A stretch of DNA of 64,000 nt from Leptotrichia hofstadii (GTDB taxonomy: Bacteria > Fusobacteriota > Fusobacteriia > Fusobacteriales > Leptotrichiaceae): assembly GCF_007990525.1 (NCBI RefSeq), contig NZ_AP019823.1, positions 186,001-250,000 of the forward strand, read 5' to 3'. This document shows positions 1 through 64,000 of the stretch, in pieces; within the stretch, counting starts at the first letter, position 1; each line of letters starts with the position of its first letter. A program made the position numbers and the translations under genes. The notes below the pieces were generated by a model. It ran no database searches. It saw nothing but the letters and a program-made list of their open reading frames with translations, and was not told where the DNA came from.

Positions 1-1002
1 ACGGCATTCTTAGATAGAATGCACTGTTATTTACCTGGTTGGGAAATTCCTAAATATAGACCAGAGTTTTTTACTGATGACTATGGTTTTATAACAGATT
101 ATTATGCGGAAATTATGAGAGAATTACGTAAAATTTCTTATGCAGATGCATATGATAAGTATTTTAAATTAGGAAATCAATTAAATCAAAGAGATGTGAT
201 TGCAGTCAAAAAAACTGTTTCTGGAATGGTAAAAATAATTTATCCACATGGAAAATTTACAAAAGAAAAAATTGAAAAGATATTAAGATTCTCACTAGAA
301 ATGAGAAGAAGAGTTAAAGAGCAACTAAAAAAAATAGGTGGGATGGAATTTTATGACGTAAATTTTTCGTATATCGATAATGAAAAATTTAATGAAGAAT
401 ATGTTCCTGTTCCAGAGCAAAGTAGTGGAAGTTTGATTCCAGAAGGTATTGGAAAACCAGGTCATTTGTATACGGTTTCAAGTATAAAAAGTGGAATGAT
501 TGGATTGTTTAAAATTGAAACTCAGATGACAAAAGGAACAGGAAAATTTGAAAAAGCAGGATTAGGAAATAATCGTGAAGCAAAGGAATCAGCTGAAATG
601 GCATTTAAATACTTAAGAGCTAATGGGAAATTAATAAGTGGAGAAATTAGCACAAAAAATAATGATTATGTTGTAAATTATCAAGACTTAAAAGGTATTG
701 GAATGACTTCAAATGTAACTTTGTCTACATACATCGCTATTTGTTCAGCTGCATTAAATAAACCTATTATTTCAAGTGCGGTAATTTTAGGAGATTTGAG
801 TATCGGTGGAACAATACTAAAAGTAAGTGAACTTGCAAATGTGTTACAAGTGTGTTTAGATTCAGGGGCAAAAAAAGTATTGTTGCCAATGACTTCGGCT
901 TCTGATTTGGCGACGGTGCCACCAGATTTAATAGGTGCATTTAACTTAATTTTTTATTCTACAGCTGAAGATGCTGTATTTAAAGCTTTAGGGGTGGAAT
1001 AG
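1..1002 (+). CDS. brxL: BREX system Lon-like protein BrxL (3' part only)
   Basis: The reading frame is open from base 1, with residues TAFLDR in front of the first internal ATG at 19, so the gene starts left of the window and only its last ~333 residues are present. The segment has the BrxL-typical motif HCYLPGWEIPK near its start and ends in a Lon-protease-like domain (ILGDLSIGGTI... followed by AKKVLLPMTSASDL). BrxL is an AAA+ ATPase that forms ring-shaped oligomers on DNA and is an effector component of BREX phage defence. In the Lon-like domain, the stretch aligned with the Lon lysine motif (GGLKEKL) reads VSELANVL, so the usual catalytic lysine seems absent; this may be family-normal. 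BrxL is commonly the last gene of a type I BREX operon, so the remaining brx/pgl genes should lie upstream. Confidence 0.85.
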   Translation, partial: TAFLDRMHCYLPGWEIPKYRPEFFTDDYGFITDYYAEIMRELRKISYADAYDKYFKLGNQLNQRDVIAVKKTVSGMVKIIYPHGKFTKEKIEKILRFSLEMRRRVKEQLKKIGGMEFYDVNFSYIDNEKFNEEYVPVPEQSSGSLIPEGIGKPGHLYTVSSIKSGMIGLFKIETQMTKGTGKFEKAGLGNNREAKESAEMAFKYLRANGKLISGEISTKNNDYVVNYQDLKGIGMTSNVTLSTYIAICSAALNKPIISSAVILGDLSIGGTILKVSELANVLQVCLDSGAKKVLLPMTSASDLATVPPDLIGAFNLIFYSTAEDAVFKALGVE

Positions 1003-1159
1003 AATACTAATTATTGAAAGAGGAAGGTAACTTCATTATTAGTAATAAAGACAATTTTATATTTGATTTTTTTATATTAAACCTCATTATACATTTTTTG
1101 TTGCATTTGATTATACAGTACATATTTAAATGTTATTTAATTTTTTATGTATTTTTAGG

Positions 1160-1188
1160 TTGAAAAAAAATAAGAATTATACTATAAT
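1160..1188 (+). promoter_or_regulatory. Promoter of thrS
   Basis: A TTGAAA -35 (1160-1165) and a perfect TATAAT -10 (1183-1188) are separated by 17 bases. Transcription would start near 1195, about 60 bases before the thrS start codon. Confidence 0.75.
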
Positions 1189-1201
1189 AAATAATTATGC
1201 G

Positions 1202-1230
1202 ATTAGGCTAACTAGAGCCTAATTTTATTT
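1202..1230 (+). promoter_or_regulatory. Hairpin at the 5' end of the thrS transcript
   Basis: ATTAGGCT (1202-1209) pairs perfectly with AGCCTAAT (1216-1223) around a 6-base loop and is followed by TTTATTT. It lies just downstream of the predicted transcription start. It could be a 5' stabilising hairpin, a site for thrS control, or the terminator of the upstream BREX transcript. No T-box signature sequence is present in this leader. Confidence 0.5.
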
Positions 1231-1257
1231 GACAAAAGAGAGAAAGAAGGAATCGAA

Positions 1258-3168
1258 ATGATAGAAATGATTTTGCCTGATGGTAGTAAAAGACAGTTGG
1301 AAAATCCGATGACTGTTGTGGAGTTTGCAAAAAGTATTGGGAGCAGTCTTGGGAAGGCAACCGTTGGGGCGATAATTGACGGTGTGCAAGTTGATCCATC
1401 TCATATTATTGACAAATCTGGAACAATTGAAATAATTACTAATACAAGTGAAAAAGGGATAGAAATTATAAGACACAGCGCGGCACATATTATGGCTCAG
1501 GCTGTGCAAAGACTTTTCCCAAATACAAAGGTTACGATAGGGCCTGTTATTGAAAATGGATTTTTTTATGATTTTGACCCTGAAAAACCCTTTACTGAAG
1601 AAGATTTAGCAAAAATAGAAGAGGAAATGACAAAAATTGTAAAAGAGAATTATGAATTTAAAAGAAGTGAAATGACTGCCGAAGAAGCAAAAAAATTCTT
1701 TGCTGAAAAAGGTGAAACTTATAAAGTTGAGATAATTGAAGACCTGGGTGCAGATAAAGTTAGCATTTATCAGCAAGGTGAATTTATAGACTTATGCCGT
1801 GGAACACACATTCCATCGACTGGCTACCTAAAAGCATTTAAGCTAATGTCAACAGCAGGAGCTTATTGGCGTGGAGATTCAAACAATAAAATGCTTCAAA
1901 GAATTTACGGAGTTGCTTTTGCAACAAAAAAAGAGCTGGATGACTATTTGACAATGATGGAAGAAGCTGAAAAGAGAGACCACAGAAAATTAGGAAAACA
2001 GCTTGACTTGTTCTTTGTAGACGAGCATGGACCTGGATTCCCGTTCTTTATGCCAAAAGGTGTGGAATTATTTAATAAATTGCAGGAAATCTGGAGAGTT
2101 GAGCATAAAAAAAGAGGTTATCAGGAAATAAAAACTCCAATTATGCTAGATAAGGAACTGTGGGAAATTTCTGGACACTGGTTCAATTACCGTGAAAATA
2201 TGTATACATCGACAATTGATGAAAAAGAATATGCAATAAAGCCTATGAACTGTCCAGGTTCAGTAATTGCCTACAAGAATAACTTGCATTCATACAAGGA
2301 TTTACCATTGAAATATGGAGAAATGGGGCTTGTTCACAGACACGAATTTAGTGGAGCTTTACACGGGCTTATGAGAGTTAGAGCATTTACACAGGATGAT
2401 GCCCATGTTTTCTGTACGAAAGAGCAAATTGAGGAACAAATTATCGAAATTATTGATTTATATGATAAATTTTACACTGTATTCGGATTTGAATACCACA
2501 TTGAATTGTCAACAAAACCTGATAAAGCAATAGGTTCAGACGAAATATGGGAAATGGCTGAAGCAAACTTGAAATCAGCTTTGGAACATAAAGGAATTAA
2601 TTACAAGTTAAATCCTGGAGATGGAGCATTCTACGGACCAAAAATCGACTTTAAGATGAAAGACTCAATAGGAAGAATCTGGCAATGTGGAACAATCCAG
2701 TTAGACTTTAATCTTCCAGCAAGATTTGAAATGAGCTATATAGGTGCAGATGGGGAAAAACACGAGCCTGTAATGATTCACAGGGCAATGTATGGAAGTT
2801 TGGAAAGATTTATCGGAATTTTGATCGAACATTATGCAGGAGCATTCCCAACTTGGTTAGCGCCAGTACAAGCAAGAATCCTGACAATTTCTGACGAACA
2901 GGTGCCTTTCGCAAAAGAATTGTTTACAAAACTTCAAGATGCAGGAATCAGAGTAGAGCTTGACACAAGAGTAGAAAAAATTGGATACAAAATTAGGGAA
3001 GCAAACGGAGACCAAAAAATACCAGTTCAACTAATAATTGGTAAAAATGAAGTTGCAAACAACGAAGTAAACGTAAGAAGATTTGGTTCACAAGACAGTA
3101 AAAACGTATCAGTTGATGAAATTATCCAAACTTTAAAACAGGAATCTTTTGTTCCATTTTCAAAATAA
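1258..3168 (+). CDS. thrS: Threonine--tRNA ligase
   Basis: This 636-residue protein has the full bacterial ThrRS order: an N-terminal TGS domain (about 1-62), the editing/SAD domain with the HSAAH metal motif (about 74-78), the class II catalytic core containing MNCPGS (zinc-binding Cys) and the QLDFNLP motif, and a C-terminal anticodon-binding domain. It charges tRNA-Thr in the cytoplasm. Length matches the family. The ATG at 1258 is preceded by GAAAGAAGGAA, a reasonable ribosome site. The gene stands alone behind its own strong promoter. Confidence 0.97.
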   Translation: MIEMILPDGSKRQLENPMTVVEFAKSIGSSLGKATVGAIIDGVQVDPSHIIDKSGTIEIITNTSEKGIEIIRHSAAHIMAQAVQRLFPNTKVTIGPVIENGFFYDFDPEKPFTEEDLAKIEEEMTKIVKENYEFKRSEMTAEEAKKFFAEKGETYKVEIIEDLGADKVSIYQQGEFIDLCRGTHIPSTGYLKAFKLMSTAGAYWRGDSNNKMLQRIYGVAFATKKELDDYLTMMEEAEKRDHRKLGKQLDLFFVDEHGPGFPFFMPKGVELFNKLQEIWRVEHKKRGYQEIKTPIMLDKELWEISGHWFNYRENMYTSTIDEKEYAIKPMNCPGSVIAYKNNLHSYKDLPLKYGEMGLVHRHEFSGALHGLMRVRAFTQDDAHVFCTKEQIEEQIIEIIDLYDKFYTVFGFEYHIELSTKPDKAIGSDEIWEMAEANLKSALEHKGINYKLNPGDGAFYGPKIDFKMKDSIGRIWQCGTIQLDFNLPARFEMSYIGADGEKHEPVMIHRAMYGSLERFIGILIEHYAGAFPTWLAPVQARILTISDEQVPFAKELFTKLQDAGIRVELDTRVEKIGYKIREANGDQKIPVQLIIGKNEVANNEVNVRRFGSQDSKNVSVDEIIQTLKQESFVPFSK

Positions 3169-3355
3169 AAAATAAAATTAAGTAATTTAACTGATAAATA
3201 AAAGTCTTTTTTAAAAAATATCAGTTATAATATTATGATGGCTTGAACATAAAATTTTAAGTTAAAATTCTATAAAAATTAATAGTAAATTATTCAAGTT
3301 ACTGAAATAAATTATTTTTAAAAATAAAAAAGACTAAACTAATGAGGTGATTTTT

Positions 3356-4126
3356 ATGAGAAATGATTATGATGAATTGGAAACTTATAACCATGACAAC
3401 AATGATTACAATGAATATAACGGGCAAACGACGATGACTTATGATGATTTAAACAGGCTGATAAGTTCAAAAGTGCGTGGAAGTATGATATGGATGGTAA
3501 TAGGGCTTCTTATAACTGGCGGTATTGGTTTTATGGTTTATAATGGAGTAAATAATGGAAATTCTATTGCATATATGATAATAGAGAAATACTGGATATT
3601 TCTTATTTTAGAAGTTGTTGCAGTTTTAGCCTTTTCAGCCTTAGTTTATACAGCAAATTCGAGTGTTCTAAAACTTATATTTTTAATATATTCGGCATTG
3701 AGCGGACTGACGTTCTCGGTTATTGGGCTCAGATATGCTCCAGATATGATTGGTTCAGCATTTTTAGGAACGTTGTCAATCTTTGTAGTTTTAGCAGTTT
3801 ATGGATATTTTACTAGGGAAAATTTGACTAGATTTGTGCCATTGCTTACAGCTGGAATAATAGCAATGATATTAGTAAGTGTAGTAAATATGTTTCTAGG
3901 AAATAGTGCAATTGATTTGTTTGTGTCAGTCTTAGGAGTAGTTGTTTTTACAATTTATATTGCAGTTGATGTAAACAGAATAAGAAATAATATTATCGCC
4001 TGTGCAGTTCATGAAGACTCAGATATTCTTAACAAAATTGAAATTGTTGGTGCTTTGGAATTATATTTGGATTTTGTAAACCTGTTCCTAAGCATTTTAA
4101 GAATTTTAGGAAGAGGAAGAGACTAA
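3356..4126 (+). CDS. Bax inhibitor-1/YccA family membrane protein
   Basis: This ~256-residue protein has a polar N-terminus rich in Asn, Asp and Tyr (about 1-40) followed by seven hydrophobic segments. It ends in the family's C-terminal helix (ALELYLDFVNLFLSILRILG). The family comprises inner-membrane proteins linked to FtsH regulation or calcium leak; the exact role here is unknown. The ATG at 3356 is preferred over the in-frame GTG at 3347, because GAGGTG at 3344-3349 then sits at ideal ribosome-site distance. It has no close operon partner. Confidence 0.85.
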   Translation: MRNDYDELETYNHDNNDYNEYNGQTTMTYDDLNRLISSKVRGSMIWMVIGLLITGGIGFMVYNGVNNGNSIAYMIIEKYWIFLILEVVAVLAFSALVYTANSSVLKLIFLIYSALSGLTFSVIGLRYAPDMIGSAFLGTLSIFVVLAVYGYFTRENLTRFVPLLTAGIIAMILVSVVNMFLGNSAIDLFVSVLGVVVFTIYIAVDVNRIRNNIIACAVHEDSDILNKIEIVGALELYLDFVNLFLSILRILGRGRD

Positions 4127-4323
4127 GTTTTTACATAACTGAAAAGTGGGAAATAAAAATTACAGAGGGTTATTTTCGGATTATTTGACAATAAAGATAA
4201 TTAAAGTTGTCTGATGAATCCCTAAATAGCTCTCGTTCTATTTACAGCCAAGAAACTCACAATTTAAAAATTATAAAATCTTGCTCATCTAAAAGAGATT
4301 GAGCATATTTAAGAGGAGAAATT

Positions 4324-4935
4324 TTGAAAAGTAACAGGAAAACAGAGAATAAAATAGATGCTGGAACATCAAAAGAAATACAAATTTTTATAACCGAAGA
4401 AATTTTAGCAAGCAGAATATGGGTAATTTCAGGAATAGCAATCTCAATTTTATTGTGTATGCTGTTAAAAAGCTACATGATTTTTGAACTGGATAATATA
4501 ATTCACGCTATAAGAAAATTAGAACTGCCAGATGTAAAAGGAATATTTCTTATACTCTTATTTGTATTAGAAATTCTGTTCTTATTTACCTTACCAATAA
4601 CACTGTTAAATAAACAAAAAAAGAATATGAAGTCTGCTTTAACAGTCCTGTCGCTAATAATGGGGCTAATCCTAGCAATTTTTTACAGTAAACTTTTATT
4701 TTTTTGCACACATAAAACTGTTGTCGCTGGAATAATGATTTTATTAGCACTTATATTGGCAGTTTTATTAATAAAAAAAGACATAAAAAATATTCAAACT
4801 AAGATATTAAAAAAAGTAGAAGAAGACGATACTGAAATTTTGGAAAAAACAAGATTTTTTTCCGCAGTTATGCTTTATTCTGATATTGGAAAAGTAGTAA
4901 TTTTATATTGTTTGTTGATATTAATAATAAAATAG
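4324..4935 (+). CDS. Uncharacterised membrane protein (about 5 TM)
   Basis: The protein has 203 residues and starts at TTG 4324 behind AAGAGGAG at 4311-4318. After a charged N-terminus there are hydrophobic segments at roughly residues 31-52, 74-96, 104-127, 131-152 and 182-202. A Lys/Glu-rich loop lies between the fourth and fifth. I do not recognise the family. It follows the Bax1-like gene by about 200 bases on the same strand and could be co-transcribed, but nothing else indicates its function. Confidence 0.6.
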   Translation: MKSNRKTENKIDAGTSKEIQIFITEEILASRIWVISGIAISILLCMLLKSYMIFELDNIIHAIRKLELPDVKGIFLILLFVLEILFLFTLPITLLNKQKKNMKSALTVLSLIMGLILAIFYSKLLFFCTHKTVVAGIMILLALILAVLLIKKDIKNIQTKILKKVEEDDTEILEKTRFFSAVMLYSDIGKVVILYCLLILIIK

Positions 4936-5457
4936 TCTCATTATTTATTAATAGATATTTTTCTATGTTTTATACTTTTTTCTTTTTTTGTACGTAAAGT
5001 AGATTAACCACTATCCCTTTATTTCATAAATGGATTTTATAATAAATTATGAAGTAAAATTTTATTAAAGAAAAAATAACTGTTTGAGATTTTAGAATAG
5101 ATTTTTAAATCAAATAAAATTATCTGCACTAAACCCTGTTTAGAGAAAGAATTTATTACAAATGTTTTTAACAAAGTATGAAAACCTAGTATTTGCGAAT
5201 AATTACAATATAGTTAATAAACCGATGGAGCTTTTATTTGTTCAGCTACGGCTGTCTAACGACTTTTTTGAATTGTGCAAATAAAAGTTGGAGTCTAGCC
5301 ATAAATATTTGGCAGCAATCTTGACACAATTTTAATTATCAAGATAAACCTTTACTGCAAGATAAGGATTTAACGAAATGAGCAATCCTGCAAAATAAAT
5401 AAAATAAAATGATTATTATTAAAAAATAAATAAAAAATTTAGAAAGGAAAGATAGTA
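4936..5457. other. Intergenic region carrying two dispersed repeat elements
   Basis: I see no credible gene here. The stretch contains a degenerate copy of a repeat also present at 55141-55226 (about 5051-5100) and a structured ~170-base element also present in inverted orientation at 54230-54411 (about 5222-5391). Confidence 0.6.
5222..5391 (+). repeat. Dispersed structured intergenic repeat A, copy 1
   Basis: The right half matches the reverse complement of 54230-54330: GTCTAGCCATA, GCAGCAATCTTG and GATAAGGATT plus GAGCAATCCT are shared in the same order. The left half is a hairpin: CTTTTATTTG (5231-5240) pairs perfectly with CAAATAAAAG (5278-5287). The second copy has a hairpin at the same place but with different arm sequence. 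Confidence 0.7.
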
Positions 5458-5844
5458 ATGAAAAGAAAAATAGAATGTGTTGAAGAATTTCACAGAATTT
5501 ATAAACTTGGAAATTCTGATAAACCAATTGGAAAATTGGAAAATGGTCTCGAAAAATTGAGATTCGACTTGATGAAGGAAGAAAATGAAGAATATTTGGA
5601 AGCGGCTAAAAGAGGGGATGTTGTGGAAGTTGCAGACGCTCTTGGGGATATGCTCTATATCCTTTGTGGAACGATAATTGAGCATGGGATGCAAGATGTT
5701 ATTGAAGACGTGTTTGAAGAAATACATCGAAGCAACCTTAGCAAGCTGGATGAAAATGGGAAGCCAATTTACCGTGAAGACGGAAAAGTGATAAAAGGGC
5801 CAAATTATTTCCCGCCAAATTTAAAACAATTTTTTGAAAAATAA
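5458..5844 (+). CDS. MazG-like NTP pyrophosphohydrolase family protein
   Basis: This 128-residue all-alpha protein has the metal-binding pattern of the MazG/PRA-PH fold: an EENEEYLEA helix (about 41-49), then EVADALGDMLY (about 57-67). The family hydrolyses nucleotide triphosphates or phosphoribosyl-ATP to the monophosphate and pyrophosphate. No histidine-biosynthesis genes are nearby, so a nucleotide house-cleaning role is more likely than HisE. The ATG at 5458 follows GAAAGGAAAGA. It is an isolated gene. Confidence 0.75.
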   Translation: MKRKIECVEEFHRIYKLGNSDKPIGKLENGLEKLRFDLMKEENEEYLEAAKRGDVVEVADALGDMLYILCGTIIEHGMQDVIEDVFEEIHRSNLSKLDENGKPIYREDGKVIKGPNYFPPNLKQFFEK

Positions 5845-5961
5845 AATTTATAATACTTAATTTAATAACTATATAAATTTAAAATTTAAGAAAAATGAGC
5901 ATAATTTTTGAGTTTGGTTTTAAAGTTTTTTTTTGTGAAACGAAAAAATACTGATAATAAC

Positions 5962-5990
5962 TTGTAAAAATTTGCAAAATATGATAAAAT
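5962..5990 (+). promoter_or_regulatory. Promoter of rpmB
   Basis: A TTGTAA -35 (5962-5967), 17-base spacer and TAAAAT -10 (5985-5990) predict a leader of about 145 bases before rpmB. Confidence 0.55.
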
Positions 5991-6068
5991 AAGTTTCGAT
6001 ATGTAAAAATAATTTTAACTGAATAACGATTTTTTATAAAATAGTTAAGTTAATATATTATAATAAAA

Positions 6069-6134
6069 AACAGTAAATAGCTGTTTTAAAAAATAAAGAT
6101 GAAAGGAGAACTACTAAAATATTTAGTAGAGGTG
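6069..6134 (+). promoter_or_regulatory. rpmB leader hairpins next to the ribosome site
   Basis: AACAG/CTGTT forms a small hairpin around 6069-6086. CTACTAAA (6111-6118) pairs perfectly with TTTAGTAG (6122-6129), directly abutting the AGAGGTG ribosome site (6128-6134) of rpmB. The second stem would mask part of that site when folded, a layout used for translational control of ribosomal proteins. A 5'-extended start at ATG 6099 would read through the hairpin and is less likely. Confidence 0.4.
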
Positions 6135-6140
6135 AATAAA

Positions 6141-6398
6141 ATGCAAAGATGTGAAGTTTTTGGAAAAACAGTAAGCCACGGAAATAGAGTAAGTCACTCT
6201 CACAGAGCTACAAAAAGAATTTGGAGACCTAATTTGCAAACAATGCTTTTAACTATTAACAATGAAGAAGTTAGAGTAAGAGTTTGTACAAAAGCAATGA
6301 AAACATTAAAAGGGAAAAATGCTGATCAAGTTAAAAAAATCTTGTTAAAGAACAAAGAAACATTAAGCCCTAAAATTTTAAAAGTATTAGCAAAGTAA
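6141..6398 (+). CDS. rpmB: 50S ribosomal protein L28
   Basis: This 85-residue protein begins MQRCEVFGK and carries the L28 signature SHSHRATKRIWRPNLQ and RVRVCTKAMKTLKG. It is a component of the large ribosomal subunit. The zinc-binding form of L28 has two CxxC pairs; here only the first Cys of each pair remains (CEVF and VCTKAM), so this is a zinc-independent variant. ATG 6141 is chosen because AGAGGTG precedes it at 6128-6134 and because L28 homologues start here. tRNA-Arg follows 24 bases later. Confidence 0.95.
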   Translation: MQRCEVFGKTVSHGNRVSHSHRATKRIWRPNLQTMLLTINNEEVRVRVCTKAMKTLKGKNADQVKKILLKNKETLSPKILKVLAK

Positions 6399-6422
6399 GT
6401 TTTTTATAACTTACTTTTTTGT

Positions 6423-6499
6423 GTACCCGTAGCTCAACTGGATAGAGCGTCTGACTTCGGATCAGAAGGCTTGGGGTTCGATTCCTCACGGGTACGCCA
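6423..6499 (+). tRNA. tRNA-Arg (anticodon TCG)
   Basis: The cloverleaf is complete. Acceptor GTACCCG pairs with CGGGTAC, the anticodon loop CTTCGGA has TCG at 34-36, the T-loop is TTCGATT, and CCA is encoded at 6497-6499. Confidence 0.95.
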
Positions 6500-6531
6500 T
6501 TTTATGTGAAGAATTATTTAACAGAATAAAC

Positions 6532-6570
6532 AGATATAAGGACTTTAACGTCCCTATCTAAATATTTTTT
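6532..6570 (+). terminator. Terminator after rpmB/tRNA-Arg
   Basis: AGATA plus GGAC pair with GTCC plus TATCT with small bulges (6532-6559), followed by a T-rich run to 6570. The rest of the gap up to 6830 shows only a weak second hairpin (AACAG/CTGTT, about 6572-6610) and no gene. Confidence 0.5.
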
Positions 6571-6830
6571 TGAACAGTTTTAACCTTTAAAATAGGGCTA
6601 AAGCTGTTTTTAATTAAAAAGTTTTTACAAATTTAAAGCGTATATTGAAAAAAGTTAATAATATTTCTATTATAGCAGTTCTAGTTTAAAATAAGAGTGG
6701 AAAGTTAGGTTGTATCTAGCTAATCCATTGTTTTTTATATATCATAAATTGTAATATTAATTGTAACATTTTACCAAATTTTAAATAGATTTACGATAAT
6801 AACGAAAAACAGATATGTGAAGGTGAAAAG

Positions 6831-7421
6831 ATGGAATTGAAAAAAGAGAATTTAGTTTTTAGATTTGCGGCTGAAGAAGATGCAGAAAAAATTTTGAAAA
6901 TTTATAAACCATATGTTGAAAATACTACAATCACGTTTGAGTATGAAGTGCCTGCTGTTGAGGAATTTAAAGTGAGAATTAGGGAAACTTTGGAGGAATA
7001 TCCATATATTGTATGTGAATGCGGAAATGAGATTGCTGGATATGCTTATGCACATAGAATTTGGACAAGAGCTGCCTATCAGTGGGATGCTGAGCTTTCG
7101 GTCTATACCGATGGGAAGTTTGCTGGAAATGGAATTGGAAAAAAACTGTATAAAATTTTGATTGAAATATTAAAGTTGCAGAATATTGTGAATGTTTATG
7201 GACTTGTAACTTATCCTAACGAGAACAGTGAAAAGCTTCATAATTATTTTGAGTTTAAAAGGGTTGCGTTTTTTGAGAAAACTGGATATAAATTTGGACA
7301 ATGGATTGGTGTAACTTGGTTTGAAAAGGCAATAAATTTGCATTTTGAAAATCCTGTATCAGTAAAGAAAATATCAGAAATTGATGAGGAGAAAGTTCGG
7401 AAAATCCTAAAGTCAGTTTAA
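6831..7421 (+). CDS. GNAT acetyltransferase, phosphinothricin acetyltransferase-like
   Basis: This 196-residue protein resembles the Pat/YwnH group: FRFAAEEDAEKILKIY at the N-terminus, a VENTTITFEYE segment, the acetyl-CoA loop with GNGIGKKLYKIL (about 103-114), and a C-terminal EKTGYKFGQWIGVTWFEK. The group N-acetylates small amines or amino-acid analogues such as methionine sulfoximine or phosphinothricin. The true substrate is unknown. The start ATG 6831 follows GAAGGTGAAAAG. It stands alone. Confidence 0.8.
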   Translation: MELKKENLVFRFAAEEDAEKILKIYKPYVENTTITFEYEVPAVEEFKVRIRETLEEYPYIVCECGNEIAGYAYAHRIWTRAAYQWDAELSVYTDGKFAGNGIGKKLYKILIEILKLQNIVNVYGLVTYPNENSEKLHNYFEFKRVAFFEKTGYKFGQWIGVTWFEKAINLHFENPVSVKKISEIDEEKVRKILKSV

Positions 7422-7535
7422 TAAGGGAACTCTTTCACAAATTTACGTGATTCTTATTTAAAAAATAATAGAAAAATAGTCTATTGTATGCTATAATACT
7501 TAAATGACTAAAGAAAAAGGAAAGGAAGACAGATA

Positions 7536-9362
7536 ATGGGATTATTTAGAAGTCACAAGAAGGCAATCCAGATTGTTTCTGCAGTTATGATAGGAATATT
7601 TGGAATAGCCATGCTTATTACAGGTATATTATTCCTGAAAAATAACGTGTTTGGAGCTATGAACCATAGGGAAGTGATTGCGACAGTTAATGGGGCAAAA
7701 ATCTACCGTGATGATTTTGACAGGGAGAGCTATGGACTTAAAGCACAGCTTAGTGAAATAAATCAGCAGAAAATACAGCAGCTGTCACAAGTTGGAGTAA
7801 GTGCTGAAAATATAAAGAATATTCCTGACAACATTATAAATGAATATGTTTTACAGCTTATGATTAATAAGGAAGTGCTGCTTTCGTCAGCTCATAATTT
7901 GGGGATAAAAGTAAGCAGAGCTGAAATAAACAAGGAGTTTAACAATTATCAGAAACAGTCGCAAATGAACAGAAAAGAATTTGTTGATCATCTGAGAAAC
8001 AGAGGTTATAACATAACATCTTTTAAGAAGGCAATAAAAGATGAAAAAATAATTGAAAAAATGAGAGAAAAGATATTTTCAAGTGACAAGGTTACGGATG
8101 AGGAAATAAAAAAAGCATACGAGAGAAATAAATATACTCAGGCTTTCCTGAATCAGGATTTTGAAGACGTGAAGGAACAAATTAGGGAAAATATGACACA
8201 GGACAAGAATATCATGATTTTAAAGTCATATATTGCAAAGGCTAAGGAGAAAACAAAGATTGTATTCAAGAACAAGGACTTTGAAAAAATATATGCCAGC
8301 ATGACAGCGACTGTGGCGCAAAATGGAGATTATAAATATACAAATGAAGATGTAAACGAGCAGCTGATAAATCTTGTTTCACAGACTCAGCAAGGATACT
8401 CAGATAAGGCTGTAAATGACCTAAAGGCAACATTGAAGACAAATCTTGATAAATTTGTAAAGATTTCCAACAAGGCAAAGGCGGCAGGAATAAAAGCCGA
8501 TCCTGAACTGACAGGCGTGGAGCAGCTAAGAGACTATTCTCAAAAATACTATAATTACCTTATTGATACGTATAAGCCTGATGAAGCCGCATTGCAGGCA
8601 AAATTTAATGCAAAGAAAGACAGCTACAATATTCCGAACAGCATAGGCGGTTATGTAATAGGAGAGGAATATCAGGCAGGAGATGGAGATTTTGAAGCAG
8701 CCAAGAAGCAAGCTCAGGATATTATGAAAACAACAAATAAGGATAACTTTGCAGCTAAAGCGAAAGAATTTTCAAAAGATCCGGGATCTGCTAATAATGG
8801 GGGAAGTTTAGGAGAAACAGCCGATCTTTCACAGCTTGTGCCTGAATTTGCAAACGCAGTTAAGAGCGGAAAGGCAGGAGATATTGTCGGACCTATAAAA
8901 ACTCAATTTGGATACCACATTATATATATTCAAAGCAAGGATGCAAATAACGAAAACGTTGCAAAAGTCAGCCATATTCTGATAACACCGACTATTTCCG
9001 AAGCCTCAAAACAAAAAATCATCAAAAAAGTTCAGGATTTGAAGGCAGAAATCGAAAGCGGAAAAGTTACATGGAGCACAGTGGAAAAACAGGATAAGTA
9101 TAAATTCAGTGTAAAGGAAAGATTTAAGAAAATGGTTAAATCAGATGCCATTCCAGGAATTGGAAAAAATGATGAACTGATGAATCAGATATTTGCACTG
9201 AAAAAAGACGGAATCCTTGAAAGAAATGACACTTCAGGATACTATCTAATAACAAAAACGTCAGAAATACCGTTCACACAGGCAACATTTGAAAATTCAA
9301 AAGAACGTGTAAGACTGGAACTGGCACATGAATATGCAGACAAGGAGCTGGAAATTTTATAA
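7536..9362 (+). CDS. PpiD/SurA-like membrane-anchored peptidyl-prolyl isomerase
   Basis: The 608-residue protein has one N-terminal membrane helix (about 15-35), then an SurA N-like chaperone region beginning VIATVNGAKIYRDDF. A parvulin domain lies near residues 370-470, with FSKDPGSANNGGSLG and FGYHIIYIQ. A second partial parvulin start follows (VSHILITP). It should face the periplasm and help fold exported proteins, as PpiD does at the Sec exit. An extended -10 (TGCTATAAT, 7490-7497) lies just upstream. ATG 7536 follows GGAAAGGAAG. Confidence 0.87.
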   Translation: MGLFRSHKKAIQIVSAVMIGIFGIAMLITGILFLKNNVFGAMNHREVIATVNGAKIYRDDFDRESYGLKAQLSEINQQKIQQLSQVGVSAENIKNIPDNIINEYVLQLMINKEVLLSSAHNLGIKVSRAEINKEFNNYQKQSQMNRKEFVDHLRNRGYNITSFKKAIKDEKIIEKMREKIFSSDKVTDEEIKKAYERNKYTQAFLNQDFEDVKEQIRENMTQDKNIMILKSYIAKAKEKTKIVFKNKDFEKIYASMTATVAQNGDYKYTNEDVNEQLINLVSQTQQGYSDKAVNDLKATLKTNLDKFVKISNKAKAAGIKADPELTGVEQLRDYSQKYYNYLIDTYKPDEAALQAKFNAKKDSYNIPNSIGGYVIGEEYQAGDGDFEAAKKQAQDIMKTTNKDNFAAKAKEFSKDPGSANNGGSLGETADLSQLVPEFANAVKSGKAGDIVGPIKTQFGYHIIYIQSKDANNENVAKVSHILITPTISEASKQKIIKKVQDLKAEIESGKVTWSTVEKQDKYKFSVKERFKKMVKSDAIPGIGKNDELMNQIFALKKDGILERNDTSGYYLITKTSEIPFTQATFENSKERVRLELAHEYADKELEIL

Positions 9363-9529
9363 AAATACGCTTAAGCTCATTTAAAATTAACAAAATTTAC
9401 AGTTCATGAAAAAAGAGGATTCAGCTTCTGCATAAAATTTAAATAAATATATATTTTCAAAGACTGTTTCAAATATAAAAATGTTTGGGGCAGTTTTTGT
9501 TTTGCTTTGCTAAAGGAGGAATAAAAATA

Positions 9530-10195
9530 ATGGGATATGTTGAAATGCTAGAAAGTGCCGATAAAAAAATGATAGTTGAGGAAAAGGGGTTGAAAATAAC
9601 AGAAGATGCCCTGCTCCTGTCTAATTTTCTAAGAAAATACTTTAGTAAAAAGAATAAAAATCCAAAGACTAGAAAAAACGTAATTTTGGAAATAGGAGCA
9701 GGACAAGGCATAATGAGCCTATTAATTTCCGAAATTGATATGGTGGAGAGGATTATTGCAGTTGAGGTGCAGAAGGATGTGTACGAAACATTAGAAAAAA
9801 ATATAGAAATAAATAATCTGAGGCAAAAAATAACGCCATTAAATGAAAATATAAAAAATATTGAGGGGAAATATGAATTTATTTTTTCCAATCCTCCATA
9901 TAAAAAAGTTAATGCTGGAAAGTTGCCTGACAATGTGACAGAGCGTATTAGCAAATATGAAATTTTACTCACATTGGAAGAACTTTTTAGAGAAATTCGC
10001 AGACTTTTGAGCAATTATGGGGAGTTCTTTGTAATTGTGCCAAACAGCAGGCTGAATGATGTATTCGGATATATTTACGCAAATAACATGAATATCATCT
10101 CAATTGAAATAAATAAATATAAAAAAACAGATTTAATTATTGTGCATGGGAGAAAAGGAGGCAAGGCAAATTCGGGAATTGTGATTGATTTTTAG
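9530..10195 (+). CDS. TrmN6-like tRNA1(Val) adenine-N6 methyltransferase
   Basis: This ~221-residue class I SAM methyltransferase has the SAM-binding motif EIGAGQGIMSLL and the amino-methylase motif NPPY (FSNPPYKK). An ITEDALLLSNFL segment resembles the start of TrmN6/YabB proteins. The expected activity is N6-methylation of A37 in tRNA-Val; specificity is inferred. ATG 9530 is chosen because AAAGGAGG sits at 9512-9519. An open frame from 9485 has no ribosome site. Confidence 0.8.
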   Translation: MGYVEMLESADKKMIVEEKGLKITEDALLLSNFLRKYFSKKNKNPKTRKNVILEIGAGQGIMSLLISEIDMVERIIAVEVQKDVYETLEKNIEINNLRQKITPLNENIKNIEGKYEFIFSNPPYKKVNAGKLPDNVTERISKYEILLTLEELFREIRRLLSNYGEFFVIVPNSRLNDVFGYIYANNMNIISIEINKYKKTDLIIVHGRKGGKANSGIVIDF

Positions 10196-10371
10196 GGAAT
10201 TGTTATTCTATTCGTAAAAAGTAATTTATTACATGGATTGTATAATATTTTCGGTTTAAATAGCAGATTCGCTATGAAGTGTTTTTACAAGAAAGAGATT
10301 AATGCTATTTATCAGCAAACAGACAAAATATAATTTCTATTTTTTATGGAAAAAGAATATATAAAGTAAAA

Positions 10372-10387
10372 AGAGGCGTTAGCCCCT
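10372..10387 (-). terminator. murE terminator overlapping its stop codon
   Basis: On the minus strand AGGGGC-TAAC-GCCTCT forms a 6-pair hairpin (one G-U pair) followed by TTTTACTTT. The TAA stop of murE lies in the loop region. Confidence 0.6.
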
Positions 10388-11908
10388 TTGTATTTTTGTT
10401 TCCAGTGCTTCCTTCACAATTTCCCTGTCATCAAAATGAATTTTTTCAGTTCCAATTATCTGGTATGTTTCGTGTCCTTTTCCCGCGATTAAAAGGCTGT
10501 CGCCCTTTTCCAGCATTCGTGTTCCATATTTTATTGCCCTCTCCCTGTCGGCAATGATAAGGTATCTGTTAAAAGGGAATTTTTCGCCTATAAGCCCTTT
10601 TTCTATATCTGCCAAAATTTTTGTAGGATTTTCTGTACGTGGATTATCTGAGGTTAAAATGATGAAGTCACTGAACTTTATGGCGGCTTGCGCCATTTTT
10701 GGACGTTTTTCGTGATCCCTGTCACCGCCTGCGCCAAATATTGTTATAACACGGTTATCGGTAATTTGTTTCAAGGTTTTTCCAACATTCAGAAGACCGT
10801 CGTCGGTATGTGCAAAATCCACTACAATCCGTACATCCAGATCATTTTTTATAGTTTCAAATCTTCCAGGAACTGCTGGCATAGTTTCCAGCTTTTTGAC
10901 AATGAAGTCCATTTCTATTCCTAATGACAACGCTGAAGCTATGCACCCTAGAATATTGTACAAGTTGTACTCTCCGACTAGATCAATTTCAAATCTGTAT
11001 ACATTTTCTGTATTTTTTAAGTTTTTTCCGTATTTTTCTAAATAGTTTTTTAGGTTTATTTTGACTTTCATTCCGTTATTTGTGTAGTTCAGGATATCAC
11101 CCCAGATGTCAGCGTCTTCATTTTTTACACTTATGGAAATGAAGTTTTTAGCGTTGTTTTCTAGATAAATTTTGGCTCCGTATTCATCGTCAATGTTGAT
11201 TACTCCACTGCCAGTATGATTTTTATCGTTTCTTAGCATTGAAAATATTTTTTTCTTGGCATTAAAATAGTTTTCCATTGTTTTATGAAAGTCCAAATGA
11301 TCCTGTGTCAAGTTCGTAAAAATTGCAGAATCAAATTTTAGCATGTCAACACGTCCGATTTCAAGTGCATGGGAACTTACCTCCATTATAAAGTAGTCGG
11401 CTCCGCTTTTTACACTTTTGTCAATCAGTTTTATCAGCTCAAGTGATTCAGGAGTTGTATTTACTGTTTCAAACTCTTTATCCAGTATACGGTTTCCAGT
11501 TGTTCCTATTCTGGCAGTTTTTTCCAGAATGTTTTCCAGAATGAAGCTTGATGTAGTTTTTCCGTTTGTTCCTGTAATTCCGATGATTTTTATTTTATCC
11601 TGCGGATAGCCATAGTAGTTTGAGGCGATTATTCCGAGCTTTTTTCGTATGCCTTCAACTTGTATGAAAGTTACGTCGCTGGCACTTTGGTACTGCCCTG
11701 TGTCAATATTTTTTTCGGAAATAATCATTTTTGCGCCGCCATCAATGGCTTTTTGAATAAAGTCATGCCCATCTACGGTGCTTCCTGTCATCGCTACGAA
11801 TACAAAATCTTTTTCAATTTTACGTGAATCATATTCGATGCCCTTTATCACAAAACTTTTTCCCTCTTTAAGCGTTTTGTACTCTACATCTTCAAATATT
11901 TTATACAT
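10379..11908 (-). CDS. murE: UDP-N-acetylmuramyl-tripeptide synthetase MurE
   Basis: This 509-residue Mur ligase has the ATP-binding GTNGKTT motif, the TTPES and NLTQDHLDFH core segments and a C-terminal domain with TSDNPRTENP. The DNPR motif is the known hallmark of enzymes adding meso-diaminopimelate; the relative Fusobacterium nucleatum uses meso-lanthionine at this position, so either diamino acid is possible. It adds the third residue of the peptidoglycan stem peptide in the cytoplasm. The ATG is preceded on the minus strand by AAGAGGAGAG. It is a single gene rather than part of a mur cluster. Confidence 0.95.
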   Translation of the reverse strand: MYKIFEDVEYKTLKEGKSFVIKGIEYDSRKIEKDFVFVAMTGSTVDGHDFIQKAIDGGAKMIISEKNIDTGQYQSASDVTFIQVEGIRKKLGIIASNYYGYPQDKIKIIGITGTNGKTTSSFILENILEKTARIGTTGNRILDKEFETVNTTPESLELIKLIDKSVKSGADYFIMEVSSHALEIGRVDMLKFDSAIFTNLTQDHLDFHKTMENYFNAKKKIFSMLRNDKNHTGSGVINIDDEYGAKIYLENNAKNFISISVKNEDADIWGDILNYTNNGMKVKINLKNYLEKYGKNLKNTENVYRFEIDLVGEYNLYNILGCIASALSLGIEMDFIVKKLETMPAVPGRFETIKNDLDVRIVVDFAHTDDGLLNVGKTLKQITDNRVITIFGAGGDRDHEKRPKMAQAAIKFSDFIILTSDNPRTENPTKILADIEKGLIGEKFPFNRYLIIADRERAIKYGTRMLEKGDSLLIAGKGHETYQIIGTEKIHFDDREIVKEALETKIQRG

Positions 11909-12026
11909 TTCCTGCTCTCCTCTTTTTAAAAATTTTCATTGCATGTCATAATTATTTTCTGAATAGAATTTTATACTATGTTTATTCTACTTGAATACTA
12001 AGAATGAAAAAGTTTTAGACATACAA

Positions 12027-12120
12027 AAGCCGCTTTGAAGCCAAACTTAAAAAACTACACTGTTTTTCCCTTAGGCAGTAGATGTATTCCGTTTTTTAAC
12101 AGTTCGATTTTAAAGCGGTT
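12027..12120. repeat. Long imperfect inverted repeat between murE and pgk
   Basis: The left arm (12027-12055, AAGCCGCTTTGAAG...) pairs with the right arm (12090-12120, ...TTTTAAAGCGGTT) over about 28 positions with a few mismatches. The right arm, read on the minus strand, contains the TTTAAAATCGAACT core shared with repeat family B. It lies between two divergently transcribed genes, so a terminator role is unlikely. Nothing else is evident in the 11909-12297 gap. Confidence 0.6.
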
Positions 12121-12297
12121 GAGTATTCTCAAATTTATTTATAGGTATATTTTATCATTTTAGCCGAAAAAAATCTACTGTAAAAGGAATATCTAAGATT
12201 TGTACAATTTAATTATATAAAAATACTCATTAAAAACTTGGTTATAGTAAATATTTTGAGCATGAAAATTTTCTTTAATCTTTGTGTGTTAAATAAC

Positions 12298-12326
12298 TTG
12301 AAAATCAGTTTAAAGAGTGGTATAAT
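12298..12326 (+). promoter_or_regulatory. Promoter of pgk
   Basis: TTGAAA (12298-12303) and a perfect TATAAT (12321-12326) are spaced by 17 bases. Confidence 0.75.
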
Positions 12327-12377
12327 TCAAATAGGAAGAAATGATATTATGAATAAATTTTAGGAGGATATAACTAC

Positions 12378-13580
12378 ATGGCTAAAAAAACTTTAAAAGA
12401 CTTGGATGTAAAAGGTAAAAAAGTATTGGTAAGAGTTGATTTTAACGTACCGATAAAAGATGGAGTTATTACGAATGACAATAGAATTACAGCTGCGCTT
12501 CCAACTTTGAAATATATTTTGGAAAATGGTGGAAAAGTAATCGCATTCTCTCACTTAGGAAAAGTAAAAGAAGAAGCTGATAAAGCATCAAAAACTTTAG
12601 CGCCAGTTGCAAAAAGATTGGAAGAAGTTCTAGGAAAACCAGTTAAATTCGTGCCTGAAACAAGAGGAGCAGCATTAGAGACAGCAGTTGCTGAGTTAAA
12701 AGATGGAGAAATCTTAATGTTTGAAAATACTAGATTTGAAGACTTGGATGGTAAAAAAGAATCTAAAAATGATCCTGAATTAGGAAAATACTGGGCATCA
12801 CTTGGAGATGTATTTGTAAATGACGCATTCGGAACAGCGCACAGAGCTCACGCTTCAAATGTGGGAATTGCTTCAAACATCAAAGAATCAGCAGTAGGAT
12901 TCCTTGTAGAAAAAGAAATCGAATTCATTGGTGGAGCAGTTGATAATCCTGAAAGACCATTGGTAGCAATTTTAGGAGGGGCAAAAGTTTCTGATAAAAT
13001 TGGTGTAATCGAAAATTTATTGGATAAAGCTGATAAAGTGATTATCGGTGGAGGAATGATGTTTACTTTCTTAAAAGCTGAAGGTAAAAACACAGGTTCT
13101 TCATTATTAGAAGCTGACAAAGTGGAATTAGCCGCTTCATTAATCAAAAAAGCAAAAGAAAAAAATGTTGAATTGTTATTACCAATTGATACAGTTGTAG
13201 CAAAAGAATTTAAAAATGATACAGAATTTAAAACAGTTTCTGTAGACGCCATTGAAGACGGATGGATGGGATTAGATATAGGAGAAGCATCTATCAAATT
13301 ATTCTCAGACGCTCTAGTTGGTGCAAAAACAGTAGTATGGAACGGACCAATGGGAGTATTTGAAATGGAAAACTTCGCAAAAGGGACAATCGGTGTATGT
13401 AAAGCAATTGCAGAATTATCTGGAGCTAAAACAATCATCGGTGGTGGAGATTCAGCAGCGGCGGCTATCCAATTAGGATTTGCTGACAAATTCTCGCATA
13501 TCTCAACTGGAGGAGGAGCATCGCTTGAATACTTGGAAGGAAAAGTATTGCCAGGAGTAGATGCAATTTCAGAAAAATAA
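12378..13580 (+). CDS. pgk: Phosphoglycerate kinase
   Basis: This 400-residue monodomain-pair enzyme transfers phosphate between 1,3-bisphosphoglycerate and ADP in glycolysis. The signature [14 protein letters not shown] near the N-terminus, the LMFENTRF segment, WNGPMGVFE and the nucleotide-binding GGGDSAAA are all present. Length is normal. The start at 12378 follows AGGAGG at 12362-12367. Codon use (many GGA, CCA, AAA) suggests strong expression. It has its own promoter and terminator and is not linked to gap or tpi here. Confidence 0.98.
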
Positions 13581-13652
13581 TAACTTTAATAACTAACTTA
13601 ATTGACTAAATTAATTTAGTTGACTAAAAATAATTTTTTCATTTTAATCACG

Positions 13653-13695
13653 AAATGACTGTCTCGGAATCGATTTTTTGAGATAGTCATTTTTA
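13653..13695 (+). terminator. Terminator of pgk
   Basis: AAATGACTGTCTC (13653-13665) pairs with GAGATAGTCATTT (13680-13692), with one mismatch, followed by a T run. Confidence 0.85.
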
Positions 13696-13745
13696 TTTAA
13701 TTGTATTTTAATTGATACTGAACTCTATTAAAAAAATAGCAATAA

Positions 13746-14198
13746 AATTCTATAACAATTAATATTGCAATTTATGATAATGAAAACGATAGAAAAAAAT
13801 TTGAAAAAGAGGCTAATCAAAAAGGAGTACAACTAAAAACACGTTCTGCAAATGTTGAAATATTATCACAAAAAAGTTACTTGAAAAATGATCCAGCAGA
13901 ATATGGAACTAAAGGTTCTGTTAGACCGGATAATATGAAATTAAAAAACAATATTCCTGTTGAGAGTTTTGAAATGAAAAACTATAAACTGCAGAACTAT
14001 GACAATATGGCTAATACAATAGTTAAACAAGTGGAACAAAGAAGAAAGAATCTTCCGCTGACTGTTACAAAACAAAATATTGTGATTGATGCAAGAGGTC
14101 AAGGAATTACAGCTGTACAAGAAAAAGAAATAATCCAGAAGATAATAGATAAATCTAATGGAACAATAAAAAAATCAGATATAACAATATGGAAATAG
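13746..14198 (+). pseudogene. Orphan polymorphic-toxin C-terminal fragment, PD-(D/E)XK nuclease-like
   Basis: The frame is open from 13746 but has no promoter, ribosome site or start near its beginning. The first ATG (13881) lies inside the conserved sequence. It encodes the pre-toxin motif YGTKGSVRPDNMKL, then FEMKNYKL and QNIVIDARGQ. An Asp before an E-x-K motif followed by a beta strand fits a restriction-endonuclease-fold nuclease domain (inference). It appears to be the 3' end of a large secreted exoprotein whose body is missing, left as a silent cassette. An immunity-like gene follows 13 bases later. Confidence 0.6.
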
Positions 14199-14211
14199 AA
14201 AGGAAGAAAAA

Positions 14212-14889
14212 ATGGAAGAATTAACAACAAAAGAATATAATGAACTTTATAAGAAATACTTTAAAGAAATTTTTAATAAACCAATGAAAGATTTTGGATA
14301 TAAAAAGAAAGGAACAGGACGATTTTGCAAATTAAATAAAATAGGGTTATTTGAATATATAGGTTTTTTCAGATATTATCATGAGTTAAGAGTAGAGTAT
14401 GCAATAATACCGATATATAGTTACATAATGAAAGATACTATAGGAAATGGTAGTGAGACAGAATTTGTAGATTTGGACGGAGAAGAAAAGATGGAAAAAG
14501 GGATGAAAAGTATTTTAGAAGAAATAAAAAACAAAATAATCCCTTGGTTTAAAAAATATGAAGATTTAGATGTTTTTTTTGAAGAAGTAGTAGAAAATGA
14601 TAGAAAGTATTTTTGGCCTGACATTTATAAATATTTATTTAGAGCTACTACTTTTGCAAAGTTTAAAAAATATTCAAAAATACAGGAGAATATTGATAAA
14701 GTAAGAGAAGAATATAATAATCTTCCAGATGAAAAAAAGACATATGACTTTTATAAAGACATATTAAAAGAAGTAGATGAATTAGAAGAAAAATTAAAAG
14801 AAGGAGAAGAAAGTTTAGAAAAACATATTAAGGAAGTAGAATATAAATCACTATTGGCCTGGAAAATGGAGAAATTATTGAAAAAATAA
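14212..14889 (+). CDS. Putative immunity protein, DUF4304-like
   Basis: This 225-residue acidic and lysine-rich soluble protein follows the toxin fragment directly, with AGGAAG as ribosome site. The N-terminal part (KPMKDFGYKKKGTGRFCKLNKIG, split here as FGYKKKGTGRFCKL) and IIPWFKKYEDLDVFFEE resemble DUF4304 proteins, which occur as immunity partners in polymorphic toxin loci. The last ~80 residues are a charged, probably coiled-coil extension. The role as antidote to the upstream nuclease is inferred from position. Confidence 0.55.
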   Translation: MEELTTKEYNELYKKYFKEIFNKPMKDFGYKKKGTGRFCKLNKIGLFEYIGFFRYYHELRVEYAIIPIYSYIMKDTIGNGSETEFVDLDGEEKMEKGMKSILEEIKNKIIPWFKKYEDLDVFFEEVVENDRKYFWPDIYKYLFRATTFAKFKKYSKIQENIDKVREEYNNLPDEKKTYDFYKDILKEVDELEEKLKEGEESLEKHIKEVEYKSLLAWKMEKLLKK

Positions 14890-14978
14890 TTTTTGAAATA
14901 AAAGAGAACAATTTGTAGAAAATAAAATGGAGAAGTTAAGATTTATTTTTTAACTTCTCTTTATTATAATTTGAAACA

Positions 14979-15116
14979 TATGCAAAGGATGCTATTATTG
15001 TATACAACCGTAGTGAAAATATAATGACGGAAGTTGTGGAACTTCATAACTCCTACAGAAGCAGTTCCAAAGGAATGGGAGTAGGAGTAAATACAGCATC
15101 CAATAAAAGGAATTAA
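14979..15116 (+). pseudogene. Fragment of large haemagglutinin-type exoprotein
   Basis: A 45-codon open stretch without start reads YAKDAIIVYNRSENIM, then ELHNSYRSSSKGMGVGVNT and ends at TAA 15114. Ser/Gly-rich SSSKGMGVG segments of this kind occur in the repetitive body of FhaB-like exoproteins. A frame change just before 15109 leads into the frame of the next open region (IKKRLEGIGNIYG), so the two were probably one gene before a frameshift or deletion. Confidence 0.5.
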
Positions 15117-15150
15117 AAAGAGACTTGAGGGTATAGGTAATATATACGGT

Positions 15151-16485
15151 ATGTATACATTGGGGCTAGGAAGTTTTTTAGGAGATTTTGCGGACAGATA
15201 TACTCCTGAAGAGGTACAGTATGGTACATCAGAAGAAGTTAACCGACGTCAAAAGACTGAAAATTTATTAGTTTCAACACCTATAGATATGGCAGTAGGA
15301 CATGTAACTTCTAAGATACCCGTAAAAAAAATTATCCCTACTAAATCTAAAAATCCTGTCACACAGATGACAGCCGCAGAAAGCAGAGCCGCAATACAGG
15401 AAGCAATAATTCTTGAAGAGGGAGCTGATGGAGTATTCCGAGTTCCTGAAAATGTGACAAAACCTTCAAAAAGTGTATCTAGGAGACTGCCACATAATAC
15501 AACTTCCGGCACAACAGAAGTTACAGTCCATACAAGAAATGTTGAAAGAATTGCACAGACAGCAGGAAATGTGGCTAAAAATTTAAAAACTCCTGCTATA
15601 GAATACAAAGCTCCTTATAAACCGTCAATTACTGAAAAAATAACAACAAATATAGAAATAACTGGTTCAAAAGGTAAGAATGTTGAAATCATCAAAAAAA
15701 TAGATGGAAACACTACTATAACAATAGAAAAGCATACATCAGATATACCGCTAGCATACATAATTGACGATATAGCAAAAGGTGGAATGGGAAGAACTTC
15801 AGGAAATAAAAGTTATCTTGAAAATTATGGCGGAGGAAAGGCTTCAAATAAAGTGCCACCATTTGCAAACAGGGAAAATATTCATAGAAATAACAATACC
15901 CAAAACTATGACTACAAGGTTCAAGATAATAGCGGTTCAAATGGTGGGAAAAATAATTCAGTTAAAAGCAATAATGATTTATATTATAATGGAAGAAAAG
16001 TCTATACTGAAAGTGAGCTTAACCAATTAGGAAGAGGAAGTGATGCTACTCCTAACAGAGGAGTTGAGTATACATTTGAAACCCCTGTAGGAAAGCCTAA
16101 AGCACAAGAATTTCAGTGGGGAACAGCGGGAAGTATGATGCAACAGACTCCAGATGGACCGAAAAATGTAATTCCGGCTTTAAGATATGACAATACTAAC
16201 CATAGAGGAATGAATTTCATAAAATTTGATGGAATTGAAGTAAGGGATGGTAAAACTTATCTGATTGATGCGAAAAGAAATATTCCTTATTGGATACCAG
16301 AAGCAATGGAAGGCTACAAAAATACATTTGAAAGAATAAAAAAAGCTAAACTTCAAAACCCAGAAATTAAAGTGATATATGAATTTCCAAAGGAAGAGGC
16401 AAAGACCAAATTTACTGACTGGTTGGATATAAATCCAGAATATCAAAATATAATAGATGAAATCAGGATTAGACCAGAAAAATAA
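15151..16485 (+). pseudogene. Exoprotein C-terminal part with Tox-REase-like nuclease toxin domain
   Basis: The open frame of 444 codons from ATG 15151 continues upstream to about 15091 without a start and has no clear ribosome site, so it is probably the 3' remnant of a larger gene. Residues ~1-270 are a low-complexity Ser/Thr/Asn/Lys pre-toxin region. The last ~170 carry NRGVEYTFETPVGKPKAQEF, FIKFDGIEVRDGKTYLIDAK and a helical end. D-G-I-E followed by L-I-D-A-K fits the PD-(D/E)XK active site of restriction-endonuclease-fold toxins such as Tox-REase-5. The adjacent Imm52-like gene supports this. If internally translated, the domain could still be active. Confidence 0.55.
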
Positions 16486-16507
16486 AGTTGAAAGGATATT
16501 TAAATTT

Positions 16508-17233
16508 ATGCAAAATAAAGAAAGAAGCATTAGAATGTATAGAAAAATCAATAAAAATGAATCAATAGAAGAAAGACATAAGAAAGTTATGAAAGGACTG
16601 TCAGAACTGGAAGCACCTTTAGGATTGAAAGATAGTGAGATTCCAGAAGTACCGGATTTCGGTGTAGAAATAAGAGCGCATTATCGTACAAAAAATTCTA
16701 AAACAAAAGGAGTTTCGATATCAGGAGATTATATATGGAGAGATGAAAGTTCAGAGAAAGAAAGATGGGATTCTCTGAAGTATGATTTTAAAATAACATA
16801 CAAGTTGATAGACTATAAGAAAATAATATATGATGATCTTCCAAAGGTTATAAATGTTTTTGATCCTTATGTTGCTGATTTATATGTAGCTTATAATGGT
16901 GCTTATGAGGAAGGAAGAACTCCAGAAACAAGAACTTATGGAGAAAGTATAAATCCTGAATTTTTAAAACTGAAGGAGAAAAATTGTAATATAGGAATGT
17001 TGGAAGATGTATTATTTACATTATCTCCGGTGATGTATTTCAATGAAGAAAGTTATAATAAGCTAATAAAAGTACCAAAGGAAAAGTTATTGGAAAGACT
17101 TAAGGGAAAAGCGAAGGAAGTTCTGTTACTTGAAAAGGGTATATATATTATCTTTAATGACAAGGCGGATATTACTTATGAAGAATTTGTGGAAATGAAC
17201 AATACGTTTAAGCCGTTATTAGGACTAAATTAA
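16508..17233 (+). CDS. Putative immunity protein, Imm52-like
   Basis: This 241-residue protein starts at ATG 16508 behind GAAAGGA (16489-16495), 22 bases after the toxin stop. An earlier in-frame start at 16457 would overlap the toxin and is less likely. It has EAPLGLKDSEIPEVPDFGVE and a central mixed alpha/beta region with YNGAYEEGRTPETRTYG. Imm52 proteins are known partners of Tox-REase-5 domains in polymorphic toxin systems, and both family and pairing fit here. Assignment is from pattern memory, not from a search. Confidence 0.5.
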   Translation: MQNKERSIRMYRKINKNESIEERHKKVMKGLSELEAPLGLKDSEIPEVPDFGVEIRAHYRTKNSKTKGVSISGDYIWRDESSEKERWDSLKYDFKITYKLIDYKKIIYDDLPKVINVFDPYVADLYVAYNGAYEEGRTPETRTYGESINPEFLKLKEKNCNIGMLEDVLFTLSPVMYFNEESYNKLIKVPKEKLLERLKGKAKEVLLLEKGIYIIFNDKADITYEEFVEMNNTFKPLLGLN

Positions 17234-17238
17234 CTTAA

Positions 17239-17406
17239 TATCAGAATTGGAGTGTAGCAAAAATCTTGGACAAAAATAATCCAGTAAAAAAAGCAGTTGA
17301 TGAAGCAATAGATAATGGGAAAATAAATATTGGATTAGTTGGAGTAGATAAAAAAACAGGGGAATTAATATTTATTCCAACAAAAATTACTAATATAAAA
17401 AAATAA
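17239..17406 (+). pseudogene. Short toxin C-terminal tail fragment
   Basis: A 55-codon open stretch without start codon (YQNWSVAKILDKNNPVKK... ending at TAA 17404) lies between two immunity genes. GLVGVDKKTGELIFIPTKIT looks like the end of a toxin domain. Its position immediately before an Imm49-like gene suggests it is the remnant of that immunity protein's cognate toxin. Confidence 0.4.
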
Positions 17407-17424
17407 TTAAGAGAGGAAAAAACT

Positions 17425-18309
17425 ATGAAGAACATATTAGCAGGAGAGAAAAAATACGAAAAAGGAATTAGTTTAATTTCAAGTTTTTTAGGAAAAGAAG
17501 AAAATTTTGATAAAGATGAATTGGAGTATATAGAAAATAAAAAAGGGAATCAATTTGCTTGTATGCAAACTTTATCTAATTATTATAATAAATTCTCTTC
17601 AATAAATTTATTAATAGAAAAAAATATAAAAAAACACAGATTAAATTGTTATATAGGTGGGAAATTGAGAATACTATCAACCAGTAGGTCAAGTATGCTT
17701 GTTACTCACCCAACTCAAATGTTTGAAATGTTTATGTCTAATAATCCAGATTTTATAACATTTTTCAAAAATAATATAGATATGATAATGCCTGATGATT
17801 ACGATAGTGAAAAAAATAAATATGGATATTTAAAAAATGATTATGGAACATTTTTCTTAATTCGTGTAATTCTTCATGCAATAAGAGGAGATTTTGAAGA
17901 AGTCAAAAAAAGATGTACTGCATATTTGGAAAAGCCATTGAAAGACAGTTATTATAAATATGGAGAATTGCATTATGAATTTTTAAGTGCTTTGGCAGAT
18001 AAAGATATTGATGGAATGAAAAAAGCGATAGACGGGATGATGGAACAGAAAGTGGCAAGAAAATTTTCAAATGATAACAATCCAAATTATGAATTTTACT
18101 TGCATGTATATGTTATAATATATGCCAAAATAGCATTATATCATGGAATAGATTTAGAAATAGACCATGAAGTGGCACCAAAAGAATTAATAGACAACAC
18201 ACCGCTAGAAAGTTACGAAGATCCGTATGATTTTATGAAAGATTTTGATTTGGCAATAGTAACACCGAAAGAATGGAAGGAATGGAAAAACAGCTGGAAT
18301 ATATATTAA
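17425..18309 (+). CDS. Putative immunity protein, Imm49-like
   Basis: This 294-residue all-helical protein starts at ATG 17425 behind AAGAGAGGAA. The C-terminal YAKIALYHGIDLEIDHEVAP plus KELI motif and the repeated helical pairs resemble Imm49, an immunity family found beside polymorphic toxins. Only a 55-codon tail of the presumed toxin remains upstream, so this is an orphan antidote, possibly protecting against sibling cells that carry the intact toxin. Confidence 0.6.
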   Translation: MKNILAGEKKYEKGISLISSFLGKEENFDKDELEYIENKKGNQFACMQTLSNYYNKFSSINLLIEKNIKKHRLNCYIGGKLRILSTSRSSMLVTHPTQMFEMFMSNNPDFITFFKNNIDMIMPDDYDSEKNKYGYLKNDYGTFFLIRVILHAIRGDFEEVKKRCTAYLEKPLKDSYYKYGELHYEFLSALADKDIDGMKKAIDGMMEQKVARKFSNDNNPNYEFYLHVYVIIYAKIALYHGIDLEIDHEVAPKELIDNTPLESYEDPYDFMKDFDLAIVTPKEWKEWKNSWNIY

Positions 18310-18337
18310 TTAATTTACTCACTTAGATTTTTTGTAA

Positions 18338-18958
18338 GATGGAACTAAAGGTTCTGTTAGACCTGATAATATGAAATTAGAAAAAGGTGGAGTGTTCCCA
18401 TACTGAAGGTGCAGCCGTAACTGCATTGAAGCCAATGGATGAAAATTCAAGCATTACCTATAGCAATGTAAACAACATAACTTATCAGGGAACACAGGCT
18501 CAGGGCGGAACATTTATCTGCAACAATGTGGCAAATATTCAGAAGGAAGCCACATAATAGGAAAAGTTGAAGGCAGACAAAGAAAGACTGGAACTGATGA
18601 GAAAGGACTTGAGAGTACAGGAAGAGCTTCAAATGAATACTTTGCTGAGAAATATAAGGATGACAATACACCTGTTAGTATTCAGTCAGATGGGAAGGAT
18701 TATTCCAATGCTGATTTTGGTAAGTATATGGGGGATAGTTTGGAAGATATATGCTTTATTAATATAACACAATGAGGTATGCTGGGAAGAAATGGGTGAG
18801 GAAACGGCTAAGAAAGTGATAAAATACATTAATCAAAAAACAAAAACAATACGAAAAAATACGAAGATATTATTAAAAACCGAAGAAAAATAAAAGCGTT
18901 AGAAGCTATGGAACTTAATGAATTTAATACAGAATGTCGTGATTTTTTTGGAAAATAG
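18338..18958 (+). pseudogene. Degraded exoprotein/toxin fragments
   Basis: Several pieces lie in different frames. DGTKGSVRPDNMKLEKGG (18338-18406) repeats the pre-toxin motif of 13908-13950 almost base for base. EGAAVTALKPMDENSSITYS runs to a stop at 18555. GKYSEGSHIIGKVEGRQ through RASNEYFAEKYKDDN runs in another frame to a stop at 18773. EETAKKVIKYINQ and a short IKALEAMELNEFN tail end at 18958. No piece has a plausible start. These look like successive 3' ends displaced by recombination. The remaining gap to yajC holds only its promoter. Confidence 0.55.
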
Positions 18959-19084
18959 ATTTGTTTGATAACTATATAGATTGGAAATACAATGAAATAA
19001 ATATTACTTAATTTTTTACTTTAAAATTAAAATTGTTGAAAAAATACATTCATATAAAAAACTAAAAAATAATTATTTTAAAAA

Positions 19085-19113
19085 TTGAAACAAAACTTAA
19101 ATTATGCTATAAT
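19085..19113 (+). promoter_or_regulatory. Promoter of yajC-amidase operon
   Basis: TTGAAA (19085-19090), a 17-base spacer and a perfect TATAAT (19108-19113). Confidence 0.75.
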
Positions 19114-19137
19114 TAAAATTGATTTTAAAATTATAGA

Positions 19138-19173
19138 AGGAGGAAAGTATAAGTTAAATTATACGGAATAAAA
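19138..19173 (+). promoter_or_regulatory. Unusual yajC ribosome-site arrangement
   Basis: The only strong ribosome site, AGGAGGA (19138-19144), lies 29 bases before the ATG. Between them GTATAA (19147-19152) can pair with TTATAC (19159-19164). Folding would bring the effective spacing to about 11 bases. A stop (TAA 19150-19152) excludes an in-frame extension. Confidence 0.4.
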
Positions 19174-19440
19174 ATGGATAAAAACACAATTGGGGTAATA
19201 TTAATTTATGTAGCATTCATGGCAATATTAATTTTACCAACATATTTTGCAAACAAAAAGAAAAAAAGACAGAAAGCTGAACTGCTAGAAAGCTTGAAAG
19301 TCGGAGATAAAATAACGACGGTTGGAGGAATACAAGGAACAATCGTAAATATTTTTACGGAAACTGTGGAAATGAAGATAGATAAGAATGCAAGAATGAC
19401 AGTTCTAAAATCTGCAATAGACAGAAATGAAAAAAAATAA
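19174..19440 (+). CDS. yajC: Preprotein translocase subunit YajC
   Basis: This 88-residue protein has one N-terminal membrane helix (about 7-24), followed by the family core KKKRQKAELLESLKVGDKIT, TVGGIQGTIVNI and a basic tail. YajC is an accessory inner-membrane subunit of the SecYEG-DF complex. secD and secF are not adjacent here. The ribosome site is unusually distant. The amidase gene follows 43 bases later and is probably co-transcribed. Confidence 0.93.
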   Translation: MDKNTIGVILIYVAFMAILILPTYFANKKKKRQKAELLESLKVGDKITTVGGIQGTIVNIFTETVEMKIDKNARMTVLKSAIDRNEKK

Positions 19441-19483
19441 AATTAGTATTAGATATTTATAATAAAGAAATAGGAGGAAAAAA

Positions 19484-20617
19484 ATGAAAAGAGTATTGTT
19501 ATTTCTGTTATTTTTTGTAAGTGCAGTTACATTTTCTGAAACTTTGGAAAATGTATCGTATAATAACGGAAAAGTTATAGGGACATTTAGGGAACAAGGG
19601 CAGATTAAGCCAAATGCGTCAGTTACAAAGGTAGGTGCAGAGGAAATATTGATGTTGAGCTTTCCAGATAGTGAAATAGGGCTAGGAGTGCCTACGTACA
19701 TAACTAGGAATGACCAGTATATAAGCAGAATATATACAGTGAAAAATAATGGAATGGTTGTTGTATATGTTTATTTGAAACCGTCTGTTACTTATCAAGT
19801 TGCAAGCGGAAATGGAGAATTTGAGGTAACGCTCAGCGGAGGAAGAGCAGCAACGCAAAACAGCTACTCACAGGAGCCGCAAAGACAGTCAGGATATTAC
19901 AATTCAAATACAAGACAGCAGGCACAGACACCATCTCAGCCTCAAAGAACACCAGCTTCAAGAGGAAACAGAAAATACACGATAGTTGTCGATCCAGGAC
20001 ATGGTGGACATGATTCAGGAGCAAGAGGAAATGGATATAACGAAAAAGATATAGCATTACAGGTAGCAACAAGACTGGCTAACAATTTAAGACGAGATTA
20101 TAACGTTATAATGACAAGAGATTCAGATTTCTTTGTACCATTGGATACAAGAGCTAAAATTGGAAATGACGCAAATGCAGATTTCTTTATAAGTATTCAC
20201 TTAAATTCAAGTTCAAGCTCATCAGCAAACGGAACAGAAGTATTTTACTTCAGTAAAAAGGATCAAGGAAGTTATGCCGCACAAGTAGCCAAATTTGAAA
20301 ATAAAGTTGATGGAAGCTATGGAGATGTGCCATTTTCAGACTTTATTTTAAATGATATTTTTTATAGAAAAAATCAAAAGACAAGTCAAGCTATAGCAGA
20401 ATCTGTATTGGATGGACTTATAAATTTAACAGGGCTTAGAAGAAGAGGAGTTTTTGGAGCAAACTTTGCAGTGCTTCGTGGAAGTAACTCACCATCAATA
20501 CTTGTAGAATTAGGATTTATGAATAATTATTCTGATTTATCACACTACTTGACACCAGAAGGACAGGAAAGAGCGGCAAGCACTATTGGTGATGCAATAA
20601 GAAAATTTTTTAGATAA
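19484..20617 (+). CDS. N-acetylmuramoyl-L-alanine amidase (AmiC-like)
   Basis: This 377-residue exported enzyme has a signal peptide (1-18), an N-terminal AMIN-like beta domain (~20-120), a Ser/Gln/Pro-rich linker and an Amidase_3 domain (~165-377). Visible zinc ligands are the His of DPGHGG, the Glu of YNEKDIAL, the His of FISIHLNSS, and the general-base Glu of LVELGFM. It cleaves the amide bond between MurNAc and the stem peptide, typically to separate daughter cells. ATG 19484 follows TAGGAGGA. The downstream GerMN gene is likely in the same operon. Confidence 0.93.
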   Translation: MKRVLLFLLFFVSAVTFSETLENVSYNNGKVIGTFREQGQIKPNASVTKVGAEEILMLSFPDSEIGLGVPTYITRNDQYISRIYTVKNNGMVVVYVYLKPSVTYQVASGNGEFEVTLSGGRAATQNSYSQEPQRQSGYYNSNTRQQAQTPSQPQRTPASRGNRKYTIVVDPGHGGHDSGARGNGYNEKDIALQVATRLANNLRRDYNVIMTRDSDFFVPLDTRAKIGNDANADFFISIHLNSSSSSSANGTEVFYFSKKDQGSYAAQVAKFENKVDGSYGDVPFSDFILNDIFYRKNQKTSQAIAESVLDGLINLTGLRRRGVFGANFAVLRGSNSPSILVELGFMNNYSDLSHYLTPEGQERAASTIGDAIRKFFR

Positions 20618-20742
20618 TTTATAAAATATTTTAAAATCAAACTAAAAAGTTTCGATTTATTTTATTTAATCTCAAATGTTATTTAATTTTATCAGTTAAA
20701 ATGTAGGAGATTAAAGTATATTATCCAAATTAGGAGAAATTT

Positions 20743-21291
20743 ATGCAAAAACAAGAAAATTTAAATGAGGAAAAAACTAAAAAGAAAAAAAGTAACTTTC
20801 GAAAAAATCTTTTTGTAACATTGCTTTTTTTTGGAACAGTAGCAGTTGTTCTTGTAAATCGTTATGACAGAAGGCATAGGAGCAAGATTCATGTAGAGGT
20901 GGATAAAAACCTGGTGCAGGAAACGACACAAGAAGAAGAAGCTCAGAATAAAATTTCCATCTTTGTGTATGATCCTGCTGCAAAGACAGTTAATGAAAGG
21001 GAAATTACAGTCCCACGGCAAATGAACCTTATAGAAGGTGACTTTATAAATGGAATTATAAGAAATTCCAACTATATTACGGAAGACATGAAATTTAGAA
21101 GCGCATACAATCTTAGAATTGATAATGTAAATACAACAGTTGTGAAGTTAAATGCGCCATTTGCCAACCTAAAAAAAGATACCGAATTGTTTAACGGATT
21201 TTCTCAGGCTGTGACAAATACAATATTAAAGAACTTTCCAAATATTCAAAGTGTAATAATTCAGATAGACGGGGAGACAAATACAAAATAA
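20743..21291 (+). CDS. GerMN domain-containing membrane protein
   Basis: This 182-residue protein has a basic cytoplasmic N-terminus, one membrane helix (~24-41) and a periplasmic GerMN-type domain (~65-180; ISIFVYDPAAKTVNEREI, LNAPFANLK, GFSQAVTNTIL). GerMN domains occur in sporulation protein GerM and in envelope lipoproteins of non-sporulating bacteria. Its place next to an amidase suggests a role in peptidoglycan remodelling (inference). ATG 20743 follows TTAGGAGA. Confidence 0.8.
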   Translation: MQKQENLNEEKTKKKKSNFRKNLFVTLLFFGTVAVVLVNRYDRRHRSKIHVEVDKNLVQETTQEEEAQNKISIFVYDPAAKTVNEREITVPRQMNLIEGDFINGIIRNSNYITEDMKFRSAYNLRIDNVNTTVVKLNAPFANLKKDTELFNGFSQAVTNTILKNFPNIQSVIIQIDGETNTK

Positions 21292-21316
21292 TCCACCAGT
21301 TAAAGAGTTAATAAAA

Positions 21317-21368
21317 AAAAAGCTATTCTAATATCCAGTAATAATCTAGGTGTTAGAATAGCTTTTTC
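21317..21368 (+). terminator. Terminator of the yajC-amidase-GerMN transcript
   Basis: AAAAGCTATTCTAA (about 21318-21331) pairs perfectly with TTAGAATAGCTTTT (21353-21366), followed by further T residues. Confidence 0.85.
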
Positions 21369-21495
21369 ATTTTATGACAGCAATAAACCAATAGATTAAA
21401 ATTACTTTAAGTACCAATGTAGATAAGTGAAAATTAGGAAAGGAGCTTAGCAATTCTTGTTTTTTAGACTAAAAAGAGTATTCTGAAAAAAAAGG

Positions 21496-21524
21496 TTGAC
21501 AAATAAGGAAAAATACTATATAAT
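21496..21524 (+). promoter_or_regulatory. Promoter of the tRNA Leu-fMet-Met cluster
   Basis: A consensus TTGACA (21496-21501) and TATAAT (21519-21524) are spaced by exactly 17 bases. Confidence 0.85.
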
Positions 21525-21557
21525 GTTATTTGTAAGTTTACTTTTTAAGTAAAATAA

Positions 21558-21645
21558 GCCTTGGTGGCGAAATCGGTAGACGCACAGGACTTAAAATCCT
21601 GTGGGAATTTATCCCGTGCCGGTTCAAGTCCGGCCCGAGGCACCA
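21558..21645 (+). tRNA. tRNA-Leu (anticodon TAA)
   Basis: This is an 88-base class II tRNA with acceptor GCCTTGG/CCGAGGC (T-G wobble), anticodon loop TTAAAAT with TAA, a long variable arm (GTGGGAATTTATCCCGT) and encoded CCA. Confidence 0.95.
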
Positions 21646-21667
21646 CTTAACAACAAACTTTCATTGT

Positions 21668-21744
<77 letters not shown>

Positions 21745-21747
21745 AAT

Positions 21748-21824
21748 GCCTAGATAGCTCAGTTGGCTAGAGCATACGGTTCATACCCGTAGGGTCGGAA
21801 GTTCGAATCTTCTTCTAGGCACCA
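21748..21824 (+). tRNA. tRNA-Met, elongator (anticodon CAT)
   Basis: Acceptor GCCTAGA/TCTAGGC is fully paired. The anticodon arm ACGG TTCATAC CCGT matches elongator tRNA-Met of other bacteria rather than the lysidine-modified tRNA-Ile. CCA is encoded. Confidence 0.88.
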
Positions 21825-21914
21825 CTATATTAATTAAGTCATACTTACGATTATTGTAGGTATTTTTTTTTATAAATAATGTCTTTAATAAAAAATTTTA
21901 GAGAGGAGCAGTTT

Positions 21915-22202
21915 ATGATTCATATATTAGCAAGTTTTGAAGTGAAAAATGATAAATTGTCTGATTTTATCAAACTTTGTAATGAACTTATAAAGGAAAG
22001 CCGTGCAGAAGAGGGATGTGTTTCCTATCATTTGCAGCAAAATACAGAAAAGGAAAACCATTTGGTATTTGTTGAAGAATGGAAGTCTAACGAAGCTATT
22101 GAAAAGCATAATGCAAGCGGGCATTTTACTAGAATTGTACCATTATTAGTAGAAATGTGTGAAAATGCTCCAGTTATTCAGACATTTAGCAGATTAGTTT
22201 AA
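21915..22202 (+). CDS. Antibiotic biosynthesis monooxygenase-domain protein (YgiN-like)
   Basis: This ~95-residue ferredoxin-like-fold protein starts at ATG 21915 behind GAGAGGAG. It has the typical order ILASFEVKNDKLSDFI, EEGCVSYHLQQ, FVEEWKSNEAIEKHNAS and a C-terminal strand. Family members are small dimeric oxygenases or quinol-handling enzymes; the substrate is unknown. It lies immediately after the tRNA cluster. The frame open from 21879 lacks a ribosome site. Confidence 0.82.
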   Translation: MIHILASFEVKNDKLSDFIKLCNELIKESRAEEGCVSYHLQQNTEKENHLVFVEEWKSNEAIEKHNASGHFTRIVPLLVEMCENAPVIQTFSRLV

Positions 22203-22258
22203 AAGTTATTGAAATGTAGTTAGTTTATTGACTGCATTTTTTTTGTTTTATAATAATG

Positions 22259-22460
22259 TACTTTAAAATCGAACTTAAAAGTTACGACTATGCTGCTCAA
22301 ATCCGAACATTACTTGATTTTATTGGTTTGATATTAAAATAGATTCGGGCATATAACGAAAAATGCTTGACTAATAGCAGGTTTAAATTATAAAATATGA
22401 ATAAAGCAAAATCAAACTTAAAATATACGGCTATTTTACTCAAATTTTGCATTTGCTTTT
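22259..22460 (+). repeat. Dispersed intergenic repeat B (copies 1 and 2)
   Basis: Copy 1 (about 22259-22361) begins TTTAAAATCGAACTTAAAAG and contains GACTATGCTGCTCAAATCCG; about 35 bases later ATTCGGG closes a hairpin. A partial second copy (about 22406-22455) reads AAAATCAAACTTAAAATATA and CTATTTTACTCAAATTTT. The same order of motifs recurs at 63872-63975. This fills most of the 22203-22508 gap and no gene is visible there. Confidence 0.6.
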
Positions 22461-22508
22461 ATTAAAGGAACTGAGTGAAATGCCAGATTTATTTAGAAAA
22501 GGAAAAAT

Positions 22509-23552
22509 ATGAAAATATTAATAATAAGATTTAGTTCATTTGGAGATGTGGTTCTTACAACTCCAGCGATAAGGGCAATTAAGGAGAAATATCCAGAGGC
22601 TGTAATAGATTTTATAGTTTATAATACTTTTTCTGAGGCAATTTCATTGAATCCTGAAATTAGAAATTTGGTAATTTTTGAGAAAAAGAAAAGCAAGGAT
22701 AGAAACTATATAAAAGATATTGTAAATAAACTGAAAATAGAGAATTATGACTACGTTATTGATTTACATTCCAAATTTCTTTCCAGAATTATTGGAAAAA
22801 GCCTTGCAAACAAGAATACTCAGTATTGCCGATATAAAAAGAGAAAATGGTGGAAAACTATACTTGTAAAAGCGAAACTTATTACATATAATGCAGATTG
22901 CACAATTGTTGAGAGTTATTTTATGGCGTTAAAAAAATTGGGAATAAGTTTTTCTAATAAAAATATGAAAAATGGATTTGGAGATAATCTGGAATTTTAT
23001 ATTGATAAAGAAATGGAAGAAGAATTTGTACAAAAATATGATTTGAAAGATGAAAGTTATTTTGTGCTGGCTCCTGGAGCCTCTAAATTTACGAAAAAAT
23101 GGCCTTATTATGATGAACTGGCAAAAAAGATTCTCGAAAATGAAAGTAAATTTGTAAAAAATAATGAAAATTTGAGAATTTTTGTGATTGGCGGAAAAGA
23201 AGACGCGAATGTTGTAAAAGTTCATGGAGATGGACGAGTGATTGATTTGTGCGGAAAAATTTCTTTTAAGGAAAGTGGAATATTATTAAAATATTCAAAA
23301 ATAGCTGTTGTAAATGATTCAGGACCTTTTCATATAGCAAGAGCCGTAAAAGCCAAAACTTTTGTATTTTTTGGACCAACTGATCCAAAATTATTTTCCT
23401 TTGAAAAAAGTACATTTTTGCTAAATAATCCAAACTGTCCGTCGCATTCACTTTATGGAGATGACAAATTTCCTAAGAAATATGCAGATTGTATGACGGG
23501 AATTTTGGTAGAAACTGTATTTGACAAAATTGTTAAGGAATATGACAATTAA
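22509..23552 (+). CDS. Glycosyltransferase family 9 (heptosyltransferase-like)
   Basis: This 347-residue GT-B-fold enzyme has the WaaC/WaaF pattern: an N-terminal MKILIIRFSSFGDVVLTTPA, the mid-protein YDYVIDLHSK, and the C-terminal donor-site segments FVLAPGA and VVNDSGPFHIARAV followed by FFGPTD. It should transfer ADP-heptose or a related sugar to the lipopolysaccharide core at the inner membrane. tsaD follows 47 bases later. ATG 22509 follows AAAAGGAAA. Confidence 0.88.
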   Translation: MKILIIRFSSFGDVVLTTPAIRAIKEKYPEAVIDFIVYNTFSEAISLNPEIRNLVIFEKKKSKDRNYIKDIVNKLKIENYDYVIDLHSKFLSRIIGKSLANKNTQYCRYKKRKWWKTILVKAKLITYNADCTIVESYFMALKKLGISFSNKNMKNGFGDNLEFYIDKEMEEEFVQKYDLKDESYFVLAPGASKFTKKWPYYDELAKKILENESKFVKNNENLRIFVIGGKEDANVVKVHGDGRVIDLCGKISFKESGILLKYSKIAVVNDSGPFHIARAVKAKTFVFFGPTDPKLFSFEKSTFLLNNPNCPSHSLYGDDKFPKKYADCMTGILVETVFDKIVKEYDN

Positions 23553-23599
23553 AAATTAAAGAAAAAAATGAAAAACGAAAAGAAGAAAGAGAGAAAACT

Positions 23600-24622
23600 A
23601 TGAAGATACTTGCATTTGAAACATCCTGTGATGAAACTTCCGTTGCAGTTGTAGAAGATGGAAAAAGGATTTTAAGCAATATTATTTCCACTCAGATTGA
23701 TATTCATAAGGAATTTGGAGGGGTAGTTCCTGAAATTGCCTCACGGCATCACATTGAAAATATTTTACCAGTATTTACCGAAGCTCTGGAAAAAGCAAAC
23801 TGTGAATTAAGTGATATTGATTACATCGCTGTGACAAACACTCCTGGACTTATCGGTTCCCTGCTTGTAGGCTTAATGTTCGCAAAATCCTTGAGTTACG
23901 CCAACAACATTCCACTACTTCCAGTAAATCACATTAATGGACATATTTTCTCAAGTTTTATTGATAACGATGTAAAATTACCTGCAATATCACTAGTTGT
24001 ATCAGGCGGACATACAAACTTGTATTATATTTACAAAGAAAATGAAAAAATAATTACTGATTTGCTTGGTGAAACATTGGACGATGCCGTTGGAGAAACT
24101 TATGATAAAATTGCAAGAATATTGGGATTAGAATATCCAGGAGGGCCACACATTGATAGACTATCAGTAAATGGAGAAGATATTTTAAAAATAAAAAAAC
24201 CAAAAGTTGACGGCTACAACTTCAGTTTTAGTGGAATAAAGACTTTTATAACTAATTATGTAAATAATCAAAAGATGAAAGGTAATCCTATTTCAAAAGA
24301 AGATATTGCAAAATCTCTTCAGGAAATTATTGTAAATGTCTTATATGATAAAATATTTATGGCTGTGAAGGAAAAGGATGTGAAAACGATACTTGTTGCA
24401 GGAGGCGTTTCTGCCAACAGACGGCTTCGTGAAAAATTTTCAGAATTTAAAAATATTCAAACTAATGAAGGCAATCAAATAGAAGTTCATTTTCCAAAAA
24501 TGGAATATTGCACTGATAATGCGGCTATGATAGGTGTTGCGGCTTATTATGACTTGAAGAATAATTCTCAAATTGAGCTGGGAAAACAGTATGATGTGGA
24601 TGCGATTTCTACTAAAAATTAG
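23600..24622 (+). CDS. tsaD: tRNA N6-adenosine threonylcarbamoyltransferase TsaD
   Basis: This 340-residue ASKHA-fold protein has FETSCDETSVAVV at the N-terminus, the metal-binding NHINGH motif (HxxxH, about 111-115), VSGGHTN, the substrate segment YPGGPHIDRL and VAGGVSANRRLR. It transfers the threonylcarbamoyl group onto A37 of ANN-reading tRNAs. The partner genes tsaB and tsaE are not in the window. ATG 23600 follows AAGAAAGAGAGA. It ends before a convergent HAD operon. Confidence 0.97.
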   Translation: MKILAFETSCDETSVAVVEDGKRILSNIISTQIDIHKEFGGVVPEIASRHHIENILPVFTEALEKANCELSDIDYIAVTNTPGLIGSLLVGLMFAKSLSYANNIPLLPVNHINGHIFSSFIDNDVKLPAISLVVSGGHTNLYYIYKENEKIITDLLGETLDDAVGETYDKIARILGLEYPGGPHIDRLSVNGEDILKIKKPKVDGYNFSFSGIKTFITNYVNNQKMKGNPISKEDIAKSLQEIIVNVLYDKIFMAVKEKDVKTILVAGGVSANRRLREKFSEFKNIQTNEGNQIEVHFPKMEYCTDNAAMIGVAAYYDLKNNSQIELGKQYDVDAISTKN

Positions 24623-24633
24623 AAAAACACTAA

Positions 24634-24718
24634 TGGCATAATCAATAGGAAATATTGTTTTGGTTGTGCCACAATAATAAAAAAATAATCGCTACTATTT
24701 ATTATAATAACGATTATT
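24634..24718. terminator. Hairpins between convergent tsaD and HAD genes
   Basis: TGGCATAATCAA (24634-24645) pairs with TTGGTTGTGCCA (24660-24671), allowing G-U. AATAATCG (24684-24691) pairs with CGATTATT (24711-24718). T runs are weak, so these are only possible bidirectional terminators. Confidence 0.4.
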
Positions 24719-24791
24719 TCAAAATTTATTTAGAACTTTTTTGTCAAACAAAGACTATTTTAACACTAATTTTACTCTTCTTCCGGGAAAA

Positions 24792-25616
24792 TTAAATATT
24801 TTTCGCTCTTTCCAAAAACAGTTCCTGCAATTTCACAGCTTCCCCGTCTTCCGTATTTTCTCCAACGAATTCAAAATCTTTTGGCAGCAGTTTTTTTAGC
24901 CTGTCAATAGAATTTCCCATTGCAAAGCCTTTTCCAACCATTGTAAGCATTTCAAAGTCATTTTCTCCATCTCCAAAGGCTACCGCATCCTTTAATTCCA
25001 AGCCTTCCCTTTCTAGCAGGAATTTTGCCGCTGCTCCTTTGTTTGCACCTTTTGCCATAATTTCCATGCAGTAATCACTGACAAAGATGACATTTACATC
25101 GTCTGTTATTTTCAAGATAGCTTTTTCCAAGTTGGTAAGCTGTTCATGGTCTCCAATGTAAAATATTTTTAATATATCCAAGTTTTCTAATTCATCTTTT
25201 GGAACTTCCTTAAAGTCAACTTTTACATCTCTCGAAATCCTGTCATACACTTTTTGAGCCGTTCCCTTTGTAATAATCCAGTCATTCCCTGAAAAAATGT
25301 TTAGATGCGAACCTTCAGCGATGTTTTCGTAATCCAGCCCTAATATTGCTTTTGCTGCTTTGCTTGATAATCCTTTTTCATAAATCATATTTCCATCTTC
25401 ATCAAAAATCCTTGCCCCATTTGCCGCTATAATAGGAATTTTCACTTCAAGCTGCTCAGTTACGTATCCAATTTGATCAAAACTTCTGCCTGAGGCAATA
25501 TAAAACTTTATTCCGTTTTTTATTATTTTTTTTATTACATTTTTAGTGAATTTAGTAACGTGATGACCTCTGCTTAGCAAAGTTCCGTCCAAATCACTGA
25601 TAACTGCTTTATACAT
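24792..25616 (-). CDS. Cof-type HAD-IIB phosphatase (1 of 3)
   Basis: This 274-residue HAD-superfamily hydrolase has motif I SDLDGTLL, motif II ASGRS, and motif IV FGDGENDFEML, with a type IIB cap between. Family members dephosphorylate sugar phosphates, FMN or similar. The start at 25616 follows GAAAGG on the minus strand; an in-frame start 13 codons earlier would overlap the upstream gene's stop and lacks a ribosome site. It is the last gene of a four-gene minus-strand cluster and the most divergent of the three paralogues. Confidence 0.88.
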   Translation of the reverse strand: MYKAVISDLDGTLLSRGHHVTKFTKNVIKKIIKNGIKFYIASGRSFDQIGYVTEQLEVKIPIIAANGARIFDEDGNMIYEKGLSSKAAKAILGLDYENIAEGSHLNIFSGNDWIITKGTAQKVYDRISRDVKVDFKEVPKDELENLDILKIFYIGDHEQLTNLEKAILKITDDVNVIFVSDYCMEIMAKGANKGAAAKFLLEREGLELKDAVAFGDGENDFEMLTMVGKGFAMGNSIDRLKKLLPKDFEFVGENTEDGEAVKLQELFLERAKNI

Positions 25617-25644
25617 AAACTTTTCCTTTCTTGTTGCTTTATTT

Positions 25645-26457
25645 TTATAAATCAAATAATTCTCTTACTTTTTTTGCCATCCCGTCATTTGCATTGCTGT
25701 CAATAACTTCAGTATCTGTCAATTTTTCAAGCAATAAATAAATCGAATTTTCCATTGCAAATCCAAGCCCTGTTTGAGTTATCAAGTCATAGTCATTCAG
25801 TCCGTCCCCAAATGAAACAGCATCCTTCAATGTCAATCCATCTCTTTCCAGCAGCACTTCTGCCGCTTTGGCTTTGTTACAATCTGCAGGAAAAACCTCT
25901 AGACTTCCTTCATTTGCAAACAAAAGACTTATATTTTCCTCACCAATTACTCTTTTTATTTCATTTTCCAGTTCCAGTAATTCGTCATGATCTTCTCCAA
26001 GGAAAAAGATTTTTGTAAAGTCTTGTTTTTTAAATTCTTCAGAAGTAATCTGCTGAGGGTATCTAGTTCTGTCAGGCTTCTTGTTATAAAAATATTCCCT
26101 CAAATTTTCTGTAACAAACCAGTTTGGTCCGGCATATCCAGTTATAATAATATCTTTCCCAAATGACTTATAATCAATATTCAGAACTTTATCCAAATAT
26201 TCTCTTTTTAGTTTATTTGAAAAAATCTCATTTCCGTTTTCATCAAAAGCAACAGATCCATGTGAAGTAATCAAAGGGACTTGTACATCAAGCTCGTCCA
26301 TAGCCTCCTTTGCTCCTAAATAATTTCTTCCAGTTGCAATATAAAACTTTATTCCTTTTTTTAACAGCAGTTTTACTGTTTTCCTAGTAAATTCACTTAC
26401 TTTATGCTCTGCATTTAAAAGTGTTCCGTCCAAATCAGTTACAACAGCCTTAAACAT
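25645..26457 (-). CDS. Cof-type HAD-IIB phosphatase (2 of 3)
   Basis: This 270-residue protein has TDLDGTLL, ATGRN and SFGDGLNDYDLI motifs. It closely resembles the product of 26980-27786, sharing for example KLTDTE, DGMAKKVREL and GVKFYIATGR-type segments in the same positions, so the two are products of a recent duplication. The substrate is unknown. It lies 28 bases upstream of the next HAD gene and 117 bases downstream of the CheY-like gene. Confidence 0.9.
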   Translation of the reverse strand: MFKAVVTDLDGTLLNAEHKVSEFTRKTVKLLLKKGIKFYIATGRNYLGAKEAMDELDVQVPLITSHGSVAFDENGNEIFSNKLKREYLDKVLNIDYKSFGKDIIITGYAGPNWFVTENLREYFYNKKPDRTRYPQQITSEEFKKQDFTKIFFLGEDHDELLELENEIKRVIGEENISLLFANEGSLEVFPADCNKAKAAEVLLERDGLTLKDAVSFGDGLNDYDLITQTGLGFAMENSIYLLLEKLTDTEVIDSNANDGMAKKVRELFDL

Positions 26458-26574
26458 TTGATTTTTTCTCCTTTTCTAAGTTTACATATTTTATCTTACT
26501 AAACTATTTTCTATAAATACTAAAACAAATAAAAAATCATTATATTTAAAAAATTTATAAAGACAAAAAACAAA

Positions 26575-26937
26575 CTACAAAAATAATTTTGAAAATTCAT
26601 TCATAAATTCCTGTTCATCAAAAGGTTTTGATAAGAATGCCTTTGCTCCAGCTTCTTTTCCCATTTTCATATAATTTGGGAACATAACCATTGTGCTGCA
26701 AATCATAATTTTGGCATCCTTGTCAAAGTCTGTAATTACTTGTGTGGCTTTTAATCCATGCATTCTTGGCATATTTATATCCATTGTTACAATTGCAGGA
26801 TTTATCTTTTTATACATTTCCACAGCTTCCAAGCCATCATTTGCCTCGTATACTTCGTACCCTTGATCTTCCAGAATATCCTTTATATCCTCTCTAATAA
26901 ATGGTGTATCATCTACAACCAATGCAATTTTACTCAT
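26575..26937 (-). CDS. CheY-like single-domain response regulator
   Basis: This 120-residue receiver domain stands alone. The acidic pair is in VVDDTPF, the phospho-acceptor Asp is in TMDINMP (about 53), the Thr/Ser switch is in ICSTMVM, and the conserved Lys is in LSKPFDEQ. No output domain, kinase or chemotaxis gene is nearby. It sits between two near-identical HAD phosphatases on the same strand, suggesting either insertion into a tandem duplication or co-regulation. The phosphodonor is unknown. Confidence 0.9.
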   Translation of the reverse strand: MSKIALVVDDTPFIREDIKDILEDQGYEVYEANDGLEAVEMYKKINPAIVTMDINMPRMHGLKATQVITDFDKDAKIMICSTMVMFPNYMKMGKEAGAKAFLSKPFDEQEFMNEFSKLFL

Positions 26938-26979
26938 TATTTCCCTTCACTTTCTATTTTATTTCTTTAAATAATTTTA

Positions 26980-27786
26980 TTAAATATTAAATAATTCCCT
27001 TACTTTTTTAGCCATTCCATCTTCAGCATTACTTTCGATAATTTCAGTATCTGTTAATTTTTCAAGCAATCTGTAAATTGAGTTTTTCATTGCAAATCCA
27101 AGTCTAGTCTGAGTTATTAAATCATAATCGTTAAATCCATCTCCAAATGAAACAGCATCTTTTAATGCAAGTCCCTCTCTTAATAGTAAAAACTCTGCAG
27201 CTGCAGCCTTATCGCAATCTTTTGAAAAAATTTCCAGACTTTTTTCATTTACAAATACGATATTGACTTCTCCATTCGTAACTTTTCTGACTTCCTTTTC
27301 AATTTCCAGCAATTTTTCGTGTTCGCCTAGAAAAAATATTTTTGTAAAAGCAAGTTTTTTAAACTCTTTCCACTCAATCTGCTCTGGATATTGCTTTCTA
27401 TTTGGCTTTTGTGTATAAAAATAATCTCTGGCATCTTCTGTTACGTACCAATGATTGCCTGAGAATCCATTTAAAATTATTCCATTGTCAAATGATTTAT
27501 AGTCAATCGAAAAAATTTTATCTACATATTTCTGCTCAATATTGTTGACGTAAATTTCTGCTCCATTTTCATCTACAATTCTGGCACCGTTTGATGTAAT
27601 CAAAGGAATCTTCAATCCAATTTCGTCCATTATTTCCTTTGCTCCAACATAACCCCGTCCAGTCGCAATATAAAATTTTATTCCTTTTTTCAGCAATAAT
27701 TCAATTGTTTCTTTCGTAAATGGACTAACCTTATGCTCTTCATTTAAAAGCGTCCCATCCAGATCACTTACAACAGCTTTATACAT
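26980..27786 (-). CDS. Cof-type HAD-IIB phosphatase (3 of 3)
   Basis: This 268-residue protein has SDLDGTLLNEEHKVS, ATGRGY and SFGDGFNDYDLI motifs. It is the first gene of the minus-strand cluster. It is highly similar over its whole length to the protein at 25645-26457. The start follows GGAGGAAA on the minus strand. It diverges from the thioredoxin-like gene at 27919. Confidence 0.9.
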   Translation of the reverse strand: MYKAVVSDLDGTLLNEEHKVSPFTKETIELLLKKGIKFYIATGRGYVGAKEIMDEIGLKIPLITSNGARIVDENGAEIYVNNIEQKYVDKIFSIDYKSFDNGIILNGFSGNHWYVTEDARDYFYTQKPNRKQYPEQIEWKEFKKLAFTKIFFLGEHEKLLEIEKEVRKVTNGEVNIVFVNEKSLEIFSKDCDKAAAAEFLLLREGLALKDAVSFGDGFNDYDLITQTRLGFAMKNSIYRLLEKLTDTEIIESNAEDGMAKKVRELFNI

Positions 27787-27918
27787 AATAAAATTTCCTC
27801 CTACATTGATTTTAACACATTCCCTAAAAAATTTGAATTAAAATTTTTTTAAACTTGCCAAAACTTGCCTATTAGTGATACAATATTTAGAGAAAATAAA
27901 ATTTGTGAGGTGAAAATA

Positions 27919-28395
27919 ATGGGAACATTTGAAGATTATTTAAAATTTGAAGTTACTGAAGCTCAGGAAGATGAAAAGCAGCTAAGAATTATAGAAAAAA
28001 TTTCTTTATCAGAAGAAACTGAAAAGGCTATAAAAAGTATAGACAAGGATATTACAATTATCGCTGTAGCACAAGTTTACTGTCCAGATTGCCGTGCAAC
28101 TGTCCCTTTCCTAAAAAAATTCAGCGACTTGAACAATAAAATAAAAATTGACTACCGTTCAAGGGAAACTGCCAAAGAATTTTTTCCAGATACAGATGAA
28201 AGAATAAAAATACCTACATTAATTTCGTATGTTGATGGAAAATATAATACTTTTTGGAATGAATTTCCGGATGTAGTAAGAAAGGAAATGGATAAAAATC
28301 CAGAAAATTTTGAAGACATTAAGTACAATTTCAGAATTGGAAAGTTTAATGCAGAAATTGAAAAAGAACTGGTTGACTACTTGACTTCTTTATAA
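27919..28395 (+). CDS. Thioredoxin-family protein with CPDC motif
   Basis: This ~158-residue cytoplasmic protein has the redox motif VYCPDCRATVPF (about 55) in a thioredoxin fold, followed by KIPTLISY (cis-Pro) and a charged C-terminal extension. It should be a dithiol oxidoreductase, target unknown. ATG 27919 is preferred because GAGGTG lies at 27907-27912. A frame open from 27865 has no ribosome site. It is transcribed divergently from the HAD/CheY cluster. Confidence 0.8.
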   Translation: MGTFEDYLKFEVTEAQEDEKQLRIIEKISLSEETEKAIKSIDKDITIIAVAQVYCPDCRATVPFLKKFSDLNNKIKIDYRSRETAKEFFPDTDERIKIPTLISYVDGKYNTFWNEFPDVVRKEMDKNPENFEDIKYNFRIGKFNAEIEKELVDYLTSL

Positions 28396-28494
28396 AGTAT
28401 TAATAACAGCAAGTTGTATTCTTTAAGTATTCAGAAAATTAATCGGCTGAATACTTAGAGATAAACTTGTAAATTAAGTTGTCAAATAAGCATA

Positions 28495-28523
28495 TTGAAA
28501 AAATATAAAAAATTTGATATAAT
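28495..28523 (+). promoter_or_regulatory. Promoter of glmS
   Basis: TTGAAA (28495-28500), a 17-base spacer and a perfect TATAAT (28518-28523), about 30 bases upstream of the ribozyme cleavage site. Confidence 0.75.
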
Positions 28524-28550
28524 CATTTGACTAGGGAATAAAAGTTAAAA

Positions 28551-28715
28551 AGCGCCAGCCCTTTAAAAATAATTAGGATAAAATTATGGATAAAGGAGAC
28601 GAGGGAAAGAGTTATCGAAATAATCGGCGGATGCTCTTTAGGTGGTTACAACCTTAATAATATACAAAAATTCTGAGTAATTGGAGTTACAAAGGTATTA
28701 TAGTAACATTTTCTA
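28551..28715 (+). ncRNA. glmS ribozyme/riboswitch
   Basis: The conserved core matches the glmS ribozyme: AGCGCCAG at 28551-28558, GACGAGG at about 28598-28604, ATCGAA, then CGGCGGATGC and GGTGG. The core helix that is GAGG/CCTC in Bacillus is AGAG/CTCT here, a compensatory change. Self-cleavage is expected between A28551 and G28552 when glucosamine-6-phosphate is bound, lowering GlmS synthesis. The downstream part (GGAGTTAC...GTAAC, about 28680-28712) fits the P4 arm. The 3' boundary is approximate. Confidence 0.92.
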
Positions 28716-28744
28716 GTAATTTTATATTATGAAGGAGAAAAATT

Positions 28745-30574
28745 ATGTGTGGAATTGTAGGTTACATTGGAGCGAAAAATGCTCAGGAATTTGTTATTGA
28801 CGGATTGGAAAAATTAGAGTACAGAGGTTATGATTCGGCTGGGATTGCTGTTAATACTGGAAATGAGAAATTTGAGATTGTGAAAAAAGTTGGGAAATTG
28901 CAAAATTTGGCTGATGAGCTGAAAAAAAATCCACTTTCAGGGACAGTTGCGATAGGGCATACAAGATGGGCAACTCATGGTAAGCCATCTGATGAAAATT
29001 CACACCCTCATTTTAACAAGGATAAAACATTAGTTGTTGTTCACAACGGAATCATTGAAAATTATCTGGAAATAAAAAAAGATTTAGTTGCAAAAGGGTA
29101 TGAGTTTAAATCAGAAACTGATACAGAAGTTGTGGCACATTTGCTAGATGAACTTTATACAGGAGACTTGCTTGAAACAGTAAAGAAATTGTTAAAAGTT
29201 ATAAAAGGTGCGTATGCACTGGGGATTATGTCTGTAAACGAGCCTGACAGAATTATTGCAGCGAGAAAGGAAAGTCCGCTTATTGTAGGGCTTGGAGATG
29301 GAGAAAACTTTATTGCGTCAGATATTCCTGCAATTTTAAAATATACTAGGGATGTATACTTGATTGAAAATAATGAAATTGTGGAAATAAAAAAAGATTC
29401 TGTAAAAATTATGGATGTAGAAGGAAACGAGATAAAGAGAGACATAACTCATATTGAGTGGGATTTGGAAGCTGCTTCTAAAGGTGGTTATGAGTATTTT
29501 ATGGAAAAAGAAATTTTTGAACAGCCAGAAGTGCTTGTAAAAACTTTAAACAGCAGAGTTGATGAAAATTATAACATTAATTTTGATGATGCAGGGCTTA
29601 CAAGGGAATATTTGAATGGAATCAATGATATTTATATTGTAGCTTGCGGAACTGCTTACCACGCTGGGCTTGCTGGAAAGCATATTATTGAGAAAAAAAC
29701 AAGAATACGTGTAGATGTTGACATTGCGTCAGAATTTAGATATAGAAACCCTGTGATTGACGATAAGGCATTGGTTATTGTATTAAGTCAGTCTGGAGAA
29801 ACTTTAGACACGCTTGAGGCTATGAAAGAGGCAAAAAGACATGGAGCAAGGGTAGTCGCAATTACAAATGTAGTTGGCTCTTCGATAGCAAGGGAAGCGG
29901 ATCACGTTATTTACACTTGGGCAGGACCTGAAATTGCCGTTGCTTCTACAAAGGCATACACTACTCAAATGGTAATTTTAAACTTGATGGCAATAGACTT
30001 TGCATATAAATTTGGAAAAATTACAAAAGATGAAGTAGTTTCAGATATTAAAAAACTGTATGAAGTGGAACAAAGCATCCAAAAAATGCTGGAATATGAT
30101 GAAAAAATAAAAGATGTTGCAAACAAGATTAAAGATAGCGAAAGCATGTTTTATCTTGGACGTGGACTGGATTATGTAATCGCTGTGGAAGGTGCGTTAA
30201 AATCTAAGGAAATTTCGTATATTCATTCAGAGGCTTTTGCTTCAGGAGAATTGAAACATGGTACAATTGCACTTATTACAGATGGAGTGCCAGTTGTTGT
30301 AAACGTTACACAATCTGACTTGTTTGAAAAATCTGTATCAAATATAAAAGAAGTTACCTCAAGAGGAGCTTACGTTATCGCAATTGCAAAAGAAGGAAAC
30401 ACAGTTGTAGAAGAAGTGGCTGATGAAGTATTCTATATTCCAGATGTGGAAGATGATTATGCAGGATTCCCTACAATTGTAATTCATCAGCTATTGGCAT
30501 ATTATTTATCAAAATTAAAGGGAAATGATGTTGATAAGCCAAGAAACTTGGCAAAATCAGTAACTGTAGAATAA
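28745..30574 (+). CDS. glmS: Glutamine--fructose-6-phosphate aminotransferase
   Basis: This 609-residue enzyme starts MCGIVGYIG with the catalytic Cys as residue 2 after Met removal. It has the GATase II domain (to ~235; GHTRWATHG, HNGIIEN), then two SIS sugar-binding domains (VACGTAYHAGL, LSQSGETLDTL, SEAFASGELKHG) and the terminal PRNLAKSVTVE. It makes glucosamine-6-phosphate from fructose-6-phosphate and glutamine, the first step toward cell-wall amino sugars. It is controlled by the ribozyme directly upstream. ATG 28745 follows GAAGGAGA. Confidence 0.98.
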   Translation: MCGIVGYIGAKNAQEFVIDGLEKLEYRGYDSAGIAVNTGNEKFEIVKKVGKLQNLADELKKNPLSGTVAIGHTRWATHGKPSDENSHPHFNKDKTLVVVHNGIIENYLEIKKDLVAKGYEFKSETDTEVVAHLLDELYTGDLLETVKKLLKVIKGAYALGIMSVNEPDRIIAARKESPLIVGLGDGENFIASDIPAILKYTRDVYLIENNEIVEIKKDSVKIMDVEGNEIKRDITHIEWDLEAASKGGYEYFMEKEIFEQPEVLVKTLNSRVDENYNINFDDAGLTREYLNGINDIYIVACGTAYHAGLAGKHIIEKKTRIRVDVDIASEFRYRNPVIDDKALVIVLSQSGETLDTLEAMKEAKRHGARVVAITNVVGSSIAREADHVIYTWAGPEIAVASTKAYTTQMVILNLMAIDFAYKFGKITKDEVVSDIKKLYEVEQSIQKMLEYDEKIKDVANKIKDSESMFYLGRGLDYVIAVEGALKSKEISYIHSEAFASGELKHGTIALITDGVPVVVNVTQSDLFEKSVSNIKEVTSRGAYVIAIAKEGNTVVEEVADEVFYIPDVEDDYAGFPTIVIHQLLAYYLSKLKGNDVDKPRNLAKSVTVE

Positions 30575-30622
30575 GATAATTATTTAATAATTATAAATAA
30601 TAATAAAATGGAGGAAAAGATT

Positions 30623-30934
30623 ATGAATTTTGATGATTTGAAAAAAGGAGCAGAAGATGCCCTTAAAAAAACAGTAGACGGAGCAAAAGACTTAGCTGAC
30701 AAGGCTGCAGACAAAACAAAGGAAATTGCAGGAAGCGAAGTTGCTCAGAATATTAAAAAAGGAACAGAAGATGTTCTAGGTAAAACTGTGGAAGGTGCAA
30801 AAGATTTAGCAGATAAAGCTGCAAATAATAAAATTGTACAAGATGTGAAAAAAGGCGCTGAAGAAGCAGTAGACAAAACAGTAGAAGGAGCTAAGGGATT
30901 AGCAGATAAAGTTACTGGAATGTTCAAAAAATAG
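30623..30934 (+). CDS. Small internally repeated helical protein
   Basis: This ~103-residue, highly charged protein is built from three copies of a ~33-residue unit (KKGAEDALKKTVDGAKDLAD, KKGTEDVLGKTVEGAKDLAD, KKGAEEAVDKTVEGAKGLAD). No signal or membrane segment is seen; amphipathic helices similar to LEA-type or YtxH-type stress proteins are likely. ATG 30623 follows GGAGGA at 30610-30615. The gene lies 48 bases after glmS and ends before a terminator. Function unknown. Confidence 0.75.
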   Translation: MNFDDLKKGAEDALKKTVDGAKDLADKAADKTKEIAGSEVAQNIKKGTEDVLGKTVEGAKDLADKAANNKIVQDVKKGAEEAVDKTVEGAKGLADKVTGMFKK

Positions 30935-30966
30935 TAAAAACAAAAATGCAATAAAAAAGGTTAGCT

Positions 30967-30995
30967 GGAGTATCAGTTTTGGTACTCCTTTTTTA
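30967..30995 (+). terminator. Terminator of the glmS transcript
   Basis: GGAGTATC (30967-30974) pairs with GGTACTCC (30981-30988, one G-U), followed by TTTTTT. Confidence 0.8.
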
Positions 30996-31129
30996 AAAAA
31001 AATTTTGAAAAATCAAAAAAATGTGGTAAAATAAATTGGTGGTAAAAATTCCTGCCACTACCAAAAATAATAAAACTAGAGAAAAATCTATTTAAAGCCA
31101 CTAAAAATGCAGGCTAGGAGTTACGGAAA

Positions 31130-31249
31130 ATGCTAAAAAAACATCAAAAAATAACAAAAATTAAGCAAAAAAATGCGATTTTAATGTCTGAAAAAATTTC
31201 TGTAATACCGATAAATAAAGGGTTCTCTCAAAAGTACGGGTTAAAGTAG
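31130..31249 (+). CDS. Possible 39-residue small protein ending in the CRISPR array
   Basis: ATG 31130 is preceded by AGGAG (31116-31120) at a normal distance and opens a basic 39-residue frame (MLKKHQKITKIKQK...) whose stop lies inside the first CRISPR repeat. A TTGAAA/TAAAAT pair with a 16-base spacer lies at 31005-31032. It may be a real leader peptide, a truncated gene or chance. I do not recognise it. Confidence 0.25.
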   Translation: MLKKHQKITKIKQKNAILMSEKISVIPINKGFSQKYGLK

Positions 31250-31498
31250 AATATCCATTAAAACAAGGATTGAAACTGTTTCATCTCTATTACTTATTAT
31301 AGAAGCATACATGGTTAAAATAGAGTATCCATTAAAACAAGGATTGAAACAATCCCCCCGATACTTTTTTATAACAATCTTTAAATGGTTAAAATAGAGT
31401 ATCCATTAAAACAAGGATTGAAACAAGAGCTGTTTAACCACGAATGACTCTAAATCTAAATGTTAAAATAGAGTATCCATTAAAACAAGGAGTGAACT
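31240..31498 (+). CRISPR. Short orphan CRISPR array (4 repeats, 3 spacers)
   Basis: Four 37-base repeats start at 31240, 31314, 31388 and 31462. The core is TAGAGTATCCATTAAAACAA and the 3' end is GGATTGAAAC. The three spacers (31277-31313, 31351-31387, 31425-31461) are 37 bases each. Repeats 2 and 3 are identical; repeat 1 has two substitutions and repeat 4 has a decayed 3' end (GGAGTGAAC), marking the trailer side. The ATTGAAAC terminus is typical of type I-A/I-B and III repeats. No cas gene lies in the window, so any activity would need Cas proteins encoded elsewhere. Confidence 0.93.
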
Positions 31499-31866
31499 AT
31501 TTGTTAAAAACAACAACTTTTGTATAAGGTTGTTTTTTTATTTATAAATAAAATGAGTTAAATACTTTATTCCATAAAATTTTTAAAATATTTTGTTATT
31601 TTTTATGAAATTTGGTATAATTAACTAAGAATAAATTAGGTGATAGATTTAGGGGAAAAGAAACAATAGAACAAAAGAAATATTTGTTAGTTGATGTAAA
31701 AGAGGCTCTTAAGAAGATAAGCGAAAAAGAGAAATAAATTACAGTAATATTGTAAAAATGGTATGGTGTTTTGGAAAAAGGATGTGGAAGCGGGGATTGA
31801 AGAGGAGTAAAAGAGAAATGTAGCAGGAATTGGAAGAAAGGCCTGCGATTTTGGAAAGGAAGTTTT
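31499..31866. other. Intergenic region without a recognisable gene
   Basis: It contains a short T-rich hairpin just after the array (AACAACTTTTGTATAAGGTTG... at about 31508-31540) and a startless 30-codon frame (31642-31736, RFRGKETIEQKKYLLVDVKE) that may be a gene remnant. Nothing else is visible. Confidence 0.4.
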
Positions 31867-32631
31867 GTGAAAATAGTAAAAAATTATTATAACAGGTTTA
31901 AGGTCTTAAATCCCAAATATTCAGAAATAAAACTGGGGATTATTGTTGCAATTATTATTTATTTTATTGCAAGAATTTTTTTTGCTGTGGAAATTTCAGG
32001 AGATACGATAATTTCACTTGTGGTTTTTGTAATATCAATGACCCTTCATGAGGTGGCACATGGATATGTGGCATATAAATTTGGCGATGATACTGCCAAA
32101 AGAGAGGGAAGAATTACTCTGAATCCTCTTAAACATATTGATTTGACAGGAATAATCCTCCCAATGCTTATACTTTTGAGCGGATTTAAATTTTTGGTGG
32201 GCTGGGCAAAGCCTGTTCCAGTTAATTTTCACAATTTAAGACCACATCGGCTTGGGCTATTTTGTGTTGCAATCGCTGGAATAGTGGTAAATTTTATTCT
32301 TGCGGGAACTTCACTTATATTGCTGAAATTTGGAGGTAAATATCTGGATATTGATAATATTTTTATGACAATCCTGCTTTATATTTATTTAATAAATCTT
32401 TTGTTAGGACTATTTAACTTGATACCAATAACACCGCTAGACGGGGGTAGGATAGTATATTCACTTTCAGGGTATAGAATTAGGGAATTTTATAATAAAA
32501 TTGAAAGATATGGAATTTTGATTATTTTTGTAGTAGTTTATTTAGAGGGTCCTGCTTTAACACGTGGATTTATAGAAATTGTAAAATTTTTTTTAAAACT
32601 TGCGGGAATAGACATTGGCTTAACTTTTTAA
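31867..32631 (+). CDS. Site-2 protease family (M50) membrane metalloprotease
   Basis: This 254-residue protein with about six hydrophobic segments has the zinc motif HEVAH (in MTLHEVAHGYVAYKFGDD) and the distal ligand motif NLIPITPLDGGRIV. It lacks a PDZ domain, placing it in the SpoIVFB/YwhC-like group, distinct from the RseP gene at 43064. It should cleave substrates within the membrane; the target is unknown. GTG 31867 follows GGAAAGGAAG. Confidence 0.9.
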   Translation: MKIVKNYYNRFKVLNPKYSEIKLGIIVAIIIYFIARIFFAVEISGDTIISLVVFVISMTLHEVAHGYVAYKFGDDTAKREGRITLNPLKHIDLTGIILPMLILLSGFKFLVGWAKPVPVNFHNLRPHRLGLFCVAIAGIVVNFILAGTSLILLKFGGKYLDIDNIFMTILLYIYLINLLLGLFNLIPITPLDGGRIVYSLSGYRIREFYNKIERYGILIIFVVVYLEGPALTRGFIEIVKFFLKLAGIDIGLTF

Positions 32632-32763
32632 AAAATTATAAGAAAATTCAAAAAAATATTTTGAAAATCAGAAATATAGGATATAATATAGTATCATAAT
32701 TTAGGAGATAAGTTTAAATAATGGAAAAAGTGTTTTTATCAAAATTTTAAGGACGTGGTAAGG

Positions 32764-33645
32764 ATGAGAAAATTATTTTTGATTTTTGGAATATTTTTAA
32801 TGATAAATTTTGGGATATACGGTTTTACTCAGAAGGAAAAAATTCAGGAAACCTTGTCAAAGCTTGGAGTGAAGCAGGCTTTAATTGATGAAACGATAGC
32901 GTTGGATTATGAAATACGGGATACAGAATATTTTGAAAATGATGAAAAAATTATTCGTGAAAGAGTGGCAAAACTTGAAAAGCTGCTTCAGAAAGATGAG
33001 AGGAATTATATAGCTGCGCAGGCTCTGATTACTATTTTTGAATCAAAAATAAGCGGAGATTATAAAAAATATCTTGATTTGTTTGTAAAATATACTCCTT
33101 ATGAATATACGAAAACCTTTTCAAAGATGATGTATTCCCTTGACAAGGGAAATATGTCGGATTTTGAAAAATATATGAATGAAATTCCTAAAAAGTACAA
33201 TGATCCGGTTATAATAGCTTTGTCAAAAATTTTTGTCGCAAGAGATTTTAACGAAAAGCAGCGGCTCACGGAAAAAGTGCTAAATTTACTGAAAAGTGAA
33301 AGCGAAAGAAAAAAAGTTGGAGTTTCTGACGAGGAATATTATCTTATGAAGCTGACTTATTATTTAAATAAGATACGGAGCAACTTTGACAGGGGGGAAG
33401 TGAAACAGGCTGTTGCAGAATATCTCAATAATATTGCGAATGATGATGTCAGTGAAGAAATACGCAATTATAATCTTCGTGCCGAAGTTATACTCTATTT
33501 TAACGTTGTAATAATGAACGAGGAAATAAAGGAAGATTTGTTAAAAATAAGCAATGGGGCAAAGCTGGAAGATACTTGGATTGCTAAAAAAATTCAAAAG
33601 GAAACTGAAAAGGACAGGGACTTCTTGTCAAAAATGGTAAATTAA
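32764..33645 (+). CDS. Secreted protein of unknown function, paralogue 1
   Basis: This ~293-residue protein has a signal peptide (MRKLFLIFGIFLMINFGIYG) and then QETLSKLGVKQALIDETIAL, YEIRD and helical repeats that look TPR-like. It is clearly paralogous to the next gene: both share LSK(L/I)G, (A/V)IDETI, Y(E/D)IRD and, near the C-terminus, VxxYLxN(I/V) followed by a YF/LYL segment. ATG 32764 is preferred over GTG 32755 because AAGGA at 32749-32753 fits it better. I do not recognise the family. Confidence 0.7.
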   Translation: MRKLFLIFGIFLMINFGIYGFTQKEKIQETLSKLGVKQALIDETIALDYEIRDTEYFENDEKIIRERVAKLEKLLQKDERNYIAAQALITIFESKISGDYKKYLDLFVKYTPYEYTKTFSKMMYSLDKGNMSDFEKYMNEIPKKYNDPVIIALSKIFVARDFNEKQRLTEKVLNLLKSESERKKVGVSDEEYYLMKLTYYLNKIRSNFDRGEVKQAVAEYLNNIANDDVSEEIRNYNLRAEVILYFNVVIMNEEIKEDLLKISNGAKLEDTWIAKKIQKETEKDRDFLSKMVN

Positions 33646-33660
33646 AAATAGGAGGAATTT

Positions 33661-34818
33661 ATGAAAAGATTGTTTGTATCATTGTCATTGCCGTTATTTT
33701 TTGCCGTAAATACCGAATTGCCAGCATACACAAGGGCAGAACTTATACAGGACAGGCTTTCAAAAATTGGAATAAGACAGGATGTTATTGATGAAACAAT
33801 AAAATTTCAGTATGACATCAGGGATGAAAAAACCTTTTTTACTGAAGATGGACAGGAAAATGACAACTTTTTAAAGTTGAAGGAAATTTATGGAAAAGAT
33901 GAAAGAAATGAAACGTTAGGCGCAGTTCTTGTCGGAGCTTATATGGTAGGTGAAAAAAAGGACTTTAAGAAGGCAAGAGAATACATGAATAAAATCGCTC
34001 CATATTCAACACCGTTTGACAAGCTGTCAAATGAGTTTACTTACTACAAGTTAAAGGGCGATGAAAAAAATGCAAAATTGTATTATAATCTTCTAAAAAA
34101 ACGTTATAAAGGTTCAGTTGCAATGGAACTGATAGATATGCTGGAAAATAATCTGGACATGGTAATGTTTATTGATACGCTGGATGAATTTTTTGCAGGG
34201 GAAGGAGAGAACGCCACAGGAGAAGCAAATGATTTGCCTGGTGGATTTTTATACGATGACAAGAAGGGAATAATCCAGAATAAGGACGATGCAGACGATT
34301 TGCAACCTGAAGAGGCTGATATAGACGATAATCGTACTTATATTCAGAATGTAAAGGAAATTCTGGATAACGGAAAGGAAACTCTGGAAAGCCAGAAAAA
34401 TGAAATTAATAAATATCAACGTATAATCGACTATTTTAAAATAGCAAAAAATCAGAAGGAATTTGGTATCCCGGATGACTATATAAGAGGGTTTAAATTA
34501 AAAATTGCAGAAGTAAAAATAGCTCAAAACATGATGAACTATGGGATAGAGAATGCTGTAAAATATTATCTTGATAATGTTTCAACAAAAGATGTGAGCT
34601 ATGAAGACGTTTATTTTAACGAACAGTCGGAGCTGGCATTGTATCTTGCGGTCGCACAAATGCTTTCCATTGCTGACGATAACGTAATAGGAAAATATCG
34701 GAAAGACTTTGAAAACACAAGGGTAATTAAGCTGCTGGATGAAGTTTTAGAAAATGAGAGAAAAAAGGAAAAGGAGAAGGCTGGGAAGACTCAAAATAAA
34801 AATCATATAAAAAGCTAA
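33661..34818 (+). CDS. Secreted protein of unknown function, paralogue 2
   Basis: This 385-residue protein starts 15 bases after paralogue 1, behind AGGAGG. It has a signal peptide (MKRLFVSLSLPLFFAVNTEL), the shared RLSKIG, DVIDETIKF and YDIRD motifs, TPR-like helices, and an acidic insertion (~185-240, rich in Asp and Glu) that paralogue 1 lacks. The C-terminus is lysine-rich. The two are probably co-expressed and act in the periplasm, perhaps together. The family is unknown to me. Confidence 0.75.
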   Translation: MKRLFVSLSLPLFFAVNTELPAYTRAELIQDRLSKIGIRQDVIDETIKFQYDIRDEKTFFTEDGQENDNFLKLKEIYGKDERNETLGAVLVGAYMVGEKKDFKKAREYMNKIAPYSTPFDKLSNEFTYYKLKGDEKNAKLYYNLLKKRYKGSVAMELIDMLENNLDMVMFIDTLDEFFAGEGENATGEANDLPGGFLYDDKKGIIQNKDDADDLQPEEADIDDNRTYIQNVKEILDNGKETLESQKNEINKYQRIIDYFKIAKNQKEFGIPDDYIRGFKLKIAEVKIAQNMMNYGIENAVKYYLDNVSTKDVSYEDVYFNEQSELALYLAVAQMLSIADDNVIGKYRKDFENTRVIKLLDEVLENERKKEKEKAGKTQNKNHIKS

Positions 34819-34913
34819 TTCCTGCTGTATAAGAGTCGGAATTAAAACTAATAAATTTAAGCAGCTGGAAGGATATGTGCAGATAAAGACAGTAACTCAA
34901 TAAGAAATTATAG

Positions 34914-34962
34914 AAACTCAGATGAACTTAATTGCAAAAATAGGTTGTCTGAGTTTTATTTT
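34914..34962 (+). terminator. Terminator after the secreted paralogue pair
   Basis: AAACTCAGA (34914-34922) pairs with TCTGAGTTT (34948-34956), followed by TATTTTT. Confidence 0.75.
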
Positions 34963-35015
34963 TATGATAACATAATAATATCATTTTAAATTTATAGAAC
35001 GAAAGGAGGAGAAGC

Positions 35016-35606
35016 TTGAAAACAGTAAAAAAAGAAACAATCATTGAATTTGAAGAAAAAAAATCAAAATTTATTGGCTATATTAAGCCAGTTTCGACAG
35101 TAGCTGAAGCTGAAAAGTTTATTGATTCAATAAAACAAATGCATCCAAACGCAACTCACAATGTGCCTCTTTACAGAGTAATGGAAAATGGACAGGAATA
35201 TTTCAAGTACAATGATGATGGAGAGCCGAGCAATACAGCGGGAAAACCAATGGCGGAAATACTTAACATTTTAGATGTGTATAATGTGGCAATAGTTGCA
35301 ACAAGATATTTTGGAGGAATAAAGCTGGGGGCAGGCGGACTTATAAGAAATTATGCAAAAACTGCGAAATTAGCTGTCAATGAGGCAGAAATTACAGAAT
35401 ATGTGGAAAAATCCATTTTCATTTTGGATTATGACTATGAATATACTTCAGAAATGGAGGCATTTCTAAACGGAAATAGTCAAAAATTCGGAATAGAAAT
35501 ATTGGAAAAAAATTATTCAAACAGGGTAACAATGAAGATATCGGCAAATGATGAAATTGAAAAGGAATTAAACAGCTTGCAGAAAATTATTGTAATAAAA
35601 ATGTAA
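35016..35606 (+). CDS. YigZ/IMPACT family protein
   Basis: This 196-residue protein starts at TTG 35016 behind AAAGGAGGAG. It has the N-terminal IMPACT domain (EEKKSKFIGYIKPV, FKYNDDGEPSNTAGKPM, ATRYFGGIKLGAGGL) and a C-terminal ferredoxin-like DUF1949 domain. Bacterial members are of uncertain biochemical role. The gene lies between a terminator and the tRNA cluster promoter, so it is probably monocistronic. Confidence 0.9.
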   Translation: MKTVKKETIIEFEEKKSKFIGYIKPVSTVAEAEKFIDSIKQMHPNATHNVPLYRVMENGQEYFKYNDDGEPSNTAGKPMAEILNILDVYNVAIVATRYFGGIKLGAGGLIRNYAKTAKLAVNEAEITEYVEKSIFILDYDYEYTSEMEAFLNGNSQKFGIEILEKNYSNRVTMKISANDEIEKELNSLQKIIVIKM

Positions 35607-35651
35607 AAAGTAAATAATTTTGACGAAATTGAATTTTTTTTAAAAAAGTTG

Positions 35652-35680
35652 TTGACAAATAAACTCAAATATGATATTAT
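35652..35680 (+). promoter_or_regulatory. Promoter of the five-tRNA cluster
   Basis: TTGACA (35652-35657), a 17-base spacer and TATTAT (35675-35680). Confidence 0.8.
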
Positions 35681-35724
35681 GTTTCTTGTCTGTTAGTAAT
35701 AATAACAAATAAGGGAATGAATGT

Positions 35725-35799
35725 GCGGCCTTCGTCTAGTGGTTAGGACCTCGGGTTTTCATCCCGGTAACAGGGGTTCGATCCCCCTAGGCCGTACCA
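35725..35799 (+). tRNA. tRNA-Glu (anticodon TTC)
   Basis: Acceptor GCGGCCT pairs with AGGCCGT with a G1-U72 wobble. The anticodon loop TTTTCAT carries TTC. CCA is encoded. Confidence 0.93.
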
Positions 35800-35843
35800 A
35801 ATTTAAAACTGAATAATTAAAATATTAAATGGTGAATATTTAT

Positions 35844-35919
35844 GGTCGCATAGCTCAGCTGGGAGAGCACCTGCCTTACAAGCAGGGGGTCATTGGTTCG
35901 ATCCCAATTGTGACCACCA
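35844..35919 (+). tRNA. tRNA-Val (anticodon TAC)
   Basis: Acceptor GGTCGCA pairs with TGTGACC. The anticodon loop CTTACAA carries TAC. CCA is encoded. Confidence 0.95.
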
Positions 35920-35923
35920 TTAT

Positions 35924-36000
35924 GGAGGTGTAGCTCAGTTGGTTAGAGTGCTTGCCTGTCACGCAAGATGTCGCGAGTTCGAGTCTCGTCACTTCCGCCA
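35924..36000 (+). tRNA. tRNA-Asp (anticodon GTC)
   Basis: Acceptor GGAGGTG pairs with CACTTCC (one G-U). The anticodon loop CTGTCAC carries GTC. CCA is encoded. Confidence 0.95.
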
Positions 36001-36006
36001 TTTAAT

Positions 36007-36082
<76 letters not shown>

Positions 36083-36105
36083 CTATTTAAAATTTAGAAT
36101 GTTGT

Positions 36106-36190
36106 GGAGAGGTTCCCGAGTGGCCAAAGGGATCAGACTGTAAATCTGCCGGCTCAGCCTTCGAAGGTTCGAATCCTTCCCTCTCCACCA
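36106..36190 (+). tRNA. tRNA-Tyr (anticodon GTA)
   Basis: This is an 85-base class II tRNA with a long variable arm, acceptor GGAGAGG/CCTCTCC, anticodon loop CTGTAAA carrying GTA, and encoded CCA. Confidence 0.95.
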
Positions 36191-36257
36191 TTTTTTTTTA
36201 TAAAAATAAAAATTGTTATAAATATTAAATCATAATTCGTAGGAGGAATTATCAGCT

Positions 36258-36617
36258 ATGGTTAGAAAAATAAAAGGAGCAGGAAACAAATCTGGTGGAA
36301 ATCAGCAGGATATAATCAAGCAAGCTCAAGTAATGCAACAAGAGATGTTAAAAATCCAAGAAGGATTAAAGGATAAATTTGTAGAAACATCTGTTGCTGG
36401 TGGAGGAATTACTGTAAAAGCAAACGGACAGAAAAAAATTGTAGATTTATCAATTTCATTGGATGTATTAAAAGATGCAATTGATGAAAATGATGCAACA
36501 ATTGTTTCAGACTTAATTGTAAATGCAGTAAATGAAATCTTGGATAAAGCTGAAGAAATGGCTGAAAAAGAAATGGAAGTAGTTACTGGTGGAGTAAGTA
36601 TACCAGGATTATTCTAA
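36258..36617 (+). CDS. YbaB/EbfC family nucleoid-associated protein
   Basis: This 119-residue protein has a Gly/Gln-rich N-terminus, then QAQVMQQEMLKIQEGL, VETSVAGGGITVKANGQK and a C-terminal EKEMEVVTGGVSIPGLF, all typical of YbaB. The family forms dimers that bind DNA without strong sequence preference. It is often beside dnaX and recR, but here it follows the tRNA cluster. ATG 36258 follows AGGAGGAATT. Confidence 0.93.
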   Translation: MVRKIKGAGNKSGGNQQDIIKQAQVMQQEMLKIQEGLKDKFVETSVAGGGITVKANGQKKIVDLSISLDVLKDAIDENDATIVSDLIVNAVNEILDKAEEMAEKEMEVVTGGVSIPGLF

Positions 36618-36646
36618 AATTAGAGATTTTGAATAAATATTTTTAT

Positions 36647-36676
36647 AAAAACCAGAGTAATGTCTGGTTTTTTGTT
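36647..36676 (+). terminator. Terminator of ybaB
   Basis: AAAACCAGA (36647-36655) pairs with TCTGGTTTT (36663-36671), followed by TTTGTTTTTT. Confidence 0.8.
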
Positions 36677-36849
36677 TTTTCAGAATTATTTATACTAAAT
36701 CCCATTATAAAATAGAAACTAGGTTGAGGATAAAAGTTTTAATTTCTTGCCAAATAGCATGTAATTCAAAATTTATTAAACATTCGCTATTTAAACAGGA
36801 AATAGTATTAGAATTAACATAAATATTTAAAAGGAAAGGAGATGGAAAA

Positions 36850-38034
36850 ATGAAAAAAAATATAAATAGGATGATAGTATTGATGTTTTTATGTATTATT
36901 GTTTATAATTTAGGGCATCCTGCTACGCCTGCACTAATTGAACTGAGAGGATGGAAGAAAAGTATTTCGGGAGAACTGCTGGCGTTCATGAGTACGGCTA
37001 TGTTTATTTCTTCGCCTTATTTGGGAGCTTTGGCGGATAGAGTTGGGATGAAGAGGATATTTGTGTTTATGCCATTTTGTTATGGAATGTCACAGCTTAT
37101 ATTTGGATTTGGAACGAATTTGCCACTTATATTTTTAGCACGGATGATTTCGGGATTTGCTTCGGGGGGAACATTTGCTGTGGCATTTGGATATGTGAGT
37201 CAGCTGTCTGAAAAAGAAGAAAAGGCTAAGAATATTGCCAAAGTAAGTTCTGCTACTGTAATTGGCGGAGCAATTGGACAGAAAATAGGGGGATATGCCG
37301 CAACTGCTATGAATGATCCACGATTTTCATTTGCATTACAGTTTATTGGTGGAAGTATTGTTTCAATAATTATTTTGCTGATTATGAAGGAAATAGTGAA
37401 AAAAGATAATAAATTAGAAGAAGAAAAAAATAAAAAGGACTTAAACCCATTTGCAACTTTTAGATATATTAAGGAATTAGATGGATATTCCAAGTTTTTC
37501 TGTCTTGTAATTTTGCTTTCAGGAATAGGAATTTATTCTTATGGAAGTGCTTTAAACTATTTTTTGAAATTTTATAAAAAAGTTTCTTCTGATACAATTG
37601 GAACTTTTGTTATGTGTTCCTCATTGCTTGCCTTTTTTGGAACTGCATTTTTGCTGGGGAAATTATTAAAAAAGTTTAAAGAAAAAAGTATTTATAAATT
37701 TTTTATTTTTGTTGGAATAATATTGATGGCAGTGATTTTGTTTAGAGTTAAATTTGGTGTAACTCCGTATCTTTTGATGGCTCTTTATACAATGACGTAC
37801 GAGATTGTACGTTCGCTTGGAAATACTATTATTGCTCAGAGATATAAGGAAAATCAGGGGAAGATACTGGGAGTGGCATCTGCAGTGGGTTCGCTTGGAA
37901 CTGCTATAGGTTCGCTGTTATCAGGGCATTTGCTGGCATTTAACCCATTTTTGCCATTTGCTGTGAATATCGGGGTAATGACGCTGGTGCTGATATTGAT
38001 TTTATACTCGAATTTTGCAAGATTAAATAAGTAG
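36850..38034 (+). CDS. Major facilitator superfamily transporter
   Basis: This 394-residue protein has about 12 hydrophobic segments and the MFS loop 2-3 motif GALADRVGMKRIF. A conserved ASGGTFAVAFGYVS segment and a charged central loop (about 187-200) separate two six-helix halves. The substrate cannot be read from sequence; efflux of drugs or metabolites is the usual role of similar short MFS proteins. ATG 36850 follows AAGGAAAGGAG. It appears to be a single gene. Confidence 0.88.
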   Translation: MKKNINRMIVLMFLCIIVYNLGHPATPALIELRGWKKSISGELLAFMSTAMFISSPYLGALADRVGMKRIFVFMPFCYGMSQLIFGFGTNLPLIFLARMISGFASGGTFAVAFGYVSQLSEKEEKAKNIAKVSSATVIGGAIGQKIGGYAATAMNDPRFSFALQFIGGSIVSIIILLIMKEIVKKDNKLEEEKNKKDLNPFATFRYIKELDGYSKFFCLVILLSGIGIYSYGSALNYFLKFYKKVSSDTIGTFVMCSSLLAFFGTAFLLGKLLKKFKEKSIYKFFIFVGIILMAVILFRVKFGVTPYLLMALYTMTYEIVRSLGNTIIAQRYKENQGKILGVASAVGSLGTAIGSLLSGHLLAFNPFLPFAVNIGVMTLVLILILYSNFARLNK

Positions 38035-38333
38035 AAACAGTGTGGATTGAGTAATTAAGAAGAACAATTATGATTTTTAGAATGAATAAATATTGATTTT
38101 ATTATGGTTCAGTTTATAAAATTTAAAATATTGCAGATTTCAGACCTTAAGCCGTACCTAAATATAAGTAACATAATTTTAGATGATGGAAAATTTAAAA
38201 AATTTTTTAAAAATAATTTGTATATTTCAATAAATGTGGTAAAATTAATATAGAATAGAAATATTTTGCAAATTAAACTAAGAAATATCGTTAATTAAAA
38301 CTGTTTAAATAAAAATTTTTTAGGAGGCGTGCC

Positions 38334-40052
38334 ATGGAATATATGAAAAAATACGAATACTGGTTAAATTCAGAAGCTGTTGATGAAAAGGATAAGGAAG
38401 AATTGAGAAGTCTGGCTGGAAATGATAAGGAAATTGAAGACAGATTTTTTAAGGATTTGAGCTTTGGAACAGGTGGAATTAGAGGTGTTCGTGGGATTGG
38501 AACTAACAGAATTAACAAATATGTAATTAGAAAAGCGACTCAAGGGCTTGCAAATTATATGTTAAGTTTTGATGAAAAGTTGGCAAAAGAAAAAGGTATT
38601 ATTATTGCTCACGACTGTAGAATTGGTTCAAGGGAATATGCCCTGAATACAGCGAGAGTTATGGCTGCCAATGGAATTAAGGCATATATTTATGAAGATT
38701 TACGTTCTACTCCTGAATTATCATTTGGAGTAAGATATAAAGGAACTATGGCTGGAATCGTTGTAACTGCTTCGCATAACCCTGTGGAATACAACGGATA
38801 CAAGGTTTACTGGGATGATGGAGCGCAAGTGGTAGATCCGCATGCCCCTTCTATTGTTGCTGAAGTTAATAAAATTCAGACTCTTGAAGAAATTAAAGTA
38901 ATTTCTGAAGCAGAAGGAAGAGAAAAAGGATTAATTATCCAATTGGATGGAAAAATTGATGATGATTATTTAGATGCAATAAAAACACAAACTTTAAAAA
39001 CAGATATTCCAGGAAAAGAAAACTTTAAAATAGTTTACACTCCACTTCATGGAACTGGTGGACGTCCAATGAAACGTATTTTATCTGATTTTGGGTACAA
39101 TTTTGAAGTTGTGAAGGAACAAATTGAGCCAGACGGGAACTTTCCTACAGTAGTTTATGCAAATCCTGAAGAAAAAGCGGCATTTAAGCTTGGAGTAAAA
39201 CTGGCTGATGAAATTGGTGCAAAATTAGTTATGGCAAACGATCCCGATGCTGATAGAATTGGTATTGCTGTAAAAGATGATAAAAATGAATGGTATTATC
39301 CAAATGGAAACCAAGTTGGATTATTGTTACTGCAATATCTTCTAAATAATAAGAAAGACATTCCTGCAAATGCAAAAGTTATAACAACAGTTGTTTCTAC
39401 ACCGATGATTGATGTAGTTGCACCTTCAAAAAATGTTGGAGTTATGAAAACATTGACAGGATTTAAATATATTGGAGAAAAAATTAGACAATTTGAAAAT
39501 AAGGAACTGGATGGAACATATTTATTTGGATTTGAGGAAAGTTACGGATATTTGATTGGAACACATGCAAGAGATAAGGATGCACTAGTAACTTCAATGG
39601 TAATCGCTGAAATGGCTACTTACTATGATTCAATCGGAAGTTCAATTTACGAAGAATTGCAAAAATTATATAAAGAATTTGGATATTATCTAGAAGGAAT
39701 AAAATCTGTAACCCTTAAAGGAAAAGATGGGATTGAACAAATGGCTGCTCTTATGACTAATTTGAGAGAAAATGTAAAAGACCAGTTGATTGGTAAAAAG
39801 ATTAAAATTAAACGTGATTTCTTTTCACATAAGGAATACAACTTGGAAACAGGAGCAGAAACTGAAATAAAATTACCAAAAGAAAACGTTTTACAATTTG
39901 TTCTTGAAGACAACACTTACATTACAGCCCGTCCATCTGGAACAGAGCCAAAAATCAAATTCTATTTTAGTGTAAATGCAGATTCAAATGAAAATGTAAA
40001 AGCAAAACTTGATAAAACAATGGAAGAATTTTCAAAATTTTTAGGATTATAA
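38334..40052 (+). CDS. Phosphoglucomutase/phosphomannomutase (PgcA-like)
   Basis: This 572-residue alpha-D-phosphohexomutase has all four active-site loops: the phosphoserine loop TASHNP, the metal loop NDPDADRIG, the sugar loop GFEESYGY and the phosphate loop RPSGTEPKIKFY. It interconverts hexose 1- and 6-phosphates for glycogen or envelope sugar synthesis. The long form with N-terminal YWLNSEAVDEKDKEEL is typical of PgcA. ATG 38334 follows AGGAGG. It is a single gene with its own terminator. Confidence 0.94.
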   Translation: MEYMKKYEYWLNSEAVDEKDKEELRSLAGNDKEIEDRFFKDLSFGTGGIRGVRGIGTNRINKYVIRKATQGLANYMLSFDEKLAKEKGIIIAHDCRIGSREYALNTARVMAANGIKAYIYEDLRSTPELSFGVRYKGTMAGIVVTASHNPVEYNGYKVYWDDGAQVVDPHAPSIVAEVNKIQTLEEIKVISEAEGREKGLIIQLDGKIDDDYLDAIKTQTLKTDIPGKENFKIVYTPLHGTGGRPMKRILSDFGYNFEVVKEQIEPDGNFPTVVYANPEEKAAFKLGVKLADEIGAKLVMANDPDADRIGIAVKDDKNEWYYPNGNQVGLLLLQYLLNNKKDIPANAKVITTVVSTPMIDVVAPSKNVGVMKTLTGFKYIGEKIRQFENKELDGTYLFGFEESYGYLIGTHARDKDALVTSMVIAEMATYYDSIGSSIYEELQKLYKEFGYYLEGIKSVTLKGKDGIEQMAALMTNLRENVKDQLIGKKIKIKRDFFSHKEYNLETGAETEIKLPKENVLQFVLEDNTYITARPSGTEPKIKFYFSVNADSNENVKAKLDKTMEEFSKFLGL

Positions 40053-40062
40053 TTTTTTAAAG

Positions 40063-40131
40063 AGATCAGAAGATTACTTAAACTAAATGTCCAATTTTTG
40101 GCGGAAGTTCAGTTTTTTCTGATCTTTTTTG
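40063..40131 (+). terminator. Terminator of the phosphohexomutase gene
   Basis: AGATCAGA (40063-40070) pairs with TCTGATCT (40118-40125) around a ~47-base loop, followed by TTTTTTG. Confidence 0.65.
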
Positions 40132-40208
40132 TTTCAGACTTGCTTAATTCTAATTTTTAAAGCAGATTGACTGTAATTATAAAAACTTTTAGAGAGAACT
40201 TGTGAAAA

Positions 40209-41600
40209 ATGATAGAAATAAAAGAAAAAGATGTTGATGCAATATATATTCATATTCCGTTTTGTGACAAGAAATGTGAGTACTGCGATTTTTGCACGTT
40301 TGTGAGAATGGAGAAGGAATATAGAAAATATGTAGATTATTTAATTAAGGAAATTAGAATGTACCCAAAGTTTAAGTATGATACGATTTATTTTGGTGGG
40401 GGAACGCCCTCGTTATTGCCAGTTGGAATGATAAAGGAAATAATGGATGAATTGGACTGGACTGGGAATGCGGAGATTACTTTGGAATTGAATCCGACTG
40501 ACATGACTTTGGAAAAATTGAAGGAAATTCGGGAAATTGGCATAAACAGGCTGAGTATTGGGATACAGAGCTTTCAGAATCATGTTCTGGACTTTATTGG
40601 AAGGCAGCATAGTTCAGATGATGCGGTAAATGTGTACAAAATGGCTAGAAAAGCTGGATTTAACAATATTACCGTAGATTTGATGTTTGGAATTCCTAAT
40701 CAAAGTATTGAGGATTTGCAGAAGGATTTGAATATTTTGAAAGAATTAAAGCCTGAAAATGTTTCAATTTATTCGCTTATATGGGAAGAAGGGACTGTTT
40801 TCTGGAGCAAGTTGCAAAAGGGTATTCTGTCAGAAATTGATCAGGATGTGGAAGCTCAGATGTATGAGATGATTATTGAATTTTTTAATGAAAATGGGTA
40901 CTGCCATTATGAAATATCAAATTTTGCACGAATTGATGAAAATTTTGAGGAAAATAGAAATATTAACAAAAATTGTAATTCAGAAAAGAGAATAGATTTT
41001 CAAAATTTTTCAGAAATTAAAAACAATGAAGAAACATTGAAAAATGAAATATTTCAAAATATAGAAAGCTTTGAGATGATTAAGGAAAGGCAGAAAAATG
41101 GAGGAAGGCATAATCTGAAATATTGGAGAAATAGGAAGTTTATTGGTGCTGGGATGAGTGCAGCGGCTTATTATGGAGAAAATCGCTATAGCAATGTTCG
41201 TACATTTAATAAATATTATAAATTTCTAGATAATAAAGAATTGCCGATTGATGAAAATACAATTGAAATTGTGGATAAAATTGAAAGGGAAAAGTTGAGC
41301 AGAATGCTGGGGTTAAGGCTGATTCAGGAGGGAATTGGGTATTTTGAGGATAAGAGAGTTGAAAAACTTATAAAAAATGGATTATTGGAAAAATTTATTG
41401 TGAAAAAAGCGGATCTTTCTGAAAAAAAAGAACAAAAAATTGAAAAATTTATTGATACAAAAGAAAAAGAAATAAAAAATAAAGTCAAAAATAATGAATC
41501 ATTTAATGAAAAAATGGCAGAAAAGACTTATGAAATAAGGCTTCGTTTAACAAAAAGAGGAATGTTGCTGGCAAATGATGTATTTGTTGAATTTATTTGA
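40209..41600 (+). CDS. hemW: HemW-like radical SAM protein
   Basis: This 463-residue protein has the radical SAM cluster motif CDKKCEYC (Cys 19, 23, 26) in IYIHIPFCDKKCEYCDF, then YFGGGTPSLL and GIQSF motifs. It resembles HemW, a heme chaperone related to coproporphyrinogen dehydrogenase HemN; the CxC pattern of true HemN is absent. Two Asn/Lys/Glu-rich insertions, ~50 residues between NFAR and GGRHNLKYWRN (about 40930-41100) and another near the C-terminus, make it longer than usual. ATG 40209 is used. Confidence 0.87.
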   Translation: MIEIKEKDVDAIYIHIPFCDKKCEYCDFCTFVRMEKEYRKYVDYLIKEIRMYPKFKYDTIYFGGGTPSLLPVGMIKEIMDELDWTGNAEITLELNPTDMTLEKLKEIREIGINRLSIGIQSFQNHVLDFIGRQHSSDDAVNVYKMARKAGFNNITVDLMFGIPNQSIEDLQKDLNILKELKPENVSIYSLIWEEGTVFWSKLQKGILSEIDQDVEAQMYEMIIEFFNENGYCHYEISNFARIDENFEENRNINKNCNSEKRIDFQNFSEIKNNEETLKNEIFQNIESFEMIKERQKNGGRHNLKYWRNRKFIGAGMSAAAYYGENRYSNVRTFNKYYKFLDNKELPIDENTIEIVDKIEREKLSRMLGLRLIQEGIGYFEDKRVEKLIKNGLLEKFIVKKADLSEKKEQKIEKFIDTKEKEIKNKVKNNESFNEKMAEKTYEIRLRLTKRGMLLANDVFVEFI

Positions 41601-41709
41601 AAAAAAGGTTATAATAGTGTAACTGTGAAAAATATCATATTTGTACTTATAGAAAATAAATAGGAATTAATCAATTACAAAGCAAGTCAAAAAATAATAA
41701 GGAGCAAAA

Positions 41710-42393
41710 ATGAAACTCGATAGTATAAAAATTCAACAGAACTATGAAAAAATTTTAGAAGATATAAAAAAATATTCTCCATACCCTGAAAAAGTTAAAA
41801 TTTTATTTGTAAGTAAGTATTTTGATGTAGAAGAACACAAGGCTCTGATTGAGATGGGGTATGATTACTTTGGCGAAAATAGGGCTCAGCTTTATCGGGA
41901 CAAGCTAAGTGAATTTTCAGATGAGAAATATAAAAATATCAAATGGGATTTTATTGGAAGGTTGCAAAAAAATAAAATAAAGTATATAATTAATAGTGTG
42001 AATTTAATACATTCGATTGATTCTTATGAACTTTTAGATGAAATAAATAAAAAAGCTATTGAAAATGACAGAATTATAAATGGATTAATTCAAGTTAATG
42101 TTTCAAAAGAAGAGTCCAAAACAGGAGTTTACATTGAAGATTTTAAAAAAGATAGCGAAAAGTATTTTTCTATGAGTAATGTAAAAATAATAGGTTTTAT
42201 GACCATGGCACCATTTGAGGCAAGTGAGTCTGAAATAAATGATTATTTTTTAAATATGAGAAAACTAAAAGAAGAATACCAGAAGCAGCATGATTATGTT
42301 ACTGAGATTTCTATGGGAATGTCGAATGATTATGTAGAAGCCTTGAAAAATGGGGCTACTATAATTAGAATAGGAAGTAAGTTATTTGAATAG
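41710..42393 (+). CDS. PLP homeostasis protein YggS/YlmE
   Basis: This 227-residue alanine-racemase-fold protein has the PLP lysine in ILFVSKYFD (Lys 36), FGENRAQ, WDFIGRLQKNK, HSIDS and MGMSNDYVEAL motifs. It binds pyridoxal phosphate and helps keep free PLP balanced; no catalytic activity is established. It lies 11 bases before sepF, the same gene order as ylmE-ylmF in Firmicutes. ATG 41710 follows AAGGAG. Confidence 0.94.
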   Translation: MKLDSIKIQQNYEKILEDIKKYSPYPEKVKILFVSKYFDVEEHKALIEMGYDYFGENRAQLYRDKLSEFSDEKYKNIKWDFIGRLQKNKIKYIINSVNLIHSIDSYELLDEINKKAIENDRIINGLIQVNVSKEESKTGVYIEDFKKDSEKYFSMSNVKIIGFMTMAPFEASESEINDYFLNMRKLKEEYQKQHDYVTEISMGMSNDYVEALKNGATIIRIGSKLFE

Positions 42394-42404
42394 GAGGTTA
42401 TACT

Positions 42405-42947
42405 TTGGGACTTAAAAGAAAAATAATGGAATTTTTTGGCGATGATATTGAAGATGATGACGATGAGTTATCTGAAGAATTGTCAAATGATGAAAGAAAA
42501 GAAGTGGCAGTAGAACAACAGCCAGCACAAACTCAACAGGCAAAAGTTCAACCAAAACCAGCAGTAAATCGAGTTGAACAAGAAAAACAACCAGAAGAGA
42601 AAAAAGGCATTGGAAGTCTTTTTGGAGTAGGAAAAAAGGAGGAAATTACAAAAATGGCGTCGTCAAAAGTGAGCTATGTTTCGATTATCAGACCAAAAGT
42701 TTTTGAAGATTCGAGATTAATTGCTGATGCAATAAAAGAAAATAAAGTTGTAACATTCAGTTTGGAATTTTTAGAATATGAAGTGGGACAAAGAGTAATA
42801 GATTTTGTGAGTGGAGCTGCTTATGCAATGAATGCACACCTTTCAAAGGTTACTGATAAAGTTTTGACTTCTATTCCAGTTGGAATCGACTATGAAGATA
42901 TTGATGCTTCATTAGGAGAAGAATCAAGGGACAGTAACTTATTATAA
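42405..42947 (+). CDS. sepF: Cell division protein SepF
   Basis: This 180-residue protein starts at TTG 42405 behind TAGGAGG, which overlaps the yggS stop. The N-terminal amphipathic helix (MGLKRKIMEFFGDD) for membrane binding is followed by an acidic, Gln/Pro-rich linker (~15-85). The SepF core follows: VSIIRPKVFEDSRLIADAI, FSLEFLEYEVGQRVIDFVSG and AYAMNAHLSKV. SepF tethers FtsZ to the membrane and can replace FtsA. It is of interest because two FtsZ-like proteins are encoded further along. Confidence 0.92.
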   Translation: MGLKRKIMEFFGDDIEDDDDELSEELSNDERKEVAVEQQPAQTQQAKVQPKPAVNRVEQEKQPEEKKGIGSLFGVGKKEEITKMASSKVSYVSIIRPKVFEDSRLIADAIKENKVVTFSLEFLEYEVGQRVIDFVSGAAYAMNAHLSKVTDKVLTSIPVGIDYEDIDASLGEESRDSNLL

Positions 42948-42973
42948 TACAAATAAGTTAATTTTGGAATTTA

Positions 42974-43016
42974 GCTGCTTTTTATGGGTTTTTCTCATTT
43001 AAAGCAGTATTTTTTA
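42974..43016 (+). terminator. Terminator of yggS-sepF
   Basis: CTGCTTT (42974-42980) pairs with AAAGCAG (43001-43007), followed by TATTTTTT. Confidence 0.6.
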
Positions 43017-43063
43017 ATAATTTATTTTAGGAATAAAAAATAAGAAAATGGGAGAATAGATAA

Positions 43064-44263
43064 ATGGAAATAATTTTTACAATAGTAATTTTAGGGGTAA
43101 TAGTATTTTTGCACGAATTGGGTCATTTTGCTACAGCTAAATATTTTGGGATGCCTGTTTCGGAGTTTGCTATTGGGATGGGGCCTAGGATTTTTTCAGT
43201 GAGGAGAGGGGAAACGGTTTATTCGATTAGGGTTCTTCCTCTTGGAGGATTTGTTAATATAGAAGGGATGCAGCCTGAAAATTTTGATTTAGAAAGGTTT
43301 AAGAAAGAAAGAACTGATGAGATTATTGAGGAACTGAGAAATGAAAAAGGGTTAACTGAAAAATCTGATGAAATTGAAAGCGAAGAATTTGTCAATGAAG
43401 TGTCGAAAAGGCTGGACGAGAATGTGGAAAAGGAATTGAAAAAGCAGGAAAATATTCAGAAAAATGGATTTTTTGCGAAGTCGCCGTTTAGCCGTTTTGT
43501 TGTACTTATTGCAGGAGTTATGATGAACTTTATTTCTGCCTTGATTGCCTTATTTGTGATGCTTTCAATAACAGGAGTGATGCCTATAAAATATACGGCG
43601 CCAGTTGTTGGAGAAATTCAGGCAGATTCCAGAGCAAAGGAGAAATTGAGAGTAAACGATAGAATTTTGGCAGTTAATGGAGAAAATGTGTCAAACTGGG
43701 TGGAAATATCGGAAAAAGTTTTGAAAATTAGTCAAAATTATAAAGATGAAGATGTAAGCTTGAAAATTTTGAGAAATGATAAGGAAATTACAGAAAATGT
43801 GAAATTGACGTATAATAAAGAAGCGAAGGCAAATTTACTTGGAATACAGGTTTTACCGCAAAAGACGAATATTAATGAAAGAATAAAAATGAGTTTTGTA
43901 TTATTTCGGGACTATTTTAAACTGACACTTGATGGTGTGAGAATGCTTGTAACTGGAAAAGTGGCAATGAAGGAAATGACAGGACCTGTTGGACTGCCAA
44001 AGATTGTTGGGCAGGCTTACGGACAAGGCGGATTTTTTGCGTTGCTTGGGATATTTATTCTCATTTCAATAAATATTGGAATTATGAATTTGCTACCTAT
44101 TCCAGCACTTGATGGAGGAAGACTGATATTTGTCATTCCTGAATTTTTCGGAATAAAAGTAAATAAAAAAATAGAGGAAAAAATACACATGATTGGAATG
44201 ATATTTTTGCTTGTATTAATGTTGGTTATTGTATTTTTTGATGTTACAAAATATTTTCAATAG
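43064..44263 (+). CDS. rseP: RIP metalloprotease RseP
   Basis: This 399-residue intramembrane zinc protease has HELGH in FLHELGHFATAKYFG (about 17-31), a cytoplasmic charged insertion (~75-140), one PDZ domain (~190-255; VNDRILAVNGENV) and the distal motif NLLPIPALDGGRL. It cleaves anti-sigma factors or remnant signal peptides at the inner membrane. The ABC1 kinase gene follows 18 bases later, so they are probably co-transcribed. ATG 43064 follows TGGGAG. Confidence 0.94.
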   Translation: MEIIFTIVILGVIVFLHELGHFATAKYFGMPVSEFAIGMGPRIFSVRRGETVYSIRVLPLGGFVNIEGMQPENFDLERFKKERTDEIIEELRNEKGLTEKSDEIESEEFVNEVSKRLDENVEKELKKQENIQKNGFFAKSPFSRFVVLIAGVMMNFISALIALFVMLSITGVMPIKYTAPVVGEIQADSRAKEKLRVNDRILAVNGENVSNWVEISEKVLKISQNYKDEDVSLKILRNDKEITENVKLTYNKEAKANLLGIQVLPQKTNINERIKMSFVLFRDYFKLTLDGVRMLVTGKVAMKEMTGPVGLPKIVGQAYGQGGFFALLGIFILISINIGIMNLLPIPALDGGRLIFVIPEFFGIKVNKKIEEKIHMIGMIFLLVLMLVIVFFDVTKYFQ

Positions 44264-44281
44264 AAGGGGAAATGAACTAAA

Positions 44282-45925
44282 GTGGTAGATTTTATACAGA
44301 AGACAAAAAGACTTGTGAAACTTTCTTCAGCGATTGTTCAATATGGATTTGATGAATTGTTCAAAAGAGGCGAGCTGGAAAAGTATCTTCCTGGAAATAT
44401 AAAAAGGAAATACAGCGACAAGATTGATGAAATAAATGCCTGTACCTTTTACGAGAGAATAAGAATGGCGATAGAGGAGCTGGGGCCTGTTTATGTGAAA
44501 TTTGGGCAGATGCTAAGCAACCGGAAGGATATTTTGCCTGAGGATCTGATTGTACAGCTTCAGAAACTGCAAGACAATGTGGAAGTTGAAAAAGTTGATG
44601 TAAGGGAAAAGATGAATCTTGAACTTGGGATTGAAGTGGATGACTATTTTGATGAAATAGAAGAAGAGCCAATGGCATCAGCTTCGATAGGGCAGGTGTT
44701 TAGAGGAAAATTAAAAAATGGGGAAAAAGTTGTTGTAAAGATTCAGAGAGAAAATATAAAGCCTGTAGTTGAAGTGGATTTGGAAATTATGAAAAGCCTT
44801 GCAAAAACTTTGGAAAAATATTATGAGGACATGAAAAAAATGAATATTGGAGATATTGTGGAAAGTTTTGAAAAAATGCTGAATGAGGAGCTTTCACTTA
44901 GCAACGAGCTTCGTAATATACAGCGTTTTGCAAACAATTTTAAGGAAGATAAGAGAATTCATGTTCCAATTGTGTATAAACATCTTTCCAATGACCATAT
45001 TCTCACAATGGAAATGATAGAAGGCTTTAAAATTACTGATAAGGAAAAAATAGCAGAAATAGGGAAAAAACCTGAAGAAGTTGCAAGAACTGGACTTGAT
45101 TTGTATTTGGTACAGTTTTTAAAACATGGATTTTTTCATGCTGATCCCCATCCTGGCAATATTTTTATAAAGGAAAATGGGCAAATTGTATTTATTGATT
45201 TTGGTGCAATGGGAAGGCTTTATCCGAATGAGCGGGAACTTTTAATAAATTTGATTATTTATTCATTGAAAAAAGATGTAAAAAAAATGATTGAAACTAT
45301 ACGAAAACTGGCGATAAAATTTGAAGTTGCGGATGAAAGAAAGTTTGAACGTGAACTTTACGGATTAATTGAAATGGTGGATGGAAATTCATTGGAAAGC
45401 ATAGACATTGTTACGATTTTTGAAAAAGCAAGGAAAATATTCAGTGATAACCAGATTCTGCTTTCTGAAGATATTTACCTGCTAGTAAAGGGAATTGGTC
45501 AAATTGAAGGAATTGGACGGCATTTGGATCCAAGTCTTAATATAACAAGAATTATGCAACCATATATGGATAAAATAGCAAGAGAGCGGATGAATCCAGT
45601 AAATATTTTTAAAAAGGGAACAGAAAAATTGGAAACATTTTCTGATAACTGGCTAACTTTACCTACAGATTTAAAAAATATTTTGGAAAAAATTCAAAAA
45701 AATGAATTAAAACATAAGCACGAAATAATTGGTTTTGAGAAATTTCAAAAGACTTTTGAGCAATTAGTACTAGCAATTATTATTTCATCAATATTTGTGG
45801 GTTCATCAATACTAGCTCTAGCAAACATTCCGCCAAAAATCTTTGGAATTTCTGGATTAGGGCTGCTAGGCTTTGTTATTGCGGGAATAATGGGTCTGAA
45901 TTTGTTTTTAAAAAGTAAAAAATAA
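44282..45925 (+). CDS. ABC1/UbiB-family atypical kinase
   Basis: This 547-residue protein starts at GTG 44282. It has the family's KxGQ motif in YVKFGQMLSNRKDILP, the Ala-rich loop SASIGQVFRGKL with VVVKIQRE, and the catalytic segments HADPHPGNIF and FIDFGAMGRL. Two hydrophobic helices lie at the C-terminus (~490-545). UbiB-like proteins bind ATP and support ubiquinone or lipid metabolism. Quinone-pathway genes are not visible here, so the lipid role is open. Confidence 0.9.
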   Translation: MVDFIQKTKRLVKLSSAIVQYGFDELFKRGELEKYLPGNIKRKYSDKIDEINACTFYERIRMAIEELGPVYVKFGQMLSNRKDILPEDLIVQLQKLQDNVEVEKVDVREKMNLELGIEVDDYFDEIEEEPMASASIGQVFRGKLKNGEKVVVKIQRENIKPVVEVDLEIMKSLAKTLEKYYEDMKKMNIGDIVESFEKMLNEELSLSNELRNIQRFANNFKEDKRIHVPIVYKHLSNDHILTMEMIEGFKITDKEKIAEIGKKPEEVARTGLDLYLVQFLKHGFFHADPHPGNIFIKENGQIVFIDFGAMGRLYPNERELLINLIIYSLKKDVKKMIETIRKLAIKFEVADERKFERELYGLIEMVDGNSLESIDIVTIFEKARKIFSDNQILLSEDIYLLVKGIGQIEGIGRHLDPSLNITRIMQPYMDKIARERMNPVNIFKKGTEKLETFSDNWLTLPTDLKNILEKIQKNELKHKHEIIGFEKFQKTFEQLVLAIIISSIFVGSSILALANIPPKIFGISGLGLLGFVIAGIMGLNLFLKSKK

Positions 45926-45995
45926 GCGATGACAAAATAAAAACTACTTTTTCAGGACTATAATTAGTCAATTTAAAAAATAAAGGAGAGTTGCC

Positions 45996-46667
45996 ATGGA
46001 AAATAATGTTTTATTAGCAACATTTGAAAATCAGCTAAGCGCATTTGAGGCTCTGGCTGACATAAAGACAAAATATTCAGGGGAAAATTATGTAATTACT
46101 CAGGCTGCAGTTGTAAGAAAGGAAGACGATAAGCTGAGTTTCAAGGATGGTTTTGAAGTAAATGCAAATGGAAATATAGGATTTTTAAATGGAGGGCTTC
46201 TTGGGGGCCTTGTTGGAATTATCGGAGGTCCGTTGGGAGTTATTTTTGGCGGAGCAGTAGGAGCTATGATAGGTGAAAGCCAAGGTGAAAAGGCTGACAA
46301 GAAAATAATAAGCATATTTGAAGATGTTTCAAAACACCTTGTAAATAACCATTATGCATTGATTTTACTAACTTCCGAATCAGGGAATACAGAACTGGAT
46401 AATTTTTTGAATAAATACAATCCTGAAACAATCCTGCGAAAAGATGCCAAAGTTGTTCAAAAGGACCTGGAATTTGCAAGAGAATACGAATCCAAACTGA
46501 AAACAGATATTGAATACAAGGAATTAAAAGACAAATTTGAAAGCAAGTCAAAAGAAGTAAAAGAAAATTTAGCTGATTTTTCAGAAAAGATAAAAGCTAA
46601 CGCAGAAGCGTTTACAGAAGATTTGACAAAATTTGTACTGGACTTGAAAAATAAATTTAAGAATTAA
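45996..46667 (+). CDS. Glycine-zipper membrane protein, DUF1269-like
   Basis: This 223-residue protein has an N-terminal ferredoxin-like region (LLATFENQLSAFEALADIK), a very Gly-rich hydrophobic segment (GGLLGGLVGIIGGPLGVIFG, about 67-86) and a C-terminal charged helical region. The layout matches DUF1269 proteins, whose function is not known. ATG 45996 follows AAAGGAGAG. It is probably monocistronic, with a terminator after it. Confidence 0.7.
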   Translation: MENNVLLATFENQLSAFEALADIKTKYSGENYVITQAAVVRKEDDKLSFKDGFEVNANGNIGFLNGGLLGGLVGIIGGPLGVIFGGAVGAMIGESQGEKADKKIISIFEDVSKHLVNNHYALILLTSESGNTELDNFLNKYNPETILRKDAKVVQKDLEFAREYESKLKTDIEYKELKDKFESKSKEVKENLADFSEKIKANAEAFTEDLTKFVLDLKNKFKN

Positions 46668-46673
46668 AGAAGG

Positions 46674-46702
46674 CAGGGATAGAAAATTTTATCCCTGTTT
46701 TT
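46674..46702 (+). terminator. Terminator after the DUF1269-like gene
   Basis: CAGGGATA (46674-46681) pairs with TATCCCTG (46690-46697), followed by TTTTTAA. Confidence 0.8.
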
Positions 46703-46772
46703 AATTTACAAGGAAAGCAAATTTATGTTTTTTTATTGAAAAATTTTAATTTATTTTTTAGTGCAAAAATAA

Positions 46773-46801
46773 TTGACAAAATAGAAAAAACAGTATATTA
46801 T
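46773..46801 (+). promoter_or_regulatory. Promoter of the efflux operon
   Basis: TTGACA (46773-46778), a 17-base spacer and TATTAT (46796-46801). Confidence 0.75.
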
Positions 46802-46804
46802 ATA

Positions 46805-46826
46805 AAAATGACTTACAGGTCAATTT
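46805..46826 (+). promoter_or_regulatory. Putative TetR operator
   Basis: The palindrome TGAC-TTACAG-GTCA (46809-46822), with A/T-rich flanks that extend the symmetry, lies right at the expected transcription start. It sits between the promoter and the tetR start, the usual site for autoregulation by the encoded repressor (inference). Confidence 0.5.
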
Positions 46827-46847
46827 TATTTGTTAGGTGGGAGATAC

Positions 46848-47474
46848 TTGGAAAAGAAGAAGGGTGCAAGAAGTCAGAAAAGAAAAAAAATAATAGATAA
46901 GGCGTGGGAACTGTTTGCAAAAAATGGATATGAGGAAACTAAAGTTGAGGATATTACGAAGGACCTAGGAATATCTAAAGGAAGCTTTTATACATATTTT
47001 GCAACTAAGGAAGAGCTGCTTTATGAAGTTTTAGAAAAAATAAAAAAGGAAATAATTGAAAATCTTGAAAATATAAATGTTAATCAAACGCCAAAAAAAG
47101 TTTTAGAAGATTACGTAAAAGCTAAAATGAATTATGCTGTTAAAATTTTGAATAATATGAAGCTAAGAGCAGTCGAGAAATATTTAATTGATCCAAAATT
47201 AAGGATATTCTTTCAAGAACTGCAGGAAAAATCAACTGATTTTATAAAAATAAATATTGTTGAAAAATTTAACAGTAAAAATGGCAATAAATATAATACA
47301 GATGTTATATCAGAATTTATATTAATTTCAATAGAGGAATTTTTATATGATGAATTTGTCTTGAAAAATTTGGAAAAGATGAAAGATGATGACCTGATTA
47401 ATATCCAAAATACAAGAAAAGTCGAAAATTCATTGAAGGAAATAATAAAATTTATAAATAATGCGTTAAAATAA
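46848..47474 (+). CDS. TetR/AcrR-family transcriptional regulator
   Basis: This ~209-residue protein has an N-terminal helix-turn-helix (IIDKAWELFAKNGYEETKVE followed by DITKDLGISKGSFYTYFATK) and an all-helical ligand domain. TTG 46848 is preferred because AGGTGGGA lies at 46835-46842; an earlier TTG at 46830 would include the ribosome site. It is the first gene of a tolC/adaptor/RND operon and probably represses it, being released by a pump substrate. Confidence 0.88.
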   Translation: MEKKKGARSQKRKKIIDKAWELFAKNGYEETKVEDITKDLGISKGSFYTYFATKEELLYEVLEKIKKEIIENLENINVNQTPKKVLEDYVKAKMNYAVKILNNMKLRAVEKYLIDPKLRIFFQELQEKSTDFIKINIVEKFNSKNGNKYNTDVISEFILISIEEFLYDEFVLKNLEKMKDDDLINIQNTRKVENSLKEIIKFINNALK

Positions 47475-47496
47475 GTTCAGGAAGGAAGAAGGGAAA

Positions 47497-48771
47497 ATGG
47501 AAAAAAACAGAAATAAAATAGCAGTGTCAATATTGCTGTTATTAATGGCAATTCCCAATTTTGCACAAAAAATAACAATTCAGGAAGCCGCTGAAATGGC
47601 GGTAAAAAACAACAAAGACATAAAAATAGGAATGTTAGAAATGGATAGAGGGCAAATTGATGTAAGCAGAAGCTGGAAACAGAGATTTTTTACAGTAAGC
47701 TATAATGCTTCGGCAAATGCTTATTTTAAAAATATTATTTCGAAAAAGACAGGGGAAGCGTACCAGCAATATCTATCACTCTCACAGCCGCTTTTCACAG
47801 GCGGGAAACTAAAATTAGGAAATGAAATAAGCAAAGACAACTTAAAATTAACTGAGCTGAAATTGGATAAAACAAAGAAAGATACAGTATTAAGTACTGT
47901 TCAGGCATATATTGACGTATATGAGGCAGTCAGTACGCTTGGAGTACTGCAAAAATCAAAGGAAGCATTGGATGAGAATTATAAAATTCAGACTGAAAAA
48001 TATAACTTGAGAATGGTTACACAGCCTGAATACAAAGAAGCAGAAAGAAGTCTAAAGGCTATGGAAGCGCAAATTGTAGAACAGCAAGGAAATATTGAAA
48101 TAGCAAAAGAATCTTTGGGAATATTAATTGGAGTGCCAAATCCGAGCAGCATTGAAATAGTGCCGTTTGGAGTGGAAGACAATTTTACCAAGACAATTGA
48201 TTTGAAAAAGGATATGGAAAAATTAACAACACAAAATACTGAGTATAAAATTGCACAAAAACAAATTGATATAAGCAGAAAAAATACAAAACTGGAAAGA
48301 GCCAGTTTTTTTCCAACAATTAATGGAACTGTAAATTACGGGGCATTAGGTTCGAGAAATAAATTAAAGGATGTATTTGAAGTGAAGGATTTTTCATCGG
48401 CTGCTGGAGTGACATTTACTTGGAATATTTTTGACTGGGGCAAAAGAAAAGAAGATGTAAAATATGCTAAAAAAACTGAAGAAATTGCAGAAGTAAAATC
48501 AGAGCAGACATTGGAGCAGGTTAAGGCGAATATGAGAAAAACATATTATAAGCTGCAAGCGCTTGAAAAAAGTCTGGAAGCATTGAAAATTGCAGTGGAA
48601 AGTGCAGAAGAAACGTACGAACTGGAAAAAGAAAGATACAACTATAACTTGATAACAATGAATAATTTACTTGATGCAGAGGCAAAATTACGCCAGAGCC
48701 GTGTAAATTATGCAACTTCAAGACTTAAATACTACTATCTTGTATCACAATATGGAGCTTTTCTTGATTAA
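47497..48771 (+). CDS. TolC-family outer membrane efflux protein
   Basis: This 424-residue protein has a signal peptide (cut near NFAQ), two OEP repeats and long coiled helices (ITIQEAAEMAVKNNKDIKIG, LSLSQPLFTGGKL, TFTWNIFDWGKRKEDV, YNYNLITMNNLLDAEAKL). It forms the outer-membrane channel of the tripartite pump encoded by the next genes. ATG 47497 follows GGAAGGAAG, 22 bases after tetR. Confidence 0.92.
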   Translation: MEKNRNKIAVSILLLLMAIPNFAQKITIQEAAEMAVKNNKDIKIGMLEMDRGQIDVSRSWKQRFFTVSYNASANAYFKNIISKKTGEAYQQYLSLSQPLFTGGKLKLGNEISKDNLKLTELKLDKTKKDTVLSTVQAYIDVYEAVSTLGVLQKSKEALDENYKIQTEKYNLRMVTQPEYKEAERSLKAMEAQIVEQQGNIEIAKESLGILIGVPNPSSIEIVPFGVEDNFTKTIDLKKDMEKLTTQNTEYKIAQKQIDISRKNTKLERASFFPTINGTVNYGALGSRNKLKDVFEVKDFSSAAGVTFTWNIFDWGKRKEDVKYAKKTEEIAEVKSEQTLEQVKANMRKTYYKLQALEKSLEALKIAVESAEETYELEKERYNYNLITMNNLLDAEAKLRQSRVNYATSRLKYYYLVSQYGAFLD

Positions 48772-48807
48772 TCGGATTTAAAATATGAAAACAGGAGGAA
48801 ATAAACA

Positions 48808-49923
48808 ATGAAATTATATAATAAAAAAATTGTAGCGGCATTGGCAATACTTGCGATGTTTGCTATATCTTGCGGAAAGAAGAAACAGGCTGCAGTAAAT
48901 AATGCAAGACCAGTAAAAGTGCAAGTTATTGGACAAAACTCAATTTCTTTGGGCTATACAGCGAGCGGAACTTTGAAAGGTATAGAGGAAGTTCCCTATA
49001 CAGCGACTTCTTCTGGAGAAATAGTTGTAATAAATGCAAAAAATGGGGATAGTGTAAGAGCAGGGCAGGTAATTGTATCAATTGACAATCAGGCTGCAAG
49101 ATCAAATGTTGCAAGCGCAGCTTCAAATGTAAATACAGCCTCATCAAACATCAGTTCAGCCGCCGCCGCACTTGAAGAAGCTAGAATAAATTATGAAAAA
49201 TACAGTATGCTTTATAATAAAAGGCTAGTAACTGAAACAGATTATTTAAAGGCAAAAACTAATTATGATGCTGCAAGAGCCCAGTTAAATGCCTCAAAAA
49301 ACAGCCTAAGCTCAGCACGGGCAGCACTGGATTCGGCAAATGACACAAATAGAAAATCTGTAATAAAGACAAACACAACGGGAACTATTGCAAATATGAA
49401 GCTGGAACTCCATCAGCAAACATCAGCTGGAAGTGCCTTGTTTACTGTGGTAAATGAATCGGAAATGCAGCTGGAAGTGGGAGTTTCACCAGAAGTAATA
49501 AATAAAATCCATGTAGGAACACAGGCGAAAGTAAAAATTGATGAGCTGCAAGGGGAAGAGCTGGCAGGAACAGTATATGAAGCGTCAGCCGCGGCAAATT
49601 CGGCAACAAGACAGTTTATTGTAAAAATCAAAATTCCTAATCCTGAAAGAAGGCTAAAAAGCGGAATGTATGGAACAGCAAGCATAGACACTGGAGCAGA
49701 AAATGGATTAATAATTCCTAAAAAAGCCATTGTTGTAAGAGGAGTGGAACAAGTGGTCTATATAGTTCAAAATGGTAAAGCAATCGCAATACCAATAAAA
49801 ATTACAAATCAAAATCAGGAAATGGCGGCAGTTACTGGAAATGGTCTTACTGCAGGTGCAGAACTTATAATAGATGGACAAAATGTTGTACAGGCTAACG
49901 AAACCGTTAGAAAAGTACAGTAA
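48808..49923 (+). CDS. RND efflux periplasmic adaptor (lipoprotein)
   Basis: This 371-residue membrane-fusion protein has a lipobox at its signal peptide end (MFAISC, Cys about 22) that should anchor it in the inner membrane. A lipoyl/hairpin region follows (GEIVVINAKNGDSVRAGQVI, then an Ala/Ser-rich coiled coil ~95-175), then a beta-barrel and a membrane-proximal domain. It links the RND pump to TolC. ATG 48808 follows CAGGAGGAA. Confidence 0.93.
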   Translation: MKLYNKKIVAALAILAMFAISCGKKKQAAVNNARPVKVQVIGQNSISLGYTASGTLKGIEEVPYTATSSGEIVVINAKNGDSVRAGQVIVSIDNQAARSNVASAASNVNTASSNISSAAAALEEARINYEKYSMLYNKRLVTETDYLKAKTNYDAARAQLNASKNSLSSARAALDSANDTNRKSVIKTNTTGTIANMKLELHQQTSAGSALFTVVNESEMQLEVGVSPEVINKIHVGTQAKVKIDELQGEELAGTVYEASAAANSATRQFIVKIKIPNPERRLKSGMYGTASIDTGAENGLIIPKKAIVVRGVEQVVYIVQNGKAIAIPIKITNQNQEMAAVTGNGLTAGAELIIDGQNVVQANETVRKVQ

Positions 49924-50057
49924 ATTATTGATTTTAACTCTAAAAATAGAAAATTAATATTTTAAATATAATCAGTCAGGCAGATTTTGAAAATTTTATA
50001 CTTTCTGAATTTGTTTGGCTGTTTTATAAAGCAAAAAGATTAAGGAGAAATGAAAAA

Positions 50058-53000
50058 ATGACAGTAGCAGATTTCGCAACGAAAAGGGTCGTTTCTACAA
50101 CTATGATACTGATATTCATGGTTTTTTCAGGTGTTGTAGCTATGCGGTCAATGAAGCAAGAATTGATACCAGACTTTAACTTTCCGCTAGTAGCTGTTAA
50201 TACGACTTGGACTGGAGCGGCTTCCGAGGATGTTAAGACTCAAATTTCAAAAAAAATAGAAGATGCGGCACTTAATGTTGACGGTATTAAAAATATTTCT
50301 ACAAGTTCAACTTATGGAAATTCAAGTGTAATGGTAGAATTTAACTTCGGTACAGATACGGATATAAAGCAAGTACAGATCCAGTCTGAAATTGACAAAA
50401 TAAAACAGGATCTGCCGTCTGATGCTAATGATCCAGTAGTTTCAAAATTGAATACAGCTGGGGGAAATTCAGATATGGCGATGATGATTGCGATAAGAGG
50501 AGCAGATGAATCGACAATCACTTCATTTATAGAAGAAACGCTGGAGCCAAGACTGAAAAGAAATAGGGGAGTCGGAAATATATCGGTATTTGGTAATGCC
50601 ACAAGGCAGATAAAAGTAAAACTGGATCCGTATAAACTGCAGGCATACAATTTATCTCCAAGTGAAATATATACTAAAATTAAAGCGGCTCACACAATTG
50701 TGCCAGGTGGAACAGTAAAGGATGGTTCAAAAGAATTTATTCTAAGGGTTGATGGAGAATTAAAACAGCTAGAACAGATACAGAACATCATTATTTCAAA
50801 CAATGATAATCAGACAGTAAGATTAAGTGACATTGCTAATGTTGAATATGGAACTAAAGATAAGACATCTTATTCAAAATATGACGGTCAAGACATGGTT
50901 TCTGTTGTAATTCAAAAAAGTAAGGATGGAAATCTAGTTGAAATTGCAAATATTGCAAAAAAAGAATTGGAAAATATGAAACCGTTATTTCCATCGGGTT
51001 CAAAGTATGAAATAATAGTTGATAACAGCATAAGGGTAAAAGATGCGATTTCCAATGTAACAAATAATGGTTTACAGGCATTAGTAATAACAGTGATTGT
51101 CTTATTGGTGTTCCTAAAGGATTTAAGAGCCTCGCTTGTAGTTGGAATGTCAATTCCAATATCTGCTGCATTTACTTTCTTCCTTTTAAATACACAAGGA
51201 ATCTCACTAAACTTAATTTCGCTTATGGGTCTTGCACTTGCGATAGGATCACTGGTTGATAATGCGGTCGTTACGCTAGATAACATATTTGATCACATTC
51301 AGATTAATAAAGAGCCAGCACTTGTTGCGGCGGTACGTGGAACAAATGAAGTAATAGTTCCAATGATCGCTTCAACGGCAACATCAGTTTGCGTATTTTT
51401 GCCAATTGTATTATTTCCAGGGTTTGCAAGGGAAGTATTTGCGGGAATTTCGCTCTCAATGATGTTCGCACTGTCAACTTCGATTGTTGTAGCAATGCTC
51501 TTTATTCCAATGGCATCAAGCCTTTTCTTAAATATTGAAAAAATATCAGGAGCGGCAGGGAAAGCACATAGATTTAATGCGTTTAGAGATAAATATAAAG
51601 AGCTTGTAAAGCAGGCTTTGGAACATAGAAAAGCAGTTATAATCGGAGTAATTGTACTATTTTTTGTAGTTGTTTTTGGACTTGGAAAAACTGTAAAAAC
51701 AGGATTTTTCCCAGCGATTGACAATGATGAGTATTCGGTAGTAGCACAGCTTTCGACAGGACTAGATGTAGAAGTGGCACACGAAATTTCTAAGCAGATG
51801 GAACAGATTGTAAAAGAAGATCCTGCTACAAAAAATTATACTACTATAGTAAATGCTCAGGCGGCAATAGTCAATGTCGATGTAAAAAAAGACACGATGA
51901 AAGCAATGGAAAGAATGCGTCAAAAAATGAGCGATATTCCAAATGTTACAATTGCTGTTTCTCCGTCAAAAGCTGGAGGACGTTCTGTTTCAAAAGATTA
52001 TTCATTCCAAGTGGAAGGGGATAATGCAGAAGAAATCAACAGAATTGCCAATGCGATTATGGCAGATATGAAGCGGCAGACATGGTTTAAAGATGTAAAA
52101 TCATCATCAGAAGGTGGATACCCTCAGGCACAGCTTGAAGTAAACAGAGTGAAAGCAGAAAGTTATGGACTAAGTGTTACAGACATAACTAGAATGTTAA
52201 ATCAGACTGTATTGGGAGTAGATCCGATAGAAATTACTGAAAACACAGAAACATTAAAAGTTTATATGGAATTTGAAGAGCAGTATAAAAATTCACTTGA
52301 CAAAATACTGAATATAATGATAAAAACAAATGGAGGACAATTTGTAAGACTAGGAGACATCGCCACAATGAAACAGGTGGAAGGTGCAGCCTCTATAGAA
52401 ACTTACAATGGTTCTCAAATTGTAACAGTAGGAGCAAATTTGGATAAATCAAAAGGTTTGAATGATGCATCAAAATTTGTAAATGAATCATTCAAAAAAA
52501 CAAATCCAGCTATAGGATATAAAATAGCTCCAGCAGGAAATGCTCAAAGCCAGAAGGAAATGGGCGGAGAAATTATGAATGCCCTTATGATTTCAGTCGC
52601 ACTTATTTACGTCGTACTGGCAGTACAGCTAGAATCATTTATTTTACCGATAATAATGATGTTGGCGTTGCCATTGTCGATGATTGGAGTAATGTTTGGA
52701 CTGGCTGTAACAAGAATACAGCTGAGCATGTTTGTTATGATTGGTATTCTTATGCTATTTGGTATGGCGGTTAATAATGCGATTGTATTACTGGATTTCG
52801 TATCGAGTTTGCGGCAAAAAGGGATGGAAATTCGAGAGGCTCTTGTGGAAGCGGCAAGTTCACGGCTTCGTCCGATACTTATGACAACACTTACAACGGT
52901 GCTTGGATGGATTCCAATGGTATTTTCAAGCAAGGGAAGTTCGGGTTATTATCAAGGAATGGCGGTAGCAGTTATGTTTGGACTTTCATTCTGTACATTG

Positions 53001-53123
53001 CTGACATTATTCTTTATACCTGTGGCTTATTCTATAGTTGAAGAAAGAAAAGAAAAAAGGCAAAAAGCAAAAGAAGAAGCAAAAAAAGCTAAAAAAATGG
53101 CTGAAAGATCGCAAAATAAATAA
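50058..53123 (+). CDS. RND efflux pump inner-membrane transporter (HAE1/AcrB-like)
   Basis: This 1021-residue proton-driven transporter has twelve membrane segments in the AcrB pattern, large periplasmic loops after TM1 and TM7, and the proton-relay signature region GLALAIGSLVDNAVVTLDNI. It ends in a Lys-rich tail. With the TolC protein and adaptor it exports toxic compounds across both membranes. It is separated from the adaptor by 134 bases but lies on the same strand with no obvious terminator. Confidence 0.95.
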   Translation: MTVADFATKRVVSTTMILIFMVFSGVVAMRSMKQELIPDFNFPLVAVNTTWTGAASEDVKTQISKKIEDAALNVDGIKNISTSSTYGNSSVMVEFNFGTDTDIKQVQIQSEIDKIKQDLPSDANDPVVSKLNTAGGNSDMAMMIAIRGADESTITSFIEETLEPRLKRNRGVGNISVFGNATRQIKVKLDPYKLQAYNLSPSEIYTKIKAAHTIVPGGTVKDGSKEFILRVDGELKQLEQIQNIIISNNDNQTVRLSDIANVEYGTKDKTSYSKYDGQDMVSVVIQKSKDGNLVEIANIAKKELENMKPLFPSGSKYEIIVDNSIRVKDAISNVTNNGLQALVITVIVLLVFLKDLRASLVVGMSIPISAAFTFFLLNTQGISLNLISLMGLALAIGSLVDNAVVTLDNIFDHIQINKEPALVAAVRGTNEVIVPMIASTATSVCVFLPIVLFPGFAREVFAGISLSMMFALSTSIVVAMLFIPMASSLFLNIEKISGAAGKAHRFNAFRDKYKELVKQALEHRKAVIIGVIVLFFVVVFGLGKTVKTGFFPAIDNDEYSVVAQLSTGLDVEVAHEISKQMEQIVKEDPATKNYTTIVNAQAAIVNVDVKKDTMKAMERMRQKMSDIPNVTIAVSPSKAGGRSVSKDYSFQVEGDNAEEINRIANAIMADMKRQTWFKDVKSSSEGGYPQAQLEVNRVKAESYGLSVTDITRMLNQTVLGVDPIEITENTETLKVYMEFEEQYKNSLDKILNIMIKTNGGQFVRLGDIATMKQVEGAASIETYNGSQIVTVGANLDKSKGLNDASKFVNESFKKTNPAIGYKIAPAGNAQSQKEMGGEIMNALMISVALIYVVLAVQLESFILPIIMMLALPLSMIGVMFGLAVTRIQLSMFVMIGILMLFGMAVNNAIVLLDFVSSLRQKGMEIREALVEAASSRLRPILMTTLTTVLGWIPMVFSSKGSSGYYQGMAVAVMFGLSFCTLLTLFFIPVAYSIVEERKEKRQKAKEEAKKAKKMAERSQNK

Positions 53124-53154
53124 TAATAAACTTTAAAGAAAAGGAGGTGTTTTC

Positions 53155-53451
53155 TTGAAGAGGGTAGAAATATATTTTGATTCCTACTTTATGGATAAAA
53201 TAAAGGAGGAAATGCGTGAATATGGAATTGAGCAATATACAATAATTCCACAAGTTTACAGCCGTTGGAGCAAAACGTTAAAACATTTTAACAGCCACGT
53301 CTGGCCCGGAACTGACAGCGTTCTTGTAACGTATCTGGAAGATGACCAGGCAAAGGAAATTATGCGGCTTATTAAAATTATGAAAATCGATTTAGGAAAG
53401 TCAATCTCAATGGGAGCGGCACTTTTACCAGTAGATGATATTATTTTGTAA
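53155..53451 (+). CDS. PG0541-family transporter-associated protein (PII-like)
   Basis: This 98-residue protein starts at TTG 53155 behind AAGGAGGTG. It resembles the PII-like PG0541 family: VEIYFDSYFMDKIKEEM, YSRWSKTLKHFNSHVWPGTD and VTYLEDDQAKEIMRL. These are found downstream of RND pumps. Its role is presumed regulatory on the pump; no ligand is known. It lies 31 bases after the RND gene and closes the operon. Confidence 0.8.
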   Translation: MKRVEIYFDSYFMDKIKEEMREYGIEQYTIIPQVYSRWSKTLKHFNSHVWPGTDSVLVTYLEDDQAKEIMRLIKIMKIDLGKSISMGAALLPVDDIIL

Positions 53452-53504
53452 AAAATATGAATAAAAAAATAGTTTGAGTATAAAAAAGAACGGAGTGATT
53501 ATTA

Positions 53505-54128
53505 ATGGCAGTTTTTGAATTGAAACATCCACTAATTGAACATAAACTTTCAAATTTGAGAAATAAAGATACAGACACTAAACTTTTTAGGGAAAGCTTA
53601 AACGAAATAGCAGGACTTATGGTTTATGAAGCAACAAAACATTTGCCGCTCAAGGAGATTGAAACAGAAACTCCTATTCAGAAAACCACTACAAAAGTTC
53701 TGGATAAACCAATAACATTAGTTCCCATACTAAGAGCAGGACTTGGAATGATAGATGGAATATTGCAGCTTCTTCCAAACGCAAAAGTAGGTCATCTGGG
53801 AGTTTACAGAAACGAAGAAACCTTAGAGCCAGTCTACTATTACGCAAAAATGCCAACAAACGTTGTCGGAAGTCAAGTTTTCGTAGTAGATCCAATGCTT
53901 GCAACAGGAGGTTCAATGATTTACACAATTGATTATCTAAAAGACAGGGGTGTAAAAAATATAACAGTATTAAGCATTATTGGAGCTCCTGAAGGAATAA
54001 AGAAATTTACTGAAAAACATCCTGATGTAGATTTGTACATTGCGGCAATTGATGATGGACTTAATCAAAATGCGTATATCTATCCAGGTTTGGGAGATGC
54101 GGGAGATAGAATATTTGGAACAAAATAA
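53505..54128 (+). CDS. upp: Uracil phosphoribosyltransferase
   Basis: This 207-residue enzyme has the family's [18 protein letters not shown]-terminus, [13 protein letters not shown], the PRPP-binding [12 protein letters not shown] and the uracil-binding ending [20 protein letters not shown]. It salvages uracil to UMP. ATG 53505 follows ACGGAGTG. A terminator follows. Confidence 0.97.
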
Positions 54129-54146
54129 TAAAATGGATTTTTTAGG

Positions 54147-54182
54147 AAAATGCTCTAATTAAAACAATTAGGGTATTTTTTG
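54147..54182 (+). terminator. Terminator of upp
   Basis: AAAATGCTCTAATT (54147-54160) pairs with AATTAGGGTATTTT (54166-54179) with two G-U pairs, followed by TTTTTG. Confidence 0.8.
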
Positions 54183-54229
54183 TATATTTTGATTTTCTAT
54201 ATTACTATGTTTTTTCTTTTTTATTTCTG

Positions 54230-54411
54230 TAGGATTGCTCATTGCCGCAAATCCTTACCTTGCAATAAAGATTTATCCCAGTAATCAAAATTTTTGGCAA
54301 GATTGCTACGCAATAACCTATGGCTAGTCTACGACATTTTTCTGCACTGACAAAAAACTCGCTATACTCAAACAGTTTTGTCAGCACAGAAAAATGCTCC
54401 GACGGATTTTA
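54230..54411 (-). repeat. Dispersed structured intergenic repeat A, copy 2
   Basis: Read on the minus strand it matches 5222-5391 in order (GACTAGCCATA, GTAGCAATCTTGCC, GTAAGGATT, GAGCAATCCTAC). Its hairpin arms, CATTTTTCTG...GACAAAA (54335-54355) and TTTTGTCAG...AAAAATG (54376-54396), pair at 19 of 21 positions but differ in sequence from copy 1's arms. No gene is seen in 54183-54588. Confidence 0.7.
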
Positions 54412-54588
54412 AAGAGTAAAAATTATATTTTAATTATTTAAAAATATTGAGTTGTTATTCTTTATTAGAAAAGTTTGTAATAAATTTCTTATTTAACCGA
54501 GATTTAGTATAATAATAATTTTTTCTTTTCTTCTAAAGCAAAAAAGAAGCAGAATCTCAAAAATTCCACTTCTTCACATAATGATTTA

Positions 54589-54762
54589 TTAATAACGATT
54601 TTCATCTCTATCTTCACAATGCACATATCCGCCACTATATCTATAACATTTCACTCCTCTTTCAGCTCTCTCCCTTTTCATTTCCTGATACGCTTCATTA
54701 TCAAGTAGACTGCAACTAACCACAGCTATTCCCAAAACAGTAATCAATATCAATTTTTTCAA
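54589..54762 (-). CDS. Small cysteine-containing lipoprotein (paralogue 2)
   Basis: This ~57-residue protein starts most plausibly at TTG 54762 (GGAG on the minus strand about 8 bases before), giving MKKLILITVLGIAVVSC with a lipobox VVSC. The mature part is about 40 residues (KRERAERGVKCYRYSGGYVH, then CEDRDENRY) with two Cys. It is a clear paralogue of the next gene upstream. Function unknown; likely outer- or inner-membrane anchored. Confidence 0.65.
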   Translation of the reverse strand: MKKLILITVLGIAVVSCSLLDNEAYQEMKRERAERGVKCYRYSGGYVHCEDRDENRY

Positions 54763-54795
54763 ATCAATCAACTCCAATCAGTTAAAAATAATTTG

Positions 54796-54972
54796 TTAAT
54801 AAACTCTATTTCCGTCCCTATCTTCACAATACACGGTACCATCATATCTTCTATAACATGTTCTTCCTCTTTCTTCTCTTCTTTCACGAGCTTCATCCCA
54901 TAATTTGGGATCTAATAAACCACAACTTACTGTAGTCAGAGCAAGAATTACAATCAAAAATAATTTTTTCAT
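54796..54972 (-). CDS. Small cysteine-containing lipoprotein (paralogue 1)
   Basis: This ~58-residue protein starts at ATG 54972 (CGGAGATG precedes it on the minus strand), with signal MKKLFLIVILALTTVSC and lipobox TVSC. The mature part shares the ERRxERGxxCYRxxxGxVxCEDRDxNR pattern with its neighbour, including two Cys. The pair is probably co-transcribed. It is too small to place in a known family by eye. Confidence 0.65.
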   Translation of the reverse strand: MKKLFLIVILALTTVSCGLLDPKLWDEARERREERGRTCYRRYDGTVYCEDRDGNRVY

Positions 54973-54981
54973 ATTTATCAT

Positions 54982-55450
54982 CTCCGTATTTTCTTTTTTT
55001 TATATTATAACATATTTTTATGATAATTGTCTTTTTTTTTTTTTTTTGGAATTAGAATAACATTATAAAAAACTATTTTTAAATAAGAGTTTAATTTTTT
55101 TGATTTTAAAAGGAGTTCTTAAATTTTAAAAATATTAAACAAGCAAAATTTCGTTAAAGGAAAAATAACTGTCTGAGCGTAGTTTTACGAAGCGAGTTTT
55201 ATTTTTCCTTTATAAGAAAGTTTTGCGTAAAGCGGGGTTGTAAGGGCATGGCGTTTGATGCCCTTACGTTACAAAAAAATGAATAAAAAACAGAAAAAAC
55301 GATTATTAATCATAATATTTATAAATAAAATTATAAAAGTCTTTAAGATGAATACTTAAAAATTAGATTTGAATTTTTTTAACAAGAATTAAATTAATTA
55401 TTATAGGATTTTATTGTTATTTTTTAAATGAAGTTTAGTAGAAGAATAAA
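54982..55450. other. Intergenic region with two strong hairpins (repeat C)
   Basis: GCAAAATTTCGTTAAAGGAA (from 55143) pairs over about 26 positions with TTCCTTTATAAGAAAGTTTTGC (ending ~55226), with CTGTCTGAGCGTAGTTTTAC at the tip. GTAAGGGCAT (55240-55249) pairs perfectly with ATGCCCTTAC (55258-55267). A degenerate copy of the first element is at 5051-5100. No gene is seen. Confidence 0.55.
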
Positions 55451-57121
55451 TTACAAACTTGATTTAAAAGGAATTTTTATAACTACTTCTGCTCCTTCGG
55501 TTTTGCTGTCTTTATTTATAAATACGCCATAATTTTTGCCGTAATAGAATTTTATTCTTTTATCGACATTTTGAAATCCTACACCGCCTGTCTTGCTTTT
55601 TTTGAACTGTTTGGCTTTTTCAAAGCCTATTCCGTTGTCTTTAACTGAGATATTGACAGTGCTGTTTTTTCTGTAAACATCTATTGTGATGATTCCGTTT
55701 CCAGAAAGGTTTTTTATTCCGTGATAGATGGAGTTTTCTACAATTGGCTGGATTATTATTTTTGGAACTTCGATGGAAAGAAGGCTTTCATCTTCTATGT
55801 TGAAAAAATAGGAAAGCTTGTCTTCGTATCTCTGCTTTTGTATGAATAGATATTCTTTAGTGTGCATAATTTCATCTTTTAACGGTATTTTTTCGTGACC
55901 GTTGCTAAGGGAAAGCCTAAAATAGTTTGCAAGTGATTTTGTAATGCTGATTACTTTTTCATTGTCTTCAAATTCTGCCATCCAAATAATTGTATCAAGC
56001 GTATTATACAGAAAATGTGGATTAATCTGGCTGTGCAGAGCCTTTATTTCATATTCTCGCAAATATTTTATTTTTTCAACCATTACATTAAAATGTTCTA
56101 CAAGATTCTGAACTTCATAGCCTGTTTTTTCGCTTAAATGAAATTCCCGTAGATTATTTTCAAAGTTTTGCATATGATTTTCCAGTTTTATTAAAGGCCT
56201 TAGAATCTTTGTTATTACGATAAATGTAATAATGGAAGAAAAAGCTAATGAAACTAGGAAAATGATAATAACTATGTGAGAAAAATTTTTCTTTAAGGTA
56301 ACTAGGTCATTTGTGTTTGCAAGGCTTCTTAAATTCCAGTTTGTATTTTCAATCTGTGTTTCGTATAAGTATGTATCTTTATTTTTATTCTTTTCTGAAA
56401 ATTTTGCAAGACACTTTTTATCAGCAAAGCATTTCACATCTTTGTAGTAAATAATATTGTTGTTTTTGTCTACTATAATATTGTCGATTTGTTTTCCAAA
56501 AGAAATGGAATTTAAATATCTTTCAAGAATTTCATATTTAATGTCAAAAACAATAACACCAAGATTTTCTCCTCTTGAATTTTTTATGTCCCGGCTGATT
56601 GAAAGAAACCAGAGAGCTGAGTTCATAGAGGAGGTGGAATTTTTTCTGCTGGGATTAAAAACGGGCATATCGGAATTGTTTATAGCATCGACATACCATT
56701 TTTCCTTCATCATATTTTTTGATATTTTCATATCATTATTTTTATCACTGGATACAATGTTACCATTTTTTCCGATTACAGTAATATTTTTAATTCCTTT
56801 ATTACTATCAAGAATCGAATAAATCATTTTTTCAATGCTCTTTTTTGAATCTTCATTTCCTGATATTAAAAAATTTCTAACATCGGCATCAACAGACAAG
56901 AGATTGATTATATTTTTCAATTTATCTGCATAAAGAGTAATATAACGGGATGTACTTATAACATTTTCGTTAGTATACTCAATTTCCTTGTTCATTATGA
57001 TGTACTTTGAAGTATAGTAAAAAATACTGCTTAAAAAAAGTACAAACAGAAGATTTCCAATAATATAATAAAAAAACAGCTGAAGCAACATCGAGTTTTT
57101 CATAGTTCTTTTTAATTTCAT
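55451..57121 (-). CDS. Sensor histidine kinase (YesM/LytS type)
   Basis: This 556-residue membrane kinase has two membrane helices (~14-34 and ~282-305) around an extracytoplasmic sensor region, a HAMP segment (~306-355), the His_kinase box with the phospho-acceptor in HSQINPHFLYNTLDTIIWM, and an ATPase domain (NSIYHGIKN, VKDNGIGF). It overlaps its response regulator by four bases (ATGA). It should sense a periplasmic signal, probably oxidative damage, given the linked MsrAB-CcdA-TlpA genes. Confidence 0.92.
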   Translation of the reverse strand: MKLKRTMKNSMLLQLFFYYIIGNLLFVLFLSSIFYYTSKYIIMNKEIEYTNENVISTSRYITLYADKLKNIINLLSVDADVRNFLISGNEDSKKSIEKMIYSILDSNKGIKNITVIGKNGNIVSSDKNNDMKISKNMMKEKWYVDAINNSDMPVFNPSRKNSTSSMNSALWFLSISRDIKNSRGENLGVIVFDIKYEILERYLNSISFGKQIDNIIVDKNNNIIYYKDVKCFADKKCLAKFSEKNKNKDTYLYETQIENTNWNLRSLANTNDLVTLKKNFSHIVIIIFLVSLAFSSIITFIVITKILRPLIKLENHMQNFENNLREFHLSEKTGYEVQNLVEHFNVMVEKIKYLREYEIKALHSQINPHFLYNTLDTIIWMAEFEDNEKVISITKSLANYFRLSLSNGHEKIPLKDEIMHTKEYLFIQKQRYEDKLSYFFNIEDESLLSIEVPKIIIQPIVENSIYHGIKNLSGNGIITIDVYRKNSTVNISVKDNGIGFEKAKQFKKSKTGGVGFQNVDKRIKFYYGKNYGVFINKDSKTEGAEVVIKIPFKSSL

Positions 57122-57900
57122 AGTTTTTCCAACACACTTTTCTTAAATTCTTTCGGTGTTATTCCAAAAGTTTTTTTAAATTTTGAATTGAAATAATTAA
57201 AGTTTTCCATTCCTACAAGCTCCCCAATTTGATAATTTTTCAGATCTGTTGTCAAAAGCAGCAGCTTTGCCTTTTCCATCCGTATATTATTCAAATAGTC
57301 CTGAAAAGGAATACCAAACAAATTTTTAAAAAGTGAACTCAAATATCCGGAAGACAAATTCATTTCGTCAGCCAGAGAATTTAAGTTAAAGGAAATATCA
57401 CTGTATTTTTCTTCAATTTTTTTTGTTAAAATATCTTTATACTTGCTATGAGAAATATTTTTATCAGATTTCTCAGCTTGGCTAATTTTATTAATAATTT
57501 TTCTTGCTTCGTTATATTTTTTATCTTCTTCCAGCTTATAGATAAGTTTTGAAATTATCTCATTTATATCTGTCTTGGAAACAGGTTTTAAAATATAGTC
57601 TTCGACTCCGATTTTTAAAGCCTTTTGAGCATATTCAAAATAGTCGTATCCAGAAATAATGGCTATTTTAACATCACTTTTCAGCTCCTTCATCTCCTCA
57701 GCAAGAGTCAGCCCATTTTTAAAGGGAATATTTATATCCAGCAAGACAAGGTCGGGCAAGACTTCTGAAAAAGTCTTAAAGGCAGAATTACCATCTTCTG
57801 CCTCATAAACATCACTTATCTTATATTTTTCAAAATCAATAAAGGTTTTAATACCTCTTCTTATAATCGGTTCATCATCAATTATTAAAATACTATACAC
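57118..57900 (-). CDS. AraC-type response regulator (YesN-like)
   Basis: This 260-residue protein has an N-terminal receiver domain (IIDDEPIIRRG; phospho-acceptor Asp in LVLLDINIPF, about 55; Lys in YILKPVS) and a C-terminal AraC double helix-turn-helix (SSGYLSSLFKNLFGIPFQDY, FNYFNSKFKKTFGITPKEFK). It abuts the thioredoxin gene stop and overlaps the kinase start. It likely activates this same operon. Start ATG at 57900. Confidence 0.93.
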   Translation of the reverse strand: MYSILIIDDEPIIRRGIKTFIDFEKYKISDVYEAEDGNSAFKTFSEVLPDLVLLDINIPFKNGLTLAEEMKELKSDVKIAIISGYDYFEYAQKALKIGVEDYILKPVSKTDINEIISKLIYKLEEDKKYNEARKIINKISQAEKSDKNISHSKYKDILTKKIEEKYSDISFNLNSLADEMNLSSGYLSSLFKNLFGIPFQDYLNNIRMEKAKLLLLTTDLKNYQIGELVGMENFNYFNSKFKKTFGITPKEFKKSVLEKL

Positions 57901-58371
57901 TTATTTAACAGCTCCTTTGATTTGTGCAGCAGTCAGATGTCCCGGCAAAGTTTTAACAATATTCAAGTTCCCATCCAGTATAATGTTTGAAGGATATCCC
58001 AAAACTTTTGCCCTTTTTAGCACTTCCCCCTTTTCATCCAGCAATACAGTAGTATTTTTGTAATTAAGCCCTTTGTACCACTGAATAAATTTGGCTGTAG
58101 GTTTTTCTCCCTTTTGCCCTGGAGAAGCAATTGTTATAACTGTAAAATTCTTACTTTTATCTGCACTCAAAGAATTAATTTCGCTTAATCCCGAAAGACA
58201 GATAGGACACCATGAAGCCCACATTTTAATATATATTTTCTTCCCTTTGTACTTGTTAAGGGAAACAGGTTTATTATTAATGTCCTTTAACTGAACCCCT
58301 TGTAATGTGTTTCCAAATGAAACCGCTCCAAAACTTAACATAGTTGCAATTATCGCAATTAATTTTTTCAT
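57901..58371 (-). CDS. TlpA/ResA-like periplasmic thioredoxin
   Basis: This 156-residue exported protein has a signal peptide (1-20), an AhpC/TSA-Redoxin fold, the redox motif WASWCPICLSGL (Cys 55 and 58) and a cis-Pro in GYPSNIIL. It should carry electrons from CcdA to MsrAB in the periplasm, as Etrx proteins do in Streptococcus pneumoniae (established there; inferred here). The stop is immediately followed by the regulator gene start. Confidence 0.92.
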   Translation of the reverse strand: MKKLIAIIATMLSFGAVSFGNTLQGVQLKDINNKPVSLNKYKGKKIYIKMWASWCPICLSGLSEINSLSADKSKNFTVITIASPGQKGEKPTAKFIQWYKGLNYKNTTVLLDEKGEVLKRAKVLGYPSNIILDGNLNIVKTLPGHLTAAQIKGAVK

Positions 58372-58480
58372 AAAAATTACTTCCTTTCTGTATTATAGCA
58401 AATTTAAAATATTTTTTGTAATTATTTTTTTAAGTTATTTTGATTACTAATTGTTTTATAAAATTTAAAAAATAAAATTA

Positions 58481-59119
58481 CTAAAACTTATTCATTATTA
58501 GCAAAATTCCCATAAATATAATTAGAAATCCTCCAAAGATTTTAAAATAGTTTGTGTATTGATTTAAAGCTCGTACTTTTTTTAGCAATTCCTGAGAGAA
58601 AAAGGAAAATAGAACAAATGGAGTGGCAAGCCCTAAGACGTATATAAACATCATTAACCCTCCATAGACAGCAGATCCTTTTTCGCCTGCAAGAGTAAGC
58701 ACTGAGGCAAGGATAGGACCTACACATGGAGTCCATCCTAGACTAAATGTTAGTCCTAGCAAAAAAGCCTGTAATGAAGAATTTTTCCCAATTAAATCCA
58801 AATTTACAGATTTATTTTTTTCTAAAAAGTTAAATTTTAAAATACCTGTCTGGTGTAATCCCAGTATTATTACAATTATTCCTGCCAAAACTTTTATAGT
58901 GTCATTAAAGAAAATTTCCGTAAGGAAACTAAAACTAAAGCCAATGCTTACAAAAGTAAGCGAAAGTCCTAAAATAAATAAAAAGGTATTAAGTATAGTT
59001 TTTTTTCCTTTGCTTAAAATTCCCAAATATACAGGAACAATGGGAAGAATACATGGAGATAGAAAACTTGCTATGCCTCCTAAAAATACGCTTCCTACCA
59101 GTAATGGCTGATTAAACAT
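58481..59119 (-). CDS. ccdA: CcdA-like thiol-disulfide transporter
   Basis: This 212-residue protein has six membrane helices. The two reactive cysteines are in FLSPCILPIVPVYLG (about 23) and GWTPCVGPILAS (about 131), both in the family's PC motif. It passes reducing equivalents from cytoplasmic thioredoxin to periplasmic acceptors. It sits between the msrAB and thioredoxin genes in the same operon. Confidence 0.94.
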   Translation of the reverse strand: MFNQPLLVGSVFLGGIASFLSPCILPIVPVYLGILSKGKKTILNTFLFILGLSLTFVSIGFSFSFLTEIFFNDTIKVLAGIIVIILGLHQTGILKFNFLEKNKSVNLDLIGKNSSLQAFLLGLTFSLGWTPCVGPILASVLTLAGEKGSAVYGGLMMFIYVLGLATPFVLFSFFSQELLKKVRALNQYTNYFKIFGGFLIIFMGILLIMNKF

Positions 59120-59143
59120 AAATTATCTCCTATCCTGTTCATT

Positions 59144-60226
59144 TTACTGAACTAATTTTATTAAATATCCGTAATGCTCTTTTTCCATATCTTTTAATGG
59201 GATAAATTTAATTGAAGCACTGTTTATGCAATAACGAAGCCCGCCTTTGTCTTTAGGTCCATCATCAAAAACGTGTCCCAAGTGAGCCTTTCCGCTTCGA
59301 CTAAGCACTTCTGTCCTTACCATATTAAAACTTGTATCATTTGCATAAGTTACAACATCTTTTGAAATAGGTTTTGTAAAACTTGGCCAGCCACAGCCAG
59401 AATCATATTTATCCTTTGAGGAAAATAATGGCTCTCCTGTTGTTATGTCCACATAAATTCCAGCTTCATGATTGTCCCAGTACTCGTTTGAAAAAGAATG
59501 TTCAGTATTTTTTTTCTGTGTAACGCTGTATTGCAGAGGAGTAAGCCGTTTTTTCAATTCTTCGTCACTTGGTTTTGGGTAATCTTTTGGATCAATGATA
59601 ACTTCATCTGCTTTAGTAATATCAATGTGACAATATCCGTTAGGATTTTTTCTTAAATAGTCCTGATGGTATTCTTCTGCGAGAATATAATTTTTCAAAG
59701 GCTGAACTTCAACTTGAATTTTATCTGTATATTTTTTCTGCTCTTCTTCAATTTCCTGTAAAATAATTTCTTTATCTTTAGGATTAGTATAATAAATCCC
59801 TGTTCTGTATTGTCTGCCTCTATCATTTCCCTGCTGATTAATGCTAGTAGGATCTACAACTTGAAAATAATATTTAAGTAGCTTGCTCAAAGAAATTTTG
59901 TTTGCGTCATATTTTACGTGAACTGTTTCTGCGTGATCCGTTGATGCGACAATGTTGTAACTCGTTTTTTCAGTTTTACCGTTTGCATAGCCAACCGTGG
60001 CATCCTTTACTCCATCAATTCTTTCCATATATGCCTCAAGTCCCCAGAAGCAACCGCCAGCAAGATAAATTTCCTTGATGTTCTCATTCATTCCTGTCTG
60101 CATCATATTTTCTTTTTTCATCTTATTTTCACCACTGTTCTTTCGATTTTTGTTTTTATTTGATAATACTACTGAAAATAAAGCTAAAGATAGTATTAAA
60201 AATAATAGTAGACTTCTCGATTTCAT
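59144..60226 (-). CDS. msrAB: Fused methionine sulfoxide reductase MsrAB, membrane-anchored
   Basis: This 360-residue protein has a hydrophobic N-terminal anchor or signal (~5-22) and a Lys/Asn linker. An MsrA domain follows (~52-205; [10 protein letters not shown] with catalytic Cys 59), then an MsrB domain (~225-355; [16 protein letters not shown], and the catalytic Cys in LRYCINSAS). It reduces both S- and R-methionine sulfoxide in exported proteins. The zinc CxxC pairs of some MsrB enzymes are absent. GGGAGGCG precedes the ATG on the minus strand. It is the first gene of the five-gene operon. Confidence 0.95.
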
Positions 60227-60531
60227 AAAACCGCCTCCCGATTTATATTTAAATATTTTTTGTATCTACAAGAATAGTATAGCCCAAAAATTGATAAAAA
60301 AAAATGAAATATAGTAATATTTTTCTATAATTTTATAATATTTGTTTATTTACTAATCAAATTTGATATAATTTTAAAAAAGTGTTAAGTTAAAATATAA
60401 AATCAATATTTTTAAAATAAAAAATAAAGTATTTTGTGATATACTAAAAAACTGTGCTTAATAAACTGATTGAAGAAAAATAATATTAATAAGCAATGTC
60501 TTGAAATGTAGATTATCTAGGAGGAAAAACA
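60227..60531. other. Divergent promoter region between msrAB and the FtsZ-like gene
   Basis: Toward msrAB, a minus-strand TATACT lies at about 60282-60287. Toward the FtsZ-like gene, TATAAT at 60367-60372 and TATACT near 60440 are candidate -10 boxes, with weak -35 boxes. No gene is seen. Confidence 0.4.
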
Positions 60532-61509
60532 GTGGGTAACATCGCTTGTGGGAACACAGAGGGCGGGGCTGATGTAAAAAACACGTTAAATGGTGTAAAA
60601 GTAAAAATAGTGGCTTTGGGAAAAACAGGAAGTAATGTAATAAATAAAATAATATTAAATAACGTTGTAAAGGCTGACTTTATAGCGATAGATACAGAAA
60701 AGCTGAATTTAGACAGTTCAAAGGCTCCGAAAAAAATATTTGTGTCATCAATAACTTCATTTGAAGCTATGGAGGATTTAAGAAAACAAACAGAAAAAGA
60801 ATTTCAAAATGCAGATATGGTGTTTATAATAGCTGAAATGGGAGAAAAAACAGGAACTCTGCTTTCATCAGCTGTGGCAGAAATTGCAAAATCTATGAAT
60901 ATACTAACTGTTGCAATAGTGTCAAAGCCTTTTGATTTTGAAGACCGGAATAAGATAAAACTTGCTAAAAAGGGAAAGGAAAGATTAAAACATTTCGCGG
61001 ATACTATAATAGTCATTCCATATCAAAGATTAAATGATTTATACGCAAACCTTCCAATTGTAAATATCTATGAAAAAGGAGAAAAAGCCTTTGTTACAAT
61101 TGTAAAAGGAATATTGGATTTGATAAAAAAACAGGGAATTGTAAATTTGGACTTTGCAGACATTAAGTCTATATTGCAAAATTCAGGCAAAACAGTATTA
61201 GGCTTTGGAAAAGCAGACGGAGAGGACAGAGCAAAAAAGGCGGTAGAACAGGCACTAAATACCCCGCTTCTAGAACGTTCAATAAAAGGAGCAGGAAAAA
61301 TACTAATGAATATAACCTCGGGAAATGACATACGCCTGGAAGAAATAAGCCAAATTGCCACAGCAGTAGCTACAAGCACTGAAAATCCAGACTTATTTCT
61401 CGCATGGGGAACAGTCTTTGAAGAAGCTAAATTTGAAAATTCTGAAGATTTTGAACAAAAAGGGAGCTGTGTAAAAGTATATTTGATTGCAACAGATTTT
61501 CGCAATTAA
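60532..61509 (+). CDS. Divergent FtsZ-like protein 1
   Basis: This 325-residue protein starts at GTG 60532 behind TAGGAGGAA. The FtsZ/tubulin fold is recognisable along its length: KVKIVALGKTGSNVINKI at T1, NADMVFIIAEMGEKTGTLLS at T3-T4, IVIPYQRLNDL, NLDFADIK at T7 (~205-212), and PLLERSIKGAGKILMNITSG. The T1 glycine run (GGGGN in true FtsZ) is GKTGSN, and the GGGTGTG signature is GEKTGTL. It ends at the GTPase-domain end (YLIATDF) with no linker or C-terminal SepF/FtsA-binding peptide. It may be a low-activity FtsZ paralogue modulating division. Confidence 0.85.
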   Translation: MGNIACGNTEGGADVKNTLNGVKVKIVALGKTGSNVINKIILNNVVKADFIAIDTEKLNLDSSKAPKKIFVSSITSFEAMEDLRKQTEKEFQNADMVFIIAEMGEKTGTLLSSAVAEIAKSMNILTVAIVSKPFDFEDRNKIKLAKKGKERLKHFADTIIVIPYQRLNDLYANLPIVNIYEKGEKAFVTIVKGILDLIKKQGIVNLDFADIKSILQNSGKTVLGFGKADGEDRAKKAVEQALNTPLLERSIKGAGKILMNITSGNDIRLEEISQIATAVATSTENPDLFLAWGTVFEEAKFENSEDFEQKGSCVKVYLIATDFRN

Positions 61510-61551
61510 TAAAAATAATTTAAAAATTTATAAATAAAAAAAGAAAAAGTA

Positions 61552-61579
61552 TTGACTAATCAATTAGATATGATATAAT
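61552..61579 (+). promoter_or_regulatory. Promoter of the toxIN operon
   Basis: TTGACT (61552-61557), a 16-base spacer and a perfect TATAAT (61574-61579), just upstream of the tandem repeats. Confidence 0.75.
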
Positions 61580-61599
61580 TACATTGAAAGAAAAAGTTT

Positions 61600-61716
61600 A
61601 AAAACAGGTGTTCCACTACCTTAAAATGAAGGACAGATAAAAACAGGTGTTCCACTACCTTAAAATGAAGGACAGATAAAAACAGGTGTTGCACTGCCTT
61701 AAAATGAAGCAACTTT
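61600..61716 (+). ncRNA. toxI: ToxI antitoxin RNA (three tandem 39-base repeats)
   Basis: Three direct repeats of period 39 (61600-61638, 61639-61677, 61678-61716) share AAAAACAGGTGTT and CCTTAAAATGAAG. Copies 1 and 2 are identical. In copy 3 the segment TTCC becomes TTGC while GGA becomes GCA, changes that keep these two stretches complementary. Such repeats between a promoter and a terminator, directly before a ToxN gene, define a type III antitoxin RNA; each repeat, cut out by ToxN, would fold as a pseudoknot that inhibits it. Confidence 0.9.
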
Positions 61717-61722
61717 AAATGC

Positions 61723-61750
61723 AAAGCTACCAATTATGGTAGCTTTTTTT
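61723..61750 (+). terminator. Terminator between toxI and toxN
   Basis: AAAGCTACC (61723-61731) pairs perfectly with GGTAGCTTT (61738-61746), followed by a T run. As in known toxIN loci it should give excess antitoxin RNA while letting some transcription through to toxN. Confidence 0.88.
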
Positions 61751-61761
61751 CGAGGGGGATT

Positions 61762-62274
61762 ATGAAGTTATATGAAGTAGATGAAAGCTATATAAATTAT
61801 TTGAAACTTTTTGACAATAGAGTTTTAAATTATTCAGGAGAAAATTATACGAAAACACGAAAATATATTGGGGTGCTTTTAAAAGTGAATAATTGTGATT
61901 ATTTGGCACCGTTATCATCTCCAAATAAAAAAAGTGATTATACTAATGGAAAAATACGAAAGTCAAATAATTTTATTATTAGAATTATTGATAAACAAAG
62001 AAACATTTTACTGGGAACTATAAAAATAAGCAATATGATTCCAATTTTTGATAAAGCTGTAATTAAATATTATGATATTCACAAGGAAACGGATGAATGC
62101 TACAAGAAATTAATTTTAAAGGAATTAAGATTTATTTATGCTAATAAAGAAAAAATTAAAAAAACAGCAATAAAATTATACAATCAAAAAATAAATAATA
62201 TGTCAATGGACTATATAAAGCATACGATTGATTTTTTATTATTGGAAGAAAAGGCAAAATTGTATGAAAAATAG
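61762..62274 (+). CDS. toxN: Type III toxin ToxN/AbiQ-family endoribonuclease
   Basis: This 170-residue protein matches the ToxN/AbiQ layout: MKLYEVDESYINYLKLFDNR at the start, RKYIGVLLKVNNCDYLAPLS followed by SP, then ISNMIPIFDKAVIKYYDI, LRFIYANKEKIKK and the C-terminal FLLLEEKAKLYEK. ToxN cleaves AU-rich cellular or phage RNA when its ToxI partner is lost, giving phage abortive infection or plasmid stability. ATG 61762 follows GAGGGGG (61752-61758). It lies between two FtsZ-like genes. Confidence 0.9.
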   Translation: MKLYEVDESYINYLKLFDNRVLNYSGENYTKTRKYIGVLLKVNNCDYLAPLSSPNKKSDYTNGKIRKSNNFIIRIIDKQRNILLGTIKISNMIPIFDKAVIKYYDIHKETDECYKKLILKELRFIYANKEKIKKTAIKLYNQKINNMSMDYIKHTIDFLLLEEKAKLYEK

Positions 62275-62346
62275 TAAAAAAATTTAACTGTATTTTGGGA
62301 AAATATGTTAAAATATAGAAAATTTTACAATTAAAGGAGAAGAAAA

Positions 62347-63195
62347 ATGGATGGTGTTGGAATAAAAGTTGTCGGAATCGGTACAGTGGGAAATGAGGTC
62401 TTGAATAAGATGATGAAAAAAGAGATTGCGGAAGTTGAATTTGTGGGAATTGACACAAATCAAGGGAATTTGGATAAACTGAATGTAGGAACAAAAATAT
62501 TGGTTTCTGAAGATTTAAGTGAAAAAGTGCAGAGTGCATTCAAAAGTACAGATTTAGTATTTATTTTGACAGAAATGTCGGAAAAGAAAAATAACGAGAT
62601 AGCCTGCATTGTTTCAGAAGTTGTAAAAACAATGGGAATATTCACAGTAGTTGTAGTTGCTACATCAATTAATTTAAATGGAGGAACTGAAGAAATCAAG
62701 AAATTAGAAGAAGTTTCTGATACTGTTATAGTTTTGCCTCTTAAAAAATTAGTGGAAGCATATTCTAGTGCAACTTTTGATAAATTATTTGAAAAAAGAG
62801 ATGAAATTTTTATAAAAAATGTAGAATTTATAACAAATCTAATAAAAAAACAAGGTATAGTGAATCTTGATTTTGATGATGTAAAAATAATGCTAGGAAA
62901 TTCAGGAGAAGGCATAACAGCATTTGGTAAAGGTGAAGGGCAGGATAAGGTAAAACTTGCTACAGAACAAATAATAAACAGCCCTTTTATAAAAAATCTT
63001 CCAAAAGCGAGAAAGATACTGTTAAGCATTACAGCAGGACCAGACATTGGATTAACGGATTTACAGGAAATAACTATGATTATAAATGAAAAATTTGGAG
63101 CAGACCAGATAAATATACTATGGGGATACATTATGGATGTTGAGCTTGAAGATAAAATTGAAGTGGAAATGCTGATAACGGATTTTTATAAATAA
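62347..63195 (+). CDS. Divergent FtsZ-like protein 2
   Basis: This 282-residue protein starts at ATG 62347 behind AAAGGAGAAG. It is clearly paralogous to the product of 60532-61509: IKVVGIGTVGNEVLNKMM (T1), TDLVFILTEMSEKKNNEIA (T4), LIKKQGIVNLDFDDVK (T7), NSGEGITAFGKGEGQDK and ARKILLSITAGPDI align in order. The T4 glycine motif is wholly lost (MSEKKNN), so GTP binding is unlikely, yet the T7 Asp pair remains. It too lacks a C-terminal linker and peptide. It may act as a capping or inhibitory FtsZ partner (inference). Confidence 0.82.
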   Translation: MDGVGIKVVGIGTVGNEVLNKMMKKEIAEVEFVGIDTNQGNLDKLNVGTKILVSEDLSEKVQSAFKSTDLVFILTEMSEKKNNEIACIVSEVVKTMGIFTVVVVATSINLNGGTEEIKKLEEVSDTVIVLPLKKLVEAYSSATFDKLFEKRDEIFIKNVEFITNLIKKQGIVNLDFDDVKIMLGNSGEGITAFGKGEGQDKVKLATEQIINSPFIKNLPKARKILLSITAGPDIGLTDLQEITMIINEKFGADQINILWGYIMDVELEDKIEVEMLITDFYK

Positions 63196-63289
63196 ATGTA
63201 TATAAAATAATACTAAAATTGAAGTATGTAGTATATATATATTATGAAAAAAGTAAATGTCAAAAATTAGAAGTTATAGAGGTAAAAGT

Positions 63290-63727
63290 GTGATAAGAGA
63301 GATTAATGTACTAGATGCGAAGGATATACAAGAAATTTGTAAAGATGAGTTAGGATATAATGTTGATATTAATACTGTCAAGACGCAAATTGAAAAATTA
63401 TCTATTGATTATGAACATCATATTATCGCAGTATATGAAGATAAAAAAACAAGTAAGGTTGTTGGTTTTGTTCATGCAGAGATGTATGAAAGTTTATACA
63501 GTGATATTGGATTAAATATATTAGGATTAGCAGTAAGTTCCAATTTTCAAGGCAAGGGTATAGGAAAAAAACTGATGGTTTTTGTTGAAGAGTATGCTTT
63601 AAACAATAATATTAATTTTATTAGATTAAATTCTGGTTCTCATCGTTTAGAAGCACATAAATTTTATGAAAATATTGGTTATACTTGTAATAAAATTCAA
63701 AAACGTTTTATAAAAATATTTCGATAA
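63290..63727 (+). CDS. GNAT-family acetyltransferase
   Basis: This ~145-residue protein starts at GTG 63290, chosen because AGAGGT lies at 63278-63283; an in-frame ATG at 63257 has no ribosome site. It has IREINVLDAKDIQEICKDEL, KVVGFVHAEMYE, the acetyl-CoA loop FQGKGIGKKLMVFVEE and EAHKFYENIGYT. It acetylates an amine on a small molecule or protein; the substrate is unknown. Confidence 0.82.
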   Translation: MIREINVLDAKDIQEICKDELGYNVDINTVKTQIEKLSIDYEHHIIAVYEDKKTSKVVGFVHAEMYESLYSDIGLNILGLAVSSNFQGKGIGKKLMVFVEEYALNNNINFIRLNSGSHRLEAHKFYENIGYTCNKIQKRFIKIFR

Positions 63728-63760
63728 ATAGGTGCTAATAATAAAATTTTAAAATTTCAG

Positions 63761-63805
63761 AGAAGTAAAAGCAGTAAGCTGATACTTCTTCTTTTTCTTT
63801 TTTGA
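63761..63805 (+). terminator. Terminator after the GNAT gene
   Basis: AGAAGTA (63761-63767) pairs with TACTTCT (63783-63789), followed by a long T-rich tract. Confidence 0.6.
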
Positions 63806-63871
63806 TAAAAAAATTGTGAGAATATACGTATACTAAAGTTCATTTAAATAACGAAATTATAGTAAAACTTA

Positions 63872-63975
63872 TTTAAAATCAAACTCAAAAGCTATGACTA
63901 TTTTACTCAAACCATAAATTTATATAATTTTAGCAGTTTAATTTAAAATAGGTTTGAGTATATTACAAACTTTTT
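63872..63975 (+). repeat. Dispersed intergenic repeat B (copy 3)
   Basis: It begins TTTAAAATCAAACTCAAAAG and GACTATTTTACTCAAACC, and ends TTAAAATAGGTTTGAGTATA, the same order as 22259-22361. ACTCAAACC pairs perfectly with GGTTTGAGT; in the 22-kb copy the same positions carry different but still complementary bases (CCGAA/TTCGG). No gene is seen between 63728 and 64000. Confidence 0.6.
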
Positions 63976-64000
63976 TAAGAAAGGATAGAAACCTTTATTG

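Follow-up and report, generated by a model that had tools for sequence, protein, structure and literature searches.

The window, a stretch of 64,000 nucleotides from the genome of Leptotrichia hofstadii, contains a structured element at 5222–5391 (copy 1) that occurs again, inverted on the minus strand, at 54230–54411 (copy 2). Both coordinates were re-read in the window sequence and agree with the initial annotation. Copy 1 is neighboured by a 203-aa ORF that matches no Pfam family and by a phosphoribosyl-ATP pyrophosphohydrolase-like gene, and copy 2 by the upp gene and a convergent 62-aa ORF. Short ORFs alone lie over the two copies, one of 62 aa on the minus strand over copy 1 and one of 60 aa with a GTG start over copy 2. 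The half that follows the hairpin is common to both copies (CTAGCCATA ... GCAATCTTG ... GAGCAATCCT), while the arms of the stem are unlike, being CTTTTATTTGTTC.../...CAAATAAAAG in copy 1 and CATTTTTCTGTGCTGACAAAAC.../...GTTTTTTGTCAGTGCAGAAAAATG in copy 2, just as had first been noticed.

The fold of copy 2 lies well outside the range of shuffled sequence (z of −3.9, with 0 of 200 shuffles as good). The fold of copy 1 is moderate (z of −1.8, with 10 of 200 shuffles as good) because its tip is damaged. The borders drawn initially were too narrow, and the left terminal repeat, degenerate in both copies, begins at 5127 in copy 1 and at 54509 on the minus strand in copy 2. The right terminal repeat was recognised in neither of them. 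The parts of the window copies are collected in Table 1.

Table 1. Parts of the element copies in the window
Feature	Position	Strand	Basis or remark
Copy 1, degenerate left terminal inverted repeat CACTAAACCCTGTTTAGA	5127..5144	+	4 mismatches to TACTAAACCCCATTTAAA; position corresponds to the left end of intact copies
Copy 1, A+T-rich left module TTTATTACAAA...CCTAGTATTT...AATAATTACAATATA	5127..5222	+	Common to other copies
Copy 1, hairpin 1, A-type arms, tip eroded	5223..5295	+	Sequence and fold; A-type from core comparison
Copy 1, conserved linker TAGCCATA and long-form middle module	5296..5365	+	Sequence and core comparison
Copy 1, hairpin 2 (GGATT...AATCC)	5366..5388	+	Sequence and fold
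Copy 2, left terminal inverted repeat TACTAAATCTCGGTTAAA	54492..54509	-	4 mismatches; same site in 7 genomes, slightly altered in G011
Copy 2, left module	54405..54509	-	Mean pairwise identity 97.3%, 7 genomes
Copy 2, hairpin 1, B-type arms	54327..54404	-	Sequence, fold and orthologues
Copy 2, hairpin tip motif TGTTTGAGTATAGCGAGTTTT	54354..54374	-	1 mismatch to TGTYTGAGCRNAGCGAGTTTT; chance expectation 0.04 at <=3 mismatches
Copy 2, linker TAGCCATAGG and middle module	54255..54326	-	Module missing in 5 of 7 orthologous copies
Copy 2, hairpin 2	54232..54254	-	Sequence
Third copy, left end, runs past the window	63831..64000	+	Interrupted by another MITE at ~63860-63960

Several other repeats lie in the window. 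The different MITE that interrupts the third copy (63831–63960) has the ends TAGTAAAACTTATTTAAA / TTTAAAATAGGTTTGAGTA. The region upstream of copy 1 (~4940–5110) is itself repeated in many genomes of the genus, and AACTGTTTGAG within it is perhaps the leftover of another hairpin type. A short CRISPR array of four repeat units, three of which match CRISPR-DR7, is located at 31234–31500, and a 39-bp unit stands three times in tandem at 61599–61715, the last one divergent.

A mobile unit spread through the genus

The initial annotation had considered that only the two window copies might exist. This does not hold, since a search with copy 1 found 30 matching places in the 2.6-Mb genome of the organism itself, the window pair counted in. 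With a longer B-type copy as the query, all 13 genomes of the genus were positive, with at least 11–69 matches each; these counts are probably lower bounds, as 40 candidates were scored per genome. Six of 20 other genomes of the taxonomic family gave one to three matches (best E 2e-16). The window elements are thus firmly placed as members of a high-copy, gene-less mobile family spread through the genus.

Cores of the window type sit inside a larger unit, which in intact copies is bounded by the terminal inverted repeats TACTAAACCCCATTTAAA / TTTAAAYGGGGTTTAGTA; the window copies retain the degenerate left one only. From a set of 25 elements, L014 was dropped for an implausible pairing of ends before lengths and duplications were taken, and the remaining 24 intact core-bearing elements span 316–463 bp. 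The 18-nt right end has 123 matches at ≤3 mismatches, as against 17 for the reversed control. The 3-mers flanking the elements are identical in 17 of the 24 and absent as a matching pair in the other seven, the mean after shuffling being 9.0 (p = 5e-5, with one of 20,000 shuffles as high). Flanking 2-mers are identical in none of the 24 and 4-mers in one. The duplicated 3-mers are TTA, TAA and, once, TGA, that is, of TWA type.

Eight loci were joined after excision of the element, and three of these were searched against the genus. For the L071 insertion, G004 and G008 each have an empty site, which holds one TAA instead of the pair seen at the filled site. The L064 insertion has its empty site in G003 and G001, with a single TTA; as the filled site is flanked by TCA and TTA, one side has probably mutated. 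In G010 and G008 the L064 site is spanned without the element, the junction being too diverged to read. As judged from coordinates only, the third site (L021) looks filled in G002, G003, G004, G008 and G010 and is spanned in G011 and G012 (68–73% identity). The checks for target-site duplication and for presence or absence among strains that had been proposed initially thus came out positive, each of two insertions having an empty site in two related genomes.

Inverted ends, 3-bp duplications and empty sites are the defining signs of a MITE, and together with the short length, the lack of coding sequence and the high copy number they establish the family as one by the features tested, so that the "mobile non-coding element" first suggested is borne out. 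What moves is the entire stretch bounded by the TACTAAACCCC...GGGGTTTAGTA ends, and it inserts with a 3-bp TWA duplication. The family with its empty sites is a marker for past mobility within the genus.

Some cores (L012, L016, L019 and L029) lack the canonical ends, and the core may therefore spread by another route too. There are also small elements of 112–118 bp whose ends are similar (L058, L059 and L062), and some B-type elements have a left part that resembles a complete small element (L061); the family is therefore a mosaic. At L055 (262–1992; G000:C1:1024361-1026091) a gene for a protein of 453 aa, named MATE-like transporter by eye from its sequence, lies between two outward-facing element ends. 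This arrangement is a possible gene capture, or else two truncated elements brought together by coincidence.

Copy 2 is found beside upp at the same site in 7 of the 13 genomes (G000, G002, G003, G004, G006, G011 and G012). G008 and G010 have the stretch beside upp without it, and the remaining four gave no such copy among the matches listed there. Across the seven, the mean pairwise identity is 98.2% for hairpin 1 and 96.9% for the linker with hairpin 2 (that of the left module is given in Table 1). The stretch from the core to upp, partly perhaps outside the element, reaches 96.3%, the coding end of upp 93.1% and the other flank 85.6%. The element beside upp (window 54090–54510 and its orthologues) is therefore better conserved across species than the adjoining coding end, which suggests constraint or recent transfer. 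The middle module of ~57 nt occurs at this site in G000 and G002 only and differs between the two, so modules are gained, lost or copied between paralogues while the site stays fixed. Around the insertion point of copy 1, for which coordinates only were compared, matches run continuously across in G002, G004, G008 and G010 (75–79% identity), whereas G001 has two abutting pieces and G003 a 275-nt gap that matches the element family.

An autonomous partner of the unit was sought among the IS5-type and Y1 transposases of the genus, and none was found. A TWA target duplication is typical of IS5 / PIF-Harbinger elements, a likeness that the present family shares, and IS5-type genes (PF01609) occur in 8 of the 13 genomes. 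Around these genes, at 30 genus loci (some overlapping), no pair of MITE ends with ≤4 mismatches on both sides was found, so no IS5-type transposase bounded by the MITE ends emerged; the end pair at L289 has five mismatches per side. Three loci read closely (L285, L286 and L293) have other ends, or none resembling those of the MITE. Unlike the MITE, the IS5-type copies of the own genome (L285 and L293) carry the unrelated ends AGACCTGTTCGATAAC. The copy at L285 sits beside or inside an element end. The MITE would have been moved in trans by a DDE transposase that is now missing or unrecognised and that, in view of the TWA duplication, may have belonged to the IS5 / PIF-Harbinger group. A lost IS5-like transposase is our guess.

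Core architecture and the hairpin tip

The core carried by the unit is ~122–185 nt long and consists of the long hairpin 1, the linker AGACTAGCCATAGG, hairpin 2 and an optional middle module of ~57 nt. The changed arms described by the initial annotation correspond to two subfamilies, A and B, which differ in the arms of hairpin 1. Of 79 distinct cores, 77 could be sorted, 35 into A and 42 into B. The foot, the linker and hairpin 2 are kept between the subfamilies and the arms are replaced. The foot reads CGAC...AGTC in A and CGTC...AGAC in B, a compensatory swap, and one pair of hairpin 2 goes from C-G to T-A with a T-G intermediate. The B tip, read 5′ to 3′, is TGTYTGAGCRNAGCGAGTTTT (TGTYTGAGC-RNA-GCGAGTTTT, with R and N as base symbols); the A-type tip retains TGTTTGA...GAGTTT of this motif and nothing more. 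A third version of the arms, with an exact B-type tip, is present at L116 from Leptotrichia sp. oral taxon 879.

Pair changes within the subfamilies were counted on short forms, of one length for B (30 of 42 cores) and of two lengths for A (25 of 35). Cells changed but still paired number 31 in B, as against 35 broken, and 29 in A, as against 9 broken. Covariation within B is thus weak; taken together, such changes support selection on structure modestly, and the replacement of whole arms gives it stronger support. L057 (~570–940) shows two more hairpin types built in a similar way, whose tips resemble GTTTGAGC...AGCGAG and whose second hairpins are different; one of these second hairpins (AGGGTTG..AGGGAAATGG...ATTTCCCT) is like that of the Methylophaga locus L091.

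The B tip also caps long, mostly intergenic hairpins with unrelated arms in several bacterial phyla. As searched, the motif has 21 nt, with 18 fixed, two two-fold and one free position. When the phylum was scanned with NN in place of RN, 20 of 98 genomes matched (11 of the 13 in the genus and nine outside it) and the reversed control matched none; the R position is a purine in all of the matches listed. Among species-representative genomes the tip occurs in at least 118 stretches, some of which share a genome, compared with about two expected by chance, by simple arithmetic, in 257 Gb. The taxa include Gamma-, Beta- and Deltaproteobacteria, Bacteroidota, Lachnospiraceae and other Clostridia, Selenomonas, Aquificaceae, a Thermodesulfovibrionia bacterium and a candidate phylum; by record titles, L116 is the only Leptotrichia among the 118 contig loci. 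Tip-bearing genomes are thinly scattered: of the 151 in one Bacteroidota family, two have the tip, both already in the set of at least 118, and the other 149 have none.

Ninety non-redundant sites outside the genus were compared, four loci of Leptotrichia type having been left out. The conservation of the motif in this set is a product of the search design; the surrounding hairpins and their unrelated arms are not. The tip is enclosed by a median of 46 pairs (at least 15 at 84 sites and fewer at six), and the mean folding energy is −56 kcal/mol, as against −38 kcal/mol for 270 windows from the same loci. The left arms, taken over 30 nt, are 30.6% identical on average, and the sole further conserved column is an A two bases ahead of the motif. 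The triloop is GNA at 79 sites and ANA at 11, its leading purine being set by the search pattern. In many loci of other genera (L080, L101, L113, L125 and others), a further hairpin (CTTGATTTTTTGGTTCTTTTGCATCAAGGCAAAAGAAC-like), which may form a pseudoknot, comes after the tip hairpin.

As for a gene shared by the tip-bearing loci, the largest of the 25 clusters listed joins 7 of 130 loci. The positions from the phylum scan, inspected by eye, show no clear switch with the replication strand. The motif is present in three stretches of IMG/VR; phage matches to it are weak (best E 0.2 among the matches listed), and no plasmid match was found for one Ralstonia copy. An exact-string search of the literature with 15–18-mers of the motif, whose coverage left most subscription journals outside, gave no match. 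An 11-mer of the motif occurs inside a primer in the available text of a paper on Mycobacterium repeats (PMC10117815).

The mismatches in the stems bear on which strand folds. In folds made without G-T pairs and with the tip excluded, single mismatches embracing the tip on the motif strand are G-T in 33 cases and A-C in 11 (p = 0.001), T-T in 29 and A-A in 8, and G-G in 10 and C-C in 5. Since each G-T read on one strand appears as A-C on its complement, the bias shows selection for the fold of one strand. It fits single-stranded DNA or RNA and not a double-stranded site alone. The DNA energies of the consensus hairpins lean the same way, at −15.4 kcal/mol for the motif strand and −11.0 for the other in B, and at −15.2 and −10.4 in A. 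The tip is likely a pan-bacterial feature selected on one strand. The earlier idea of selection on structure is supported for the wider hairpin class, with its unrelated arms, its single tip and its one-strand mismatch bias, and is backed modestly by base changes within the genus.

The position of the hairpins relative to genes was surveyed as well. Out of 141 tip sites, 20 lie inside an ORF of ≥110 aa, 35 at the edge of a stretch and 86 elsewhere. For these 86, the upstream ORF runs in the same direction in 42 cases and in the opposite direction in 44, and the downstream ORF in 36 and 50, respectively. There is no clear orientation preference, which speaks against a role in the messages of neighbouring genes across phyla. 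In the own genome, 10 of 33 cores are at edges and none is inside an ORF; among the 23 usable cases, the upstream ORF is co-directional with the core in 15, and one core lies between divergent genes. No Rfam family matched at the gathering cut-off over the window elements or over 18 loci. At relaxed thresholds all matches were below the cut-off, the best being to a microRNA model (E 0.006). A scan of L064 found no terminator-like site, and its promoter-like sites were at chance level. The small RNA proposed by the initial annotation thus finds no backing in these searches.

Origin of the hairpins and comparison with known systems

We regard the element as a copy of a non-autonomous transposable element with terminal inverted repeats, a MITE, which spread through the genus with the hairpin core as its cargo, and give this reading a probability of roughly 0.8. 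A transposase acting in trans would have moved the end-to-end unit into TWA targets. Within the cargo, one strand of the tip hairpin would fold as single-stranded DNA (or RNA), and its GC-RNA-GC triloop (base symbols again), next to a T-rich bulge and what may be a tandem G-A pair, would be recognised by a factor of the cell or of a mobile element. The bases about the triloop can presumably form tandem G-A pairs beside the T-rich bulge in a kink-turn-like manner. The arms, whose sole requirement would be to pair, could then drift freely.

A wider reading, which we put forward tentatively and at somewhat less than even odds, takes these hairpins as a pan-bacterial class of single-strand-folding intergenic structures defined by the tip alone (AACTGTYTGAGC-RNA-GCGAGTTTT). 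A widespread putative factor would read the tip on folded single-stranded DNA or RNA, leaving the arms free to change; the spread of the class would have been sporadic, and in this genus a TWA-targeting MITE would have taken it up and multiplied it. An exact 21-nt motif across phyla, flanked by dozens of pairs without shared sequence, is what would be expected if a structure-specific binder sees the tip alone. Were there such a binder, the arms could be swapped freely and the tip never, and the class could account for many unannotated intergenic palindromes.

The same hairpins could have other explanations. An RNA carried by the MITE and kept for its fold, either independently transcribed as a small RNA or acting in cis, for example as an mRNA stabiliser, would account for the one-strand preference equally well as single-stranded DNA does, and also for the 96–98% identity of the upp-side copy against 93% for the adjoining coding end and for the co-directional upstream ORFs in the own genome. 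We nevertheless consider it unlikely, given the balanced orientation across phyla, the lack of an Rfam match at the cut-off and the result at L064; moreover, at the upp site the A+T-rich left module is as conserved as the hairpins, so selection on RNA is not singled out. Less probable again is convergence, in which the tip arises repeatedly as an ultra-stable DNA mini-hairpin without a common recogniser. Mini-hairpins of the type d(GCGNAGC) are extraordinarily stable as DNA, the tip contains GC-GNA-GC, and the very patchy occurrence would suit repeated origin. However, a 21-nt motif that includes the unpaired TGTYT and TTTT exceeds the needs of stability, and both the chance expectation and the reversed pattern, with no match in 98 genomes, disagree with the numbers found.

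The least probable reading, in our view a poor one, is a REP-like palindrome spread by a Y1 single-strand transposase (RAYT or IS200-type) that recognises the hairpin. Palindromes with GGAG or GTAG at the foot and the preference for one folded strand are in line with it, and Y1 transposases, mostly of IS200 size, matched in 10 of the 13 genomes of the genus and in 14 of 18 genomes that bear the tip. Yet the remaining four tip-bearing genomes have none, and G002, G003 and G010 are rich in the element (62, 63 and 58 matches) without a Y1 match. Furthermore, the B tip (≤2 mismatches, ~1.5 kb on either side), the only tip searched, was not found beside any of 60 Y1 loci, of which the genus and the tip-bearing genomes supplied 30 each, and inverted ends with a target duplication suit a DDE-type mechanism. 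A crude scan of the 118 loci for HUH motifs gave one candidate ORF.

REPs are described in the available text of PMC3733652 as palindromes of 20–40 bp. Like the GTAG- and CGTC-tagged REPs treated there, the hairpins studied here are palindromes located between genes, bear short tags at the foot, fall into several families and in some cases have no dedicated transposase. They differ in being far longer, with the median stem given above, in that the conserved part is the tip, and in that all Y1 genes tested are without the tip alongside; neither the REP size nor a tag within a REP-sized unit was found, GGAG or GTAG standing at the foot outside it. The "TIRtrons" of the same text, TIRs beside Y1 genes, share long inverted repeats, some self-complementary, in moderate repeat families, and are set apart by the same result at the Y1 loci. 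The MITE family itself is closest to the prokaryotic MITEs Correia/NEMIS, RUP and QMITE, reviewed in PMC10969869, in the available text of which a term search found neither Leptotrichia nor Fusobacteria. As described there, these are likewise short, non-coding and A+T-rich, with inverted ends, a target duplication, an intergenic position, a high copy number and the ability to form hairpins. Unlike them, the element of this genus has a modular core with interchangeable arms, a tip motif that recurs across phyla and a 3-bp TWA duplication.
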